Shown here one piece after another: positions 1 to 64,000 of a stretch of 64,000 nt of DNA. The position numbers and the translations under genes are program-made. Every line of letters starts with the position of its first letter. The first letter of the stretch is position 1. The notes under the pieces are model-generated. The model saw only the letters and a program-made list of their open reading frames with translations. It was not told the DNA's origin and did not search any database. This DNA is from Gemella sp. zg-570 (GTDB taxonomy: Bacteria; Bacillota; Bacilli; Staphylococcales; Gemellaceae), in the NCBI RefSeq assembly GCF_018866345.1, contig NZ_CP076443.1:333501-397500 (forward strand), written 5' to 3'.

Positions 1-177
1 TGTTTTGCAATAAATAATTTTTTATAATATCTTATTTAAAAATTTTTCTTTGAGTAGAATAAAACAATATTTTGTGTGCAAAAATAAAAATTCAGTTCAT
101 ATTACTAGGCAGGATAAAAAATCTGTGTTAGAATTACTAACATTGTTTTAGAGCAAAAATTTTACAAAGGAGAAAAA

Positions 178-555
178 ATGTTAAAAGAATTCAAAGAATT
201 TGCCTTAAAGGGTAATGTATTAGACTTAGCTATAGGGGTTGTAATTGGTGCGGCTTTTGGGAAAATAGTATCTTCTTTAGTAGCAGATATAATTATGCCA
301 CTAATTATGTTATTATTCCCAAGCCGTTCAGACTTTACAGCAATAGAATGGAAGGGAATTAAGTATGGTAATTTTATACAAATAATTATTGATTTCTTAA
401 TAGTAGCAGTATCTATTTTCATGTTTGTAAAAATTATTAATACAGCAAAAGTAAAAGTTTCTAAAGTAGAAGCAGAAGATGGTGAAAAAGAAGTACCAGC
501 AGTTGATTCTAAAGAAGAATTACTTAAAGAAATTCGTGATTTATTAAAAAAATAA
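178..555 (+). CDS. mscL: Large-conductance mechanosensitive channel MscL
   Basis: Pore-forming channel of the cytoplasmic membrane that opens under high membrane tension to release solutes during hypo-osmotic shock. The 125-residue length is normal for the family. The N-terminal amphipathic helix ([20 protein letters not shown]) runs into TM1 (about residues 15-45) with the conserved small-residue stretch [12 protein letters not shown] short loop leads to TM2 (about 65-88), and a charged C-terminal helix ends in [11 protein letters not shown]. An AAAGGAG ribosome site precedes the ATG. It appears monocistronic: 137 bases with no obvious gene separate it from the next ORF. Family assignment is very secure. 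The 177 bases upstream hold no gene. Confidence 0.96.
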
Positions 556-692
556 TATAGATTTTATATTTAAGAATTTATAAATTTGTAAATGCTTTTT
601 AATTTTATTAAAATATAGTTTATTTCACATTTTTTTTATGTTATAATTAATTTTATTGATATCTTATATCAAAAAATTACGGAGGTTTTTTT

Positions 693-1745
693 GTGGGAAA
701 AGATGGAGTAAAAAGTTTTTTTAATAAATTACTTAACGGTGTTGCTTTAGGGATAGTCGTTGGTTTAATACCTAATGCAGTTTTAGGAGGCATACTTAAA
801 TTTTTTATTAATGATAGTAGTATAATTAAAATGATTTATAATGTTTTAGGTATGTCGCAATTAGCTACACCAGCTTTAATAGGTATCTTAGTAGCCTTAC
901 AGTTTAAAATGCAGCCTATTGAAGTGGCAATTTCGGGTATGGTTTCTTTTATTTGTGGAGGTTCTATCAGTATAGTAGATGGCAAAATGATTATCAACGG
1001 TATTGGAGATTTAATTAATATAATGATAGTTTCTGCTGTCTTAGTTTTAGTTATGCAATTTTTTAGGGGGAAATTTGGTAGTTTAACAATAATTTTACTG
1101 CCAGTACTAACAACAGCTATTGTAGGAACATTTGGTTTAACAATACTACCATACGTAAAAAAAATTACTGGTTTTATCGGTAGTATAATAATGGATTTTA
1201 CAACATTGCAACCATTACTTATGAGTATATTACTAGCAATTTCATTTGCCCTAATAATAGTTTCTCCAGTATCAACTGTTGCTGTTTCAATAGCAGTAGG
1301 ATTACAAGGTTTAGCATCTGGAGCGGCTAATGTCGGAATAGCAAGTTGTGCAATGACTTTAGTGGTGGGAACCATGCGTGTAAATAAAATAGGGGTACCA
1401 TTAAGTTTATTTTTTGGTTCTATGAAAATATTTATGCCAAACTGGTTGAAATATCCAATAGTTAATATACCAATAATTATAAATGCGGTCTTTGCAGGAT
1501 TTTTAGCCTACTATTTCACTATTCAAGGCACTGCGGCGTCAGCAGGTTTTGGTTTTTCAGGGCTTATTGGTCCAATAGCAGCCTTCCAATTTATGCAAGG
1601 TTCTATCTTGAGTAAAATAACTATTTTATTTATAGTTTACTTTATGGCAACATTTGTATTTGCATTGATAACTGATTTTATATTTGTAAAAATTTTAAAA
1701 ATATACAAACGTGATATTTTTATTTTTGAAGAATTAGGTAAATAG
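693..1745 (+). CDS. PTS IIC-like membrane protein, PfoR/COG3641 family
   Basis: A 350-residue polytopic membrane protein of the PfoR-like family, usually annotated as a PTS transporter subunit IIC; the substrate is unknown. About ten hydrophobic segments are visible. An N-terminal motif (GVALGIVVGLIPNAVLGGIL) and a central TTLQPLLM...VSPVSTVAVSIA block are shared almost residue for residue with the second copy at 19351. The start is GTG after a strong GGAGG at 681-685. No IIA or IIB partner lies nearby, so phosphotransfer is unproven. The gene ends 12 bases before the D-lactate dehydrogenase gene, with a ribosome site between, so the two are probably cotranscribed. Confidence 0.8.
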   Translation: MGKDGVKSFFNKLLNGVALGIVVGLIPNAVLGGILKFFINDSSIIKMIYNVLGMSQLATPALIGILVALQFKMQPIEVAISGMVSFICGGSISIVDGKMIINGIGDLINIMIVSAVLVLVMQFFRGKFGSLTIILLPVLTTAIVGTFGLTILPYVKKITGFIGSIIMDFTTLQPLLMSILLAISFALIIVSPVSTVAVSIAVGLQGLASGAANVGIASCAMTLVVGTMRVNKIGVPLSLFFGSMKIFMPNWLKYPIVNIPIIINAVFAGFLAYYFTIQGTAASAGFGFSGLIGPIAAFQFMQGSILSKITILFIVYFMATFVFALITDFIFVKILKIYKRDIFIFEELGK

Positions 1746-1757
1746 GAGGTTAAGAGT

Positions 1758-2756
1758 ATGAAACTAGCAGTATTTAATATAAGAGAAGATGAGAAAAAAG
1801 CATTAGAAATTTGGAGAGAAAAAAATTTTGAAATTGAATTACTTGTAACTAATGAAAATCTTACTAAAGATAATGTAGAATTAATAAGAGGTGTTGAGGG
1901 GGTAGTTCTTGCTCAAAACAAACCATTTGAAAAAGAAGTTTACGATTTTGCAAAATCTGAAGGTATAAAAGTTTTTTCAACACGTTCAGCAGGATTTGAT
2001 ATTTACGATTTAGATTTAATGAGAGAATACGGAATTAAGATGACAAATGTTCCATCATACTCTCCTAATGCTATTGCTGAACATGTAATTACAACAACTT
2101 TATATTTAAGTAGAAATATCAAAAAAATTAAAAATAGAGTTTCTGAACATAATTTTTCATGGGAACCAGAAATATTATCAAGAGAAGTTAGAACACTTAC
2201 AGTAGGAGTTATCGGAACTGGAAGAATAGGAACTCAAGTGGCAAAACTATTTAATGCACTCGGAGCAAAAGTAATCGGCTATGACATTTTTAAAAATGAC
2301 GAAGCCAAAAAAATTCTTGCTTATGTTGATAATATAGATGACCTTGTAGCACAATCTGACGTTATAACACTACACATGCCAGCAGTAAAAGAATATAAGC
2401 ATCTAGTCAATGATGACTTTATAGCTAAGATGAAAGAAAATTCAATAATAGTAAATGCTGCTCGTGGTATGCTAGTAGACACAAAAGCGGTTTTAAGAGG
2501 ACTAGATAGTGGTAAATTACTAGGTGCAGCTCTTGATGTTTATGAAAATGAGGGCGACTATGTTCCTAAAGATTTAAGTAAATATAGAATAAATGATGAA
2601 TTACTTCAAGAATTAATTAATCGTGATGATGTAATCTATACACCTCATACAGCCTTTTACACAACTACCGCTATAGAAAATCTTGTAGAAGGTGGCTTAA
2701 ACTCTGCATTAGAAGTAATCAAAACTGGCACAAGTGCTAATGTAGTCAATTTTTAA
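1758..2756 (+). CDS. D-lactate dehydrogenase (D-2-hydroxyacid dehydrogenase)
   Basis: NAD-dependent enzyme interconverting pyruvate and D-lactate, the fermentative route for recycling NADH. The 332-residue length matches lactobacillal D-LDH. The Rossmann motif GVIGTGRIG lies near residue 150. The catalytic triad of the family is visible as Arg in NAARGMLVD, Glu in LDVYENEGD and His in YTPHTAF. A GGAGG site lies about 8 bases before the ATG. It follows the PfoR-like gene after 12 bases and is closed by a strong terminator. Other D-2-hydroxyacid substrates cannot be excluded, but the YENEG and HTAFYT motifs favour D-LDH. Confidence 0.9.
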   Translation: MKLAVFNIREDEKKALEIWREKNFEIELLVTNENLTKDNVELIRGVEGVVLAQNKPFEKEVYDFAKSEGIKVFSTRSAGFDIYDLDLMREYGIKMTNVPSYSPNAIAEHVITTTLYLSRNIKKIKNRVSEHNFSWEPEILSREVRTLTVGVIGTGRIGTQVAKLFNALGAKVIGYDIFKNDEAKKILAYVDNIDDLVAQSDVITLHMPAVKEYKHLVNDDFIAKMKENSIIVNAARGMLVDTKAVLRGLDSGKLLGAALDVYENEGDYVPKDLSKYRINDELLQELINRDDVIYTPHTAFYTTTAIENLVEGGLNSALEVIKTGTSANVVNF

Positions 2757-2769
2757 TAAATATAATTAA

Positions 2770-2815
2770 TAATAAACTTACTAAGTTATAATCATGCTTA
2801 GTAAGTTTATTTTAT
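2770..2815 (+). terminator. Rho-independent terminator after D-LDH
   Basis: A 15-base perfect inverted repeat (AATAAACTTACTAAG and its complement) around an 11-base loop, ending in a T-rich tract 13 bases after the dehydrogenase stop codon. Confidence 0.9.
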
Positions 2816-3110
2816 AAATATGATATATGCTAATTCTATACTTTATTATTGGAAATATTTAATAAAATATTTTTTTAGTATTAAAAATTTATTTGCAATA
2901 ATTTACTGTTAGAAAAAAATATTTTTAAAGAAATAATTATTTTATAAATAAAATTATTGAATGTTTGTAAAATTTTTTACAAATATTTTACATTGCCAGT
3001 TGAAATTATTTTTTATAAAATATATTTATCAAACCTTTATTAAATGTATTTAAAGAAAGAATATGATAAAATATATTAACATGTAATAAATAATAAAGAA
3101 AGGAATAGCT
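2816..3110. other. AT-rich intergenic region without a gene
   Basis: About 295 bases of very AT-rich sequence between the D-LDH terminator and the AI-2E-type gene. No reading frame or RNA fold could be supported. A TATGATAAAAT stretch near 3062 may be the -10 region for the downstream gene, but no convincing -35 was seen. Confidence 0.5.
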
Positions 3111-4274
3111 ATGAATAAAGAAAAATCAATAAAAGAAAAAATAGAAATTGAAAAAACAAGCACTAAAGAAGAAAATATAATTCGCTTTTTGGGTGGTAAA
3201 TTAAGTATTTATATTTTAATAGTTATAATTTTATTATTTACTGCAATTTGGTTATATAGTCAAATAAATGTTATAATGGCACCTCTTATAATAGTAATTA
3301 ACAGCTTGCTGGTTCCAGTTTTAGTAGCATATATATTCTTTTATATGCTGAATCCTGTTTATAATTTGTTATTAGCAAAAACTAAAATAAATAGTGGGAT
3401 GGCATCTATCTTATCTATAATATTTGGGATAGCAGTAATACTAACAGTATTTATTGGGGCAGTGCCAGTTATGATTGAGCAGACCCAGCACTTAATAACT
3501 TCTATGCCAGGTTATGTAAATATAATTAGAAATTATTTAGAGGCAAATGCAGACAATGCTATTGTAAAAAATATTATAGTCTACATTAATGAAAATTTGA
3601 ATGGAACACAACTTAGTGCAGCGGCATTTGATATTTTTACTAATTTCATTTCGAATGCAGCTTCAATATTATCATCAACAGCTGCAATAATTATTACTAC
3701 ACCTTTTGTACTTTATTATTTATTAAAAGATTCCAGTAGATTTAAAATTTATATTATAAGCAAGTTACCTGAAAAATCTAAAGAACCTATAGAGACTACA
3801 ATTAACGAAATAGATAATAAGGTAGGATCTTATATTTCTGGGCAAATGTTAGTTTCTGTTTGTGTAGGTATTTTACTTTTTGTAGGTTATCAAATAATCG
3901 GTTTGCAGTATGCAGTGTCTTTAGCAACTTTAGCAGGAGTACTTAGTATAGTTCCTTATTTAGGGCCGATGATGGCTATTATACCTGCAATGCTAGTTGC
4001 TTTTGGAACTGATTGGGTAATGGTTTTAAAGATGCTAGTCGTCTGGGGAGTTGTGCAATTTTTAGAAGGAAATTTTATTTCGCCTAATATAATGGGACGA
4101 AGTATGAAGCAACATCCATTAACAGTAATATTTGTGGTTATTATTGGGACAAATATGATGGGGATACTAGGTGCTGTTATAGGTATTCCTGTTTATGCAA
4201 TTTTAAAAATATTATTAGAAAAACTTATACTAGTAATTAAAAATAGATATAAAAGAATTTACAAAGGAGAGTGA
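3111..4274 (+). CDS. AI-2E family transporter (permease)
   Basis: A 387-residue integral membrane protein of the AI-2E/UPF0118 family. Members include autoinducer-2 exporters and Na+/H+ antiporters, so the family alone does not define a substrate. Paired N-terminal TM segments (about residues 35-110) are followed by a soluble middle region and a C-terminal TM cluster. The cluster contains the family signatures GVLSIVPYLGPMMAIIPA, QFLEGNFISPNIMG and HPLTVIFVVIIG. AAAGGAAT precedes the ATG. A terminator overlapping the stop codon suggests a single-gene transcript. Confidence 0.9.
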   Translation: MNKEKSIKEKIEIEKTSTKEENIIRFLGGKLSIYILIVIILLFTAIWLYSQINVIMAPLIIVINSLLVPVLVAYIFFYMLNPVYNLLLAKTKINSGMASILSIIFGIAVILTVFIGAVPVMIEQTQHLITSMPGYVNIIRNYLEANADNAIVKNIIVYINENLNGTQLSAAAFDIFTNFISNAASILSSTAAIIITTPFVLYYLLKDSSRFKIYIISKLPEKSKEPIETTINEIDNKVGSYISGQMLVSVCVGILLFVGYQIIGLQYAVSLATLAGVLSIVPYLGPMMAIIPAMLVAFGTDWVMVLKMLVVWGVVQFLEGNFISPNIMGRSMKQHPLTVIFVVIIGTNMMGILGAVIGIPVYAILKILLEKLILVIKNRYKRIYKGE

Positions 4275-4292
4275 TTTCTCTTTTTTATTTTT
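4262..4292 (+). terminator. Terminator after the AI-2E-type gene
   Basis: Short stem GGAGAG/TCTC around TGATT followed by a T-rich run. It overlaps the last codons of the upstream gene. Confidence 0.6.
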
Positions 4293-4396
4293 TAATAATA
4301 AACTAATATTTAATTTATAAAAATACTATGCTTGTAAATTAATTTTAAATAGGAAGAAAAAATATAAAAAATTTTTAAATTTTTTCTTTTTTTCTA

Positions 4397-4425
4397 TTTA
4401 CAAATTAAAAATATTCTTGTATAAT
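4397..4425 (+). promoter_or_regulatory. Promoter for the dicarboxylate/amino-acid symporter
   Basis: TTTACA at 4397-4402 and a perfect TATAAT at 4420-4425, separated by 17 bases. The start codon is at 4485, and AAGGAG lies about 8 bases before it. Confidence 0.7.
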
Positions 4426-4484
4426 GTACACATGTATTTTTAAAAAATACAGAAGGTTAAATTTTATATAAGGAGAAAAAAATT

Positions 4485-5669
4485 ATGAGTTTTTATAAAA
4501 GGTTACCACTGCTAGCAAAATTAGTTTTGGCTTTAGTTGTGGGTATAGTATTAGGAAATGTATTACCAGCTTATGCTATCAGAGTTCTAGTTACATTTTC
4601 AGACATATTTAGTTCATTTTTAGGTTTTGCAATACCTTTAATAATTGTAGGATTTATTGTTCCTGGGATAAGTCAGTTATCAAGTAATGCTGGTAAATTA
4701 TTAGGACTTTCTACAATGATTGCTTATATTTCTACTTTATTTGCAGGTACTTTGGCATTTTTAGTAGCAAAAATCTTTTTACCAAATATATTAAAGGGTT
4801 CACAACTCCAAAGTTTGACGAATCCAGAAGAGTTGCTTTTATCAGGGTATATAAAATTTGAAATGCCAGCAATATTTGGTGTTACAACAGCTTTAATATT
4901 GTCATTTGTTTTAGGGATAGGTATTTCTTCATTAAAATTGAAGGGAATGAAAAAAGCTTTTGAAGAATTTGGTCAAGTTATTGAACTACTACTTAACAAA
5001 TTAATAATTCCATTGTTACCATTTTATATAATGGGAGTTTTTGCTAATATAACTGGTTCAGGAGAAGTATTTAAAATTTTAAAAATATTCCTTTTTGTTT
5101 TTGTTGTTATATTAATTTTACATTTTGTGGTAATTTTATTACAGTATACATTTGGCGGAGCAGTTAACAAAAAAAATCCATTTAAAATGTTAGTTAAAAT
5201 ATTACCAGCTTATGCTACAGCAATAGGAACTCAATCATCAGCAGCCACAATACCAGTAACATTACAGTCAACTAAAAAAATGGGTGTTGACCCAGCAGTT
5301 GCTAACTTTACAATACCTTTATTTGCTACAATCCACTTATCTGGAAGTACAATAACTTTAACTACATGTGCAACAGCAGTTTATTGGCTACAACATGGTG
5401 GGGCTTTTCCAGCGATATCAGTAATGGTTCAATTTATAGTTTTATTAGGTATTACTATGGTAGCCGCCCCTGGAGTACCTGGCGGAGCAGTTTTTGCCGC
5501 TTTAGGATTATTACAATCAGTATTAGGCTTCAATGAAATTATGATTTCTTTAATGATTGCCTTATATATAGCACAAGATAGTTTTGGTACGGCTTGCAAC
5601 GTTTCAGGAGATGCATCCTTAGCTTCTATTGTTGATAAGATAAACCAAAAATTTTTTAAAAAAGCATAA
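4485..5669 (+). CDS. Dicarboxylate/amino acid:cation symporter (DAACS family)
   Basis: A 394-residue membrane symporter of the GltP/DctA/SstT superfamily, importing acidic or neutral amino acids or dicarboxylates with Na+ or H+. About eight TM helices are present, plus the re-entrant hairpin segments typical of the fold. The serine-rich HP1 equivalent is TAIGTQSSAATIPVTLQ near residue 250. The HP2-side sequence AAPGVPGGAVFAALGLL and the substrate-binding TM8 stretch AQDSFGTACNVSGDASLASI follow. The substrate cannot be read from sequence. It has its own promoter and a terminator, so it is monocistronic. Confidence 0.88.
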   Translation: MSFYKRLPLLAKLVLALVVGIVLGNVLPAYAIRVLVTFSDIFSSFLGFAIPLIIVGFIVPGISQLSSNAGKLLGLSTMIAYISTLFAGTLAFLVAKIFLPNILKGSQLQSLTNPEELLLSGYIKFEMPAIFGVTTALILSFVLGIGISSLKLKGMKKAFEEFGQVIELLLNKLIIPLLPFYIMGVFANITGSGEVFKILKIFLFVFVVILILHFVVILLQYTFGGAVNKKNPFKMLVKILPAYATAIGTQSSAATIPVTLQSTKKMGVDPAVANFTIPLFATIHLSGSTITLTTCATAVYWLQHGGAFPAISVMVQFIVLLGITMVAAPGVPGGAVFAALGLLQSVLGFNEIMISLMIALYIAQDSFGTACNVSGDASLASIVDKINQKFFKKA

Positions 5670-5677
5670 GATTAATA

Positions 5678-5717
5678 AAAAAATGATTTAGAAATATTTC
5701 TAAATCATTTTTTTATT
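5678..5717. terminator. Bidirectional terminator
   Basis: A long near-perfect palindrome centred at about 5697: TGATTTAGAAA paired with its complement, flanked by A and T runs on both sides. It can serve the symporter on the plus strand and the dead operon on the minus strand. Confidence 0.9.
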
Positions 5718-6275
5718 TTTATTTTAAGAAATTTATAAATACTTTTATATATTCATCTGTTTTGGCTTTTTGTTAGTCAGATAATAATAATTCACCTGGT
5801 TACCATGTATCAGCTGCTAAAGAAATTCCTAGACTTTCACCTTGGAATACATCATTTCTTATGTATTTTAAAATTTTATTAAGATTTTTATGAACAAATT
5901 TAGCTTCTGTTGAATCAACAGCTACAGCAAGGGTTGTTTTTTGCTATCTAGGAGAGTTGGCATTTCAAAGTCGAAAGTTTTAGCTGGACGTGCTAAGCAG
6001 TTTAATAAATTTTTAACAATATCAGGCTAAGAAGCATTATATTTTGGACTTACTATATATATGGCATCTGCTTTTGCTAATTAATATCTAATTAATTTTA
6101 CTTCTTTTGGTTCTGGACGTTCTGTATCTTGCTCCAAGATTGGTAAATTTTTATAATCTAAAAAGCTAGTTGCTAGCCCCTGATTTTCAAGTTCTTCTTT
6201 AATGTAATTAGCAAATTGCTGATTAAATCCCCCTTTCTATTTAAATCTACTGCTATTAATACTGATTTTTGGATT
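5690..6275 (-). pseudogene. NADPH-dependent FMN reductase-like flavoprotein, decayed
   Basis: Read on the minus strand, this stretch conceptually encodes a flavodoxin-fold NAD(P)H-dependent FMN reductase or azoreductase-like protein. Recognisable pieces in order are FNQQFANYIKEELENQG, ADAIYIVSPKYNAS, PDIVKNLLNCLARPAKTF, EMPTLL and VDSTEAKFVHKNLNKILKY. The frame is broken by a shift in a G run near the start and another in an A run near 5944. In-frame stops lie at 6081-6083, 6027-6029 and 5800-5802, and another near 5775. The expected ATG reads ATC, although a GGAGG site remains at 6281-6287. It is downstream of, and translationally adjacent to, a dead MarR gene, which probably regulated it. 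Confidence 0.75.
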
Positions 6276-6285
6276 TTATTTCCTC

Positions 6286-6723
6286 CTAGATGATTTTGAA
6301 ATTTTTGAATTTTTTTAAAATATTAATAAGTGTTTCTTTATCTTCCTTTGTGAGAATAGAGTAGACATTTTCTAATTCTTTTCTATGATTAGGAAGAATT
6401 TCTTCAAAAAGTTTTTTCTATTTTCTTTTAATCTTACAAGGAATGCAGGTTTATCAACTTCATCTTTTTTACGATAAATTAAATTTGCACTTTCCATATT
6501 TTTTAAAATTACAGTCATGTTACCTGAAGTTGCTAGAACTATATTAAGTAAATTACAAATTTTCATTTGTCCTTTTGTGTAAAGAACATCAAGAATACCA
6601 AATTGTGCAAGAGTAAGTCCAGTATTCTTAATTGTTTTGCTAATATTAGCAGTTATAACACCTTCTTCTCTTCTAAATACTATATGTATATGTTGCAGAA
6701 TTTTTACCAAGCTATGTCCATAA
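6286..6723 (-). pseudogene. MarR family transcriptional regulator, frameshifted
   Basis: A winged-helix MarR regulator remnant. The longest open piece (112 residues, 6372-6710) carries LTLAQFGILDVLYTKGQMKI, the recognition-helix region ATSGNMTVILKNMESANLI and the wing. Two breaks are visible. The original ATG at about 6721 (after AAAGAGG) leads into TAA after five codons, so a base has been gained or lost before LVKILQHIHIVF. Near 6400 the frame slips again, and the natural C-terminus (EEILPNHRKELENVYSILTK and onward) continues in another frame to about 6286. Its stop overlaps the ribosome site of the dead flavoprotein, so the pair formed a two-gene operon. Confidence 0.78.
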
Positions 6724-6864
6724 ATACCTCTTTATAATTTATCACTAATTAGTAATAAACGTATTTTAGTAAATTAAATTTTTAATATCAAATAAAATGC
6801 TGTGATATGTACTTTTTTTTTGCTTCATAGTAAAATTAATTTATGAATTTTAGGAGATTAAAAA

Positions 6865-8307
6865 ATGACAATAAATTTTTATAAAGAAAAGTTGCTAACT
6901 TATGCAAAAAAAAATAATATTAATGTAGATGATAAAACTCTAGCTGTATTTAATTTGGAAAATTTGGAAGATGTATGGCAAGAATTAAAAAAAATAAATA
7001 ACGACTTAACAATTTATATTTTAGAATATATAGCAGAAGAATTAATCGTTAATGTAGTATCAAAATCAGAACGGAGTGGTATGAAGTTGGGTCTACATAG
7101 AATGAAAAATATTTTAAATATTCTAGGTAATCCAGAGAAAAAATTAAGAGTAATTCATATAGCTGGAACAAATGGCAAGGGGTCTGTAAGTTCATACTTG
7201 CAAAATACACTAGCTCAAAAATACAAGGTAGGTATGTATTCTAGTCCTAGTATGGTAAGTTTTAACGATAGGATAAGAATTAATAATAATTTTATTAGCT
7301 ATCAAGAAATGTATACTTTATATCAAGAAATTTCTAATATTTGGTATAAGAATTTTGCAAGTGATAAAGACAATATTTCTGTTTTTGAATTATTAACAGT
7401 AGTCGCAATTTGCTACTTTGAAAAAAACAAGGTTGATTTTGCTATTATGGAAGTTGGTTTGGGTGGACGTTTTGATGCTACCAATATTTTTGAAAATAAG
7501 GAATTATCAATAATTACTAAAATTAGTCTTGACCATACCAATATACTGGGAGATAGCCTAGAAAAAATTGCTTATGAAAAAGCAGGTATTATTCAAGGAA
7601 ATGATAATATTTTATTATATCCTAATAAAGAAGGAGTTATTTCTATAATTAAAAAAGTTGCCATAGTAAAAAATGCTAGGCTTAAAATTTTAGCTGAAAA
7701 TTATATTGATGTAGAAGAAATTGCCTTTAAGCACAACATATTTTCTTACAAAAGTTTTAAAAATATAAAAATAAAAATGCTAGGAGAGCATCAAATTTAC
7801 AATGCCTCTTTAGCCTTAGAAGCACTCTTATTTTTAAGAGAAAAAAATACTATTAATTTAACAGATGTAGAAATAAAAAAAGGTTTAGAAAATACTAGAT
7901 GGCTAGGCAGATTAGAATGGGTAAAAAATAATATTTTACTAGACGGAGCCCACAATATTGACGGAGTTAGAAGTCTGGTAAACTATCTCAAAAAACAAAA
8001 TTTAGGAAAAATAAAAATATTAATAGGAATATTAGCAGACAAAGACTATTCAGAAATGATTAAACTATTTGAAAGTTTGGACGCCAGCTTTTATGTAACC
8101 AAAGTTCCTATTGAAATAAAAGAATCTAAGTTAGAAAACTTGCTTGCCAGCTTTACAAAAGAAATAAAAATATTTGATAATTACAAACAAGCCTTAGAAG
8201 ATATAGTACCTAAGTTAAAAACTGATGAAACTTTTTTAGTAAGTGGGTCTTTATATCTTATATCAGAAGTAAGAAAAGAATTATTAAAGGAGAAAAATGA
8301 TGACTAA
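6865..8307 (+). CDS. folC: Folylpolyglutamate synthase / dihydrofolate synthase FolC
   Basis: ATP-dependent ligase that adds glutamate to dihydropteroate and/or tetrahydrofolate, retaining folates in the cell. Mur-ligase fold: P-loop VIHIAGTNGKGSVSSYL near residue 98, then MYSSPSMVSFNDRI, the central EVGLGGRFDATN and DHTNILG motifs, and a C-terminal domain with LLDGAHNIDGVRSL. At 480 residues it is longer than usual, because about 60-70 extra residues precede the conserved GLHRMKNILNILGNP segment. AGGAG and ATG at 6865 support this start. Its last codons overlap folP, so synthesis of dihydropteroate and its glutamylation are coupled in one operon. Confidence 0.92.
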   Translation: MTINFYKEKLLTYAKKNNINVDDKTLAVFNLENLEDVWQELKKINNDLTIYILEYIAEELIVNVVSKSERSGMKLGLHRMKNILNILGNPEKKLRVIHIAGTNGKGSVSSYLQNTLAQKYKVGMYSSPSMVSFNDRIRINNNFISYQEMYTLYQEISNIWYKNFASDKDNISVFELLTVVAICYFEKNKVDFAIMEVGLGGRFDATNIFENKELSIITKISLDHTNILGDSLEKIAYEKAGIIQGNDNILLYPNKEGVISIIKKVAIVKNARLKILAENYIDVEEIAFKHNIFSYKSFKNIKIKMLGEHQIYNASLALEALLFLREKNTINLTDVEIKKGLENTRWLGRLEWVKNNILLDGAHNIDGVRSLVNYLKKQNLGKIKILIGILADKDYSEMIKLFESLDASFYVTKVPIEIKESKLENLLASFTKEIKIFDNYKQALEDIVPKLKTDETFLVSGSLYLISEVRKELLKEKNDD

Positions 8308-9106
8308 GCTTCAAAAATTATTGACAGAAAAGAAATATTTAATAATGGGCATCTTAAATTTTACCCCAGATTCTTTTTCTGACGGTGGAGATTTTTTTGA
8401 CAAAGACTTAGCCTTAAATCAGGTAAAAAAAATGTTAGAAGACGGAGCCGACATAATAGATGTGGGCTGTGAATCTACAAGACCTGGAGCAAAGTTATTG
8501 TCTGAAGAAGAGGAGATAGCAAGATTAAGTTTAATATTACCAAGCATAAGAAAAAATTTTCCAGATATTTTAATTAGTATAGACACATATAAGGCTAGGG
8601 TTGCTAAGGAGGCTATTAAACTGGGAGCAAATATAATTAATGATGTTCATGGCGCAAAGAATAATAATATGGCAGAAGTAGCTTTTGAATATAATCTACC
8701 AATCATAATTATGCACAATGGAGCTACTCAAAAAGGAAGAGAAATAGAAAGTTTAATTGCTGACTTGCAAGAAAGTCTAAATATTTGCTTAAGGGCAGGA
8801 GTAAAAAAAGAAAATATTATAGTAGATCCAGGAATAGGCTTTGGAAAAAATGCAGAGGAAAATATTATCATTACTAAAAAATTAGCAGCTATGAATATTC
8901 TTAATTCTACAATACAATACGCAGCCAGTCGTAAACGAACAACAGATTTTATTTTAGGGGGGAACACCCAGCCTAAGGATAGGGATATTGTTAGTGCTAC
9001 TTTATCAATAGAAGCTATAAAAAGAGGAGCAAAAATTGTTAGAATGCACAATGTAAAAGTAATGAAAGAAATGCTAGATACCCTAAAAATTTTAGAAAAA
9101 TTTTAA
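8297..9106 (+). CDS. folP: Dihydropteroate synthase FolP
   Basis: Condenses 6-hydroxymethyl-dihydropterin pyrophosphate with para-aminobenzoate; the target of sulfonamides. The 269-residue TIM barrel shows the two family signatures MGILNFTPDSFSDGGDFF and DIIDVGCESTRPGA. It also has SIDTYKARVAKEAI, NDVHGA, the pterin-site region IIVDPGIGFGK and the C-terminal AKIVRMHNV with the conserved Arg and His. Two consecutive ATG codons (8297 and 8300) are possible starts; the second is better spaced from AAGGAG at 8287-8292. It overlaps the end of folC and is followed by a terminator. Other pterin-branch genes (folE, folB, folK) are not in this window. Confidence 0.94.
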   Translation: MMTKLQKLLTEKKYLIMGILNFTPDSFSDGGDFFDKDLALNQVKKMLEDGADIIDVGCESTRPGAKLLSEEEEIARLSLILPSIRKNFPDILISIDTYKARVAKEAIKLGANIINDVHGAKNNNMAEVAFEYNLPIIIMHNGATQKGREIESLIADLQESLNICLRAGVKKENIIVDPGIGFGKNAEENIIITKKLAAMNILNSTIQYAASRKRTTDFILGGNTQPKDRDIVSATLSIEAIKRGAKIVRMHNVKVMKEMLDTLKILEKF

Positions 9107-9138
9107 GAAGTAAATAAATTTATTTTATATTTCAATTA

Positions 9139-9172
9139 AAATAAAAGTAAACTTTTTTGTTTACTTTTATCT
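9139..9172 (+). terminator. Terminator after folC-folP
   Basis: Inverted repeat AATAAAAGTAAAC / GTTTACTTTTAT around a T-rich loop, 33 bases after the folP stop. Confidence 0.8.
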
Positions 9173-9224
9173 CTGTTAGATATATAATATATTTTAAAAT
9201 AAATTATATATTAGGAGAATGTTA

Positions 9225-10181
9225 ATGAAATTTGTAAAAAAATATAAAAAAATAATTCTTAGTTTTTTAGTTGTATTTATTTTGGGAGCGGGTTGGTTTA
9301 CCGGTGATTATTTTTACAACTTTGCCTTAAATCCAAAAGTTAATAAAGATAAGGTTTCAAATCAAGATGATGACGGAGTAGTTGATCCGAGAAAAGAAAT
9401 AAATATGAAATGGTTTGATGAAAACAAACAAGAACACAGCATGAATTCTGTTACGGGAGTAAAATTAAAAGGATATACTTTTGTTCATAAAGATTCTAAA
9501 GAAGAAGCACAGGCAAGAAAATGGGTAGTAGTAACACACGGTTTCTTTATTGAAGCTAAAAAAGCGGCAAACTATATTCGTGGTTTTTACGATAGGGGTT
9601 ATAATGTATTTGCACCTGACCTAATAGGACATGGGAAAAGTGAAGGGAAAGCCTACTCTATGGGCGGGTATGATTCAACCGACCTAGTTTCTTGGGTGAA
9701 AAAAGTTTCTACTGAAAATAACAACCCACAAATAGTCTTATTTGGTATTAGTATGGGTGCAGCAACAACTATGAATTCTCTAAATAAGGGCTTGCCAGAT
9801 AATGTTAAAGGCTTTATTGAAGACAGTGGTTATGTAAACTTAAAAGAAGAATTTGTTTACCAACTAGATAAAATGTTTGGCTTGCCATCATTTCCTGTAA
9901 TACCTCTAGCTAACATGGTTACGAAAATTAAGGCGGGTTATAATTTTGGAGATGTTGATGCAAGTGAAGCCTTGAAAACTACAAAACTACCAGCCCTAAT
10001 ATTACATGGCGATGCAGACGGCTATGTTCCATTAGCAAATGCTCAGAAAGCTTATGAATTATTGACATCTAATAAAGAAATTCATATATTTAAAGACTCT
10101 AAACACTGCAAGGCAGAAAGAAAATATAATGAAGAATATTGGTCTTATATAGAGAAATTTTTAAATAAAGTTTACAAATAA
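9225..10181 (+). CDS. Membrane-anchored alpha/beta hydrolase
   Basis: Predicted surface-facing serine hydrolase of unknown substrate, similar to the YqkD/BAAT-like hydrolases of Firmicutes. A basic N-terminus and one hydrophobic segment (IILSFLVVFILGAGWF) anchor it, followed by an extracytoplasmic alpha/beta-hydrolase domain. Visible catalytic elements are the oxyanion region VVVTHGFF, the nucleophile elbow FGISMGAAT, the acid in ILHGDADGYVP and the His in DSKHCKAE. A first ATG at 9219 sits one base from AGGAG, so the second ATG at 9225, seven bases away, is the better start. It is closed by a bidirectional terminator. Confidence 0.85.
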   Translation: MKFVKKYKKIILSFLVVFILGAGWFTGDYFYNFALNPKVNKDKVSNQDDDGVVDPRKEINMKWFDENKQEHSMNSVTGVKLKGYTFVHKDSKEEAQARKWVVVTHGFFIEAKKAANYIRGFYDRGYNVFAPDLIGHGKSEGKAYSMGGYDSTDLVSWVKKVSTENNNPQIVLFGISMGAATTMNSLNKGLPDNVKGFIEDSGYVNLKEEFVYQLDKMFGLPSFPVIPLANMVTKIKAGYNFGDVDASEALKTTKLPALILHGDADGYVPLANAQKAYELLTSNKEIHIFKDSKHCKAERKYNEEYWSYIEKFLNKVYK

Positions 10182-10204
10182 AGTTGAAATTACAAAAATA
10201 TAAA

Positions 10205-10237
10205 TTTAAGGACTACATGAATGTAGTCCTTTTAAAT
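10205..10237. terminator. Bidirectional terminator
   Basis: Stem AAGGACTACAT / ATGTAGTCCTT around GA, with A-rich and T-rich flanks. It separates the convergent hydrolase and DUF3021 genes. Confidence 0.88.
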
Positions 10238-10683
10238 TATAAATTCTTACTTAATTTTTTATTTATCTCATCTATTTTCTTTTTTGTAGAAAAGTAGAAA
10301 ATTAAAAATAGTATAAAATAAATTAAACTTACAAAAATTAAAAATCTTAGTAATTTTTTAAGATCTAATTCAAACCAATGTAGGTAGTAACCACCTAAAA
10401 GCAGGGGCAGGGTAATAAGAAAATAATGAATTATACTCTGCCTAAATAAATAATTGTCCTGCTTAAAAATATTTCTTGCAAAACCTTGTGATACTCCTAT
10501 AAGGGCAAATACTAAAAGTTGCAGCCCTACTGCTGTATCTATGTTATTAAATTTACTAGCAAAATTAGGAACAACTGGTGAAAAACTGTAATCTAAAATA
10601 AAAGTAGTTATTATGTAGTGTAGTAGCGTACCAAAGCCAATACCTATTATTGAATATAAAATTATTTCTTTTAAAATTTTCAT
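10237..10683 (-). CDS. DUF3021-type membrane protein, probable partner of the LytTR regulator
   Basis: A 148-residue protein with four predicted TM helices (about residues 7-27, 48-70, 84-103 and 115-138) and a lysine-rich tail. Size, topology and position directly after a small LytTR regulator match DUF3021 proteins. In the LytTR regulatory systems of streptococci, a comparable membrane protein restrains its cognate LytTR activator. That functional link is family knowledge; here only the gene pair is seen. An AGGAGG-type site precedes the ATG and 11 bases separate it from the upstream gene, so the two are cotranscribed. Confidence 0.75.
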   Translation of the reverse strand: MKILKEIILYSIIGIGFGTLLHYIITTFILDYSFSPVVPNFASKFNNIDTAVGLQLLVFALIGVSQGFARNIFKQDNYLFRQSIIHYFLITLPLLLGGYYLHWFELDLKKLLRFLIFVSLIYFILFLIFYFSTKKKIDEINKKLSKNL

Positions 10684-10694
10684 ATTTATACCTC

Positions 10695-11129
10695 CTAAAT
10701 ATTCAACTTATTTTTAAAATTTTTTATATTTCTCCTTGAAACAAATGTGCTATCTCCATTTTTGAATTTAAGCATAATAGTTCCCTTGTAGCTGAAATCT
10801 AATTTTTTAATAAAATTTAGATTTACAATTTCACTTTGAGATATTTTTATAAAATTATTATTCAGTAGATTATCAAATTCATATAATCTACTTTTTGATT
10901 TATATTTTTGACAGTTTGCAATTAAAAATGTAGTTTTATCTTCAATAAATATTCTTTCTATATCTTCTTCTTTTAGTATTTCAAGTTCATTATTTTTATA
11001 GCCAATAATCACGTCCTTATTCGTTTTAGTGAAGTTAATAATTTTTTCAATTTTATTATCAACTTTATTTGTAAAAATTTTTATAAGTGTCTCCTTAAAT
11101 TTGCTGTCAATAATTAATTCTAAATTCAT
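10695..11129 (-). CDS. LytTR-domain DNA-binding regulator
   Basis: A 144-residue regulator consisting of a short N-terminal part and a LytTR DNA-binding domain (about residues 45-142). LytTR features visible are IERIFIEDKTTFLIA, SRLYEFDNLLNNNFIKISQS, IVNLNFIKKL and the C-terminal NGDSTFVSRRNIKNFKNKL. It has no receiver domain, so it is not a classical two-component response regulator. It fits the stand-alone LytTR plus membrane-inhibitor class. AAAGGAGG precedes the ATG. Targets are unknown. Such systems typically activate their own operon, and no repeat operator was convincingly seen upstream. Confidence 0.85.
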   Translation of the reverse strand: MNLELIIDSKFKETLIKIFTNKVDNKIEKIINFTKTNKDVIIGYKNNELEILKEEDIERIFIEDKTTFLIANCQKYKSKSRLYEFDNLLNNNFIKISQSEIVNLNFIKKLDFSYKGTIMLKFKNGDSTFVSRRNIKNFKNKLNI

Positions 11130-11224
11130 TTTATACCTCCTTTATTTTAGATTATAAAATATTAATAAAAAAATTCATATAATATTTTGCTATGTGGTAT
11201 TATTTTTTATTTAATTGGCAAAAT

Positions 11225-11257
11225 AAAAAAGGAGTAAAAATACTCCTTTTTTAAAAA
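11225..11257. terminator. Terminator for the truncated pepQ gene
   Basis: Palindrome AAAAAAGGAGTA / TACTCCTTTTTT with a short loop. It is placed just after the stop of the minus-strand pepQ remnant. Confidence 0.82.
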
Positions 11258-11267
11258 ATTTTTATTC

Positions 11268-11537
11268 TCCTACAACAACTAGTTCTTTATTTAGTTTGTT
11301 TAAGTTTTCGCAACCATCTTCTGTTACTAAAACTAAATCTTCTATACGAACTCCAAATTCTCCTGGTAGGTAGATACCTGGTTCTATTGAAAATACCATA
11401 CCCGGCTCAAGAACATCAGTATTGATAGAAGAAACATCACCGAACTCATGGCACTCTAAACCTATATTATGACCAGTTCTGTGAGTGAAATATTCTCCGT
11501 ATCCTTTTTCTGTAATGTAATCTCTACAAGCAGGGTC
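11268..11537 (-). pseudogene. Xaa-Pro dipeptidase (PepQ) C-terminal fragment
   Basis: The minus strand encodes about 90 residues of an M24 metallopeptidase C-terminus: [47 protein letters not shown] and [10 protein letters not shown]. These include the metal-ligand region [13 protein letters not shown] and the two conserved Glu segments of the pita-bread fold. The frame is open to its natural stop, but the N-terminal two-thirds are missing. At 11537-11538 the sequence switches abruptly to an unrelated plus-strand transporter gene. Without a start codon it cannot be functional. The intact M24 peptidase at 13366 is a different, longer type. Confidence 0.85.
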
Positions 11538-12278
11538 AATTCACAAAGAAAGTGAAGTTAAAGAAGAAACAGATAAAAAAGAACAAACGCCTATAGCAAC
11601 CTAGGAATTAAGAAGAGTTTTTTCAATAATTCTTATCTCATTATTCTCAGTAGTATTCTGGTTATTCTGGTACTTAACATATCTTGCTGTTTATGACTAT
11701 GCACCAACTTATGTAGACTTAAATGTATTTGGTAGTCAAGTTTCTACTGCACTATTCGATTCAGAAAATACCTTACTATGTATCGTTTTAGAGCCAGTTC
11801 TTGGAGCTTTATGGGTGAAACTTTCTAAGAGACCTCAAGGAGATATGAGCTTATATAAAAAATTGTCTCTAGGTTTATTACTTCTTGGAACATCGTTCTT
11901 AATGCTTGTTGGAGCAGAAGTGCAAGGTGGTGTAGGAACTCCAGAATCATCTAAAGCAAGTATTTTATGGATTGTAATGTTTGGTGTTATTCTTTCATTA
12001 GGGGAAATGGTATTTTCTCCATTAGGAAATGCCTTTATTTCTAAATATGCACCAAAACATATTCTATCTATCTTAATGGCAGTTTGGACTATTTCTACAT
12101 TTATTGCCGCTAAATCTTATGGATATATTTATAATTGGACTTTGACACAAAACTTCCTACATGTATAATAGGAATAGCGGTAGTCTTGGCAGTATTAGCA
12201 CTGTTATTATTCTTATTCGAGAAAAAACTTGCTTCTATTGTTAAACTTCGTGAGGGAGAAATTTTAATAGAACGTTAG
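11538..12278 (+). pseudogene. POT-family oligopeptide transporter, 5'-truncated and frameshifted
   Basis: C-terminal half of a proton-dependent oligopeptide transporter (DtpT type). The conceptual protein reads through LRRVFSIILISLFSVVFW, FWYLTYLAVYDYAPTYVDLN, ALWVKLSKRPQGD, the conserved SLGEMVFSPLGNAFISKYAP and SILMAVWTISTFIAAKSYGY. An in-frame TAG at 11602-11604 interrupts it before ELRRVF. A frameshift near 12160 puts the natural C-terminal helix (AVLALLLFLFEKKLA) in another frame up to about 12278. The N-terminal half is gone at the junction with pepQ. The 117-residue open piece at 11815-12168 is not a gene of its own. Confidence 0.82.
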
Positions 12279-12327
12279 TTTATTTTATAAAAGGTCGTCA
12301 AATAAATTAAATGAATAGAAAATTTCT

Positions 12328-12356
12328 TACTCATTTTTATTTTTCTATGTTATAAT
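12328..12356 (+). promoter_or_regulatory. Extended -10 promoter for pip-pepP
   Basis: TGTTATAAT (TGn plus perfect TATAAT at 12351-12356) with only a weak -35-like sequence. It lies 36 bases before the pip start. Confidence 0.65.
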
Positions 12357-12391
12357 ATAGGTGTATAAAATAGAAATAAGGAGTAATTAAT

Positions 12392-13354
12392 ATGACATTA
12401 AGAACATTTTACCCAGAGATTGAAGCTAATTTTACTGATTTTATAAAAGTAGATGAACAGCATACAATCTACTATGAAGAATCAGGTAATCCAAAGGGAC
12501 AGCCTGTTATTTTTTTACATGGTGGACCTGGTTGTGGTTCTTCTCCAACTTGTAGAAGATACTTTGCCCCTGAATTTTATCGTATAATAGTTTTCGATCA
12601 AAGAGGGAGTGGTAAATCTACACCACATGCTTGTTTAGAAAATAATGATACTTGGCATATTATCGAAGATATAGAAAAAATTCGTCAAGCCTTAAATATT
12701 GAAAAATGGCTTGTCTTTGGTGGTAGCTGGGGGGCAACACTAGCTTTATGCTATGCTATTAAGCATCCAGAAAGAGTACAAGGTTTGGTATTGAGGGGAA
12801 TATTCTTGGGACGCCGTGAAGATATAGAATGGATTTATGAAATTGGTGGTGCAAGTAATATTCAACCAGAAGCATTTGAAAAATATATTAGCATAATACC
12901 AGAAGAAGAAAGAAAAGATATTATCTCAGCTTATTATAGAAGATTAACAAGTGATGATAGGGAAGATAGAGAACAAGCAGCTAAAGAATGGAGTATGTGG
13001 GAGGGAAATCTTGTAACTCTTCTGCCAGATCCAAATTTAGAAAATAGTTTTGGAGAAATTAATTATGCAATTTCAATGGCGACCATAGAATGCCATTTTT
13101 GGATGAACAATATGTTCTGGGATGATGATAATTATATCTTAAATAATGTAGATGTTATTAAAGATGTTCCTACTATTATTGTTCATGGACGTTATGATAT
13201 TGATTGTCGAGTTATTGGGGCTTATGAACTAAGTAAAAAATTAAATAATTGTGAATTAAATGTAGTTGTTGCTTCAGGTCATTCATCAGGAGAAGCAGGG
13301 ATTGTTGACGGACTTATTAAAGCAACAGATAAATTTAGGGAAATATTAAAATAA
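12392..13354 (+). CDS. pip: Proline iminopeptidase
   Basis: Alpha/beta-hydrolase of the S33 family releasing N-terminal proline from peptides in the cytoplasm. The 320-residue length is standard. Visible motifs are the oxyanion motif FLHGGPGCGSSP, DQRGSGKSTPHA, the nucleophile elbow VFGGSWGATLAL, RGIFLGRREDIEWIY, the acid in VHGRYDIDCR and the His in ASGHSSGEAG. It has its own extended -10 promoter and AAGGAG site. Twelve bases separate it from the Xaa-Pro aminopeptidase gene, forming a proline-peptide utilisation pair. Together with the nearby dead pepQ and oligopeptide transporter, this marks a peptide-catabolism neighbourhood. Confidence 0.94.
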   Translation: MTLRTFYPEIEANFTDFIKVDEQHTIYYEESGNPKGQPVIFLHGGPGCGSSPTCRRYFAPEFYRIIVFDQRGSGKSTPHACLENNDTWHIIEDIEKIRQALNIEKWLVFGGSWGATLALCYAIKHPERVQGLVLRGIFLGRREDIEWIYEIGGASNIQPEAFEKYISIIPEEERKDIISAYYRRLTSDDREDREQAAKEWSMWEGNLVTLLPDPNLENSFGEINYAISMATIECHFWMNNMFWDDDNYILNNVDVIKDVPTIIVHGRYDIDCRVIGAYELSKKLNNCELNVVVASGHSSGEAGIVDGLIKATDKFREILK

Positions 13355-13365
13355 GGAGAAAATTT

Positions 13366-15162
13366 ATGAATGTGCTTGAGAGAATAGCTAAATTAAGAGA
13401 ACTTATGGCTAGTGATGGGATAGATATTTATATGATACCTACTGCTGACTATCACAACAGTGAATATGTAGGGGAACATTTTAAGTCTAGGGAATTTATA
13501 AGTGGCTTTACTGGTTCTGCTGGGACTGTTGTCGTTACAAAAGATTTTGCAGGTCTTTGGACTGACGGTAGATACTTTTTACAGGCAGAAAATCAACTTG
13601 CAAGCAGTGGTATAGTTTTACAAAAAATGGGAGAGCCAGAGGTTCCAAGTATAACAGATTTTATCGTTGAAAATATTTCAGAGGGTGGAGTATTAGGTTT
13701 TGACGGAAGAGTTGTTATGTTTGGGCAAGGTAAAGAATTATTTGTCAAACTTAAAAAGAAAAATGCCACAATAAAATACGATATTGACTTAGTTGATGAA
13801 ATTTGGGATGATAGACCTTCATTATCAAAAAACAAGGCATTCTCGTTAAGTTTAGAGCAAGCTGGACAAACTGTTGCTCAAAAATTAGAAAGACTTAGAC
13901 GTGAAATGGCTGAAGTTGGAGCTAATGCACACATAATAACAACTTTAGATGACAATGGCTGGTTACTAAATATTCGTGGTACTGATGTTGATTTCTTCAC
14001 TCTACTTTTAAGTTATTCAATAGTATATGAAAATAAAGTTGATTTTTATGTTGATGAAAGTAAATTATCTACTTCAATAAAAGAAGAACTTGCAAAAGAT
14101 AATGTTAATTTAAAGCCGTATAATTATATTTATGAAGATGTAAAAGAATTTTCATATTCAGATGTTGTTTTAGTAGACCCAGCTTTGTTAAATTATGCAA
14201 TATTTAATAATATTCCTAAGGAAGCGACATTAATAGAAAAACGTAATCCAACTGTTCTGATGAAAGCTATGAAAAATGAAATTGAAATTAAAAATATAAT
14301 TTCTGCCCATGTTAAAGATGGAGTTGCACACACTAAATTTATTTATTGGTTAAAACAACTAGCTAAAAATGGACTTATTGAAAAGGAAAGTGAACTTAGT
14401 GTTTCTGATAAATTAGTAGAATTTAGAAGAGAGCAAGGAGATTATATCTGCCCAAGTTTTGCTCCTATATGTGGTCATGCCGCTAACGGTGCTATTATTC
14501 ACTATTCTTCAACTCCAGAAACAAATGTAAATATTAATCTTGGAACATTCTTACTAACTGATACTGGTGCAAATTATATGCAGGGTTCTACGGATATTAC
14601 TAGAACTACTGCTATTGGAAAAGTTAGTGATGAATTAAAGCATGACTACACACGTGTATTAAAAGCTAATTTACAATTATCTAAGGCTAAGTTTTTAGAG
14701 GGAGTTACTGGGCAAAATCTTGATGTTTTAGCTCGTATGCCTCTGTGGGAAAATTACGAAAACTATAATCACGGAACAGGACACGGAGTAGGATACTTGG
14801 GTAATATCCATGAAGGTCCAGCTGGCATTCGTTGGCAAATTCGTCTAAATGAATTAGAACCTTTAAGAGAGGGCATGGTACTATCAAATGAACCTGGACT
14901 ATACATTACTAATTCACACGGAATACGTTTGGAAAATGAATTAGTTGTTAGAAAAACTGTAAAAAATGAATATGGTCAATTTTTAGAGTTTGAAGTAATA
15001 ACCTACGTGCCATTTGATTTAGAAGCAATAGACTTTAATATGTTAAATGATGTTGATAGATATGAATTAAATAAATATCACAAAAAAGTTTATGAAGTAG
15101 TCGCTCCGCACTTAACTGAAGAAGAAAGAATGTGGTTAAAAGAAGCTACTAGAGAAATTTAA
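13366..15162 (+). CDS. Xaa-Pro aminopeptidase (long, three-domain aminopeptidase P)
   Basis: Metallo-aminopeptidase that removes the residue in front of an N-terminal X-Pro bond. At 598 residues it is the long eukaryote-like APP1 type. Two creatinase-like N-terminal domains (about 1-310) precede the M24 pita-bread catalytic domain. That domain carries the Co/Mn ligands: the first Asp in LLTDTGANYMQGSTDITRT, the second Asp in the same segment, the His in NHGTGHGVGYLGNIHEG, and Glu in LSNEPGLY and RLENELVV. The C-terminal domain ends at LTEEERMWL. Start ATG follows AAGGAG. It lies downstream of pip in one operon. Confidence 0.92.
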   Translation: MNVLERIAKLRELMASDGIDIYMIPTADYHNSEYVGEHFKSREFISGFTGSAGTVVVTKDFAGLWTDGRYFLQAENQLASSGIVLQKMGEPEVPSITDFIVENISEGGVLGFDGRVVMFGQGKELFVKLKKKNATIKYDIDLVDEIWDDRPSLSKNKAFSLSLEQAGQTVAQKLERLRREMAEVGANAHIITTLDDNGWLLNIRGTDVDFFTLLLSYSIVYENKVDFYVDESKLSTSIKEELAKDNVNLKPYNYIYEDVKEFSYSDVVLVDPALLNYAIFNNIPKEATLIEKRNPTVLMKAMKNEIEIKNIISAHVKDGVAHTKFIYWLKQLAKNGLIEKESELSVSDKLVEFRREQGDYICPSFAPICGHAANGAIIHYSSTPETNVNINLGTFLLTDTGANYMQGSTDITRTTAIGKVSDELKHDYTRVLKANLQLSKAKFLEGVTGQNLDVLARMPLWENYENYNHGTGHGVGYLGNIHEGPAGIRWQIRLNELEPLREGMVLSNEPGLYITNSHGIRLENELVVRKTVKNEYGQFLEFEVITYVPFDLEAIDFNMLNDVDRYELNKYHKKVYEVVAPHLTEEERMWLKEATREI

Positions 15163-15331
15163 TTTTTAAAATTTTAATAAAATAAAAATATAAGAAAACA
15201 AGAAATAAGCACTTATATAAGTTATAGCAGAATTTATTTTTTAAATGTTATTCTAACTTTTTTATCTTCTTCTCTGGCAAAAAAGTTTTAAAAATGTTAA
15301 TATGATAATAGAGAATCTTGGAGGTTGATTG

Positions 15332-15997
15332 ATGATAAAAAAATTAGAAGCGGTTATTTTTGATTTTGACGGAACGATTGTTGATACAGAAAAAACATAT
15401 TATGAAGTAATGTCAGAATTAATAAAAAAACATACAAATATAGAATTGGATATTATAAATTATATTAAAAACGTTCCTGGCACAAGTGCAGAGCAATGTA
15501 AAAAGTATATTATGTCAACTTATGATATGAGTGAAGAAAAATATAGCAAACTAGAAAAAGATTTAACGTCTATGTATGACAGATTTATTAAATCACCTTT
15601 GCTTCCCTATATAGAAGATACTTTTAAATTGTTAATAGCAAATAATATAAAAATCGGTGTGGCATCTAATGGAAGTTTGGAACATATCATAGATGGTTTA
15701 AAAGAACATAATCTTTATAACTATGTTGATGATATAGTAACAAAATATGATGTGGAAAATGGCAAGCCGGCACCTGATATTTATTTGGCGGCTGCTTATA
15801 GATTGGGAGTGAGTATCGAAAACTGTATCGCAGTAGAAGATTCAAAACCAGGTTCATTAGCTGCTACTTCTGCTGGAGCATATTTAATATTACAGCCTAA
15901 TGAAATAACAAAATATTTCGATTTTAGTGATATTAAATTTAATAAAATTAATTGTAATTTGTATGAGGAAATAAAAAAAATAATAAAGGAGCAATAA
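15332..15997 (+). CDS. HAD-superfamily hydrolase (beta-phosphoglucomutase-like)
   Basis: Phosphatase or phosphomutase of the HAD superfamily; the substrate is not evident. Motif I FDFDGTIVDTE at the N-terminus holds the nucleophile Asp. Motif II is VASNGS, the motif III Lys sits in ENGKPAPDIY, and motif IV is AVEDSKPG. An alpha-helical cap lies between about residues 18 and 90. A TTG precedes the ATG by one codon (15329); the ATG at 15332 is better spaced from GGAGG. The OsmC-like gene starts 3 bases after its stop, so the two are cotranscribed. Confidence 0.88.
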   Translation: MIKKLEAVIFDFDGTIVDTEKTYYEVMSELIKKHTNIELDIINYIKNVPGTSAEQCKKYIMSTYDMSEEKYSKLEKDLTSMYDRFIKSPLLPYIEDTFKLLIANNIKIGVASNGSLEHIIDGLKEHNLYNYVDDIVTKYDVENGKPAPDIYLAAAYRLGVSIENCIAVEDSKPGSLAATSAGAYLILQPNEITKYFDFSDIKFNKINCNLYEEIKKIIKEQ

Positions 15998-16000
15998 ATT

Positions 16001-16375
16001 ATGTATAAGGTTAAGAGTAAATTAGATAAAGGTTTTGATGTTTTTGCTAAAAGTAGTAATGAGCAAGAATATGTTTTAAAGATGACAGAAGCAGATGGAC
16101 CTATGGATGTTTTTACGGTGGCATTTTCTGGCTGTATCTTGATGTGTTCTAAGGGCTACTTTTTCAGAAAATATGAAATTCTAGACTTATCCATAGAAAT
16201 AGACTTATCTTTTGATTACGAAAACAGGGCTTATCATGCTGAAATAAAGGTTGATTATCCTGATTTAACAAAAGAGGATATAGAAGGAATAATTGAAAAT
16301 ATTAAATTACGTTGTAAAATATCTCATTTGCTAAGTGATGATGTAAAAGCAACTTATGAAATTATTAAAAAATAA
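16001..16375 (+). CDS. OsmC family protein
   Basis: A small (124 residues) OsmC/Ohr-fold protein; relatives detoxify organic hydroperoxides using a pair of cysteines. Visible features are the central FSGCILMCSKGYF segment with Cys at the start of the long helix, the EYVLKMTEADGPMDVFTVA strand and helix, and a C-terminal region KLRCKISHLL with a second Cys in the family position. The cysteines fit a peroxidase but do not prove it. It is translationally adjacent to the HAD gene, and a strong terminator follows. Confidence 0.8.
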   Translation: MYKVKSKLDKGFDVFAKSSNEQEYVLKMTEADGPMDVFTVAFSGCILMCSKGYFFRKYEILDLSIEIDLSFDYENRAYHAEIKVDYPDLTKEDIEGIIENIKLRCKISHLLSDDVKATYEIIKK

Positions 16376-16390
16376 TATATAATTTTTATG

Positions 16391-16432
16391 AACATAATAG
16401 GGTTAAAATTATTTAACCTTATTATGTTTTTA
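16391..16432 (+). terminator. Terminator after HAD-OsmC
   Basis: Long stem AACATAATAGGGTTAAA / TTTAACCTTATTATGTT followed by TTTTATTTTT. Confidence 0.88.
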
Positions 16433-16554
16433 TTTTTAGTTAAAAGATTAGATAATAAATATAAGTTATGATAATATATATTTGAAAAGTAATATACAAA
16501 ATTTTGGTGAAAGCATAATTTTGAAAGTTATTTATTAAATATTTTGGAGGAATT

Positions 16555-18441
16555 ATGACTGAATTTTTAAAAGAGTATGATGTAATTGTAATTGGTGGGG
16601 GTCATGCTGGTATTGAAGCATCTTTGGCTGCCAGTAGAAAGGGTGTAAAAACTTTATTGATTACAATTAATTTAGATACGATTGGTTTTATGCCTTGCAA
16701 TCCTAGTGTTGGTGGTCCAGCTAAGGGAATAGTTGTTCGTGAAATTGATGCACTTGGTGGAGCTATGGCAAAAATTGCTGACAAAACAAATATTCAAACA
16801 AGAATGTTAAATACAGCAAAGGGGCCAGCAGTTCGTGCCTTGCGTATGCAATCAGATAAGGTAAAGTATCAACTAGAAATGAAAAATTTATTAGAAAATG
16901 CTCCTAACTTAGATTTGGAACAAGCTATGGTGCGTGATCTTATAGTAGAAAATAATAAAGTTATTGGACTTAAAACTATGCTGGGAACAAGTTACAAGGC
17001 TAAGGCTATTGTTATAACAACGGGAACTTATCTTAGAGGAGAGATAGTAATAGGTGATGTTAAATATTCTTCAGGACCTAATCATCAAATGCCATCTATT
17101 GACTTGGCAGAACAACTAGAAAATTTAGGATTTGATATGGTTAGATTTAAGACTGGAACACCACCTCGTGTTAATGCGGATACTGTTGATTTTACAAAAA
17201 CAGAAATTCAACCAGGTGATGATAAGGAATATGCTTTTAGTTATGAAACTACCGATTTTGTTAAAGATCAAATACCTTGCTGGCTAACTTATACAAATAC
17301 TAGCACTCACGATATTATAGCTAAAAACTTAAATCGTTCTGCTATGTATTCTGGTGTGATAAAGGGAACTGGTCCAAGATATTGTCCGAGTATCGAAGAT
17401 AAGTATGTTCGTTTTAATGACAAGGAAAGACATCAATTATTTCTAGAACCAGAGGGCAGGGGTACAAAAGAAATTTATGTACAAGGTTTATCAACTTCCC
17501 TTCCCGATGATGTCCAAAGAGATATGATTAAATCCATAGCAGGTTTAGAAAATGCTAAAATTATGAGAAATGGTTACGCTATTGAATATGACGCTATCAA
17601 TCCAACAAGTCTATGGCCAACACTAGAAACAAAGTTAATAGCAGGACTATTTACAGCTGGGCAACTTAACGGAACAAGTGGCTATGAAGAAGCGGCTGGT
17701 CAGGGAATTATTGCGGGTATAAATGCGGCTTGTAAAGTATTGGGGGAAGAACCTCTAATATTGGGTAGAGATGAAGCCTATATAGGTGTCTTAATAGATG
17801 ATTTAGTAACTAAGGGAACTAACGAACCTTACAGATTATTGACATCAAGAGCTGAACATAGATTATTACTACGCCATGATAATGCTGATATGAGATTATC
17901 AGACAAGGCTTATAAGTTAAATTTAATATCAAAAGAACGTTATGATAAATTTTGTATTAAGCGACAAATGATAGCTGATGAAATAGAAAGATTAAAAACA
18001 TTTAAAATTACCCCAACAAAAATAGTTGTTGACAAGATGAATAATTTAAAAACAGCAGAATTAAGAGATGGTATCTTGGCACTAGACTTATTGAAACGCC
18101 CAGAACTTTCTTATTTCGATATTATGAATTTAGCAGAACAAGAAGTTAGTCTACCCCTTGATCTAATTGAACAAGTAGAAATAGAAATAAAATATGCAGG
18201 CTATATTAAAAAATCATTGCAACAAGTAGAAAAAATGAAAAAAATGGACGAGAAAAAAATACCTGTTGACTTAGACTATGACGATGTACCTAGTTTGGCA
18301 ATAGAGGCTCGAGAAAAATTAAAAAAAGTATTACCCTTGACCATAGGTCAAGCATCTCGTATATCTGGAGTTAATCCAGCAGATATTTCTATTTTATTAG
18401 TCTATTTAGAGCAAAGAAGAACGAGAAAAAATGATGAATAA
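16555..18441 (+). CDS. mnmG: tRNA uridine 5-carboxymethylaminomethyl modification enzyme MnmG
   Basis: FAD-dependent subunit that, with MnmE, installs the carboxymethylaminomethyl group on U34 of tRNAs reading split codon boxes. The 628-residue length is normal. Motifs are the FAD-binding [27 protein letters not shown], the catalytic-Cys region [10 protein letters not shown], the second family Cys in PCWLTYTN, the [16 protein letters not shown] signature and the C-terminal helical MnmE-binding domain. GGAGG precedes the ATG. It overlaps rsmG by 11 bases, the classic gidA-gidB pair. Neither mnmE nor the replication origin, often nearby, is in the window. Confidence 0.97.
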
Positions 18442-19144
18442 AAAAGAATTTTATAAAAATTTAGCAACAAATGGAATAAACTTATCAGACAAACAAAAAA
18501 AACAGTTTGAAAAATATTTTGAATTGGTTATTTATTGGAATGAACGTATCAATTTAACGGCTATTACCAATGAAGAAGAATTTTATACAAAACATTTTTA
18601 CGATTCTTTGGCTACTTCATTTTATTTTGATTTTTCTAGTGTAGAAAATATTTGTGATGTTGGTAGTGGTGCAGGTTTTCCGTCTATTCCCCTGAAAATA
18701 ATTTTTCCACATTTGAAAGTTACCATAGTTGACTCTCTTAATAAGCGTATAAAATTTTTAAATATACTGGCAGAAGAGTTAGGGCTAGACAAGTATAATT
18801 TTATTCATTCTAGGGCAGAAGATTTGGGACAAAATAAGGAATACAGAGAAAGTTTTGATTTGGTAACTGCTAGGGCAGTAGCAAGATTAAATATATTATC
18901 AGAATTTTGCTTACCTCTTGTAAAAAAAGGAGGACACTTTATAGCCTTGAAATCTCAAAAATCTGATGAAGAAAAATTGGAAGCTAAAAAAGCTATAGCC
19001 TTATTAGGTGGAAAATTAGAAGAAGATTTTGAATTTTTTATTGGCGAAGAAGAACGCCATATATTAAAAATAAAAAAAACAAAGGAAACTCCTAACAAGT
19101 ATCCAAGAAAAGCAGGAAGTCCTGTAAAAAAACCAATTTTATAA
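18431..19144 (+). CDS. rsmG: 16S rRNA (guanine-527-N7)-methyltransferase RsmG
   Basis: SAM-dependent methyltransferase modifying G527 of 16S rRNA; loss gives low-level streptomycin resistance in other bacteria. The 237-residue protein has [18 protein letters not shown], motif [26 protein letters not shown] and the catalytic-region [11 protein letters not shown]. The tail [20 protein letters not shown] is the family's conserved basic C-terminus. Two ATG codons (18431, 18434) overlap the end of mnmG, implying translational coupling. Confidence 0.95.
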
Positions 19145-19156
19145 AATAAAAATATT

Positions 19157-19194
19157 TAGTGTTGATAAAAAACGGCACTAATTTTTTTAGTTTT
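19157..19194 (+). terminator. Probable terminator after mnmG-rsmG
   Basis: Stem TTAGTG / CACTAA with a 15-base loop, followed by TTTTTTTAG. The stem is short, so confidence is moderate. Confidence 0.55.
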
Positions 19195-19350
19195 TATCTT
19201 ATGAAAATAATAAATTGAAAAATTATTTTATAAATTTACTTATTTTTTTGAAAATTCATATTGCAATTCTTATAAATTGTGTTATTATAGTTTTAACTCA
19301 TCTTACATTATTATAATCAGATGAATTAAATTTTTAAAGGAGATGTTAAA

Positions 19351-20412
19351 ATGAGTGAAAAATTAACACTAAAAAAACTATTTAATATTGTTTTAAATGG
19401 TATGGCAATAGGTATAGTTTCTGGTCTTATAGCAAACGCAGTTCTTAGTGCAGTGTTTAAGTACGCAGGAAAATTATTTTTGTCAGACTTTTTCGCAACG
19501 GCGAGCAAGGCTGTATATTTATTACAATTTGCAGTTCCTGTTTTAATAGGTTCATTAATAGCAATTTCAATGAAGTTTACACCTTTAGAAAATACTGTTC
19601 TTGGTGCTGCTTTATTAGCAGGTAGTGGTTCGATAGTTTATAATGCACAATTAAAAGCATATACAACAACACCTGTTGGGGACTTGTTTAATGTGCTTCT
19701 TGTTGCTTTGATTGCTACTTATATTATTAAATCAGTGAGTGGAAAATTCGGTTCATTAGCAATTATTTTCTTGCCAATAGTAGGTGGGGGACTACCAGCT
19801 TTAATAGGTTTGTATACATTACCATATATGCAAAAACTTACTAAATTTTTAGCTGATATTGTTTTATCATTTACTACATTGCAACCTTTAGTTATGTGTA
19901 TGTTGATAGCTATGTCGTTCTCATTCTTTATAGTTACACCAGTATCTACTGTTGCAATGGGTATTATTTTATTCTCTAATACAAATTATTTAGGAGCAGG
20001 AGCTTCTGCTATTGGAGTTTTATCAGCAGCAGCTGTACTTATGATAGGTTCAATAAAAGTTAAAAATCCGTCAGGAGTAAGTTTAGCCATAATACTTGGT
20101 GCTATAAAACTTATGATGCCTAACGTGGCGAGGACTCCACTTCTTTTAGTTCCTATATTAGCTACTGCGGCTACGACTGGTTTATCAGTCTGGGCATTTA
20201 ATATTTTAGGCGATCAAACAAGTGCAGGTTTTGGTATTATAGGATTAATAGGACCACTTAAAGCTATTGAAAAGGGAGCTAGTGTATTAGTAGTATTCTT
20301 AGTTTATATAGTTATACCTTTTGTATCAGCATTTATATATGATAAAATATGTACAGATGTTTTAAAATTATATAAAAAAGATGCTTATAGTGGAGCAAAA
20401 TACGATAATTAA
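19351..20412 (+). CDS. PTS IIC-like membrane protein, PfoR/COG3641 family (second copy)
   Basis: A 353-residue polytopic membrane protein paralogous to the one at 693-1745. The shared blocks are LNGMAIGIVSGLIANAVLS, VSGKFGSLAIIFLP, SFTTLQPLVMCMLIAMSFS, TPVSTVAMG and SAGFGIIGLIGPL. About ten TM helices are predicted. It has no adjacent IIA or IIB, so substrate and energy coupling are open. It has its own ribosome site (AAAGGAG) and is closed by a strong terminator, so unlike the first copy it is monocistronic. Confidence 0.8.
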   Translation: MSEKLTLKKLFNIVLNGMAIGIVSGLIANAVLSAVFKYAGKLFLSDFFATASKAVYLLQFAVPVLIGSLIAISMKFTPLENTVLGAALLAGSGSIVYNAQLKAYTTTPVGDLFNVLLVALIATYIIKSVSGKFGSLAIIFLPIVGGGLPALIGLYTLPYMQKLTKFLADIVLSFTTLQPLVMCMLIAMSFSFFIVTPVSTVAMGIILFSNTNYLGAGASAIGVLSAAAVLMIGSIKVKNPSGVSLAIILGAIKLMMPNVARTPLLLVPILATAATTGLSVWAFNILGDQTSAGFGIIGLIGPLKAIEKGASVLVVFLVYIVIPFVSAFIYDKICTDVLKLYKKDAYSGAKYDN

Positions 20413-20419
20413 TTTTTTA

Positions 20420-20452
20420 AATAGGTTTGGAATTTCCGAACCTATTTTTTAA
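20420..20452 (+). terminator. Terminator after the second PfoR-like gene
   Basis: Stem AAATAGGTTtGG / CCgAACCTATTTT with loop AATTT and a T run. Confidence 0.88.
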
Positions 20453-20540
20453 TAAATTATTAACTATGCTTTATCTTTAAAATTTTTATTTGACTATTTT
20501 ATAATTTAATGTTAGAATTAGTACTAAAAAATTTAATAAA

Positions 20541-20612
20541 AGATGTTTGAGAGATCCATCTATAAAAAAAACTAGCTAAACACTAGCCTCTCATATTCTA
20601 GTGTTTTTTTGT
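20541..20612 (+). promoter_or_regulatory. Candidate preQ1-I-like riboswitch with terminator, upstream of queT
   Basis: AGATG (20541-20545) can pair with CATCT (20557-20561) to make a P1 stem. This is followed immediately by an A-rich tail ATAAAAAAAACTAG, the layout of class-I preQ1 aptamers. A terminator AACACTAG / CTAGTGTT plus T run (20579-20611) follows. The tail ACTAG can also pair with the 3' terminator strand CTAGT, giving a plausible antiterminator. The L1 loop (TTTGAGAGATC) differs from the textbook loop. The downstream gene is a queuosine-precursor transporter, which supports the call. Confidence 0.5.
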
Positions 20613-20642
20613 TTTTATTCTTGAACATTGTAAGGAGGATAA

Positions 20643-21170
20643 ATGAGAAATAATAAAGTTAAAATTTTAACACTGCAAGCCTTAATAGCCGCCATATATG
20701 TAGTGCTGACAGTATCTAATCTTAGTTTTTCTTATGGAGCTATACAGTTTAGATACAGTGAATCTTTAGCCCAATTAGTAGTATTCAGTCCACTGTTTTG
20801 GGTGCCGATTACTTTGGGTGTAGCTATTGCTAATTTTTTTAGTCCCTTAGGTCTTGTTGATGTATTTTTTGGAACCTTAGGAACAGGGCTTGCTTTAGCT
20901 TTAAGTATATTTATTTTTAAATTTATTAAAAATAGAATAGTTAGACACATTGTTAATATAGTAGTTTATTTAGGGGTATGTATGCCTATTATTGCTTATG
21001 AGATTGCAATATTTTCAGGAGAAAATTCAGCAAGAGTTGCTTTTGAATGGGATGTTTTTGTAGCAATATATGCTTCTTTACTTCTATCGCAATTCTTAGT
21101 TATGGGTTTTGGTATATTCATAACAGAAATTTTAAACAAGGCAGTAAACTTAGAAAAAATATTCAAATAA
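20643..21170 (+). CDS. queT: QueT family queuosine precursor transporter
   Basis: A small (175 residues) membrane protein, the substrate-binding S component of ECF-type or stand-alone queuosine-precursor uptake. Family features are the N-terminal QALIAAIYVVLTVSNLSFSYG, IQFRYSESL, the ANFFSPLGLVDVFFGTLG motif and about five TM helices. AAGGAGG precedes the ATG. The preQ1-like leader upstream fits regulation by the transported precursor. No other queuosine biosynthesis gene is nearby, suggesting salvage rather than synthesis, but only the window can be judged. Confidence 0.88.
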   Translation: MRNNKVKILTLQALIAAIYVVLTVSNLSFSYGAIQFRYSESLAQLVVFSPLFWVPITLGVAIANFFSPLGLVDVFFGTLGTGLALALSIFIFKFIKNRIVRHIVNIVVYLGVCMPIIAYEIAIFSGENSARVAFEWDVFVAIYASLLLSQFLVMGFGIFITEILNKAVNLEKIFK

Positions 21171-21280
21171 AATTTTTGTCAGCTAATATTTAATATTGGC
21201 TGTTTTCTTTGTGCCAAATTCTATTTATTAAGTAGTTTTTGTGTTATAATTTCTATATCGCAATTTATGGAGTAAGGAGT

Positions 21281-21781
21281 ATGAAAAAATATTTTTATAA
21301 GTATGACGAAAATTTAATAAAGTTTTTAGGATATAAAGATTTAGTTTGTAAATATTCTCTTGATAATGATAATATTAATGAAGCAATTTATTTTGCTACT
21401 TCGTCTTTAGATAAGCACATAAAAGCTTTTTTTAATGTTAAGTTATCTTCTAAAGAAATATTATTAGGAGATTTTTTTAGTTTTGAGTATTACTCGCTTT
21501 TTTTAAATGATTTGAGTAAATTGAGTTTGCTTTCTTCTGTAATGAAAAAAAATTATCTTTTATTACTTAAAAAAGATATTTCTAACTTAGAAATTATTGA
21601 TTTAGCTATTAGTCTACCAAGTTTATTATTTTGTTTATATAATAAGGAATTTAGTTTTGATGAAAAAGTATTTTTTTTAAGAAATTTTTATGATTGTTAT
21701 AAAGAATATTTATCAGATTTATTAAAAAGAGAAGTGCAGCTTCAAACATTGATAGAGGAGTTTAATTTCTTGCATGCTTAA
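21281..21781 (+). CDS. Probable heptaprenyl diphosphate synthase component I-like subunit (HepS-like)
   Basis: A 166-residue soluble alpha-helical protein. The segment LLGDFFSFEYYSLFLNDL followed by LSLLSSVMKK resembles the characteristic GD-x2-S-x2-YY-x2-L stretch of the small (component I) subunit of two-component heptaprenyl diphosphate synthases. Its gene overlaps the start of the prenyl-chain-elongating subunit by 8 bases, exactly the expected partner. It is shorter than Bacillus HepS and otherwise divergent, so the call rests on motif plus context. A start 14 codons earlier (21239) is possible, but GGAG at 21269-21272 suits the ATG at 21281. Confidence 0.6.
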   Translation: MKKYFYKYDENLIKFLGYKDLVCKYSLDNDNINEAIYFATSSLDKHIKAFFNVKLSSKEILLGDFFSFEYYSLFLNDLSKLSLLSSVMKKNYLLLLKKDISNLEIIDLAISLPSLLFCLYNKEFSFDEKVFFLRNFYDCYKEYLSDLLKREVQLQTLIEEFNFLHA

Positions 21782-22718
21782 TAATTATGAATTAGAAATA
21801 AAGAAAACAAAAAAATTAATAGTAAACTTAGTTTCTTGTGATGATGAGAAAATAAATGAAATTATCCAGTCTTACTTTTCTTCTGGTGGCAAGGGTATTA
21901 GGTTGATTTTAGCTCTTGTTTGTTCAGCTCTAGGAGATAATAAAAAATATAGTGAGGATATACGCCATATAGCTGCCATATTAGAGATAATTCATACAAC
22001 GACATTAATTCATGATGATATTATAGACGGTGCAAGTGAACGCAGGGGGCGTGCTACTTTAAATAATATTTATGGCAACAATACAGCCTTGTTTATCGGG
22101 GACTATTTGTTTGCCCTTGTCCTAAATGAAGTAGCTAAGATAAAAAATGGAAGAGTTCATACTTATTTATCAGAAACTTTAAAACAAATTTGTAATGGTG
22201 AAATTATCCAGTATGAAGACTTGTATAATATTGATACAAGAGAACTTGATTACTTGAAAAAAATAAAAAGAAAAACTGCCATTCTTATAGCTTGTTCTTG
22301 TGCCTTGGGTTCAATATCTTCTGGTGCAATTGATGAGTATGTAGAAAAAAGTTACAAGTTCGGCTATTATCTGGGTATGAGTTATCAAATTATGGACGAT
22401 TATCTTGATTTTGTAGCAGATGAAAAGGTGCTTGGTAAAGATACGGGACAGGATCTTATGAGTGGTAACATAACACTGCCCATAATTTTTAAAATAAAAA
22501 AAGATAGAAAAAAATTTTTGGGATATAAAAATTTTACGGAAATTGAAAAATTAAATCTCATTTCTGAATTAAAGGCTGATAAAGAAATTTTATCAAAAGT
22601 AAAATTAATAAGTGATAGATATTTAACTAAGGCAAAACTGATGCTAGAAAAGTTTCCAAAAAATGTCAGAGAAGATTTATTATTTATTGTAGCTAGTTTA
22701 GCAAATAGAAATTATTAA
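21774..22718 (+). CDS. hepT: Polyprenyl (heptaprenyl) diphosphate synthase component II
   Basis: Trans-isoprenyl diphosphate synthase making the side chain of menaquinone-type quinones from farnesyl diphosphate and isopentenyl diphosphate. The 314-residue protein shows GGKGIRL, the first Asp-rich motif LIHDDIIDGASERRG, and the second Asp-rich motif MDDYLDF followed by GKDTGQDLMSGNITLP. Overlap with the HepS-like gene suggests a heterodimer. No menaquinone head-group genes are in the window. The exact chain length is inferred from the two-gene arrangement, not from active-site residues. Confidence 0.88.
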   Translation: MLNNYELEIKKTKKLIVNLVSCDDEKINEIIQSYFSSGGKGIRLILALVCSALGDNKKYSEDIRHIAAILEIIHTTTLIHDDIIDGASERRGRATLNNIYGNNTALFIGDYLFALVLNEVAKIKNGRVHTYLSETLKQICNGEIIQYEDLYNIDTRELDYLKKIKRKTAILIACSCALGSISSGAIDEYVEKSYKFGYYLGMSYQIMDDYLDFVADEKVLGKDTGQDLMSGNITLPIIFKIKKDRKKFLGYKNFTEIEKLNLISELKADKEILSKVKLISDRYLTKAKLMLEKFPKNVREDLLFIVASLANRNY

Positions 22719-22732
22719 AAGAGGAGCAGAAT

Positions 22733-23986
22733 ATGGATATAGAACAATTTTTAAAAGAATATGAAAATATAGATATTAATTTTTTAGAAAGAGGGCAATT
22801 AGAAGTTTTTAGGGAGATATTTTTTGAACATGGAATGCTAGACAAGGCACTAGAAGTATCTGAAGTAATATATGAAAATAATAAGGAAGATGAGGGTGCC
22901 ATAGTAAGCTATGTAGATAATTTAATGCACCTTGGGAAAAAAGATGAAGCCCTAATGGTTTTGTTTAATGCAGAAAAAACTGCCCAAATACTATTGCTTG
23001 AAGGTCTTATTTACAAGTATGATTTCTTATTTGATGTAGCAGAAGAAAAATTTAAACAAGCAAAATTATTAGTTAAAGATGATGAAGATTTAAAAGCTCT
23101 TATTGATGTAGAACTTGCTAATGTTTACGTTGAAGTTGGTCGTGGTGATGATGCCTTAGAACTTAGCTACAAGATGTTTAATGAAAATAATAATATTGAT
23201 AATTTTATAGAAGTTACTAATAATCTTTTATCTTTAGGAAAATTTGAAGATGTAGTAGATTTTTATAATCAATATGGAATAGAATATGAGGATGCAGAAA
23301 TTTATTTTTCTTTGGCATACGCCCATAACCAATTAAAAGATTTGGATAAATCAAAAGAATTTTTACTAAAAACGGTAGCCTTGGATAATGAAAATCTTGA
23401 TGCTTATATGCACCTTGGTTTTATGAGTAAGGGACAAGAAGCTATTAAGTATTTAGAAAAATATTTAGACTTACAAGGATTGTCAAAAAATGTCTACATT
23501 CAACTAACTTCTCTTTATAAGCAAGAGAAAAGATACAATGATATTAGAACAATGGTAAAAGAAATTTTAACGATTATGGGAATTGATAATGACAGTCTGT
23601 ATATTGCAATTAATGCCCTAAAAGAACTTTACGAAGCAGAAAAAGTATTTGAAATTTATCAGGGGTATGACATAATTAAAGAAGATTCGTCTCTTCTAGC
23701 CCTAGCCTTATTAGCACTTTCTGAAGAAGAAGACTATGCAGATTTTGTCGAAAAAGAAATAAAAAAGCATAGACCTTTCTTGTATAATGAAGCTACTTAT
23801 CCTGAAATTTTAAGTAATGTTTACGAATTAACTGCTAGTGCAACAATAAAAAGATACTTGCATGATTTTTTAGCTGAACAAGCGATGAATAGTAGTTATG
23901 AAAATTTTAATAACAATCATACAAATTCAGCTTGTAGTTGTGATGGTGAAAATTGCGACGAATGTGATTGTGATAGTTGTAAATAA
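22733..23986 (+). CDS. Tetratricopeptide-repeat protein with cysteine-rich C-terminal tail
   Basis: A 417-residue cytoplasmic TPR protein of the YpiA-like type found in Bacilli. Repeated helix pairs run through most of the length (for example LDKALEVSEVIYENNKEDEG, AEIYFSLAYAHNQLKDLDKS, DAYMHLGFMSKGQEAIKYLE). The last 20 residues change character completely: seven cysteines in a Cys/Asp-rich tail (CSCDGENCDECDCDSCK), which looks like a metal- or cluster-binding end. It lies 14 bases after hepT, with its own GAGGAG site, and is closed by a terminator. TPRs imply protein-protein contacts; the specific role is unknown. Confidence 0.8.
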   Translation: MDIEQFLKEYENIDINFLERGQLEVFREIFFEHGMLDKALEVSEVIYENNKEDEGAIVSYVDNLMHLGKKDEALMVLFNAEKTAQILLLEGLIYKYDFLFDVAEEKFKQAKLLVKDDEDLKALIDVELANVYVEVGRGDDALELSYKMFNENNNIDNFIEVTNNLLSLGKFEDVVDFYNQYGIEYEDAEIYFSLAYAHNQLKDLDKSKEFLLKTVALDNENLDAYMHLGFMSKGQEAIKYLEKYLDLQGLSKNVYIQLTSLYKQEKRYNDIRTMVKEILTIMGIDNDSLYIAINALKELYEAEKVFEIYQGYDIIKEDSSLLALALLALSEEEDYADFVEKEIKKHRPFLYNEATYPEILSNVYELTASATIKRYLHDFLAEQAMNSSYENFNNNHTNSACSCDGENCDECDCDSCK

Positions 23987-24023
23987 AAAAGTGCGTGAAA
24001 TAAAAATCACGCACTTTTTATGT
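23984..24023 (+). terminator. Terminator after the TPR gene
   Basis: Stem AAAAAGTGCGTGA / TCACGCACTTTTT with loop AATAAAAA. Confidence 0.9.
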
Positions 24024-24095
24024 TAAATTATATTAATATTGCAGTAAACAGACTATAATGATATACTTAGAAAAAATATGTAAAGTGAGAACTAT

Positions 24096-24929
24096 ATGAA
24101 AATTAAAAAATATATTTTGGCAAGTTTATCCTTGATTGCCACATATTTATATCAAAATAAATTTGTCAAAAAAAATAGTTTTAAAATAAATAATTCAAAA
24201 ATCCCTCCTTCATTTAGAGGTTTTAAAATAATTCAGTTATCAGATATTCACTGCGACAAAATAGGTTTTTCAGACCAAATATTTTTTGACAATATAAGAA
24301 AAGAAAAAGCAGACCTTATTTTTATTACTGGCGACATATTGGATAGTTATAGAAATAATTCTGCCACAGCTTACAATATACTATCCCAGTTAGTAGATAT
24401 GGCAGATTGCTATTTTGTTTCTGGCAATCATGAACTTAGACTTGGTGATGAATACGAAAACTTAAAAAAAGTCTTGGATAAGCTAGGAATAAAAAATATT
24501 TCTAACAGAAAAGTAAGTCTAAAAAGAGGCAATGATAAAATTATAATTTCTGGAATAGAAGATTTTAATTATTTCTTGGTTGATGATTATAAAAATTATT
24601 ATGCAAATCACAGAAATACACTTTTAGCAAATTATGATTCTGGAGAATTTAATATTTTACTAGCTCACAGACCGGAAAAATTATATATCTATTCAGAAGT
24701 AGGTTTTGATTTGGTCTTTTCTGGACATGCTCATGGTGGACAGTGGAATATTCCTTTTGTGGGTAGAATATTTTCTCCAAGTCAAGGATTTTTTCCAAAA
24801 TATACGCATGGAATTTATAAAGAAAAAAACACTTCTATGATAGTTTCACAGGGGCTGGGGAATAGTTCTTTTCCAACGAGAATAAATAATAATCTTGAAT
24901 ATATAGTTGTAGAATTAGATAATAATTAA
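24096..24929 (+). CDS. Membrane-anchored metallophosphoesterase (YkuE/YaeI-like)
   Basis: Calcineurin-type phosphoesterase, 277 residues, with a basic, hydrophobic N-terminus (KKYILASLSLIATYLYQ) that probably tethers it to the membrane. The full dimetal motif set is visible: QLSDIHCD, ITGDILD, VSGNHE, LLAHRPE and FSGHAHGGQ. Relatives act on phospholipid or wall-associated phosphate esters, but the substrate here is not known. It starts after a promoter-like AT-rich gap and is followed about 90 bases later by an LCP-family wall enzyme gene. Confidence 0.88.
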   Translation: MKIKKYILASLSLIATYLYQNKFVKKNSFKINNSKIPPSFRGFKIIQLSDIHCDKIGFSDQIFFDNIRKEKADLIFITGDILDSYRNNSATAYNILSQLVDMADCYFVSGNHELRLGDEYENLKKVLDKLGIKNISNRKVSLKRGNDKIIISGIEDFNYFLVDDYKNYYANHRNTLLANYDSGEFNILLAHRPEKLYIYSEVGFDLVFSGHAHGGQWNIPFVGRIFSPSQGFFPKYTHGIYKEKNTSMIVSQGLGNSSFPTRINNNLEYIVVELDNN

Positions 24930-25017
24930 ATTAATTATATTTATTTACTTTTAAAAGTAGTATTTGAAAAAAAAATATAGTATAATTGTATGGTATTTAT
25001 AAAAATGGAGAGAAGAT

Positions 25018-26298
25018 ATGGGTAATAATACTGATAAAAATCAATATTCGAGATTATCACGAGTTGAAAAAGTTGTAGAAGAAAATAAAAAGAAAAGAAA
25101 AAGATGGAGAAGAATATTATATACATTTCTCTTTTTACTTGTAGCTACTAGTGGTTTTCTTATTTACACTTGGGGTAATTTTTCAAGTAATGTAAAACAA
25201 GGTTTTAAACATTCGGAAAATACAGAGCAGGTTGACCCTAATTTTAAAAAGTTTTCATTGTTAATAATGGGGATAGATGAAAATGATTCTAGGGCTGCAG
25301 AAGGGCAAACTAGAGAAAATAGTAGAACAGACTCTCTAGTTTTATTAACTGTCAATAAGGATAAAAATAGAATGGATATGGTAAGTATACCTAGAGATTC
25401 TTTTACTCTTATGAGAAATTCGTCTGATAAAAATGATCCCTCAGCCTATTTCTTTGATAAGATAACTCATGCCCATGTTTATGGGGGTAGCGATGGGACA
25501 ATAGAAGCGGTGAGTAATTTACTTAATGTTCCTATCAATTTTTATGTCGTTGTAAATTTTAAAGCCTTTGAACAAGTTGTAGACTCTTTGGGTGGTGTAA
25601 AATTATATGTTCCCTTTGATATGGTGGAGCAAAATTCTAACGGAGAACAGGGGACTATTCATTTAAAACAGGGTTGGCATAATTTGAAAGGAGAAGAAGC
25701 TCTAGCTTTTGCTCGTACTAGATACCATGACAGTGACATCGAAAGAGGTCAAAGACAACTTCAAATAATTCATGCAATTATAGACAAGGCTAAGAGTTTA
25801 AATGCTCTGGCAAAAGTTAATGAATTGATTTCAATAGGTGGAGATAATGTTACTCACAACATGACAACAAGTCAGATAACATCTGCTGTATCAATGTTTG
25901 CTACTAATAATATAAATATAGTATCACATAGAATAGGTGGATATGACGCAAACATGGCAGGAGTTTACTATTATTATCCAAAACCATCTCATCTACTTTA
26001 TGTATCTTCAGTTTTAAATAATACCTTGGACAATAATTTACCAATGGCTAATGATTTAATAAATATTCACTATCAAGGATATATAGTTCCTTTAATAAAA
26101 AAGTATGAAAAATCAACTGTTAAACCAGCTGCTAACTTTTACAGAACAGCTAATTATGTTAATCTAGCGGCAGAGGATTTATTGCAGTATTTACCAAAAC
26201 AATTAACTATTCAAGACTTAGCTAATGACCCTACTATAAGTAATGAGAATAGGCCTAAAGAAGATACTAGCAAAGAAAAATCTGACAAGAAACAGTAA
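25018..26298 (+). CDS. LytR-CpsA-Psr (LCP) family protein
   Basis: Extracytoplasmic phosphotransferase family that attaches teichoic acids or capsule to peptidoglycan. Of the 426 residues, the N-terminal 35 are charged and cytoplasmic, then comes one TM helix (about 36-55). The LCP domain follows, with LLIMGIDEND, NSRTDSLVLLTVNKDK, SIPRDSF, VDSLGGV, LKGEEALAFARTRYHDSDIERGQRQL in sections, and the conserved Arg residues that bind the polyprenyl pyrophosphate. A low-complexity charged tail (KEDTSKEKSDKKQ) ends it. GAGAAG precedes the ATG. Confidence 0.92.
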   Translation: MGNNTDKNQYSRLSRVEKVVEENKKKRKRWRRILYTFLFLLVATSGFLIYTWGNFSSNVKQGFKHSENTEQVDPNFKKFSLLIMGIDENDSRAAEGQTRENSRTDSLVLLTVNKDKNRMDMVSIPRDSFTLMRNSSDKNDPSAYFFDKITHAHVYGGSDGTIEAVSNLLNVPINFYVVVNFKAFEQVVDSLGGVKLYVPFDMVEQNSNGEQGTIHLKQGWHNLKGEEALAFARTRYHDSDIERGQRQLQIIHAIIDKAKSLNALAKVNELISIGGDNVTHNMTTSQITSAVSMFATNNINIVSHRIGGYDANMAGVYYYYPKPSHLLYVSSVLNNTLDNNLPMANDLINIHYQGYIVPLIKKYEKSTVKPAANFYRTANYVNLAAEDLLQYLPKQLTIQDLANDPTISNENRPKEDTSKEKSDKKQ

Positions 26299-26327
26299 TA
26301 ATTCTTATATTAGAAAGGTATTTTACA

Positions 26328-27083
26328 ATGCAACATAGCTTTATAAATGTTCATACAAAATCTAAAGTAGCCCTTGAAACTGAAAAATATCTTATCCACA
26401 GAAGAATAAAATCAAAATTATCTTACAGTGATAACTATTTAGAAATAAAAGAAATTCCTAAAAATGAAGATGAGCTAGCTTACTATATAGATGCTTGCAG
26501 AGAATTTTTTAGGGATAAGAGTGTAAATTTTATTAATTTAGCTCTGCCAGAAAATACAGAGTTAGATAAAAAATTAGTAAAATTTTTAAAAAATAATGGT
26601 TACACTAACACCGAATTTGATTTATATAGGCTAGATGTTGAAAAAATAAAAATTATTGATGCTGATAACTTAAATATTTCAGTTTTAGAAAAGGCTGATT
26701 ATCCAGAATATATTGATTTTAACTACAAAATAGACTTAGAGTTTGCCAATGAAGAGTGGGCAAATCACAACAAAGAATCCATATACGAAGATATAAGAAA
26801 TGAAGAAATAGTTCAGTTAATAGCTAAGGAAAATAATAAAATTATTGCTTCTGTAAATATTATTTTAAATGATAATTATTTAGAAGTTGATAATTTATAT
26901 GTAGCAGAAAAATATAGAAAAAAAGGTATTGCTAGTGGGTTAATACATCGTGCAATAAAAATATTTAATAAAAAATATATAATTTTAATAGCAGATTCTT
27001 ACGACACACCAAAGTATATGTACGAAAAAATGGGGTTTGAGCATATATCTTCTAAGATATATTTTTTAAAAAGCGAACTTTAG
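26328..27083 (+). CDS. GNAT family N-acetyltransferase
   Basis: A 251-residue protein with a C-terminal GNAT acetyltransferase fold (about residues 125-251). The acetyl-CoA-binding motif A reads VDNLYVAEKYRKKGIASGLI, and motif B follows in YDTPKYMYEKMGFE. The N-terminal half (residues 1-120) looks like a degenerate GNAT-like domain and has no clear catalytic motif. The substrate is unknown. It follows the LCP gene after 29 bases with AAAGG between, probably in the same transcript, and ends in a terminator. Confidence 0.82.
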   Translation: MQHSFINVHTKSKVALETEKYLIHRRIKSKLSYSDNYLEIKEIPKNEDELAYYIDACREFFRDKSVNFINLALPENTELDKKLVKFLKNNGYTNTEFDLYRLDVEKIKIIDADNLNISVLEKADYPEYIDFNYKIDLEFANEEWANHNKESIYEDIRNEEIVQLIAKENNKIIASVNIILNDNYLEVDNLYVAEKYRKKGIASGLIHRAIKIFNKKYIILIADSYDTPKYMYEKMGFEHISSKIYFLKSEL

Positions 27084-27116
27084 AGAGTGGATTTAAAAAT
27101 TCACTCTTTTTTTAAT
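27082..27116 (+). terminator. Terminator after the GNAT gene
   Basis: Stem AGAGTGGATTT / AAATTCACTCT with TTTTTTT. Confidence 0.85.
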
Positions 27117-27141
27117 GTTAATTATTCGTTTTTCTATTTAA

Positions 27142-28518
<1,377 letters not shown>

Positions 28519-28617
28519 AAAAATTATTTTACTTTAAAAATTTTCAAGAAAAATTATTTTATGGTTAAAATAAAAACTTATTAAAAAATAATTACTTAAA
28601 ATTTGAGATTATGAAAT

Positions 28618-28647
28618 TAAAGCAGAAGAAAACTTCTGCTTTTTATT
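28618..28647 (+). terminator. Terminator after purA
   Basis: Stem AAAGCAGAAG / CTTCTGCTTT with loop AAAA and a T-rich tail. The rest of 28519-28789 is AT-rich with no gene seen. Confidence 0.85.
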
Positions 28648-28789
28648 TTGTTTAAATTTTACAAAATTATTATAAGAAGTAAAATTTTAAAAGTTTATGT
28701 TAAAAAAATAATTATTATGTATTTAAATAAAATTTAATTATTAAAAAAATTATTTTAAAAAATATTTTGCAAATGAAATTAAAAATAAC

Positions 28790-28818
28790 TTGACATTGTA
28801 ATAGAAATAGTGTATATT
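28790..28818 (+). promoter_or_regulatory. Promoter of rplJ-rplL
   Basis: Perfect TTGACA at 28790-28795 and TATATT at 28813-28818, spaced by 17 bases. Confidence 0.8.
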
Positions 28819-28825
28819 ATCTAAA

Positions 28826-28975
28826 GTCAGTTTAAAATGTACCTAAGACAGTAGGGAACGAAAGTTTTAATAATCCTACCGAGGACGATAATAAAAAGAG
28901 TATTATGTTATGCCTTTTTGTGTGTTCTCGCATGCAGAAAGGTTCTTTTATTGGTACAATGAGATTGATAAATCT
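28826..28975 (+). ncRNA. L10 leader (ribosomal protein autoregulatory leader)
   Basis: The roughly 150-base untranslated leader between the promoter and rplJ carries the conserved core of the bacterial L10 leader: TACCTAAGACAGTAGG, then AATCCTACCGAGG, and the downstream stem containing TGCCTTTTTGTGTG and GCAGAAAGG. The L10(L12)4 complex binds this kink-turn-containing RNA to repress its own operon in Bacillus and E. coli; that function is family knowledge. Confidence 0.85.
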
Positions 28976-28992
28976 AATTAGGAGGAAATTCA

Positions 28993-29493
28993 ATGTCAAA
29001 AGCTATTGAGAGAAAACAAGAACTTGTAAACCAAATTGCAGAAGAAATTAAAGCAAGTTCATCAATCGTTATCGCTGATTATCGTGGTCTCAATGTTGCT
29101 GAAGTAACAGAACTACGTAACAATATGCGTAACGAAGGGTTAACATTTAAAGTTTACAAAAACTCATTAGTACGTCGAGCTATGGAACAAGCAGGAATTG
29201 AGGGGTTAAATGAAGTATTAACTGGACCAAATGCCATTGCTTTTTCAAGTGAAGATGTAGTTGCACCAGCCAGAGTTCTGAATGATTTTGCTAAAAATCA
29301 TGAAAACCTTGAATTAAAAGCAGGTGTAATCGAAGGTAAAGTAGCTTTGTTAGATGAAGTTAAAGCTATCGCAACATTACCAAGCAAGGAAGGATTACTT
29401 TCTATGCTATTATCTGTATTAACAGCACCAATGAGAAATACTGCTTTAGCAGTTAAGGCTGTTGCAGACCAAAAAGCTGAACAAGAAGCTTAA
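28993..29493 (+). CDS. rplJ: 50S ribosomal protein L10
   Basis: Base of the L12 stalk on the 50S subunit. The 166-residue protein has the N-terminal rRNA-binding domain ([42 protein letters not shown]) and the C-terminal helix [20 protein letters not shown] that binds L12 dimers. AGGAGG precedes the ATG and the L10 leader lies upstream. rplL follows after 43 bases. In most Firmicutes rplK-rplA sit just upstream; here that position is occupied by purA. Confidence 0.97.
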
Positions 29494-29536
29494 TAAAAAA
29501 TAAAAATTACTTATACACAATCGGAGGAAAATTATA

Positions 29537-29899
29537 ATGACTAAAGAACAAATTTTAGAAGCTATCAAAGCTATGTCAGTTTTAGAGTTAAACGACCTAG
29601 TAAAAGCAATTGAAGAAGAGTTTGGAGTAACTGCGGCTGCACCTGTAGCTGTTGTAGCTGGTGCTGGAGTTGCTGATGTAGAAGAAAAAACTGAATTTGA
29701 TGTAGTATTAGTTGCTACTGGAGACCAAAAAATTAAAGTAATCAAAGTTGTTCGTGAAATCACTGGCGACGGGCTAAAAGAAGCTAAAGAAAAAGTTGAC
29801 GGTGCACCATCAACTCTTAAAGAAGGAGTTTCTAAAGAAGAAGCAGAAGAAATTAAAGCTAAATTAGAAGAAGTTGGAGCTTCAGTAGAAGTTAAATAA
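29537..29899 (+). CDS. rplL: 50S ribosomal protein L7/L12
   Basis: Multicopy stalk protein that recruits translational GTPases. The 120 residues divide into an N-terminal dimerisation domain ([20 protein letters not shown]), the Ala/Val-rich hinge ([19 protein letters not shown]) and the C-terminal domain with [26 protein letters not shown] precedes the ATG. A strong terminator follows, so rpoB is mostly transcribed from its own signals. Confidence 0.97.
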
Positions 29900-29981
29900 T
29901 TGAATTTTAACTAAAAACTAATTAGATAGATGTAAAAATAACAAATATTCATTAGAATGTATTTAGATGATAATAATATAT

Positions 29982-30026
29982 AGTATATCTCAGATTAGCT
30001 CAGCTAAGCAGAGATATACTTTTTTA
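29982..30026 (+). terminator. Terminator after rplL
   Basis: Stem AGTATATCTC / GAGATATACT around a 19-base loop that itself contains a small GCT/AGC hairpin, followed by TTTTTTAA. Confidence 0.88.
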
Positions 30027-30046
30027 ATTTATGTAGGTGATAATAT

Positions 30047-30643
30047 ATGGAACATTATTATACAAATAATCCTAATTCAAAAAGTAAGGAGCAAATAATA
30101 AGAGGATTTATCAAGGAAAAAGAATATAAATTTATAACGGATAATGGCGTATTTTCTAAAAATGGTGTTGATTTTGGAACGAGAACTTTGCTAGAAAATT
30201 TTAGTAGCCAAAAAACTAGTGCAAAAGTTTGTGATTTGGGTTGTGGTTACGGAGTAGTATCTGTATTTTTAGCTGATAACTACAAAAATTTTTCTTTTAC
30301 CATGATAGATATAAATAAAAGAAGTTTAGAATTATCTGATAAAAATTTGAAATTAAATAAGGTTGAAAATCAAGTAAAATTAATAGAAAATGATGTTCTT
30401 GATAATATAGAAGAAAGTTTTGATATAATTTTAAGCAATCCGCCAATAAGGGCAGGCAAGGAAGTAGTGCATAAAATAATGAAACAAAGTTTTGAATTTC
30501 TTAATACTGATGGAGAGTTGTGGGTAGTCATTCAAAAAAAACAAGGTATGGCAAGTTGTAAAAAATTATTAGAAAATTTATTTAAAGACGTTAAAATTGT
30601 TTCTAGAAACAAGGGATATTATATCCTAAAATCAATAAAATAA
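30047..30643 (+). CDS. RsmC-like class I SAM-dependent methyltransferase
   Basis: A 198-residue methyltransferase equivalent in place and size to Bacillus YbxB, which sits between rplL and rpoB. Motif I CDLGCGYGVVSVFLA binds SAM, and the catalytic SNPPIRAGKE motif is the NPP[FI] signature of N2-guanine RNA methyltransferases. The N-terminal catalytic-inactive half of E. coli RsmC is absent, as usual for the short Gram-positive form. 16S rRNA G1207 is the likely target by homology. The ATG at 30047 has only a weak GTAGGTG ribosome site. Confidence 0.85.
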   Translation: MEHYYTNNPNSKSKEQIIRGFIKEKEYKFITDNGVFSKNGVDFGTRTLLENFSSQKTSAKVCDLGCGYGVVSVFLADNYKNFSFTMIDINKRSLELSDKNLKLNKVENQVKLIENDVLDNIEESFDIILSNPPIRAGKEVVHKIMKQSFEFLNTDGELWVVIQKKQGMASCKKLLENLFKDVKIVSRNKGYYILKSIK

Positions 30644-30644
30644 A

Positions 30645-30673
30645 TTGACTTTAAAAATAAATTATGATAATAT
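30645..30673 (+). promoter_or_regulatory. Probable rpoBC promoter
   Basis: TTGACT at 30645-30650 just after the methyltransferase stop, with TAATAT at 30668-30673, 17 bases apart. It leaves about 125 bases of untranslated leader before rpoB. Confidence 0.5.
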
Positions 30674-30800
30674 GATATATTGCAAGTAATTTATTTAAAA
30701 TTATGAATGAATTATTAAAATTTGTATAAAAAACTATATTTACAGCATTTTATACAAACTTAAAAATCAATGTTATAAAAAATATCGAGGGGTGACACAG

Positions 30801-33800
30801 TTGCAAAAAGTTAAATTTGGTAAACATAGAGAAAGACGTAGTTATGCAAAAATTTCAGAAGCTATAGACCTACCAGACTTAATAGAAATTCAAACTTCGT
30901 CTTACGAGAAATTTTTAGAAACTGGGCTTAAAGAAGTTTTTAGAGATGTTTCTCCTATCGAAGGAAATAATGAAAAATTAAGTTTAGAGTTTATTGACTA
31001 TAAATTAGGAACTCCTAAATACGATATAGACAAAGCAAAAGAACGTGACGTTACATACGCAGCTCCATTAAGAGTTAAAGTTAGGTTGCTAAACAAAGAA
31101 ACAGGCGAAATAAAAGAACAAGAAGTGTTTATGGGAGAATTACCCCTTATGACAGATACTGGTACTTTTATTATCAATGGAGCAGAACGTGTTATAGTTT
31201 CACAATTAGTACGTTCACCATCAGTTTATTTTACTGAAGATGAAAAACTAAAAGTAAAAAATATTTCTAATGCTTATAAAACAACTGTTATACCTAACCG
31301 TGGGGCTTGGTTAGAGTTTGAAAAAGATATTAAGGGATTAGCATTTGCTAGAATAGACAGAACTAGAAAAATACCTTTAACAACACTAATTAGAGCATTA
31401 GGTTTTAATACTGATGAAGAAATTATCAGTTTATTCGGTGAAGATGATGAATTACTAAATACGCTTGAAAAAGATGAAAATAGAGATACAGCAACTGCAT
31501 TAAAAGTCATTTATGATAAATTAAGACCAGGAGAACCTACAAATGTAGAAACAGCTAAAGCGACACTATATGCACGTTTCTTCGACGCTCGCAGATACGA
31601 CTTAGCAAAAGTTGGACGTTATAAATTAAACAATAAGCTAAATGTATCAGAAAGATTAGAAAATCAAGTTTTAGTTGAACCAATAGTTGATACTGAAACA
31701 GGGGAAGTATTAGTAGAAAAAGGTATAAAATTAACAAGAGCAATATTGGATAGTATAAGTAATGAATTAGTGACGACAGCAAATGTTAAAGAGTACTATA
31801 TGAAAGAAAGTTTGGACGGCAAAGATACTTTGAGAATACAATTATTCAAAGTAGTAAATGCTGTAAAAGCTGGAAGTAATTATAAGATTGACGAATTAAC
31901 TAATGACCAAGTCTTACACATAGTAGGTAATGCCAGCCCTGATAAAGATTTAATGACGCTGTCAATAGCTGATATTATTGCAATTATAAACTATTATTTA
32001 CTATTAATAAGAAATAGAAGAAATAGTGATGGTTTTGAATTTGAGTTGATCGGTAATGTTGATGATATTGACCACTTGGGTAATCGTCGTTTGCGTTGTA
32101 TAGGAGAATTATTACAAAATCAAATTCGTGTAGGTATTACTCGTATGGAAAGAGTAGTTCGTGAAAGAATGTCTATCCAAGATTCAGAGGAAATAACACC
32201 GCAACAACTTATTAATGTTCGTCCTGTAACAGCAATAATTAAAGAATTTTTTGGTAGTTCTCAATTATCACAATTTATGGACCAAACAAATCCTTTATCA
32301 GAATTAACGCATAAACGTCGTCTTTCTGCTCTAGGACCTGGTGGTCTAACTCGTGAGAGAGCGGGTATGGAAGTCCGTGACGTTCACTATTCACATTATG
32401 GTCGTATGTGTCCTATCGAAACACCAGAGGGACCAAACATAGGTCTAATCAACTCACTTTCTTCATTTGCAAGAATTAATGAGTTTGGTTTTATAATGAC
32501 ACCATATCGAAAAGTAGAATTTGATAAAAAAGGAAGACCTTATGTAACAGAAGAAGTTTCTTATTTAACAGCAGACCAAGAAGATAAATACGTGGTAGCT
32601 CAATCAAATTCAAATGTCGATAAAAAAGGGTACTTCTTAGATGATGAAGTAGTTTGTAGATTCCGTGGGGATAATACGATTAAACCAAAAGAAATGATGA
32701 ATTATATGGACGTATCTCCAAAACAAGTTGTGTCTGTGGCAACTGCCTGTATTCCATTTTTAGAAAATGACGACTCTAACCGTGCCTTAATGGGTGCCAA
32801 CATGCAGCGTCAAGCAGTGCCTTTGATGACAACAGAAGCACCATTTGTTGGTACTGGTATGGAGCATGTATCAGCTAGAGATTCAGGAGCAGCCGTAGTA
32901 GCAAAATATCCTGGGATTGTTGAATATGTAGATGCAACAAAAATTAAAGTAAAAAGAATTGAAATGTTAGATGGAGAAGAACTTTTAGGTAATGTTGATA
33001 CTTATCAAGTTCATAAGTTTGCACGTTCAAACCACTCTACATCTTATAACCAAAAACCTATTGTTAAAGTTGGATATAGGGTTGATGTAAAAGATATTCT
33101 TGCTGACGGTCCATCTATGGAGAAGGGAGAATTAGCCCTAGGTAAAAATCTAGTAGTAGCCTTTGTCAACTGGGACGGTTATAATTATGAAGATGCCGTT
33201 ATTATGAGTGAAAGACTTGTAAAAGATGATGTGTATACATCTATTCACTTGGAAGAATATGAAACAGAAACTCGTGATACTAAATTAGGTTCTGAAGAAA
33301 TTACTCGTGAAATACCGAATGTTGGAGAAAATGCCCTTAAAAATCTTGATTCAAGGGGGATAATTCGCATTGGAGCTGAAGTAAAAGACGGAGATATTTT
33401 AGTAGGTAAGGTAACTCCTAAAGGGGTAACTGACCAAACACCAGAAGAGAAATTATTGTATGCAATATTTGGTGCTAAATCAAAAGAGGTAAGAGATACA
33501 TCACTAAGAGTACCACATGGTGCTGATGGGGTAGTTGCAGATGTTAAAATATTCAGAAGAGAAGACGGAGCAGAACTAGCTAATGGTGTAAATGAATTAG
33601 TTAGAGTGTTTATCGTTCAAAAAAGAAAAATACGTGTCGGTGATAAAATGGCAGGTCGCCATGGGAATAAAGGGGTTATATCAAATATTTTACCAGAAGA
33701 AGATATGCCTTACTTACCAGATGGAACACCAGTAGATGTTATGTTAAATCCTCTAGGTGTACCTTCTCGTATGAATATCGGACAAGTATTAGAACTTCAT

Positions 33801-34532
33801 TTAGGTATGGCTGCAAAGAAATTAGGAATACACGTTGCCACACCTGTTTTTGACGGAGCAAATGATGATGATGTTTGGTCAACTATTGCAGAAGCAGGTA
33901 TGTCAAAAGATGCTAAAACAGTTCTTTATGACGGGCGAACAGGAGAACCATTTGATAGTCGTGTATCAGTTGGGGTAATGTATATGATTAAACTTGCCCA
34001 CATGGTAGACGACAAACTACACGCACGATCAACGGGCCCTTACTCACTTGTAACTCAACAACCACTTGGAGGTAAAGCTCAATTTGGTGGACAAAGATTT
34101 GGGGAAATGGAGGTATGGGCATTAGAAGCATACGGTGCAGCCTACACACTTCAAGAAATATTAACTTACAAATCAGATGATACTAATGGACGAACAAAAA
34201 CTTATGAAGCAATAGTAAAAGGTGAAAATATACCACGCCCTGGTGTTCCAGAATCATTTAGGGTTCTTATGAAAGAATTACAAGCACTAGGTATGGACTT
34301 TAGAGTTATGGATAGCAACGACAATGAAGTTGACCTTGCTCAAATGGAAATTGCAGATACTATTGAACATCATTCACACCGTAGCATAGAGGAAGTAGAA
34401 GAATCAGCTTCTAAAGAAGAAGAGATTGTGGAAAAAAAAGAAACTTTGGGCTTAGATGCACTACTAGCATCACTAACAAGTGATGAAGATGAATATGCGG
34501 ATATAGAAAAAATCGAAGAAGACTTACAATAA
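30801..34532 (+). CDS. rpoB: DNA-directed RNA polymerase subunit beta
   Basis: Catalytic core subunit of RNA polymerase, about 1243 residues. I place the start at TTG 30801, six bases after GAGGGGTG. The in-frame GTG at 30792 lies inside that ribosome site. Conserved landmarks in order are [30 protein letters not shown], the rifampicin region [20 protein letters not shown] then [51 protein letters not shown] and [20 protein letters not shown]. The rifampicin-contact residues are of the sensitive type. An acidic tail follows. rpoC begins 48 bases later. Confidence 0.97.
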
Positions 34533-34580
34533 AAACTATGCAAGAATTATTGTTATTAAATAATAAAGGAGGTAGGCTTC

Positions 34581-37500
34581 TTGATAGATGTAAATAATTT
34601 CTCATATATGAAAATCAGTCTAGCTTCTCCAGAGAAAATAAGATCATGGTCTTACGGAGAAGTTACAAAACCAGAAACTATAAATTATAGAACACTAAAA
34701 CCAGAAAATTACGGTCTATTTTGTGAAAAAATATTCGGTCCTACTAAAGATTGGGAATGTGCCTGTGGAAAGTATAAAAGGGTAAGATATAAAAACATAA
34801 AATGTGATAAATGTGGTGTTGACGTTACTTTATCAAAAGTGCGTCGTGAAAGAATGGCTCACTTGGAACTAGCAGCACCTGTAAGTCATATTTGGTATTT
34901 CAAAGGCAGCCCAAGTAGAATGGGTCTATTACTGGACTTAACTCCTAGACAACTGGAAGAAGTAATTTATTTTGCTTCTTATATCGTTATCGATCCAGTA
35001 GAAACAAATTTATTAAAAAAACAAATTATCTCAGAGCGTGAAGTTCGTGAAACAAGAAGTAAGTACGGAGCTAATTCTTTTGTTGCAAAAATGGGAGCTG
35101 AAGCTATTCGTGACTTATTAGAGGAATTAGATTTAGAAAAAGAACTTAAAGATTTAAAAAATGAACTTAAAGAATTAAGTGATAGTAACTATAAATCAGG
35201 GCAAAAAGTTGTAAAACTTATTAAGCGTATAGAAGTTTTTGAAGCATTTAAAAATTCTGGTAACAAACCAGAATGGATGATAATGACTGCATTACCTGTT
35301 ATACCGCCAGAAATTCGTCCTATGGTACAGTTAGACGGTGGTCGTTTTGCTACTTCTGATTTGAATGATTTGTATAGACGTGTTATTAACCGTAATAATC
35401 GTCTTAAAAAATTAATAGAATTAAATGCACCTGGCTTAATAGTGCAAAATGAAAAACGTATGTTACAAGAAGCAGTTGATGCTTTAATTGATAATGGCCG
35501 TAGAGGCCGTCCAGTAACAGGAGCAGGTAATAGAACTTTGAAATCATTATCTAATATGTTAAAAGGAAAACATGGTCGTTTTCGCCAAAATCTATTAGGT
35601 AAACGTGTTGACTACTCAGGTCGTTCTGTTATCGTAGTAGGACCAAATTTAAAAATGTACCAATGTGGACTTCCAAAAGAAATGGCTCTTGAATTATTTA
35701 AACCTTTTGTTATGAGAGAGTTAGTAAAACGTGAATTAGCTAATAATATAAAAAATGCTAAAACACAAATTGAAAAAATGGAAGATCACGTATGGGATAT
35801 TTTAGAAGAGATAATTAAAGAGCATCCAGTTCTTCTTAACCGTGCACCGACTTTACACAGACTAGGTATTCAAGCATTTGAACCAATTTTGGTTGAGGGT
35901 CGTGCGATTAGGTTGCACCCACTTGTTACGACAGCATTCAACGCTGACTTTGATGGAGATCAAATGGCAGTACATGTACCTTTATCAAAAGAGGCACAAG
36001 CAGAAGCTAGAATGTTGATGTTAGCAGCACAAAACATCCTAAACCCTAAAGACGGGAAACCAGTAGTTACACCGTCTCAAGATATGGTATTAGGTAATTA
36101 CTATCTAACACTTGAAAGACCAGGTGCAGTAGGGGAGGGTATGATCTTTAAAGATGCCAACGAAGCTAGTATGGCTTACCAAAATGGTTATATTCATCTA
36201 CATTCAAGAATAGGTATATTTGCAAAATCTTTTAAAAATAAAAATTTCACTCAAGAGCAAAATAAAAAAATACTTATTACAACAATAGGTAAAGTAATAT
36301 TTAATGAAATATTGCCAGAAGAATTTCCTTATTTGAATGAACCAACAAAGGAAAATCTTGAATTAGCATTACCTGACAAATACTTTATTTCAAGTAAAAA
36401 ATTAAAAGACGGTGGTTTAAAAGAATTTATTTCTAAATTAGAACCAGTAACACCATTCAAAAAAGGTTTCTTATCAAAAATAATTTCTGAAATATTTAAT
36501 ATATTCCATATCACAGAAACATCTACCATGTTAGATAGAATGAAAGATTTAGGATTCAAATATTCTTCTCGAGCAGGTATAACTGTTGGGGTTAGTGACG
36601 TATTAGTACTACCTAACAAGTATGAAATTCTTGCCGTTTCACAAAAGAATGTTGATAAGATTATGAACCTATTTAAACGTGGTCTACTAACAGAAGAAGA
36701 AAGATACCAAAACATCATTGCACAGTGGGCAAAAGCAAAAGATATTATTCAAGATCAACTTATGGACTCACTTCCAGCAACGAATCCAATACACATGATG
36801 AGTGATTCGGGAGCTCGTGGTAACGCCTCAAACTTTACACAGTTGGCAGGTATGCGTGGACTTATGGCTTCACCATCTGGAAGAATTATGGAAATGCCAG
36901 TTCGTTCATCGTTTAAAGAAGGATTAACGGTATTAGAATACTTTATTTCTTCACACGGAGCGCGTAAAGGTCTTGCAGATACGGCACTTAAAACAGCCGA
37001 CTCTGGATACCTAACTCGCCGTTTAGTAGACGTTGCTCAAGATGTAATTGTTCGAGAAAAAGATTGTGGAACATCAAGAGGACTAAAAGTTTCGTCACTT
37101 AAAAATGGAACAGATGAAATTGAATCGCTACAAGAACGTTTAGAAGGTCGCTATTCAAAAGAAAATGTTATTAATCCTGATACAGGAGAATTAATAGTAG
37201 CAGAAGGCGAAATGATTACTCTTGACAAAGCAAAAGCAATAGAAAATGCTAGTATTGAAAGTGTCTTAATACGTTCAGCCTTCACATGTAATAGCCGTCA
37301 TGGTGTTTGTGAAAAATGTTACGGTAAAAATTTAGCTACTGGTGAAAAAGTAGAGGTTGGAGAGGCTGTTGGTACAATAGCTGCCCAATCTATCGGAGAG
37401 CCAGGAACACAGCTTACAATGCGTACTTTTCATACTGGAGGGGTTGCAGGAGCAGACATAACTCAAGGTTTACCCCGTATCCAAGAATTATTTGAAGCTA

Positions 37501-38240
37501 GAAATCCAAAAGGTAAAGCCCTAGTTTCAGAAATTGATGGATTAGTTACTAAAGTAGAAATTACTTTCAACCATGTTCGTAGAATATTTGTTGTTAGTGA
37601 CTTAGAAGAAGAAAGAGAATATCAAGATTACGGTGCTAGTCGTCTTCTTGTTAAAGAAGGAGATAGAGTATCTCGTGGTCAAGTATTAACAGAAGGTTCT
37701 ATTGAGCCAAAAGAACTATTAGCTATTGCAGGAATAGAAAGAGTACAAAGTTACTTATTAACAGAAGTACAAAAAGTATATAGGATGCAAGGGGTAGAAA
37801 TAAGTGATAAACACGTTGAGGTAATGGTTCGTCAAATGCTTCGTAAAGTTAGAATTATCAATGCAGGGGATACAGACTTATTACCAGGTTCCTTAGTAGA
37901 TATTCATAGATTTACAGATGAAAATTCTAAAATTTTAGCAAAACGTGGCACTATGGCTACTGCCAAACCTGTAATTTTAGGTATTACAAAAGCATCACTA
38001 GAAACAGAAAGTTTCTTGTCAGCAGCTTCATTCCAAGAAACAACTCGTGTACTAACAGATGCAGCAGTTAAAGGTAAAGAAGATAAACTGATGGGTCTAA
38101 AAGAAAATGTTATAATCGGAAAACTTATTCCAGCTGGAACAGGTATGATGCGTTATAATAATATTTCAATCGACCATTTAGCAAAAATAGAAGAAACAGA
38201 ATTAGATTCAAAAGAAGAATCAGAAGTTTTTGTGGAATAA
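34581..38240 (+). CDS. rpoC: DNA-directed RNA polymerase subunit beta'
   Basis: Catalytic subunit of RNA polymerase, 1219 residues, started by TTG 34581 eight bases after AAAGGAGGT, with LLDVNNF-like sequence as in Bacillus. Landmarks are the zinc-binding [11 protein letters not shown] then [26 protein letters not shown], the active-site Mg loop [12 protein letters not shown], the trigger-loop region with [16 protein letters not shown], and the second zinc site [13 protein letters not shown]. The C-terminal domain ends with [16 protein letters not shown] new promoter for the infC operon begins 12 bases after the stop, with no clear terminator between. Confidence 0.97.
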
Positions 38241-38252
38241 AAAATAAAACTG

Positions 38253-38281
38253 TTGACAAATATTATAAAAAAATGTACAAT
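38253..38281 (+). promoter_or_regulatory. Promoter of infC-rpmI-rplT
   Basis: Perfect TTGACA at 38253-38258, a 17-base spacer ending in TG, and TACAAT at 38276-38281. Confidence 0.82.
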
Positions 38282-38287
38282 AACAGA

Positions 38288-38432
38288 TATTGAATACGAA
38301 AGTAGAAGCACCAGTTTCTCACCTGCACTCGTTTAGGATGTTAGGTTAGTAATAATTTTAGAATTATTTAGGCTGGATGTATTATGTACATTCAGCCTTT
38401 TGTTTTTATAGTATTTGATGAATTATATAAAT
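38288..38432 (+). ncRNA. L20 / infC leader with attenuator
   Basis: The untranslated leader of infC-rpmI-rplT holds the conserved block GAAGCACCAGTTTCTCACC (38301-38321 region) and CTCGTTTAGGATGTTAGG. A hairpin GGCTGGATGTATTATGTACA paired with TTCAGCC follows, then TTTTGTTTTTAT (about 38370-38408), a transcription attenuator. In Firmicutes, L20 binds such leaders to trigger termination. The match in context and in architecture is good; individual base pairs were not checked computationally. Confidence 0.75.
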
Positions 38433-38446
38433 AGGAGGTGCTGGTC

Positions 38447-38965
38447 ATTAGTAAAGATACTGCACAAATCAATGAAGGGATTAAAGCGAAGGAATTTCTT
38501 TTAATTAGTCAAAATGGGGAACAATTAGGAATTAAAACAAAGTCAGAAGCTATCGAAATCGCATCAAGAATGAATTTAGATGTTGTTATTGTTGCTCCTA
38601 ACGCAAAAACTCCTGTTGCAAAAATAATGAATTATGGTAAATTCAAATTTGAGCAACAGAAAAAAGAAAAAGAAGCCCGTAAAAATCAAAAAATTATTAC
38701 AGTAAAAGAAATTAGATTATCACCAACAATTGATAAACATGATTTTGATACTAAATTAAAAAATGCTAAAAAATTCTTAACAAAAGAAGATAAAGTTAAG
38801 GTAACTATTCGCTTTAAGGGTAGAGCAATCACCCACAAAGAAATTGGACAGAAAGTTTTAGAACAATTTTCTAATGAAGCTAGTGATGTAGCAACTGTCG
38901 AACAAAGGCCTAAAATGGATGGTCGCAGTATGTTTTTAGTCCTAGCACCAAAAAAAGATAAGTAA
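38447..38965 (+). CDS. infC: Translation initiation factor IF-3
   Basis: Binds the 30S subunit, prevents premature 50S joining and proofreads initiator tRNA and start codon. The start is assigned to ATT at 38447, eight bases after AGGAGGTG. The in-frame GTG at 38438 is part of that ribosome site and cannot be used with it. The protein then begins (M/I)[19 protein letters not shown], matching the Bacillus start. The N-domain is followed by the linker [15 protein letters not shown] and the C-domain with [19 protein letters not shown] and [13 protein letters not shown] rare AUU start is the known autoregulatory feature of infC. Confidence 0.95.
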
Positions 38966-38991
38966 AGGTTTAATATAGGAGGAAATTGATA

Positions 38992-39186
38992 ATGCCAAAA
39001 ATGAAAACTCACCGTGGTTTAGCAAAACGTGTGAAAAGAACAGCAAGCGGAAAATTAAAAAGAAGCCGTGCATATACTTCTCACTGGTTTTCAAGAAAGA
39101 CTACTAAACAAAAACGTCATCTGCGTAAAGCATCATTGGTATCTCGTGGTGATTACAAACGTATTAGAACTTTATTAGTAAAATAA
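38992..39186 (+). CDS. rpmI: 50S ribosomal protein L35
   Basis: A 64-residue basic ribosomal protein beginning [17 protein letters not shown], the standard L35 start. The ATG at 38992 is used, ten bases after AGGAGG; a TTG two codons earlier is ignored. It lies between infC and rplT in the classic operon. Confidence 0.97.
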
Positions 39187-39244
39187 TATATTAGAGATAA
39201 AGTAAATTTAATTTATTTTATATATTCGTAAGGAGGAATTTGAT

Positions 39245-39604
39245 ATGCCACGTGTTAAAGGTGGAACAGTGACTCGTCGTCGCCGTAAAAAGATTTTAAA
39301 ATTAGCTAAAGGATATTTTGGTTCAAAACATACATTATTTAAAGTTGCAAAACAACAAGTAATGAAATCTGGAATGTATGCTTTCCGTGACCGTCGTCAA
39401 ACAAAACGTAATTTCAGAAGATTATGGATAGTTCGTATTAATGCAGCAGCTAGATTAAATGGAATTTCATACAGCCGTTTAATGAATGGATTAAAAGTTG
39501 CAGGAATTAACATTAACCGTAAAATGTTATCTGAAGTAGCTATTCACGATAGTGTAGCTTTTGCTAATCTTTGTGAACAAGCAAAATCAGCTTTGAATAA
39601 ATAA
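39245..39604 (+). CDS. rplT: 50S ribosomal protein L20
   Basis: A 119-residue 23S-rRNA-binding assembly protein, and the probable regulator of the operon through the leader at 38288-38432. Family sequence starts [21 protein letters not shown], and [20 protein letters not shown] and [18 protein letters not shown] follow. A TAAGGAGG site precedes it. A terminator closes the operon. Confidence 0.97.
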
Positions 39605-39609
39605 TAAAA

Positions 39610-39669
39610 AAATATGTCCCTGAAAATTAAACACAAAAAAGTGTTTGGTTTTTGGGGATATATTTTTTT
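39610..39669 (+). terminator. Terminator of infC-rpmI-rplT
   Basis: A long imperfect hairpin. An inner perfect stem AAACAC / GTGTTT around six A's is extended by ATATGTCCC / GGGGATATAT, followed by TTTTTTTA. Confidence 0.85.
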
Positions 39670-39766
39670 ATGGTAAGAAAAGAAAAAACAAACTATAAAA
39701 CAAGAAAGTTAGCCTTATTTACAATAAAAGATTATGTATAATTTTAAATAATACAAGAATTATATT

Positions 39767-39812
39767 AAAAAGCATCATTCCTAGTAAAGTATGGTATGAT
39801 GCTTTAATTAAA
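39767..39812. terminator. Hairpin, probable terminator for the minus-strand oxidoreductase
   Basis: Perfect 10-base stem AAAGCATCAT / ATGATGCTTT with a 17-base loop, just beyond the stop of the minus-strand gene. No other feature was seen in 39670-39868. Confidence 0.65.
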
Positions 39813-39868
39813 ATATATTATAATTTAACTGTCTAATTTAAAGGAATATGTTCTTGGTTTGCTACATT

Positions 39869-40729
39869 TTATTCATAATATTTTATTATGGCTTGTGTTC
39901 CCTCATTATATTTTACTTCATCTTTTAGATAGTTATACATTTCATAAACTAATTCTAAACCTGGTAGAAGTAAATTTAATTTTTGACATTCTTCAAGAGC
40001 AAGTCGCATATCTTTGATAAAGTGATGAATGAAAAATCCTGGCTTATAATCTTCTTCTAATATTCTAGGACCATAAGAAGACATTGAAAAACTTCCTGCT
40101 GAACCAGTAGAAATAGTTTTTAAGAATAGGTCTGTATCTAAGCCAGTTTCTTTTGCAAATTTATAACTTTCTGCAAGCGAAATCATGGTAGTTGCTATGG
40201 CAATTTGGTTTCCAAGTTTTGCATATTGCCCCTTGCCAGTAGTCCCAAAATATTCTATTGTCTTGCAGAATGTTTGAATAAGTTTATAAACTTTTTCTTC
40301 AAATATTTTTTTATCTCCACCAACAAAAACTGTAAGTGTTCCATTTTTTGCTCCTATATCCCCACCAGTAACAGGAATATCAAATGTATGAGCATTTTTT
40401 TTCAAAAATTCTGCATTAATTTTTTCAGCTAGTGTCGGAGAAGAGGTTGTCATATCTATAAATATTTGATTTTCTTTTGCCTCGGTTATTAGTCCATTTT
40501 CTCCAAGATAGACTTCTTCTACATCTTTTGGATAACCAACCATTGTAAAAATAATATCTGCAAATTTTGGAGCGTCAGAAATTTTTTCTAATAAGATAGC
40601 TCCGTTTTTTACAACATTAGCACACTTACTTTGTGTTCTGTTGTAAACAAATACTTCATGATCTGCATTAAGTAGATGATTTACAAGACTTTCTCCCATA
40701 ACACCAACACCAATCCATGCTATTTTCAT
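39869..40729 (-). CDS. NAD(P)-dependent oxidoreductase, 3-hydroxyisobutyrate dehydrogenase family
   Basis: A 286-residue beta-hydroxyacid dehydrogenase (tartronate semialdehyde reductase / 3-hydroxyisobutyrate dehydrogenase type); the true substrate is uncertain. Visible features are the N-terminal Rossmann IAWIGVGVMGESLVNHLL, the family signature FIDMTTSSPTLAEKI, the substrate-binding DIPVTGGDIGAKNGTL and the catalytic Lys in GKGQYAKLGNQIAI. A C-terminal helical domain with FIHHFIKDMRLALEE completes it. A GGAGG-type site precedes the ATG. It stands alone, divergent from the YlbF-family gene. Confidence 0.88.
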   Translation of the reverse strand: MKIAWIGVGVMGESLVNHLLNADHEVFVYNRTQSKCANVVKNGAILLEKISDAPKFADIIFTMVGYPKDVEEVYLGENGLITEAKENQIFIDMTTSSPTLAEKINAEFLKKNAHTFDIPVTGGDIGAKNGTLTVFVGGDKKIFEEKVYKLIQTFCKTIEYFGTTGKGQYAKLGNQIAIATTMISLAESYKFAKETGLDTDLFLKTISTGSAGSFSMSSYGPRILEEDYKPGFFIHHFIKDMRLALEECQKLNLLLPGLELVYEMYNYLKDEVKYNEGTQAIIKYYE

Positions 40730-40881
40730 ATAAACTGCCTCCTAGTTTTTTATTATATCTTTATTTTATACTAAGTGGCTTATTTTGTAAATGAATACAT
40801 TCTAATTTCTATTAACTTTTAAAAATAGTAGATATATGATATACTTAGCTTGTAAAAATAATTATATTTAGGAGATTCAAA

Positions 40882-41232
40882 ATGACAAATCTTTATGATA
40901 AAGCAAATGAATTAGAACGTGCCTTGCGTGCTGATGAAAATTATAAGACTGTGGAAGGTGCTTTTGAAGCAGTAAAAGAGAATGCAGAATCTGATAAATT
41001 ATACAAAGAATTTATTTCAGTGCAAGAAGAATTTATGACTTTAATGAATAAGGGAGAACAACCTTCAGAAGAAAAAACGACTAAATTCCAAGAGTTACAA
41101 GCTAAATTGTTAGCTGATGAAAAAGTTAATAATTTAATACAAGCACAACAACGTTTACAAATAACTTTAGATGATATAAATAAAATAATTTATAAACCAT
41201 TGGAAGAATTATTTAATAAATATGAAAAATAA
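40882..41232 (+). CDS. YlbF/YmcA family protein (YheA-like)
   Basis: A 116-residue all-helical protein of the YlbF/YmcA family. Helical heptads include LYDKANELERALRADENYKT, EFISVQEEFMTLMNKGEQPS and KVNNLIQAQQRLQITLDDIN. Bacillus relatives act with YaaT in RNA processing and in biofilm and competence control, while the YheA subgroup has no settled function. AGGAG precedes the ATG. Its stop overlaps the start of the dead hemZ, and yhaM lies beyond, a neighbourhood also seen in Bacilli. Confidence 0.85.
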   Translation: MTNLYDKANELERALRADENYKTVEGAFEAVKENAESDKLYKEFISVQEEFMTLMNKGEQPSEEKTTKFQELQAKLLADEKVNNLIQAQQRLQITLDDINKIIYKPLEELFNKYEK

Positions 41233-42689
41233 TAACTATAACTTTTTAGTAACAGGTATTTTAGAAGAAGTTTATGGTTTAACAATTAAACACCTTGCAC
41301 AGCAGTATGTGCAGGGTGCTACTTTTTGTTACGACAACAAAGAAATAGCTGATACAATAAATATAAGATTAGATTTTAATATAAACAAATATAAAATTCA
41401 ATTATCTAGTGATTATAATAATTACACAAGTTATTCTCTAATAAAAAATTACAAAGATGGTAAATAGTTAAAAAGATTATTAAGTAAATAAATAGTTAAA
41501 TTTTTTAATAAAGTATTTGATTATGTAAGTCCTTGGGGAATTTTAACAGGTATTAGACCAACAAAACTATTTCATATTCTTTATAAGGAAGATAAAAATT
41601 ACGACGCGGTAAAGAAAATATTAAAAGAAGATTATCTGTTACTTGATGAAAGTATTTTGGCTTTAGAAAATATTTTTAAGTTGCAACTAGCAACCATACC
41701 CGACTTTTATCAAATTAATGACAATGAAGTAAGCATATATATAGGTATTCCTTTTTGTCCAACTAAATGTGCTTATTGCACATTTCCTGCCTATCAAATA
41801 AGGAAAAATGATGAGCGTATGCAACCTTTTTTAAATATGCTCTTTGAAGAAATTGATTTAGTTTTTGAAATTTTAACAGAAAAGAAAAAGTCTGTTACCA
41901 GCATATATTTTGGCGGAGGAACGCCAACAAGTTTAAGTGCAGAAGATTTGGAAAAAGTTTTGGTTAAGATATATGAAAAAATAGATTTATCAAAACTTCG
42001 TGAAATAACTGTTGAAGCAGGTAGACCAGATACCATAGATGAAGAAAAACTGGCTGTCTTAAAAAAATACAAGATAGATAGAATTAGCGTCAATCCTTAA
42101 AGTTTTAACGATACTACACTTAGGGCAATAGGAAGGATACATAGTGTTGAAGAAACTATAAAAAAATATCATCTATCAAGACCCTACATCAAGACTATTA
42201 ATATGGATATGATAGTAGGCTTGCCTGGGGAAAATATTGAAGACATCAAAGATACTCTTAATAATTTTGAAAAACTTGCACCAGAAAATATTACGGTACA
42301 CGCCCTAAGTTTTAAACGTGCTAGCCAGATGACTAAGCAACGCTCACGCTATCCGGTAGCGAGTGGGAGAGAAGCAGAACAGATGCTTGAGATAACTAAG
42401 GAATGGATGAAAAAAATAATTACTTTCCTTATTATCTATACAGGCAAAAAAATATTTTGGCAAATATGGAAAATATAGGATATTCAAAAGCTGGACATAT
42501 TAATCTATATAATATTATAATAATGGAAGAAGTACAAAATATAATAGGAATAGGTTGGGGAGCAAGTAGTAAAATTATTGATAGGATAATAATATTCATT
42601 CAATACTAAATCCTAAAGACCCTGTTAGCTATGGAAATTATAGTAATCAAATAGATAAAAAATTAAAATTAATGCGTGAATATTTATAA
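41222..42689 (+). pseudogene. hemZ: Oxygen-independent coproporphyrinogen III oxidase-like (HemZ), decayed
   Basis: A radical-SAM gene in at least four pieces. The N-terminal domain reads MKNNNYNFLVTGILEEVYGL to a stop at 41465-41467. VSPWGILTGIRPTKLFHILY, the radical-SAM core IGIPFCPTKCAYCTFPAYQI and YFGGGTPTSLS follow. A TAA at 42098-42100 interrupts the normally invariant VNPQSFN. Then come MIVGLPGENIEDIKDTL, a frameshift near 42420 and the C-terminal LNPKDPVSYGNY. The CxxxCxxC motif is still present. Several independent breaks mean the gene is dead. The start overlaps the YlbF-family stop. Confidence 0.88.
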
Positions 42690-42701
42690 AAGGAGGAAAT
42701 T

Positions 42702-43643
42702 ATGTTTATTAAAGATTTTGAAAATGCAATGCAGATAAATCAGTTTTTTTTAGTAAATAATGTTACTAAGGGAATAGCTACAAGTGGGAAACCCTATTTA
42801 ACTCTTAGCTTAAAAGATAAGACTGGCAGTATAGAAGCAAAAATATGGGAAGTTAAAGAAGATGACTATGCAAACTTAAAATCTGGAATTTTAATTTATG
42901 TAGAGGGGATAGCCAATGAATACAGGGGAAAAATGCAACTAAAAATAAATTCTTATCGCCTAAAAACAGATAGTGATGAAGTTTATGTTGATGACTTTAT
43001 TCAAGTAGCACCAATTCCTAAAGATACAATGATAGCAGAACTTAATACTTTTTTAAAACTTATAGACAATAAAAATTTAAAGGCTGTTACCATAGAACTT
43101 TTAAATAAATATAGAAAAGAATTTGTAACTTATCCTGCTGCCAAGTCTATGCATCATGATTTTTATTCTGGCTTAATTTATCACACTACTACCATGTTAA
43201 AAATAGCTCAGGCTCTTATAAATATTTATCCAAGTTTAAATAAAGACTTATTATACAGTGGAATAATCCTGCATGATTTAGGAAAAACTATTGAATTAAG
43301 TGGACCTATATCTACTAACTACACCATAGAGGGGGAACTGTTGGGGCATATCTGTACTATGAGTGACGAAGTCTCAAGAACAGCAGAAAAATTAGGCATA
43401 GAGGGTGAAGAAATTATTTTATTACGCCATCTTATCCTATCTCATCATGGCAAGTATGAATTTGGCTCTCCAAAATTACCTATGTTAAAAGAAGCGGAAA
43501 TTTTGAATTTTATTGACAATATAGATGCTCGTATGCAAATGTTTGATAAAAATTTAGTAGATGTTACACCAGGAGAATTTTCGGATAGAATATTCGGTTT
43601 GGAAAATCGTCATTTTTATGTGCCAAAATTTGATAAAGAATAA
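42702..43643 (+). CDS. yhaM: 3'-5' exoribonuclease YhaM family
   Basis: A 313-residue nuclease trimming short single-stranded RNA (and DNA). An N-terminal OB-fold (about residues 12-95: [20 protein letters not shown]) is followed by an HD domain (about 155-290). The metal motifs are visible: [30 protein letters not shown] and [18 protein letters not shown] precedes the ATG, 12 bases after the hemZ remnant. It is still intact although its upstream neighbour is dead. Confidence 0.93.
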
Positions 43644-43829
43644 TTTTTTATGGCAAAGAAAATAACAAAATTTATAAATAAAAGTAATTAATCTTTTAGT
43701 AATAAGATTTTTGCTTCTATTTATTTTTATAGAAAAAATAATAAATTTTTCTTGATTTATTTTTTAAAAAATAGTAATATAGTTATTGGTTCGATTACGA
43801 ACTATAATTTAAAAAAGGAGAAAAATTTT

Positions 43830-45131
43830 ATGTTAAATCGAATTTTTAAATTACAAGAAAATAAGACAAATGTTTTAACGGAAGTATCATCAGGCTTTAT
43901 TACATTTTTTTCAATGTCTTATATTATTGTAGTTAATCCAGCTATTTTATCAAGTGTAGGAGTTCCATTAGAAAGAGTTTTTACAGCTACGATACTTGCT
44001 ATTTTAGTTGGTACTTTAATTATGGCACTTGGGGCTAACTATCCAATAGTTGTAGCACCAGGAATGGCTCTTAATTCTTATTTTGCTAGTGTTGTTGCCA
44101 TTACTGGAGCAAATTATACAACAATTTTAGCAAGCTGTTTTATTTCAGGGGTAATATTTATTTTACTATCTGCTACAAAATTTAGGGAATCTCTGATTGA
44201 TTCGATTCCGAACAATCTAAAACATGGGATCTCTGTTGCTATCGGTCTGTTTATTACCTTTATCGGACTTAAAAATTCAGGTATTATAGTAGCTAATAAG
44301 GCGACAATATTATCATTAGGAAAATTGAGTGAACCTATGGCTTACCTAACAGTTTTAGGAATAATAGTTATTCTAATTTTATTAGTTTTAGAAGTAAAAG
44401 GTGCTATTTTTATAGGAATGTTTGTGGTAGCTGTTGTAAGTTACTTTATGGGTATATTAAAAATTAATGGTATTTTTGGTCTTCCGAAATTTAATTTTTC
44501 TTTACTTTATAATCCTATAACTGAAAGTATTAATGTTTTTCAAATGGGTTTGTATGGTATAGTATTCGCCTTTTTAATGGTTACTCTATTTGATACAACA
44601 GGAACTATGATTGCAGTTGCTAACCAAGCAGGGCTTATAAAAGATGGGAAAATAGATCGTGTTAGAAATGTTCTTTTAGCTGATTCATTTGGAACAACAG
44701 TTGGTGCCTTATTCGGTTCGTCTCCAACAACTGCTTATATAGAATCATCATCAGGAGTGGCAAACGGTGGCCGTACTGGACTAACTTCATTTACAACAGC
44801 TATGTTAATTTTAATATCGGTATTTATATTCCCACTAGCTAGTAGTCTAGCGTCTGTTTCTGCTATTACATCACCTGCACTTATAATAATAGGTTCATTT
44901 ATGATGGAAAACATAGCAAAAATAGAGTGGGGAGATATTACAGAATCATTCCCAGCTTTTGTAACCATCTTGGGTATTCCTTTAACTGGGTCTATCAATG
45001 ACGGTATTGCATTTGGATTTATTTTCTATGTAGTTTTAAAACTTACTAAAAAACAGGTTAAGGACATTCATCCTTTAATGTATGTTTTTGCAATTTTATT
45101 CCTAATTCAACTAGTTTGGTTACACAGTTAG
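43830..45131 (+). CDS. NCS2-type purine permease (PbuG/AzgA family)
   Basis: A 433-residue nucleobase:cation symporter for adenine, guanine or hypoxanthine. The start is ATG 43830 after AAAGGAG; the longer in-frame reading back to 43752 has no ribosome site. About twelve TM helices are predicted. Family motifs are SSGFITFFSMSYIIVVNPA, VVAPGMALNSYFA, the TM8 segment VTLFDTTGTMIAVANQAG and the TM10-type GTTVGALFGSSPTTAYIES. ESSSGVANGGRTGLTSF follows. No purine riboswitch was found in the 186 bases upstream. A terminator follows further downstream. Confidence 0.9.
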   Translation: MLNRIFKLQENKTNVLTEVSSGFITFFSMSYIIVVNPAILSSVGVPLERVFTATILAILVGTLIMALGANYPIVVAPGMALNSYFASVVAITGANYTTILASCFISGVIFILLSATKFRESLIDSIPNNLKHGISVAIGLFITFIGLKNSGIIVANKATILSLGKLSEPMAYLTVLGIIVILILLVLEVKGAIFIGMFVVAVVSYFMGILKINGIFGLPKFNFSLLYNPITESINVFQMGLYGIVFAFLMVTLFDTTGTMIAVANQAGLIKDGKIDRVRNVLLADSFGTTVGALFGSSPTTAYIESSSGVANGGRTGLTSFTTAMLILISVFIFPLASSLASVSAITSPALIIIGSFMMENIAKIEWGDITESFPAFVTILGIPLTGSINDGIAFGFIFYVVLKLTKKQVKDIHPLMYVFAILFLIQLVWLHS

Positions 45132-45247
45132 TAATCAATAAGTATTTAGAAAAAACAGAAAATTTATTTGTTAAGAAATAGCATTTTGCTAATAAAATAG
45201 AATTAAAAAATTTTTATTTAAGTATTATTATTATAAAACATATTTTA

Positions 45248-45290
45248 CAAGATCCTTTAGAAAAAAGAGAACTATCAGTTCTCTTTTTTC
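45248..45290 (+). terminator. Terminator downstream of the purine permease
   Basis: Stem AAAAAAGAGAACT / AGTTCTCTTTTTT with loop ATC and more T's. The 117 bases between the permease stop and this hairpin hold no gene. Confidence 0.85.
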
Positions 45291-45404
45291 TTTTTTCTCA
45301 ATGGGATTGATAGAAAATTAATAAAAAATATTTAGTATAGATTTTCTTATCCACACTAAAAAAATTATTGATAGATATAGACTTTTAGTTTATATTAATA
45401 ATAT

Positions 45405-45452
45405 AAAAAAACTTGGTAGAAAAATTTGCCCAGTCAAGTTTTTTATATTTTT
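45405..45452. terminator. Terminator, probably of the minus-strand remnant
   Basis: Stem AAAAAACTTG / CAAGTTTTTT with an 18-base loop. It is symmetrical in A and T flanks, so it could act on either strand. Confidence 0.7.
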
Positions 45453-45469
45453 ATGGTATTATCTCACCC

Positions 45470-45800
45470 AGCTTAACTAGCATCTAGAAAAATTATTTTT
45501 CTACTAATATTCAGTTTTTCTTTTTTTGAAATTTTTATATTTATATTACGAGCAAAGGTAAAAAGTTTAGTAAGTTCTTAACCAATAGCCTTGAAATCAT
45601 CTAGTTTAATATTTATATGTTTTAAAATTCTCTTATAGAGATATCCAAATTGAATATGATTTTCTTTTTTATTAGTAGAAATTTATCAATAACTTTTTCC
45701 AGTTCCAATGACTTGTCCCGAATATTAGAAAAAGTAATTTTTGCCAAATCTTTATTTTTTATGGTTTCAAGTAATTCTAAAATAAATTTTTCTTTGTCCA
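45470..45800 (-). pseudogene. N-terminal fragment of a class I SAM methyltransferase-like gene, decayed
   Basis: The minus strand reads MDKEKFILELLETIKNKDLA, KITFSNIRDKSLELEKV, then after a frameshift YLYKRILKHINIKLDDFKAI and ARNINIKISKKEKLNISRKI. I recognise this as the N-terminal domain of a Bacilli protein whose C-terminal part is a SAM-dependent methyltransferase, a match made from memory. A TAA at 45588-45590 replaces the codon expected before ELTKLF, and the methyltransferase domain itself is missing before the terminator at 45405-45452. It borders the restriction-modification island. Confidence 0.6.
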
Positions 45801-45958
45801 TAATTTCTCTTTTATTAATCTATTATAGCATTAATTAGGAATAAAAAAATAAAATAAATATGCAAATTCCTTTATTTTATATTATCATCTATTTATAGAA
45901 AAGTTTTCAAAAATATGTTACAATATTTTAATTGAAATTTTATTTTAGGATTGAGTTT

Positions 45959-47134
45959 TTGGAAAGTAAATTTTTTTTAAAACAAGATGATTATAGTAAA
46001 AAATTATATGTTGAATTACTTGAAGTTACTTGCTCCTTATCTAATTTATTTTCAGAAAGTAAAAGTCCATTTTTATATTATAGGGCGATGGAGAATATAT
46101 TTTGCAAGTCGTTTAATGCTGATAATTTATCTAGGAGTGATGTTTCTGCTGATGCTGGGAAAAATGGTATCGGTATTGGTTTAAAGACATTTTTACAGAA
46201 TAAAGGTAATACATTTCAAAAGATTGCCGAGTTTAATAAAGAATCATATTTACTTAGAGATTTGAAAGGCTTAGATTTAGTAAAAAAAGTTTCTGAAATG
46301 AGAAATGAAAGAATTAAATCAACTATGAGAATATGTAATTTGAACGAAATGATGTATCACTTAGTAACAAGAAGTGATAAATATATATATATTTTTGAAG
46401 AAGATATGGATTTAATTAATATAGATAATATTAAAGTAACATCACAAAGTAAAACGACAATTCATTTTACAGATATGATACATGAATATAGTTTTAGTTT
46501 ATCAAAAAGTACATTATTAAAAAGATTTAATACTTGTAGAAATAATAAAATATTTGGTTTTAGCGTTGAAATATTAAAAGACCCATACAATTTTTTGCTA
46601 TCTATTAAAAATAAAGATATAATTGAAGAAAATAGTGTAGATAAATTATATTTGAGTGATAATTCAGTTATAGATTATATAGTTTTACCTTTATATAGCA
46701 CAAGAAATAATAGAGTAGAAGAGCGTTCAGGGCTTAATCAGTGGAATGCAAGAGGAAGAATTAGAAATTTGAATGAAGTTTATATTTCTATACCTAGTTG
46801 GATACATAAGAATAAAAAACAGTTCTTTAATTATAGTACTGAAGATAATAAAACAACCCCCTTTGATGTAAAATTACCAAATGGAAAAATTATTAGTATG
46901 AGAGTTGCACAACAAGGTGGAAAAGCATTGATGAGTAACCCTAATTCTGAACTTGGCAAATGGATTTTAAGGGATATTCTTGAGTTGAAAGAAGGAGAAC
47001 TCGTTACTAGAGAAAAACTAGATATAATGGGCATAGATAGTATAAAATTATCAAAAATGAAAAATGGTATATATAATCTAGACTTTTTAAAGTTAGGTAG
47101 TTTCGAAGAATTTGAAGAAGAGTTTAGAAAGTAG
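45959..47134 (+). CDS. Predicted type II restriction endonuclease
   Basis: A roughly 391-residue protein directly upstream of a cytosine-C5 methyltransferase, so almost certainly its cognate endonuclease. The N-terminal half (YYRAMENIFCKSFNADNLSR, SDVSADAGKNGIGIGLKTFL) has the D-x-n-GIGxKTF look of a nuclease active-site region, not proven. The C-terminal part (RSGLNQWNARGR, VYISIPSWIHK, PFDVKLPNGK, MRVAQQGGKALMSNPNSELG) resembles the B3-like DNA-recognition domain of NgoFVII/BfiI-type enzymes. The likely start is TTG 45959, eight bases after TAGGA; TTG 45932 is an alternative. The cut site cannot be read from sequence. Confidence 0.75.
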   Translation: MESKFFLKQDDYSKKLYVELLEVTCSLSNLFSESKSPFLYYRAMENIFCKSFNADNLSRSDVSADAGKNGIGIGLKTFLQNKGNTFQKIAEFNKESYLLRDLKGLDLVKKVSEMRNERIKSTMRICNLNEMMYHLVTRSDKYIYIFEEDMDLINIDNIKVTSQSKTTIHFTDMIHEYSFSLSKSTLLKRFNTCRNNKIFGFSVEILKDPYNFLLSIKNKDIIEENSVDKLYLSDNSVIDYIVLPLYSTRNNRVEERSGLNQWNARGRIRNLNEVYISIPSWIHKNKKQFFNYSTEDNKTTPFDVKLPNGKIISMRVAQQGGKALMSNPNSELGKWILRDILELKEGELVTREKLDIMGIDSIKLSKMKNGIYNLDFLKLGSFEEFEEEFRK

Positions 47135-47196
47135 ACAGTATATAGATTTAAATTATAAAAACATAATAGTTTTATTTTTTGCAAAAGGAGATAAAT

Positions 47197-48162
47197 ATGA
47201 AAGTTGCAGGTCTTTTTGCAGGTGTTGGAGGAATAGAGTTAGGTTTTCAACAAGCTGGTTTTAAAATTGTTTGGTCTAATGAGTTTGATAATAAAGCAGC
47301 TGAAACTTTTAAATCTAATCACCATAGCAAAATCGTAATTGACGATATTCATAACATAAATACAAAAACTATTCCAGATGTTGACGTTATTGTAGGTGGA
47401 TTTCCATGTCAAGCTTTTTCAATAGCTGGTTATCGAAAAGGTTTTGAAGATGAAAGAGGAGAAATATTTTTTCAGTTAGCTAGAGTTATAAAGGATAAAT
47501 TACCAAGAGTAATATTCATAGAAAATGTTAAAAATTTATTGACGCATGATAAGGGAAATACTTATAAAGTTATAAAAGAAACATTGGAAAGTTATGGGTA
47601 TAAATTAAAAACAATGATTCTTAATGCTTGCGAATACGGGAATATTCCACAAAATAGAGAAAGAATTTATATAATAGGTTTTAGAAAAAAAGATGATTTT
47701 AAAAATTTTAAGGATATTGAACCGCTACTATTAAGCACAAAAATAAGCGATATTATAAATTACAATGAAAAAGTTGATGATAAATTTTATTATAATGAAA
47801 ATAATTGTAGTTTTTATGAAGTTTTAAAAGATGAGATAAAAAATGAAGATACTTTGTATCAATGGCGTAGAGTTTATGTTAGAGAAAATAAATCTAAACT
47901 ATGTCCAACTTTAACAGCTAATATGGGAACAGGTGGGCATAATGTACCAATTATTTTAACTAAACATGGAATTAGAAAATTAACTCCAAAAGAATGTTTT
48001 TTATTTCAAGGTTACCCTAAAGATTATGTGTTACCATCTAATTTAGCACAAAGTCATTTATACAAACAAGCAGGAAACTCTGTTGTTGTTCCAGTCATAA
48101 AAAGGTTAGCTAATAATATAATGGAAGCAATAAAAATAACAGAGACTAAAAATATTTTATAA
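47197..48162 (+). CDS. DNA (cytosine-5-)-methyltransferase
   Basis: SAM-dependent methyltransferase that protects the host from the adjacent endonuclease. About 321 residues; the start is ATG 47197 after AAAGGAG. C5-MTase motifs are I GLFAGVGGIELGFQQAGF, IV GGFPCQAFSIAG with the catalytic Cys, VI FIENVKNL, VIII PQNRERIYIIGFR, IX GIRKLTPKECFLFQGYP and X YKQAGNSVVVPVI. The target-recognition region between VIII and IX is short and includes CPTLTANMGTGGHNVP. The gene lies 62 bases after the endonuclease gene, and the pair is followed by a terminator. Confidence 0.93.
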   Translation: MKVAGLFAGVGGIELGFQQAGFKIVWSNEFDNKAAETFKSNHHSKIVIDDIHNINTKTIPDVDVIVGGFPCQAFSIAGYRKGFEDERGEIFFQLARVIKDKLPRVIFIENVKNLLTHDKGNTYKVIKETLESYGYKLKTMILNACEYGNIPQNRERIYIIGFRKKDDFKNFKDIEPLLLSTKISDIINYNEKVDDKFYYNENNCSFYEVLKDEIKNEDTLYQWRRVYVRENKSKLCPTLTANMGTGGHNVPIILTKHGIRKLTPKECFLFQGYPKDYVLPSNLAQSHLYKQAGNSVVVPVIKRLANNIMEAIKITETKNIL

Positions 48163-48195
48163 ACGTAAGTAAATAATATGAAAAATTTTTATAGT

Positions 48196-48236
48196 GAAGA
48201 CTAATAATTTATTATTGGTCTTATTTATTTTTAAAA
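48196..48236 (+). terminator. Terminator of the restriction-modification operon
   Basis: Stem AAGACTAATAAT / ATTATTGGTCTT (one G-U pair) around TT, followed by a T-rich run. The IS30 element begins just beyond it. Confidence 0.8.
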
Positions 48237-48241
48237 AATTA

Positions 48242-48254
48242 AATATATTAAAGA
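48242..48254 (+). repeat. Left 13-bp direct repeat flanking the IS30 element
   Basis: AATATATTAAAGA, identical to 49311-49323. It abuts the element end and is interpreted as a target-site duplication. Confidence 0.7.
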
Positions 48255-49310
48255 CGCAAATTACAATAGTAAGTTAGCCACCTCAGGCAAGTCATAAGGA
48301 CATACATAATTAAATAATTTACGTGGATAACGATTTATCCATTGTTCAACAGCCGTTACTTCGTTAGGAGTAACGGTTGTTGTGCCTTTTGGGAACCATC
48401 GTCTAATCAATCGATTTGCATTTTCGTTACTACCTCGTTCATAAGAAGAAAACGGATGTGCGTAATAAATAGGACAAGTGATGGCTTCGTCTAGTCTTAA
48501 AAATTCAGAACCATTATCAGCTGTTAAAGAGCGAATTAAATAGTCTTGTTGAATAGACGTCAAAGCGGTATTCACACTTTGGGCCGTTTTATCAGGAATA
48601 AGACGAATGATTTCATAGCGTGTTTTTCTGTCTGTTAATGTCAATAACTGTTGTCCACGTTTCTTGTTTAAAATGACTAAATCAATTTCAAAATGCCCAA
48701 TTTCTTTTCGTTCGTTAATCTCTTGTGGTCGCTGTTCAATAGAGAGGGCATTCGTTTTTCTTGGTGGTCGTTTTTCATTTGATTTTATTGGTTTAGTTTT
48801 TCTAGGGTAAATCAGATGTTTACGTGAAATACCTGCTATCCATCCTTTATATATCCATGTGTAAATTGTCGTAAAAGACGGCATATCTGGTAATTGACTA
48901 ATCATTTCAGGGGAATATTTATCCATAATTTTTTCTCTGATTACATTTTCTTTTTCTACAGTCCACGTATCCGTTCTACCTACGGCTAAACGTAAATGAT
49001 TATAATCATTCTGTGCTTTTTGAGCAGAGTATTCTTTAGTGCCACCATGAAAAGATAAATCAATCAGTCCGCGTTTAATTTCGTTATTAATAGTTTGGTG
49101 ATTTTTGCCTAATAATCTAGCGATTTCTCGGTTACTTTTTCCTTCTTTTTTCCATTTTTCAATTAAATAACGCTCTTTTTCTGTAATGTGTTTGCCTTTT
49201 GTGTTATAATGTTCTTGCATCTCTTGGTATCCTTTTTTTGTAGTTACTAAAAGTATATCCTATGAGATGCTTTTTTTGTACTACTGGCTAACTTAATTAT
49301 ATAATTTACT
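48255..49310 (-). mobile_element. Complete IS30-family insertion sequence
   Basis: An element of 1056 bp with one transposase gene on the minus strand. The ends are 25-bp imperfect inverted repeats at 48256-48280 and 49285-49309, matching at 20 of 25 positions and sharing TAAGTTAGCCA at the inner side. The left repeat runs through the transposase stop codon. Immediately outside lie identical 13-bp direct repeats. The interior is visibly richer in G+C than the flanks, suggesting recent arrival. Confidence 0.9.
48261..49220 (-). CDS. IS30 family transposase
   Basis: A 319-residue DDE transposase. The N-terminal helix-turn-helix is ITEKERYLIEKWKKEGKSNR then EIARLLGKNHQTINNEIKRG, the IS30 signature for end recognition. 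The catalytic core has the first Asp in IGHFEIDLVILNKKRG, the second Asp in LTADNGSEFL and the Glu in SSYERGSNENANRLIRRWFP. All three catalytic residues are present and the frame is uninterrupted, so it is probably active. Codon choice is less AT-biased than in neighbouring genes, in line with recent transfer. Confidence 0.95.
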   Translation of the reverse strand: MQEHYNTKGKHITEKERYLIEKWKKEGKSNREIARLLGKNHQTINNEIKRGLIDLSFHGGTKEYSAQKAQNDYNHLRLAVGRTDTWTVEKENVIREKIMDKYSPEMISQLPDMPSFTTIYTWIYKGWIAGISRKHLIYPRKTKPIKSNEKRPPRKTNALSIEQRPQEINERKEIGHFEIDLVILNKKRGQQLLTLTDRKTRYEIIRLIPDKTAQSVNTALTSIQQDYLIRSLTADNGSEFLRLDEAITCPIYYAHPFSSYERGSNENANRLIRRWFPKGTTTVTPNEVTAVEQWINRYPRKLFNYVCPYDLPEVANLLL

Positions 49311-49323
49311 AATATATTAAAGA
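49311..49323 (+). repeat. Right 13-bp direct repeat flanking the IS30 element
   Basis: AATATATTAAAGA, identical to 48242-48254. The first eight bases form a palindrome, AATATATT. Confidence 0.7.
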
Positions 49324-49401
49324 TAAATGATAATTTGAGTATTCTTAATTAACGTGTTATAATGTAAGGTGGTAAATTTTTTATAAGGGTCGAATTAATT
49401 T

Positions 49402-50904
49402 ATGGATATTAAAAAAATTATAAAAAATATTAAAATAAAAAAAATATATGGTAAAATTCCTGAAGCACTTGCTGGAATTACTAGCAATTCAAAACAGGTT
49501 AAAAAGAATTTTTGTTTTGTTGCCCAAGTTGGTTATAGTGTTGATGGTCATGATTATATCAAATCGGCAGTAGATAGTGGTGCAAGTTTGATAGTAGCCA
49601 GCAAGGATACAAATTATAATTTTAATAATTCTTGCGTCCTAGTAGTAAAGGAAAAAGAAGTAAATAAAATTGCCAGTAAATTGGCGGCTTACCTAAATGA
49701 CAGCTATAAAAAAATTTCTACCGTAGCAGTAACGGGTACTAATGGTAAGACAAGTATTACCTCATTAATTCATAATATTTTAATACTGCTAGGAGAAAGT
49801 AGTTCTTATCTAGGAACGAATGGATTTTGTAAAAATGATGATAAACCTATCTATCTAGGAAATACGACACCAGATGTTGTCAGCCTGCACAATAAAATTG
49901 GTGAAGTTAAAAGGGAAAATATCAAACATTTTTCTTTTGAAGCCTCATCACATGCCATGGTTTTAGGAAGAATTTATAATGTTGATGTCGATATAGCAAT
50001 TTTTACTAACCTAACACACGAGCATTTAGATTTTCATGGCGATATGCAGACCTATGCTTATGACAAGGCCTTACTATTTTCAACCCTAGGAAATAATTTA
50101 TTAGAGAGCAAGTACGGAGTTCTTAATAAAGATGATAAATACTATGAGATAATGTCTAAGTGTCTTTATCAAGAAGAAATTACATATTCGATAGAAGATA
50201 AAAGTGCAGATTTTTATGCCTATAATATTAAAACGGCTACTATAAATAATAAATTAGCAACTAGTTTTACTTTGAAAAGTCCAGAGGGTAATTTTGAAGC
50301 GACAATACCATTTATCGGTAATTTTATGGTAAGTAATATCTTGGCTGCCCTAATAGCAGTATGGTTAAAAGGATTTTCTTTGGAAAAAATTATAAAACTT
50401 TTACCCAACTTGTCAGCCTTATACGGACGTATGGAAATTTTAGGAGAAGGCTTGCCAATAGATATAATAAGTGATTTTGCCCACACACCAGACGGCTATG
50501 AAAAATTATTAGAGGCTACTAAGGAGATGAGAAAGGGCAGAAGAACTCTGCTTTTAACTGGTATGGGTGGCGGAAGAGATTTGTCAAAAGGGGCTTATAT
50601 AGGTAAGATAATATCGCAAGCAGATTGTGTGATTATCACAACAGACAGTCCAAGAGATGAAGATGTAGAAGTTTTGATGTCATCCATAGAAGAAGGAATG
50701 CAACACAAAAATTACGAAAAAATATGGTTTAGAACAGAAGCAGTAAAAAGAATAGTAGAATTATCACAAGAGGGTGATGTAATAATTTTGGCATCAAAGG
50801 GTAGAGAGGACTACGAAATTTTAAAAAACGGCAAAAAAGTTTGGCACTCTGACCCTGTAATATGTTTAGAAGAGGCAAATAAGAAATATAAGAATGAAAG
50901 GTAG
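49402..50904 (+). CDS. murE: UDP-N-acetylmuramyl-tripeptide synthetase MurE
   Basis: Cytoplasmic ligase that adds the third stem-peptide residue (L-Lys or meso-DAP) to UDP-MurNAc-L-Ala-D-Glu. Five hundred residues: the N-terminal MurE domain with SNSKQVKKNFCFVA, P-loop VAVTGTNGKTSITSLI, the substrate segment LGNTTPDVVSLH, FEASSHAMVLGR, FTNLTHEHLDFHGD and LYGRMEIL. The third-residue specificity motif reads TTDSPRDED, a DxPR form. DNPR is typical of DAP-type enzymes, so Lys or DAP specificity is left open. prfC follows after 9 bases. Confidence 0.93.
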   Translation: MDIKKIIKNIKIKKIYGKIPEALAGITSNSKQVKKNFCFVAQVGYSVDGHDYIKSAVDSGASLIVASKDTNYNFNNSCVLVVKEKEVNKIASKLAAYLNDSYKKISTVAVTGTNGKTSITSLIHNILILLGESSSYLGTNGFCKNDDKPIYLGNTTPDVVSLHNKIGEVKRENIKHFSFEASSHAMVLGRIYNVDVDIAIFTNLTHEHLDFHGDMQTYAYDKALLFSTLGNNLLESKYGVLNKDDKYYEIMSKCLYQEEITYSIEDKSADFYAYNIKTATINNKLATSFTLKSPEGNFEATIPFIGNFMVSNILAALIAVWLKGFSLEKIIKLLPNLSALYGRMEILGEGLPIDIISDFAHTPDGYEKLLEATKEMRKGRRTLLLTGMGGGRDLSKGAYIGKIISQADCVIITTDSPRDEDVEVLMSSIEEGMQHKNYEKIWFRTEAVKRIVELSQEGDVIILASKGREDYEILKNGKKVWHSDPVICLEEANKKYKNER

Positions 50905-50913
50905 AAAGTAGAA

Positions 50914-52476
50914 GTGACCACAATACAAGAACAAGTAACAAAGAGAAGAACTTTCGCAATAATTTCTCACCCTGACGCTGGGAAAACTACCCTAACTGAA
51001 AAATTATTATTATTCGGTGGAGCTATTAGAGAAGCTGGAACAGTCAAGGGAAAGAAAACAGGAAAATTTGCTAAAAGTGATTGGATGGATATAGAAAAAC
51101 AACGTGGAATTTCTGTAACATCATCTGTTATGCAATTTGATTATGACGGAAAAATAATAAATATTTTAGATACGCCAGGACACGAAGATTTTTCTGAAGA
51201 TACCTATAGAACTTTGATGGCAGTAGATAGTGCAGTCATGGTAATTGACGGAGCTAAGGGGATAGAGGCACAAACTCTAAAACTTTTTAAAGTTTGTAAG
51301 ATGAGGGGTATACCCATATTTACTTTTATCAACAAGTTGGATAGGGAAATAAAAGACCCCTTAGAATTATTAGAAGAAATTGAAGAAAAATTAGAAATAG
51401 AAACTTATCCTATGAACTTACCAGTAGGAATGGGACAAAACTTTTTTGGTATCATGGATAGAAAAAATCATTATATAGAACCCTTTAAAGAGGGAGAAAA
51501 TTTTGTTGATCTAGATAGTGAATATAATATTTTTGATAATAATCCTTTGGCAAATGACACTATGTATACAAAATGTGTCGAAGATATGATATTAATTACA
51601 CAAGCAGGTGTAGAGTATGACTATGATAAGCAGTTAAGAGGGGAACAAACTCCAGTATTTTTTGGTTCTGCCCTGTCGTCATTTGGAGTGGAAAGTTTTT
51701 TAAATTATTATGTTGATACGGCACCGACACCAAAAGAAAGAAATACCGTAGAGGGTAGCAAGGTTCAGCCACTAGATAAAGAATTTTCAGGATTTATTTT
51801 TAAAATTCAAGCCAATATGGACCCGAAACACAGGGATAGGATAGCCTTTTTAAGAGTGTGTTCAGGAGTTTTTAATCGAGGAATGGACGTTAATCTTACG
51901 AGAACTGGCAAAAAAATAAAAATTTCACGTTCTACCAATTTTATGGCTGATGATAAAGCTACCATAGATACAGCCTATCCAGGAGATATTATCGGTCTTT
52001 ATGATAGTGGTAATTATCAGATAGGCGATACACTTTACCAAAATAAAAAAGTTGAATTTGAAAAGTTGCCGTCGTTTACGCCAGAAATTTTTGTTAAGGT
52101 TTCTGCAAAAAATGTCTTGAAGCAAAAACATTTCCACAAGGGAGTGGAGCAACTGGTTCAAGAGGGGGCTATTCAATATTATAAAACCTTACACACCAAC
52201 CAAATAATTTTAGGTGCAGTTGGGCAATTACAGTTTGAAGTTTTTGAACATAGAATGCGAAATGAATATAATACCGAAGTTATTATGGAACATATCGGGC
52301 AAAAGACGACACGCTGGATAGAAAATGAAGATATGATAAAAGAAAGTATGTCATCATCAAGAAGTGTGCTGGTAAAAGACTTGCAAGATAAGTATGTATT
52401 CCTTTTTGAAAATGAATTTGCTATGCGTTGGTTTAGTGATAAATATCCTGAGATAAAGTTGTATAGCTTATTATAG
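50914..52476 (+). CDS. prfC: Peptide chain release factor 3
   Basis: Translational GTPase that recycles RF1/RF2 after termination. The 520-residue protein has all G motifs: G1 [16 protein letters not shown]2 [10 protein letters not shown]3 [13 protein letters not shown]4 FINKLDRE and G5-like GSALSSFGV. Domain II and the C-terminal RF3-specific domain ([20 protein letters not shown]) follow. It starts with GTG 50914, nine bases after the murE stop, with AGGTAG overlapping the murE end. The GtrA-like gene follows 15 bases after. Confidence 0.95.
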
Positions 52477-52491
52477 TAATAGGGGTTTAAT

Positions 52492-52917
52492 ATGAAAAAA
52501 TCATTAAATATAAATTTTGCTTATTATAAAAATCCAAAATACAAAACTATTATAAACTATATTTTCTTTGGAGTTTGTACCACTCTAGTTAATTTAGTAG
52601 CCTACTACATATTGACTAGGTCAGGAATGGAAAGGGCAGTAGCAAATTTTATTTCGATAGCACTATCCATACTCTTTGCTTATGTAGTTAATGCAAGATA
52701 TGTATTTAATTCTAAGGCTTACGGCTTTAAAAAAATATTTTATGAATTATCAAAATTTTTCACATCAAGACTATTTACTATGGCTGTGGAAATATTAGGT
52801 GTGGAATTGTTAGTATGGATAGGATTTCAAGACTTTATTGGTAAAATATTTATTCAATTTATTGTAATAGTGATAAATTACTTAATCAGTAAATTTATAG
52901 TTTTTATAAAGAGCTAG
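52492..52917 (+). CDS. GtrA family membrane protein
   Basis: A 141-residue protein with four TM helices, the GtrA/DPMS fold thought to flip polyprenyl-linked sugars for wall or surface glycosylation. Visible features are the N-terminal IINYIFFGVCTTLVNLVAYY, NFISIALSILFAYVVNARYVFN with the conserved FAYxxNxxxVF motif, and the last helix IVIVINYLISKFIVF. It is third in a murE-prfC-gtrA-like run. The DNA immediately downstream is decayed, so any following partner gene may have been lost. Confidence 0.86.
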   Translation: MKKSLNINFAYYKNPKYKTIINYIFFGVCTTLVNLVAYYILTRSGMERAVANFISIALSILFAYVVNARYVFNSKAYGFKKIFYELSKFFTSRLFTMAVEILGVELLVWIGFQDFIGKIFIQFIVIVINYLISKFIVFIKS

Positions 52918-53394
52918 GAGATAAGATATGAAATTTTTTATAACCTATGTTGATATTAGTTAGTTGATACAAATGTATAGAATAACACCATTTAAATAAG
53001 CTGAAAAAAGTGATAAGAGTTCACTACCTATGTTAGTAATGAGATTATTAATGTAGATATAAACCTAGAGATTACATAGATTTAATGTATCGTTAAATAG
53101 TTTAAGTTTTTGTTAAAATATTTAGAAAATTTAATTCCAAATATAATTGTTAAATAATAATATTAAGTTCAATAATAATACTATATTGACAAAAAATACT
53201 ATATGATATTATTTATATATCAGGAGTCATAGAGTGAAAGTAATAAAAATAAGTTGATTTAGAAAATATGATTCCCCAAAAATGATTAGAAATATTAGAA
53301 ATAAATATAAAAGAAGGATTTAATATATTCATATAAGTGAGAATATATTACTTTTTTTGTTTGAAAATCCAATATATAAACATTTTACGTTATT
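52918..53394. other. Decayed or non-coding AT-rich region before the lactose module
   Basis: No intact gene. A short frame with a ribosome site starts at 52928 (MKFFITYVDIS) but stops quickly, and frame fragments such as VDLENMIPQK then LEILEINIKEGFNIFI near 53255-53335 are interrupted by stops. A promoter-like TTGACA near 53187 followed by TATTAT about 17 bases later precedes one fragment. I could not identify the ancestral genes. This resembles the decayed tract at 61-64 kb on the other side of the lac operon. Confidence 0.55.
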
Positions 53395-53436
53395 TTGTTG
53401 TATAATGTTTGTAAAGGATGTAAAGGAGTTATAAAA

Positions 53437-54201
53437 ATGAACAAGTTTCAACGACATCAGGAAATTACTAAATTAGTAAATAAAAAAGGAACAGTAAGGA
53501 TTTCAGAAATTATGGGAACATTTGGTGTTACAGATATGACCGTCCGAAGAGATTTTATTGAACTTGAAGAACAAGGTGTATTAAAAAAAATACATGGTGG
53601 AGCAAGATCGAATTCAGCCTTCCAATATAAAGAAGTATCGTACAGAGAAAAGCATACTAAAAATCCTGAAGAAAAATTAAAAATAGCTAAATTAGCGGCG
53701 AATTTAATAGAAGAGGAAGATACAATTTTTTTAGGTCCAAGTACTACTGTAGAAATCTTAGCTGAAGAAATTCAAAATACTAATTTAACAGTAGTTACTA
53801 ATTGCCTACCAGTATTTAATATTCTATCTAAGAAAAAATCTGTAACATTTAAGGTGTTTTTATTAGGTGGAGAAATGCGTCAAATTTCAGAATCATTTGT
53901 AGGAGAAATTACAAATACTAGTTTAGAAAATATGCATTTTAGTAAAATGTTCTTCAGTGCTAATGGAATATTTGAGAATGATGTTATGACTTCGTCGCTG
54001 GAAGAAGGCTATACTCAAAAATTGGCAATTTATAATTCTTTGGAACAATATTTATTATTAGATAGCACAAAAATTGGCAAGAAAGATTTTACTACATTCT
54101 GTAAATTGGCTGACTTGACGGCTGTAGTAACAGATTCAGAAGATGCAGATATAATTAATCAAATTTCAAAATATATTGAAGTAATATCGTTAGAACAATA
54201 A
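53437..54201 (+). CDS. lacR: Lactose operon repressor LacR (DeoR family)
   Basis: DeoR-type repressor that responds to tagatose-6-phosphate in streptococcal and lactococcal systems. From ATG 53437 (after AAAGGAG; the in-frame start at 53395 lacks one) it has 254 residues. The N-terminal helix-turn-helix is [20 protein letters not shown] then [16 protein letters not shown]. The C-terminal sugar-phosphate-binding DeoRC domain shows [36 protein letters not shown] and [10 protein letters not shown]. It lies upstream of and in the same direction as lacABCDFEG, the standard order. Confidence 0.92.
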
Positions 54202-54343
54202 TATGAATAAAAAATAATGGGAATTTACTTAAGGTGAATTATTATAAAATTTAGTATATGTATTTCCAATTCTTAAGAATATCAACATAATTAAAATTAG
54301 CTAGTTTAATTTTTCAAAAATGAAAACAATATAATGAAAACGC

Positions 54344-54376
54344 ATGACAGTAGTGATTGGGACTGTCATTTTTTGT
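54344..54376 (+). terminator. Terminator between lacR and the lac structural genes
   Basis: Perfect 8-base stem ATGACAGT / ACTGTCAT around GTGATTGGG-type loop, followed by TTTTTTG and more T's. TGAAAACG just in front (54335-54342) resembles a half catabolite-response element, but the full cre consensus is not met. Confidence 0.75.
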
Positions 54377-54379
54377 TTT

Positions 54380-54402
54380 TATAAACAATTATAAACAAAA
54401 AA
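54380..54402 (+). promoter_or_regulatory. Candidate LacR operator repeats
   Basis: A tandem ATAAACAA repeat at a 10-base period (ATAAACAATTATAAACAA), with a partial inverted copy TTGTTTTTAT just upstream. It lies immediately before the -35 of the lacA promoter. Repeated TGTTT-type half sites are typical of DeoR/LacR operators; binding is inferred. Confidence 0.4.
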
Positions 54403-54426
54403 ATAACAAAATATCCAAAAAAAGTG

Positions 54427-54454
54427 TTGACAAATGTGTTTTTTTTTGTAAAAA
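54427..54454 (+). promoter_or_regulatory. Probable lacABCDFEG promoter
   Basis: Perfect TTGACA at 54427-54432. The -10 is poor (TAAAAA at 54449-54454, 16 bases away), which fits a regulated promoter. The start codon of lacA is at 54529 after GAGGAGG. Confidence 0.5.
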
Positions 54455-54528
54455 TGAAAGTGTAGAAAGAGAAGCAACAAAAACAAACATTCTACTAAAT
54501 AAAATAAAAACAAGAGGAGGAAATTTAA

Positions 54529-54954
54529 ATGACAGTTGTATTAGGTTCTGATAAAGCAGGAGTGGAATTAAAGAATGTACTAAAGGCTTACTTGCTAGAT
54601 TTAGGACATGAAGTACTAGATGTTGAAAAAGAAGATGCAGATTTTGTTGATGTAACATTAGCAGTGGCTAAAGAAGTTGTTGCAAATGAAAAAAACTTAG
54701 GGATTGTAGTTGATGCTTATGGAGCTGGTCCATTTATGGTAGCGACAAAACTTAAAGGAATGGTAGCAGCAGAAGTTTCAGATGAAAGATCAGCTTACAT
54801 GACAAGAGTACACAACAATTCAAGAATAATTACAATCGGTTCTGAAATTGTTGGTCCAGGAATTGCAAAAAACATCGCCAAAGGATTTGTAGAAGCAGAT
54901 TACGACGGTGGACGTCACCAAATTCGTGTAGATATGCTTAACAAAATGTGCTAA
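54529..54954 (+). CDS. lacA: Galactose-6-phosphate isomerase subunit LacA
   Basis: With LacB converts D-galactose-6-phosphate to D-tagatose-6-phosphate. The 141-residue length and RpiB-like fold are standard: [60 protein letters not shown] and [20 protein letters not shown]. First structural gene of the operon, with a GAGGAGG site; lacB follows after 43 bases. Confidence 0.95.
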
Positions 54955-54997
54955 TTGAATTATTTATAGGAAGAAAGTATAAAGAGGAGATACAAAA

Positions 54998-55513
54998 ATG
55001 AAAATAGCTATCGGATGTGATCACATTGTTACAAATGAAAAAATTGCAGTTGTAGACTTTTTAAAAACACAAGGATATGAAGTACTAGATTTCGGAACTT
55101 ACGATAACGTAAGAACTCACTACCCAATCTTCGGTAAAAAAGTAGGAGAATCAGTAGCGAGAGGACAAGCAGACTTAGGAATTTGTATTTGTGGTACAGG
55201 AGTTGGAATTAACAACGCTGTAAACAAAGTTCCAGGAATACGTTCAGCTTTAGTAAGAGACATGACTTCAGCATTATATGCTAAAGAAGAATTGAACGCT
55301 AATGTAATCGGATTTGGAGGGAAAATCACAGGAGGCTTACTAATGAACGACATCATTGAAGCATTTATCAAAGCAGAATACAAACCAACAGAAGAAAACA
55401 AAAAACTTATCGAAAAAATTACTAAAGTAGAAACAATTAATAAATATCAAACAGATGAAGGATTCTTTACAGAATTATTAGAAAAATGGGCTCGCGGAGA
55501 GTATCATGACTAA
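54998..55513 (+). CDS. lacB: Galactose-6-phosphate isomerase subunit LacB
   Basis: Larger subunit (171 residues) of the LacAB isomerase, carrying the RpiB-type active-site residues. It begins [60 protein letters not shown] with the catalytic-type Cys, and [20 protein letters not shown] follow. Its last 8 bases overlap lacC, implying translational coupling. Confidence 0.96.
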
Positions 55514-56450
55514 TAAGAAAATACTTACAATAACAATGAATCCCTCAGTTGATATAGCTTACCAATTAGATAAATTTAATTTAGATACAGTAAACAGTGT
55601 AGCTGAAGTAAATAAAACAGTAGGAGGCAAAGGATTAAATGTTACTAGAGTTTTATCTCAGTTAGGTGATAATGTTAAGGCAAGCGGTCTATTAGGTGGA
55701 AAAATTGGGGAATTTATAGAAGAGGAATTAAATAAAAATAAAGTAGGGAATGATTTCTATAAAATATCAGGAGATACTCGTAACTGTATAGCAGTTTTAC
55801 ACGGGGGAAATCAAACTGAAATTTTGGAACCAGGGCCTAAGATAAGTGAAGAAGAAGCTCAAAACTTTTTAACACATTATGAAAAATTAGTAAAAGAAGC
55901 AGATTTAGTTGTTATATCAGGAAGTTTACCGAAGGGTGTATCTAAAGATTACTATGTAAAAATGGTAGAAATTTCTACTGAGAATAATAAGGAGACAATT
56001 CTTGATTGTTCAGGAGAATTTTTAGTATCTACATTAAAAGCGAAAAAGAAACCTTATGTAATTAAACCAAATATTGATGAATTATCAGCAATATTTGATG
56101 TAAAAGTTACATATGATATTGAAGACCTAAAAGGTTTATTATCAGATCAGTTATTTGTAGGTGTGGAATGGATTATCGTTTCACTGGGTTCTAATGGAGC
56201 CTTTGCCAAACATGGTGATAAATTCTACAAAGTAAACATTCCAAAAATTGGGGTTGTAAATCCAGTAGGTTCTGGAGATTCTACAGTAGCAGGTATAGCA
56301 TCAGCATTAATACATGAAGTAAGCGATGAAGATTTACTGAAAAAAGCTAACATATTAGGAATGCTAAATGCACAAGAAAAACAAACTGGATTTATAAATT
56401 TAAAGAACTATCAAGAATTATTTGACAAAATAGAAGTTAAAGAGGTATAA
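55506..56450 (+). CDS. lacC: Tagatose-6-phosphate kinase LacC
   Basis: PfkB-family kinase phosphorylating tagatose-6-phosphate to the 1,6-bisphosphate. The 314 residues show the N-terminal [47 protein letters not shown], the substrate and Mg region [11 protein letters not shown], and the catalytic anion-hole motif [14 protein letters not shown] with the base Asp. Overlaps lacB and lies 4 bases before lacD. Confidence 0.95.
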
Positions 56451-56454
56451 AAGC

Positions 56455-57438
56455 ATGGCATTAACAGAACAAAAATTAAAATATATGGAAAAATTAAGTG
56501 ATGAAAACGGAATAATATCAGCATTAGCTTTTGACCAACGTGGTGCATTAAAAAAAATAATGGCTAAACACCAAACAGAAGAGATATCAGTTGCACAAAT
56601 GGAAGAATTAAAAGTTTTAGTAACAGAAGAATTAACTCCATATGCATCATCAATGTTATTAGACCCAGAATATGGACTAGCAGCAACTAAGAGATTGGAC
56701 AATAATACAGGTTTACTATTAGCATATGAAAAAACTGGATATGATACAAGCAACACTAAGAGATTGCCTGACTGTTTAGAAGATTGGTCAGTACTACGCC
56801 TTAAAGAAAAAGGAGCAGATGCAATTAAATTCTTATTATACTATGATGTTGATAGTGATGAAGAAACAAAGGTTAAAAAACAAGTATATATTGAAAGGAT
56901 TGGTTCTGAATGCAAAGCAGAAGATATTCCATTCTACTTAGAAATTTTATCTTACGATGAGAAATTATCAGATGCAACAAGTGCAGAATACGCTAAATTA
57001 AAACCTCGTAAAGTTATCGAAGCAATGAAAGTATTCTCAGATGACAGATTTGGTGTTGATGTATTAAAAGTAGAAGTGCCTGTAAATATGAACTTTGTTG
57101 AAGGATATGCAGATGGAGAAGTTCTACATACTAAAGAAGAAGCAGCGACATTTTTTAAAGAGCAAGAGGAAGCAACTCGCTTACCGTACATTTTCTTGAG
57201 TGCAGGAGTTTCAGCAAAATTATTCCAAGAAACATTATTATTTGCTAAAGAAGCAGAATCTAAATTTAACGGTGTTTTATGTGGACGTGCTACTTGGGCA
57301 GGAAGTGTTAAAGAATATATTGAACAAGGTGAAGGTGCTGCACGTGAGTGGTTACGTACAACTGGATTCAAAAACATCGATGACTTAAACAAAGTCTTAA
57401 AAGAAACAGCAACACCATGGAAAGAAAGATTAAAATAA
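56455..57438 (+). CDS. lacD: Tagatose-1,6-bisphosphate aldolase LacD
   Basis: Class I (Schiff-base) aldolase cleaving tagatose-1,6-bisphosphate to dihydroxyacetone phosphate and glyceraldehyde-3-phosphate. The 327-residue TIM barrel has [30 protein letters not shown], the lysine-containing strand [17 protein letters not shown] that forms the Schiff base, and [17 protein letters not shown]. The C-terminal [16 protein letters not shown] follows. The neighbouring lacC and lacF identify it as the pathway enzyme. Confidence 0.96.
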
Positions 57439-57471
57439 ATCAATCAATAGATTTAGAGAGGAGAAAATACT

Positions 57472-57789
57472 ATGAACAAAGAAGAAATTACATTATTAGG
57501 ATTTGAAATTGTAGCTTATGCAGGAGATGCACGCTCTAAATTATTAGAATCATTAAAAGTAGCTCAAGAAGGTAACTTTGATAAGGCTGAACAATTAGTA
57601 GTTTTAGCTCAAGAAAACATTGTATTAGCTCACAATGCACAGACATCTCTAATTCAAAAAGAAGCAGTAGGAGAAGATTTAGCATATAGTGTTACTATGA
57701 TGCATGGGCAAGACCACCTAATGACAACAATTCTATTAAAAGATACAATCAAACACTTTATTGAATTGTATAGAAGGGTAGGCAAATAA
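57472..57789 (+). CDS. lacF: Lactose PTS component IIA (LacF)
   Basis: Soluble trimeric phosphocarrier passing phosphate from HPr to LacE. It has 105 residues, with the phosphorylated His78 and metal-ligand Asp81 both in [10 protein letters not shown], at the positions known for the lactococcal protein. The helical bundle includes [20 protein letters not shown] and [15 protein letters not shown]. Its stop codon overlaps the lacE start by one base. Confidence 0.95.
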
Positions 57790-59477
57790 TGAATGGATTA
57801 ATTTTACAAATAGAAAAAATGAAACCTTTCTTTGAAAAGGTATCGAGAAATATTTATCTACGAGCAATCCGTGATGGATTTATTGCCAGCATGCCGGTAA
57901 TATTATTCTCTAGTATTTTCTTACTGATTGCTTATGTACCTAACATTTTTGGATTTAAATGGGATGAAGCTACTGAAGCATTAATTATGAAACCATACGG
58001 ATACACAATGGGAGTAGTTGCATTACTAGTAGCTGGGACTACTGCTAAATCTTTAACAGATTCAATAAATCTTAGTTTACCACCAACAAACCAGATAAAC
58101 TTTATATCTACAATGTTGGCAGCTATTACTGGTTTCTTATTACTAGCAGCTGATCAATTAGAAAAAGGATTCGCAAATGGATTTTTAGGAACTAAAGGTT
58201 TACTAACAACATTCTTATCAGCATTCATCGTAGTAAATATTTACAAAGTGTGTGTAAAAAATGATGTAACAATCCGTATGCCAGAGGAAGTTCCACCAAA
58301 CATTTCTCAAGTATTCAAAGACTTAATTCCATTCACATTATCAATTATTATATTATATGGAATTGATATCTTATCAAGATCAACAGTAGGGACAGGATCT
58401 GCAGAAGTAGTTGGAACTTTATTAGCTCCATTATTCCACGCTGCTGATGGATATGTAGGAATTACAATTATTTTCGGAGCATTTGCATTATTCTGGTTCG
58501 TGGGAATTCACGGACCATCAATCGTAGAACCGGCAATCGCAGCTATTACATATGCAAATATCGAAACAAATTTTCAATTATTAGAAGCAGGAGAACAAGC
58601 AGATAAAATTTTAACACCTGGTACTCAAATGTTCATCGTAACAATGGGAGGAACAGGAGCTACATTAGTAGTGCCATTTATCTTTATGTGGTTATCTAAA
58701 TCTAAACGTAATAAAGCAATCGGCCGTGCATCAGTTGTTCCAACATTCTTCGGAGTTAACGAACCAATCTTATTTGGAGCACCGCTTGTATTGAACCCAG
58801 TATTCTTTGTGCCATTCGTATTTGCACCAATCGCAAATGTATGGATTTTCAAATTTTTTGTTGATGTACTTGGAATGAACTCATTCTTCATAAACTTACC
58901 ATGGACAACACCAGGTCCCCTTGGAATTGTAATGGGAACAGGCTTTGGATTATGGTCATTCGTTCTAGGATTAACATTAATAGTGGTAGACGTGTTAATT
59001 TACTACCCATTCTTCAAAGTATATGACAAACAAATTCTTGAAGATGAATTATCTGGAAAATCTTCTCAAACTACTTTTTTAGCTAACTTCAACACAGCTA
59101 AAGATGATGCATTGTTAGAAAAAGCAGAGAAAAAAAATCAAGAAATAAAAACTTTAACGGAACAAATAAATGTTCTTGTACTATGTGCAGGTGGAGGAAC
59201 AAGTGGTCTTTTAGCTAACGCTTTAACAAAAGCGTCTAAAGAATTTGGAGAGCCAATTACTGCAACAGCAGGTTCTTACGGAGCTCACCGTGAAATTCTT
59301 CCACAATATCAATTAGTTATCTTAGCTCCTCAAGTATCTTCTAACTATGAAGATATGAAAGCAGAAACTGATAAACTAGGGATCAAACTAGTTAAAACAG
59401 AAGGATTTCAATACATCGGATTAACTCGTGATGGGAAAGGATCATTAGAATTCGTAAAAGAGCAAGTAAATAGTTAA
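57789..59477 (+). CDS. lacE: Lactose PTS components IIC and IIB (LacE)
   Basis: Lactose permease that phosphorylates its substrate on entry to give lactose-6-phosphate. The 562 residues comprise an N-terminal IIC domain (about 1-420, eight to ten TM helices; [43 protein letters not shown]), a charged linker (about 430-460), and the C-terminal IIB domain. The IIB domain has the phospho-Cys loop [20 protein letters not shown] and [14 protein letters not shown]. Fused IIC-IIB order is as in other LacE proteins. It is followed by lacG after 82 bases. Confidence 0.96.
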
Positions 59478-59502
59478 TAAATTTTGATAATGGAAATAGT
59501 AA

Positions 59503-60966
<1,464 letters not shown>

Positions 60967-61050
60967 TATCAAAGAAATTTCTTAATAAATTTTATACATA
61001 AATATATTAGTCCTTTACTGCCACTTTACTTTATTTTAGGAGGAAATGAA

Positions 61051-61500
61051 AATGGTTATTAAGTTAAAAATGATAAATTAACAGTAAAATTTTCAGCACT
61101 AGGGGAAGCTTTAACATCAATAAAAGATAAAGGTGGTGTTGAGTAACTTTTGCAAGGTAATCCAGAATATTGACATTAACTATTTTCCATATGAGGTAGT
61201 GTAAGAGGAGATGAAATTTTACTATAAGGAAAAAATAGAAAAATATAAAGACCTGGCTTAGTAAGAAAAGAAAATTTTACTTATAATAAAATAGAAGATA
61301 AAGTATTCTCATTTAGTTACAAATTAACAGAAAAAACATTGAGAAAACATTCATATGATTTTGAATAAACAATTGTATTAGAAGAACGGAGTGGATTATC
61401 TACATTATTAGAAGAATCAGATAATTTAGTACAAAAAAGACAGGTTACATTTATTGAAACTAGAAAAACAAGTGTAAAATCATTTGATATAACAGTTTTA
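61051..61500 (+). pseudogene. lacX: LacX (aldose 1-epimerase-like), decayed
   Basis: In the normal lac order the gene after lacG is lacX, a galactose-mutarotase-like protein. Here AGGAGG and ATG 61051 remain, but a frameshift follows within about five codons. The frame NDKLTVKFSALGEALTSIKD matches the LacX/aldose-1-epimerase N-terminus. In-frame stops then break it at 61144-61146 and 61171-61173 (TGA where YW is expected), with others in the next 80 bases. KENFTYNKIEDKVFSFSYKL is still readable. The homology fades after about 61450, so the 3' end is approximate. Confidence 0.75.
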
Positions 61501-61812
61501 TAGAAGATGAAATAAGAGTTTAATAAGGTTAAAGATAATATTTCAAAAAGGGCATTTTTAGCATATGAAAAGATATATGAAATAACATTTAAATAAAAAA
61601 CAGATATTCCAAATGTGCAACAAGAAAAACTTTATGAACTAGGTAAATGATATATTAATGAAAGAGATGAATAGATTAGCCATTCGCATATTGCTTTAGA
61701 TGACTATAAAATTAAATTTTTCACCGTAATAAATATATATAAAGAAAATGTAGAATTCAGGAAGACAATTTACCATTTTCTTGATAATTTTAATTTAATA
61801 TATGGCTAAGAT
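61500..61812 (+). pseudogene. Unidentified decayed coding remnant
   Basis: Fragments such as RAFLAYEKIYEITFK, KTDIPNVQQEKLYELGK, YINERDE and HSHIALDDYKIKFFTVINIY then KENVEFRKTIYHFLDNFNLI lie in one continuous frame interrupted only by TAA, TGA and TAG codons. It ends at a natural-looking stop near 61808. The ancestral protein is not recognised. It may be the far end of a fused or neighbouring gene. Confidence 0.45.
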
Positions 61813-61843
61813 ATGTTATAATAGGCATTCATAGCACTTTACT

Positions 61844-61877
61844 AGAAAAAAGACTTTTTATAAGTCTTTTTTTAATT
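61844..61877 (+). terminator. Terminator after the lac region
   Basis: Stem AAAAAGACTT / AAGTCTTTTT around TTTAT, with more T's. Confidence 0.85.
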
Positions 61878-62042
61878 TTTAGACATTCATACTAATTTAT
61901 ATCCGCAACTAAATAAGAAGTGGACATTTTTTAATAATTAAATTTAGTTTGTGGAATTTTTAAAAATATGATAAATTATAAAAATATAGTAAATATCTTA
62001 TTTCTGAGGTTTAAGATTTGGATAGTGGTAATAGAATAAAAA

Positions 62043-62300
62043 ATGAGATTGAAAAACAATCTTACTTTATAAGAATTAGGTAACAAAACAAATATAAGTC
62101 ATCAAAATATTCATAAGTATGCACAAGGAATAATTTCAAATATACCAAAAGAAAAAATTGAAATTATAGTAAAAGTAATAAAAACAAGCCCGAGTTATCT
62201 TTATGGATGCCTTATTTTACAAAAGCAAAGAAACAATAAGCTATAAAAAGCCAGTGCCTATACCTGGGAGAGTATCGATATCACTAGAAACTAAAGGAGA
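62043..62300 (+). pseudogene. Phage-type XRE repressor N-terminal fragment, decayed
   Basis: From ATG 62043 the frame reads MRLKNNLTL, TAA (62070-62072), then ELGNKTNISHQNIHKYAQGI, IPKEKIEIIVKVIKTSPSYL and YG. This is the helix-turn-helix of a Cro/CI-type repressor, where LTQ/LTL-Q-ELG, a tyrosine-glycine-rich boundary and SPSYLYGW are usual. The stop stands where Gln is expected, and Cys replaces the usual Trp after YLYG. A following frame (KKPVPIPGRVSISLETKGD) could be from the C-terminal domain. It is the first sign of prophage DNA. Confidence 0.65.
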
Positions 62301-62940
62301 TCCCGAAAGTTTTTATCTTGATGGAATATAATATTACACAATATAAAATAACAAGGAACATGACGGATATTTACAGCGAAGATTGCAAAAGATATTATTT
62401 TACAAAAAGAGATATTATAAAAGGGACAGGATATGGTTTTATTATGAATCTAGTAGTAAACTGGATTAAAAGAAACAAGAGAAAGACTAGTAAGAAATAT
62501 CTTAAATGATATATTAGTAATGAAGTATATTACATTTGAGCTAAGGCTTCCAGTAGATATTCCAGTTTAGATCTCGGAGGTGTTATTGTATTTAGCAAGA
62601 AAAACGCAAATGATAATAAACCATCTTGCATAACTAATTTTAATTTAAAGATAAAAGGAGATATGGAAACTTCTGAGGCTGGCACTAACTAAGTACTCTA
62701 AACAAAGCAAAATCTAAGAATGATAAAAATATTACAGGACTATTTAATAAAATAGAACTAGGTAAAGTAGTTACAAAGAAATTTATAAATACAAGTGACT
62801 ACCTTATGAAATACAAAAGACAACTAGTATCAATTATAGAATTTCCCTCAAAATAAAAAACATATGTGATAACCATTATGAAGATAGTACGGAAAGAATA
62901 AGACTCGGCTAAATAAAAATAAAAAATTAGAAAGGAAAAG
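62301..62940. other. Decayed, probably prophage-derived DNA
   Basis: Several overlapping frames with frequent stops and no intact gene. A 63-residue open stretch at 62318-62509 is a by-product of the decay. Fragments such as RNILNDILVMKYITFELRLP followed by VDIPV, and GGVIVFSKKNANDNKPSCI, read like parts of real proteins but were not identified. Confidence 0.5.
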
Positions 62941-62942
62941 AG

Positions 62943-63170
62943 AGTGAAAGGACAAGCTAGAATAATACTAAGAGATATAAAGACAGGAGTAGAGGAAGAA
63001 TATATATGAGATAATTTAGTAACTAAAGCAGTAGAAGATTTATTCTCTACCAATATTAGCGGAATGCTTTATAAGGCAAGAGTAAACTTCTTTAATTCAA
63101 ATTTTCCTTTAGGTAAAAAAGCTATTGTAGAAATATTAATCTTTGAAGATAAATTAGAAGAAAATGTAGA
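62943..63170 (+). pseudogene. Phage structural-type protein, N-terminal half
   Basis: The frame VKGQARIILRDIKTGVEEEY, one TGA, DNLVTKAVEDLFSTNISGML, FPLGKKAI and ILIFEDKLEENV resembles the start of a tail- or baseplate-associated protein known from Firmicutes phages, with the FxxDKLEEN boundary. The comparison is from memory. A GGAAAAGAG-like site precedes GTG 62943. The homologous continuation is not found downstream on this strand but on the opposite strand at 63285-63763. Confidence 0.6.
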
Positions 63171-63284
63171 TAAGTCACCTTTTTATTTTTATAATTTTAA
63201 GTGTGGTATTAGAGTATGGACTATATGGGGTTAGTCCAATATAATGTGTTTTATTTGAATAGAATATATTATAACAATTATTCT

Positions 63285-63763
63285 GTTTGAATTTTTTCTG
63301 GCATAATAGTATGTTTATCAGCAACTCCTACTTTTTTAAGTAAGTTATAAGTTAGTCCTATATTTATTAGGTCTTTTTTGATGTTTTTTATTAATATTTC
63401 TCCTGTATCTTTTAGTACTATACTTGTAAATTCTCCTTTTTAAAGTCTATCTCGACATTACTAATGGTCGTTAGTTTTTCTGTTAATGTTTTAATAGCTC
63501 TTTCTATTGTTGATACCACTAGAAATTTATCATTTTTATATACATATCCCATGTAAGATCTTTCGCCTAGACAAAGAATTAAATCTAGTGAAGATATCGT
63601 TCCCTTACCTTGATAATTTGTAAAGTTTCAAATAAATTTATATCCATTATATATTTTTTCTGATTCTACTTGATTAAGACTTCCTCTTTTTGTACTCGCA
63701 CTATCACTTGAATCGTTTTAGGAAAATGCTACTATATTATTATTTGAAGGGGCATAGTACCTG
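63285..63763 (-). pseudogene. Phage structural-type protein, C-terminal half, inverted
   Basis: The minus strand reads RYYAPSNNNIVAFS, TAA (63718-63720), NDSSDSASTKRGSLNQVESE, KIYNGYKFI, TGA (63628-63630), NFTNYQGKGTISSLDLILCL, GERSYMGYVYKNDKFLVVST and IERAIKTLTEKLTTISNVE. After a frameshift near 63440 it continues TSIVLKDTGEILIKNIKKDL, INIGLTYNLLKKVGVADKHT. It has no start of its own and continues the N-terminal half at 62943-63170 once that boundary is flipped. TGA sits where phage relatives have Trp (WDF/WNF). Confidence 0.6.
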
Positions 63764-63766
63764 TCT

Positions 63767-64000
63767 TTCAAAGAAGAAGTATTGGATTTCATGGATATAA
63801 AGTTTAGAGTCTCAGGATTAACATTAAAACGAAATATCTCAAATTATGAGCTTATCAGCATTCAGCATTAAGGGATAATTATATATATTTATTAGAATCA
63901 CAAAACAAAGGATTTATAAGATTAATTTAGAAAATAAGGTAGATGTTAAATATATAGAATATCCAATATAAATAGGTTATATAGATATGATAAATGATTG
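63767..64000 (+). other. Decayed coding remnant at the window edge
   Basis: An open stretch LSFKEEVLDFMDIKFRVSGL, TLKRNISNYELISIQH ends at a stop near 63870, then stops become frequent. It was not recognised; it may be the next prophage gene. The window ends before more can be said. Confidence 0.35.

Follow-up and report, generated by a model that had tools for sequence, protein, structure and literature searches.

The window, a stretch of 64,000 nucleotides from the 1.56-Mb genome of Gemella sp. zg-570, carries on its forward strand a gene of the QueT transporter family (queT, 20643-21170; PF06177, 5.6e-28, 98.5 bits), for which preQ1 import is the role given in the literature (PMC11625349). 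The leader on the same strand contains a hairpin, P1, formed by AGATG (20541-20545) and CATCT (20557-20561) and closed by the loop L1, TTTGAGAGATC (20546-20556). The A-rich tail ATAAAAAAAACT follows at 20562-20573, or ATAAAAAAAACTAG at 20562-20575 in a longer reading. Downstream lies a 9-bp hairpin (20578-20606; arms 20578-20586 and 20598-20606) with loop CCTCTCATATT and a T run after it, a probable intrinsic terminator, whose apex includes CTCTCA (20588-20593). The Shine–Dalgarno sequence AAGGAGG occupies 20632-20638. Reading the sequence bore out P1, the A-rich tail, the odd L1 and a six-base complementarity between L1 and the apex, all lying where the first-pass annotation had placed them.

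We number the leader from window position 20541 as base 1, which puts P1 at 1-5/17-21, L1 at 6-16, the A-rich tail at 22-33, the hairpin at 38-46/58-66, the Shine–Dalgarno at 92-98 and the queT start codon at 103-105. A possible sigma-A promoter (TTGACT, 17 nt, TAGAAT, with TG before the -10; 20490-20518, forward strand) agrees with the consensus at 10 of 12 positions; the scan of the region returned three sites against a shuffle mean of 2.4 and so gave no support above chance. The only Rfam matches in the window to reach gathering level are an L10 leader (28824-28957, forward strand, 79.7 bits) and an L20 leader (38294-38409, forward strand, 64 bits).

Conservation of the aptamer core

In class I preQ1 riboswitches, which are pseudoknots of minimal size, ligand binding is coupled to the gene through the helix P2. 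The covariance search suggested in the first-pass annotation, with model RF00522, returned a match at the expected place (20536-20581); at 19.5 bits, with E 0.12 in a search of 401 bases, it stayed below the gathering score of 39. On the opposite strand, a match at 20403-20450 scored 21.4 bits, above the real element; it spans an inverted repeat just downstream of a PTS EIIC gene and looks like a chance product of GGTTCG with an A/T-rich flank. The preQ1-II model and the other Rfam families gave no gathering-level match at the place of the aptamer.

By RF00522 the window alone is not significant, and it is the comparison across Gemellaceae that makes the element so. The 19-base core GATGTTTGAGAGATCCATC occurs with no mismatches at one site per genome in all 15 Gemellaceae genomes compared, each time in the queT leader; the search tolerated up to three mismatches, and a reversed-pattern control gave three matches across the 15 genomes. 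In the alignment of the 15 leaders (12 distinct rows), bases 1-21, including the P1 5′ strand, and bases 23-32 are invariant, while most of the downstream sequence varies. This conservation supports the earlier claim of a class-I preQ1-like aptamer before queT. The loss of P1, tail or loop complementarity among relatives, which had been named as evidence against that claim, was looked for in the comparative alignment and not found: P1 and the tail are kept in every leader and the complementarity between L1 and the apex in 14 of the 15.

The exact pattern of L1 and the A-run was found at 53 loci in a genome collection covering 84,980 species by one genome each, and at 2 in viral contigs. Only the 10 Gemella loci among the 53 have the 5-bp AGATG/CATCT P1; of the 45 matches outside Gemella, 44 have at most four contiguous pairs at the place of P1, and the remaining one (L099) has five, three of them G–T.

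RF00522 at E ≤ 0.001 matched none of the 15 Gemellaceae genomes, compared with 115 of the 150 genomes of the order that were searched, these 15 included (33 of the 150 exceeded the cut-off), and even at E ≤ 1 it was absent from the 11 Gemella loci tested of the 15. In one neighboring family, all 15 QueT loci examined (L016-L030) have canonical RF00522 leaders scoring 49.7-53.8 bits. Their L1 loops, such as UUCGCAAACUC, measure 11 bases in 12 loci and 12 bases in three, and in all 15 the tail CUAAGG (AAGG) is the Shine–Dalgarno itself, held in the pseudoknot. We also built a covariance model from the Gemella leaders only and ran it on 398 genomes of the class. It gave 74 rows at E ≤ 1, and the 20 best were taken as loci. 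Besides the window's own, five of the best 19 matches have an RF00522 gathering-level match at the same place and the other 14, without one, resemble A/T-rich hairpins; none of these best 19 of the 73 non-own rows is an element of the Gemella type.

Taken alone, the window with its sub-threshold score could be read as no riboswitch at all, a chance look-alike or a stretch conserved for another reason, for example as a protein site. Such a reading is hardly credible in the face of a mismatch-free core in 15 queT leaders, the retention of six pocket bases and the reciprocal retrieval of preQ1-I elements by the Gemella model.

The 30 loci of the class that score best for the QueT family (PF06177) were also scanned. 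In 29 of them (L103-L131) no preQ1 riboswitch reaches Rfam gathering level, and these transporters perhaps differ in substrate or in control; the remaining locus (L132) has a preQ1-II element and no RF00522 match at that level.

The binding pocket and the missing P2

In the type I preQ1-I structure (Carnobacterium antarcticum), the bases U6, U7, U16, C17, A30 and C31 are needed for recognizing two stacked preQ1 molecules (PMC8752633). The equivalents of all six, numbered after that paper, are kept in 15 of 15 leaders: the first UU of L1 stands for U6 and U7, its last UC for U16 and C17, and A20571 and C20572 for A30 and C31. As the Gemella L1, with 11 bases, is one base shorter than that of the structure (a length shared by 12 of the 15 neighboring loci), the equivalence was assigned by place next to P1. 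The G5 equivalent is likewise invariant, and that of U32, T20573 in the window, is kept in 13 leaders and replaced by C in L008 and L009. Further likenesses to type I as described in PMC8752633 are the 5-bp P1 with G–C on top, the UU at the start of L1, the UC before the P1 3′ strand, the A-rich tail ending in AC and the occurrence before queT genes. The arrangement typical of class I, a P1 hairpin with a cytosine just before its 3′ strand followed by an A-rich tail, is invariant in the 15 leaders and hence shows no covariation.

The P2 pseudoknot between L1 and the tail is a different matter. The bases after AC(U/C) vary among the leaders, and the partner present in the type I elements (CUAAGG / AAGG) is absent from the Gemella tail. 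L1 is indeed nonstandard, as had been claimed: GAGAG stands where the usual P2 strand would be, with U in place of C8 and A in place of C10 of the type I structure (PMC8752633). The ceiling triple C8–A12–U32 is incomplete, position 8 being U and position 12 being A in all 15 leaders and the U32 equivalent being present in 13. The largest remnant of P2 is the A12–U32 equivalent pair, possible in 13 of the 15. In the window, moreover, the Shine–Dalgarno lies 59 bases past the tail, with the hairpin and a UCUCUU strand inserted between them, unlike the type I elements of PMC8752633.

With the six named contact bases kept, the pocket looks ordinary, and the suggestion of a variant binding subclass does not hold in the form proposed. 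As far as sequence can tell, the element retains the type I pocket and has lost P2; this would make it a known kind of riboswitch in which the expression platform is rewired and the pocket is not new. It lacks two marks of class I membership, P2 and a sufficient Rfam score, and L1 is probably its switching strand.

The ligand we infer to be preQ1, bound perhaps as two molecules. QueA is found in all 15 Gemellaceae genomes, and Tgt and QueH in that of Gemella sp. zg-570. The matches to QueC are weak, at 18.5-31.8 bits, although 14 of 15 genomes have one above the 22-bit cut-off. They lie in frames of 370-439 aa and presumably represent other PP-loop enzymes. Together, the presence of Tgt, QueA and QueH and the weakness of the QueC matches would fit preQ1 import by QueT and a riboswitch that lowers this import. 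A queuine-specific switch was also considered; Tgt, QueA and QueH fit preQ1 import. The search of QueT against solved structures gave no match. QueH of Gemella sp. zg-570 (contig C1, 769742-770276, reverse strand) is split into two overlapping frames, covering profile positions 1-122 and 22-173, the second with five stops, and the gene may be frameshifted or mis-sequenced.

Two predicted pairing partners of L1

The first partner is the hairpin apex, where CTCTCA is the exact complement of TGAGAG in L1 (20548-20553). A contiguous complement of 6-9 pairs, and of 12 in L008/L009, is kept in 14 of the 15 leaders, though the hairpin stems differ. The exception, L003, is alone among the relatives in having a hairpin loop without UCUC; in its nascent RNA, L1 nevertheless finds a partner in a CUCU within the 5′ arm of the stem. 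There, an antiterminator-like helix joins L1 and the P1 3′ side (GAGAGAUCCAUCUAU) to AUAGAU..GGAU.CUCU of this arm.

All 12 distinct leaders have a hairpin with a U-rich 3′ side, which lies partly inside the stem; a simple terminator scan, whose loops stop at 8 bases, lists no hairpin in the window. The hairpins are 9-12 bp long and separated from the pocket C by 1-6 bases, and their predicted loops shrink to five bases in L004 and L012 and to three in L008/L009. We folded successively longer prefixes of the transcripts, without pseudoknots. All 12 distinct leaders went through the same steps: before transcription reached the 3′ arm of the hairpin, L1 gave up P1 and paired with the UCUC segment (peak probability 0.93-1.00); the hairpin then closed, and L1 moved to a strand further downstream (0.64-1.00 at the longest length folded). 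The signal at the apex is modest, the pairing of L1 downstream of the tail in transcripts cut just after the apex being reached by 9-135 of 1,000 dinucleotide shuffles per leader.

The apex could alternatively serve the bound state: L1 GAGAG of the preQ1-bound aptamer would dock onto the loop UCUC while the hairpin stays intact, a kissing loop would stand in for P2, and the ligand would stabilize the terminator. The persistence of the apex UCUC and of its contiguous complement over varying stems, together with the disappearance of the P2 partner from the tail, speaks for such docking, and a loop docking onto an expression-platform hairpin is known from cobalamin riboswitches (PMC10907184). We nevertheless consider it unlikely. 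L003 has no such loop and the loops of four other leaders are small; the complement often enters the stem, and prefix folding sets the pairing against P1. The short linker, we infer, would hardly allow the far end of the hairpin to return to the pocket. On account of L003, the small predicted loops and the entry of the complement into the stem, we read the apex pairing as probably an antiterminator of the ligand-free nascent RNA and not as a bound-state contact.

The apex complementarity was thus retained in all leaders but one, yet it is not supported as the main novelty of the locus. The more conserved partner of L1 is a strand that the first-pass annotation had not mentioned. Between the hairpin and the Shine–Dalgarno, the sequence UCUCUURARCA is complementary to leader bases 4-14, that is, to the P1 5′ strand and L1, with 10-12 contiguous pairs in all 15 leaders. 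In this helix, 163 of 165 cells pair (11 columns by 15 rows); over the 12 distinct rows the proportion is 98.5%, and it drops to 43-71% once the partner strand is shifted along by one to three columns. Variation is confined to five of the 11 downstream columns; in three of these it consists only of A/G or C/U exchanges that leave the pair intact, and in the other two of one unpaired cell each. As the aptamer side never varies, this variation is compatible with the helix and does not amount to two-sided covariation. The window's strand UUCUUGAACAUU has lost the pair at aptamer position 14, where A now faces A, and has added two pairs at its opposite end; TTCTTGAACATT (20618-20629) pairs with 20542-20553 over 12 bp, four of them G–U. 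Leader by leader, 29-135 of 2,000 dinucleotide shuffles equal the best complementarity, which falls on the downstream strand in 13 leaders and on the apex in two (L008 and L009); the case therefore rests on conservation.

One explanation of this conservation would pair L1 with UCUCUU in the bound state, as a P2 with a long loop that blocks the ribosome by proximity. UCUCUU does lie close upstream of the Shine–Dalgarno, which type I switches need not bury in order to block translation (PMC11625349). The complement, however, extends into the P1 5′ strand, position 5 being paired in all 15 leaders and position 4 in 14, and a helix that reaches this strand cannot form while P1 exists, which makes the explanation very improbable.

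UCUCUU is also complementary to AAGGAG(A) of the Shine–Dalgarno, and in the computed structures the same strand pairs, in a mutually exclusive manner, with either the aptamer or the Shine–Dalgarno, as expected of a sequestor and antisequestor. We modeled the bound state by forcing P1 and blocking L1 and the tail, the energy of preQ1 binding and the pseudoknot being outside the folding model. The mean probability of the Shine–Dalgarno being unpaired over the 15 leaders was 0.87 in the free and 0.11 in the P1-forced ensemble, and in the window the predicted sequestor with P1 forced joins TTTATTCTT (20614-20622) to 20635-20643. The difference between the two states ranged from 0.47 to 0.94 across the 12 distinct leaders, and the switch was weakest in the window and in L013/L014, where the Shine–Dalgarno was still unpaired at 0.38 and 0.33, respectively, with P1 forced. 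Among 400 shuffles each for the 12 distinct leaders, the observed difference was reached by 0-15 when all sequence between the tail and the Shine–Dalgarno was shuffled, by 0-29 when only the last 24 bases were (L013 being worst in both of these controls), and by 0-2 when only L1 was. The antisequestor pairing had a probability of 0.57-1.00 at full length, lowest in L012 and L005 (0.57-0.59). The free ensemble was computed to be better than the P1-forced one by 1.8-6.0 kcal/mol, a gap that ligand binding could pay for.

The downstream strand could also be kept for pairing with the Shine–Dalgarno alone. In the fuller form of this argument, the element would be a plain type I preQ1-I aptamer with a drifted L1 and an ordinary terminator, and the downstream pairings would be by-products of GAGAG resembling a Shine–Dalgarno, in line with the kept pocket bases and the U-rich 3′ sides of the hairpins. 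Drift sits badly with the invariance of GAGAG in 15 of 15 leaders; RARC(A), superfluous for pairing with the Shine–Dalgarno, also stays complementary to L1 and P1, and shuffling L1 cuts the mean computed difference to at most 0.08 in 12 of 12 distinct leaders. We regard this account as rather unlikely.

Proposed switch and known systems

These elements, their conservation and their mutually exclusive complementarities can be read from the aligned leaders, and the reading that we favor, with somewhat better than even confidence, is that of an OFF switch derived from type I preQ1-I, acting on queT when preQ1 is plentiful, in which L1 serves as antisequestor and probably, earlier, as antiterminator. 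Without preQ1, the P1 5′ strand and L1 (UGUUUGAGAGA) would pair with UCUCUURARCA beside the Shine–Dalgarno, keeping that strand off it, and ribosomes would bind. With preQ1, P1 and L1 would be locked in the aptamer, by homology perhaps around two stacked molecules; the freed UCUCUU would then pair with AAGGAG and translation would stop. Earlier in transcription, while the 3′ arm of the hairpin is still to come, L1 would probably pair with the apex UCUC and delay the terminator, except when preQ1 keeps L1 occupied.

A more far-reaching version gives the one loop three successive uses: it would form half of the preQ1 pocket, act as antiterminator at the UCUC of the terminator apex and serve as antisequestor at the second UCUC, that beside the Shine–Dalgarno. 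P2 would have been lost, and a two-tier OFF switch, first of transcription and then of translation, would have arisen in Gemellaceae. We put it forward tentatively, as a serious possibility that falls somewhat short of even chances.

Several known systems resemble parts of the proposed switch. The preQ1-I switch of Bacillus subtilis queC, which is of type II and controlled by a terminator, likewise has a class I aptamer followed by a terminator; as described in PMC11625349, its P2 forms and favors the terminator, whereas in Gemella L1 itself would compete and a second competitor would act on the Shine–Dalgarno side. Translational OFF switches, too, have a sequestor and an antisequestor that exclude each other near the ribosome site, and dual expression platforms combine a terminator with ribosome-site control (PMC2258182). 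In the dual platforms of that account the ribosome site lies inside the terminator, while in Gemella two separate pyrimidine strands would compete for one aptamer loop. The complementarity of an aptamer loop to a loop of the expression platform recalls the cobalamin L5–L13 kissing loop (PMC10907184), from which the Gemella element differs in that docking with an intact hairpin is unsupported in some relatives. Among the matches listed in searches of the open-access literature, we found no description of a Gemella preQ1 element, and the single match for preQ1 together with antisequestor was a general survey.

If the proposal is true, the helix that couples an aptamer to the gene can be exchanged without loss of the pocket, and the Gemella leaders would allow testing whether P2 is needed for preQ1 binding, including that of two molecules. 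They would also provide a compact natural case of one loop driving two successive decisions, and their altered platform would explain why an Rfam scan shows no switch before Gemella queT.

Five loci (L138, L140, L137, L146 and L134) have preQ1-I elements scoring 43.4-49.5 bits with RF00522, downstream of which come a hairpin and then a strand resembling AGTTCAAGAACTCTCT. This strand is partly complementary to GGTTC...GAACTC of the same aptamer and may represent a related use of an aptamer strand.
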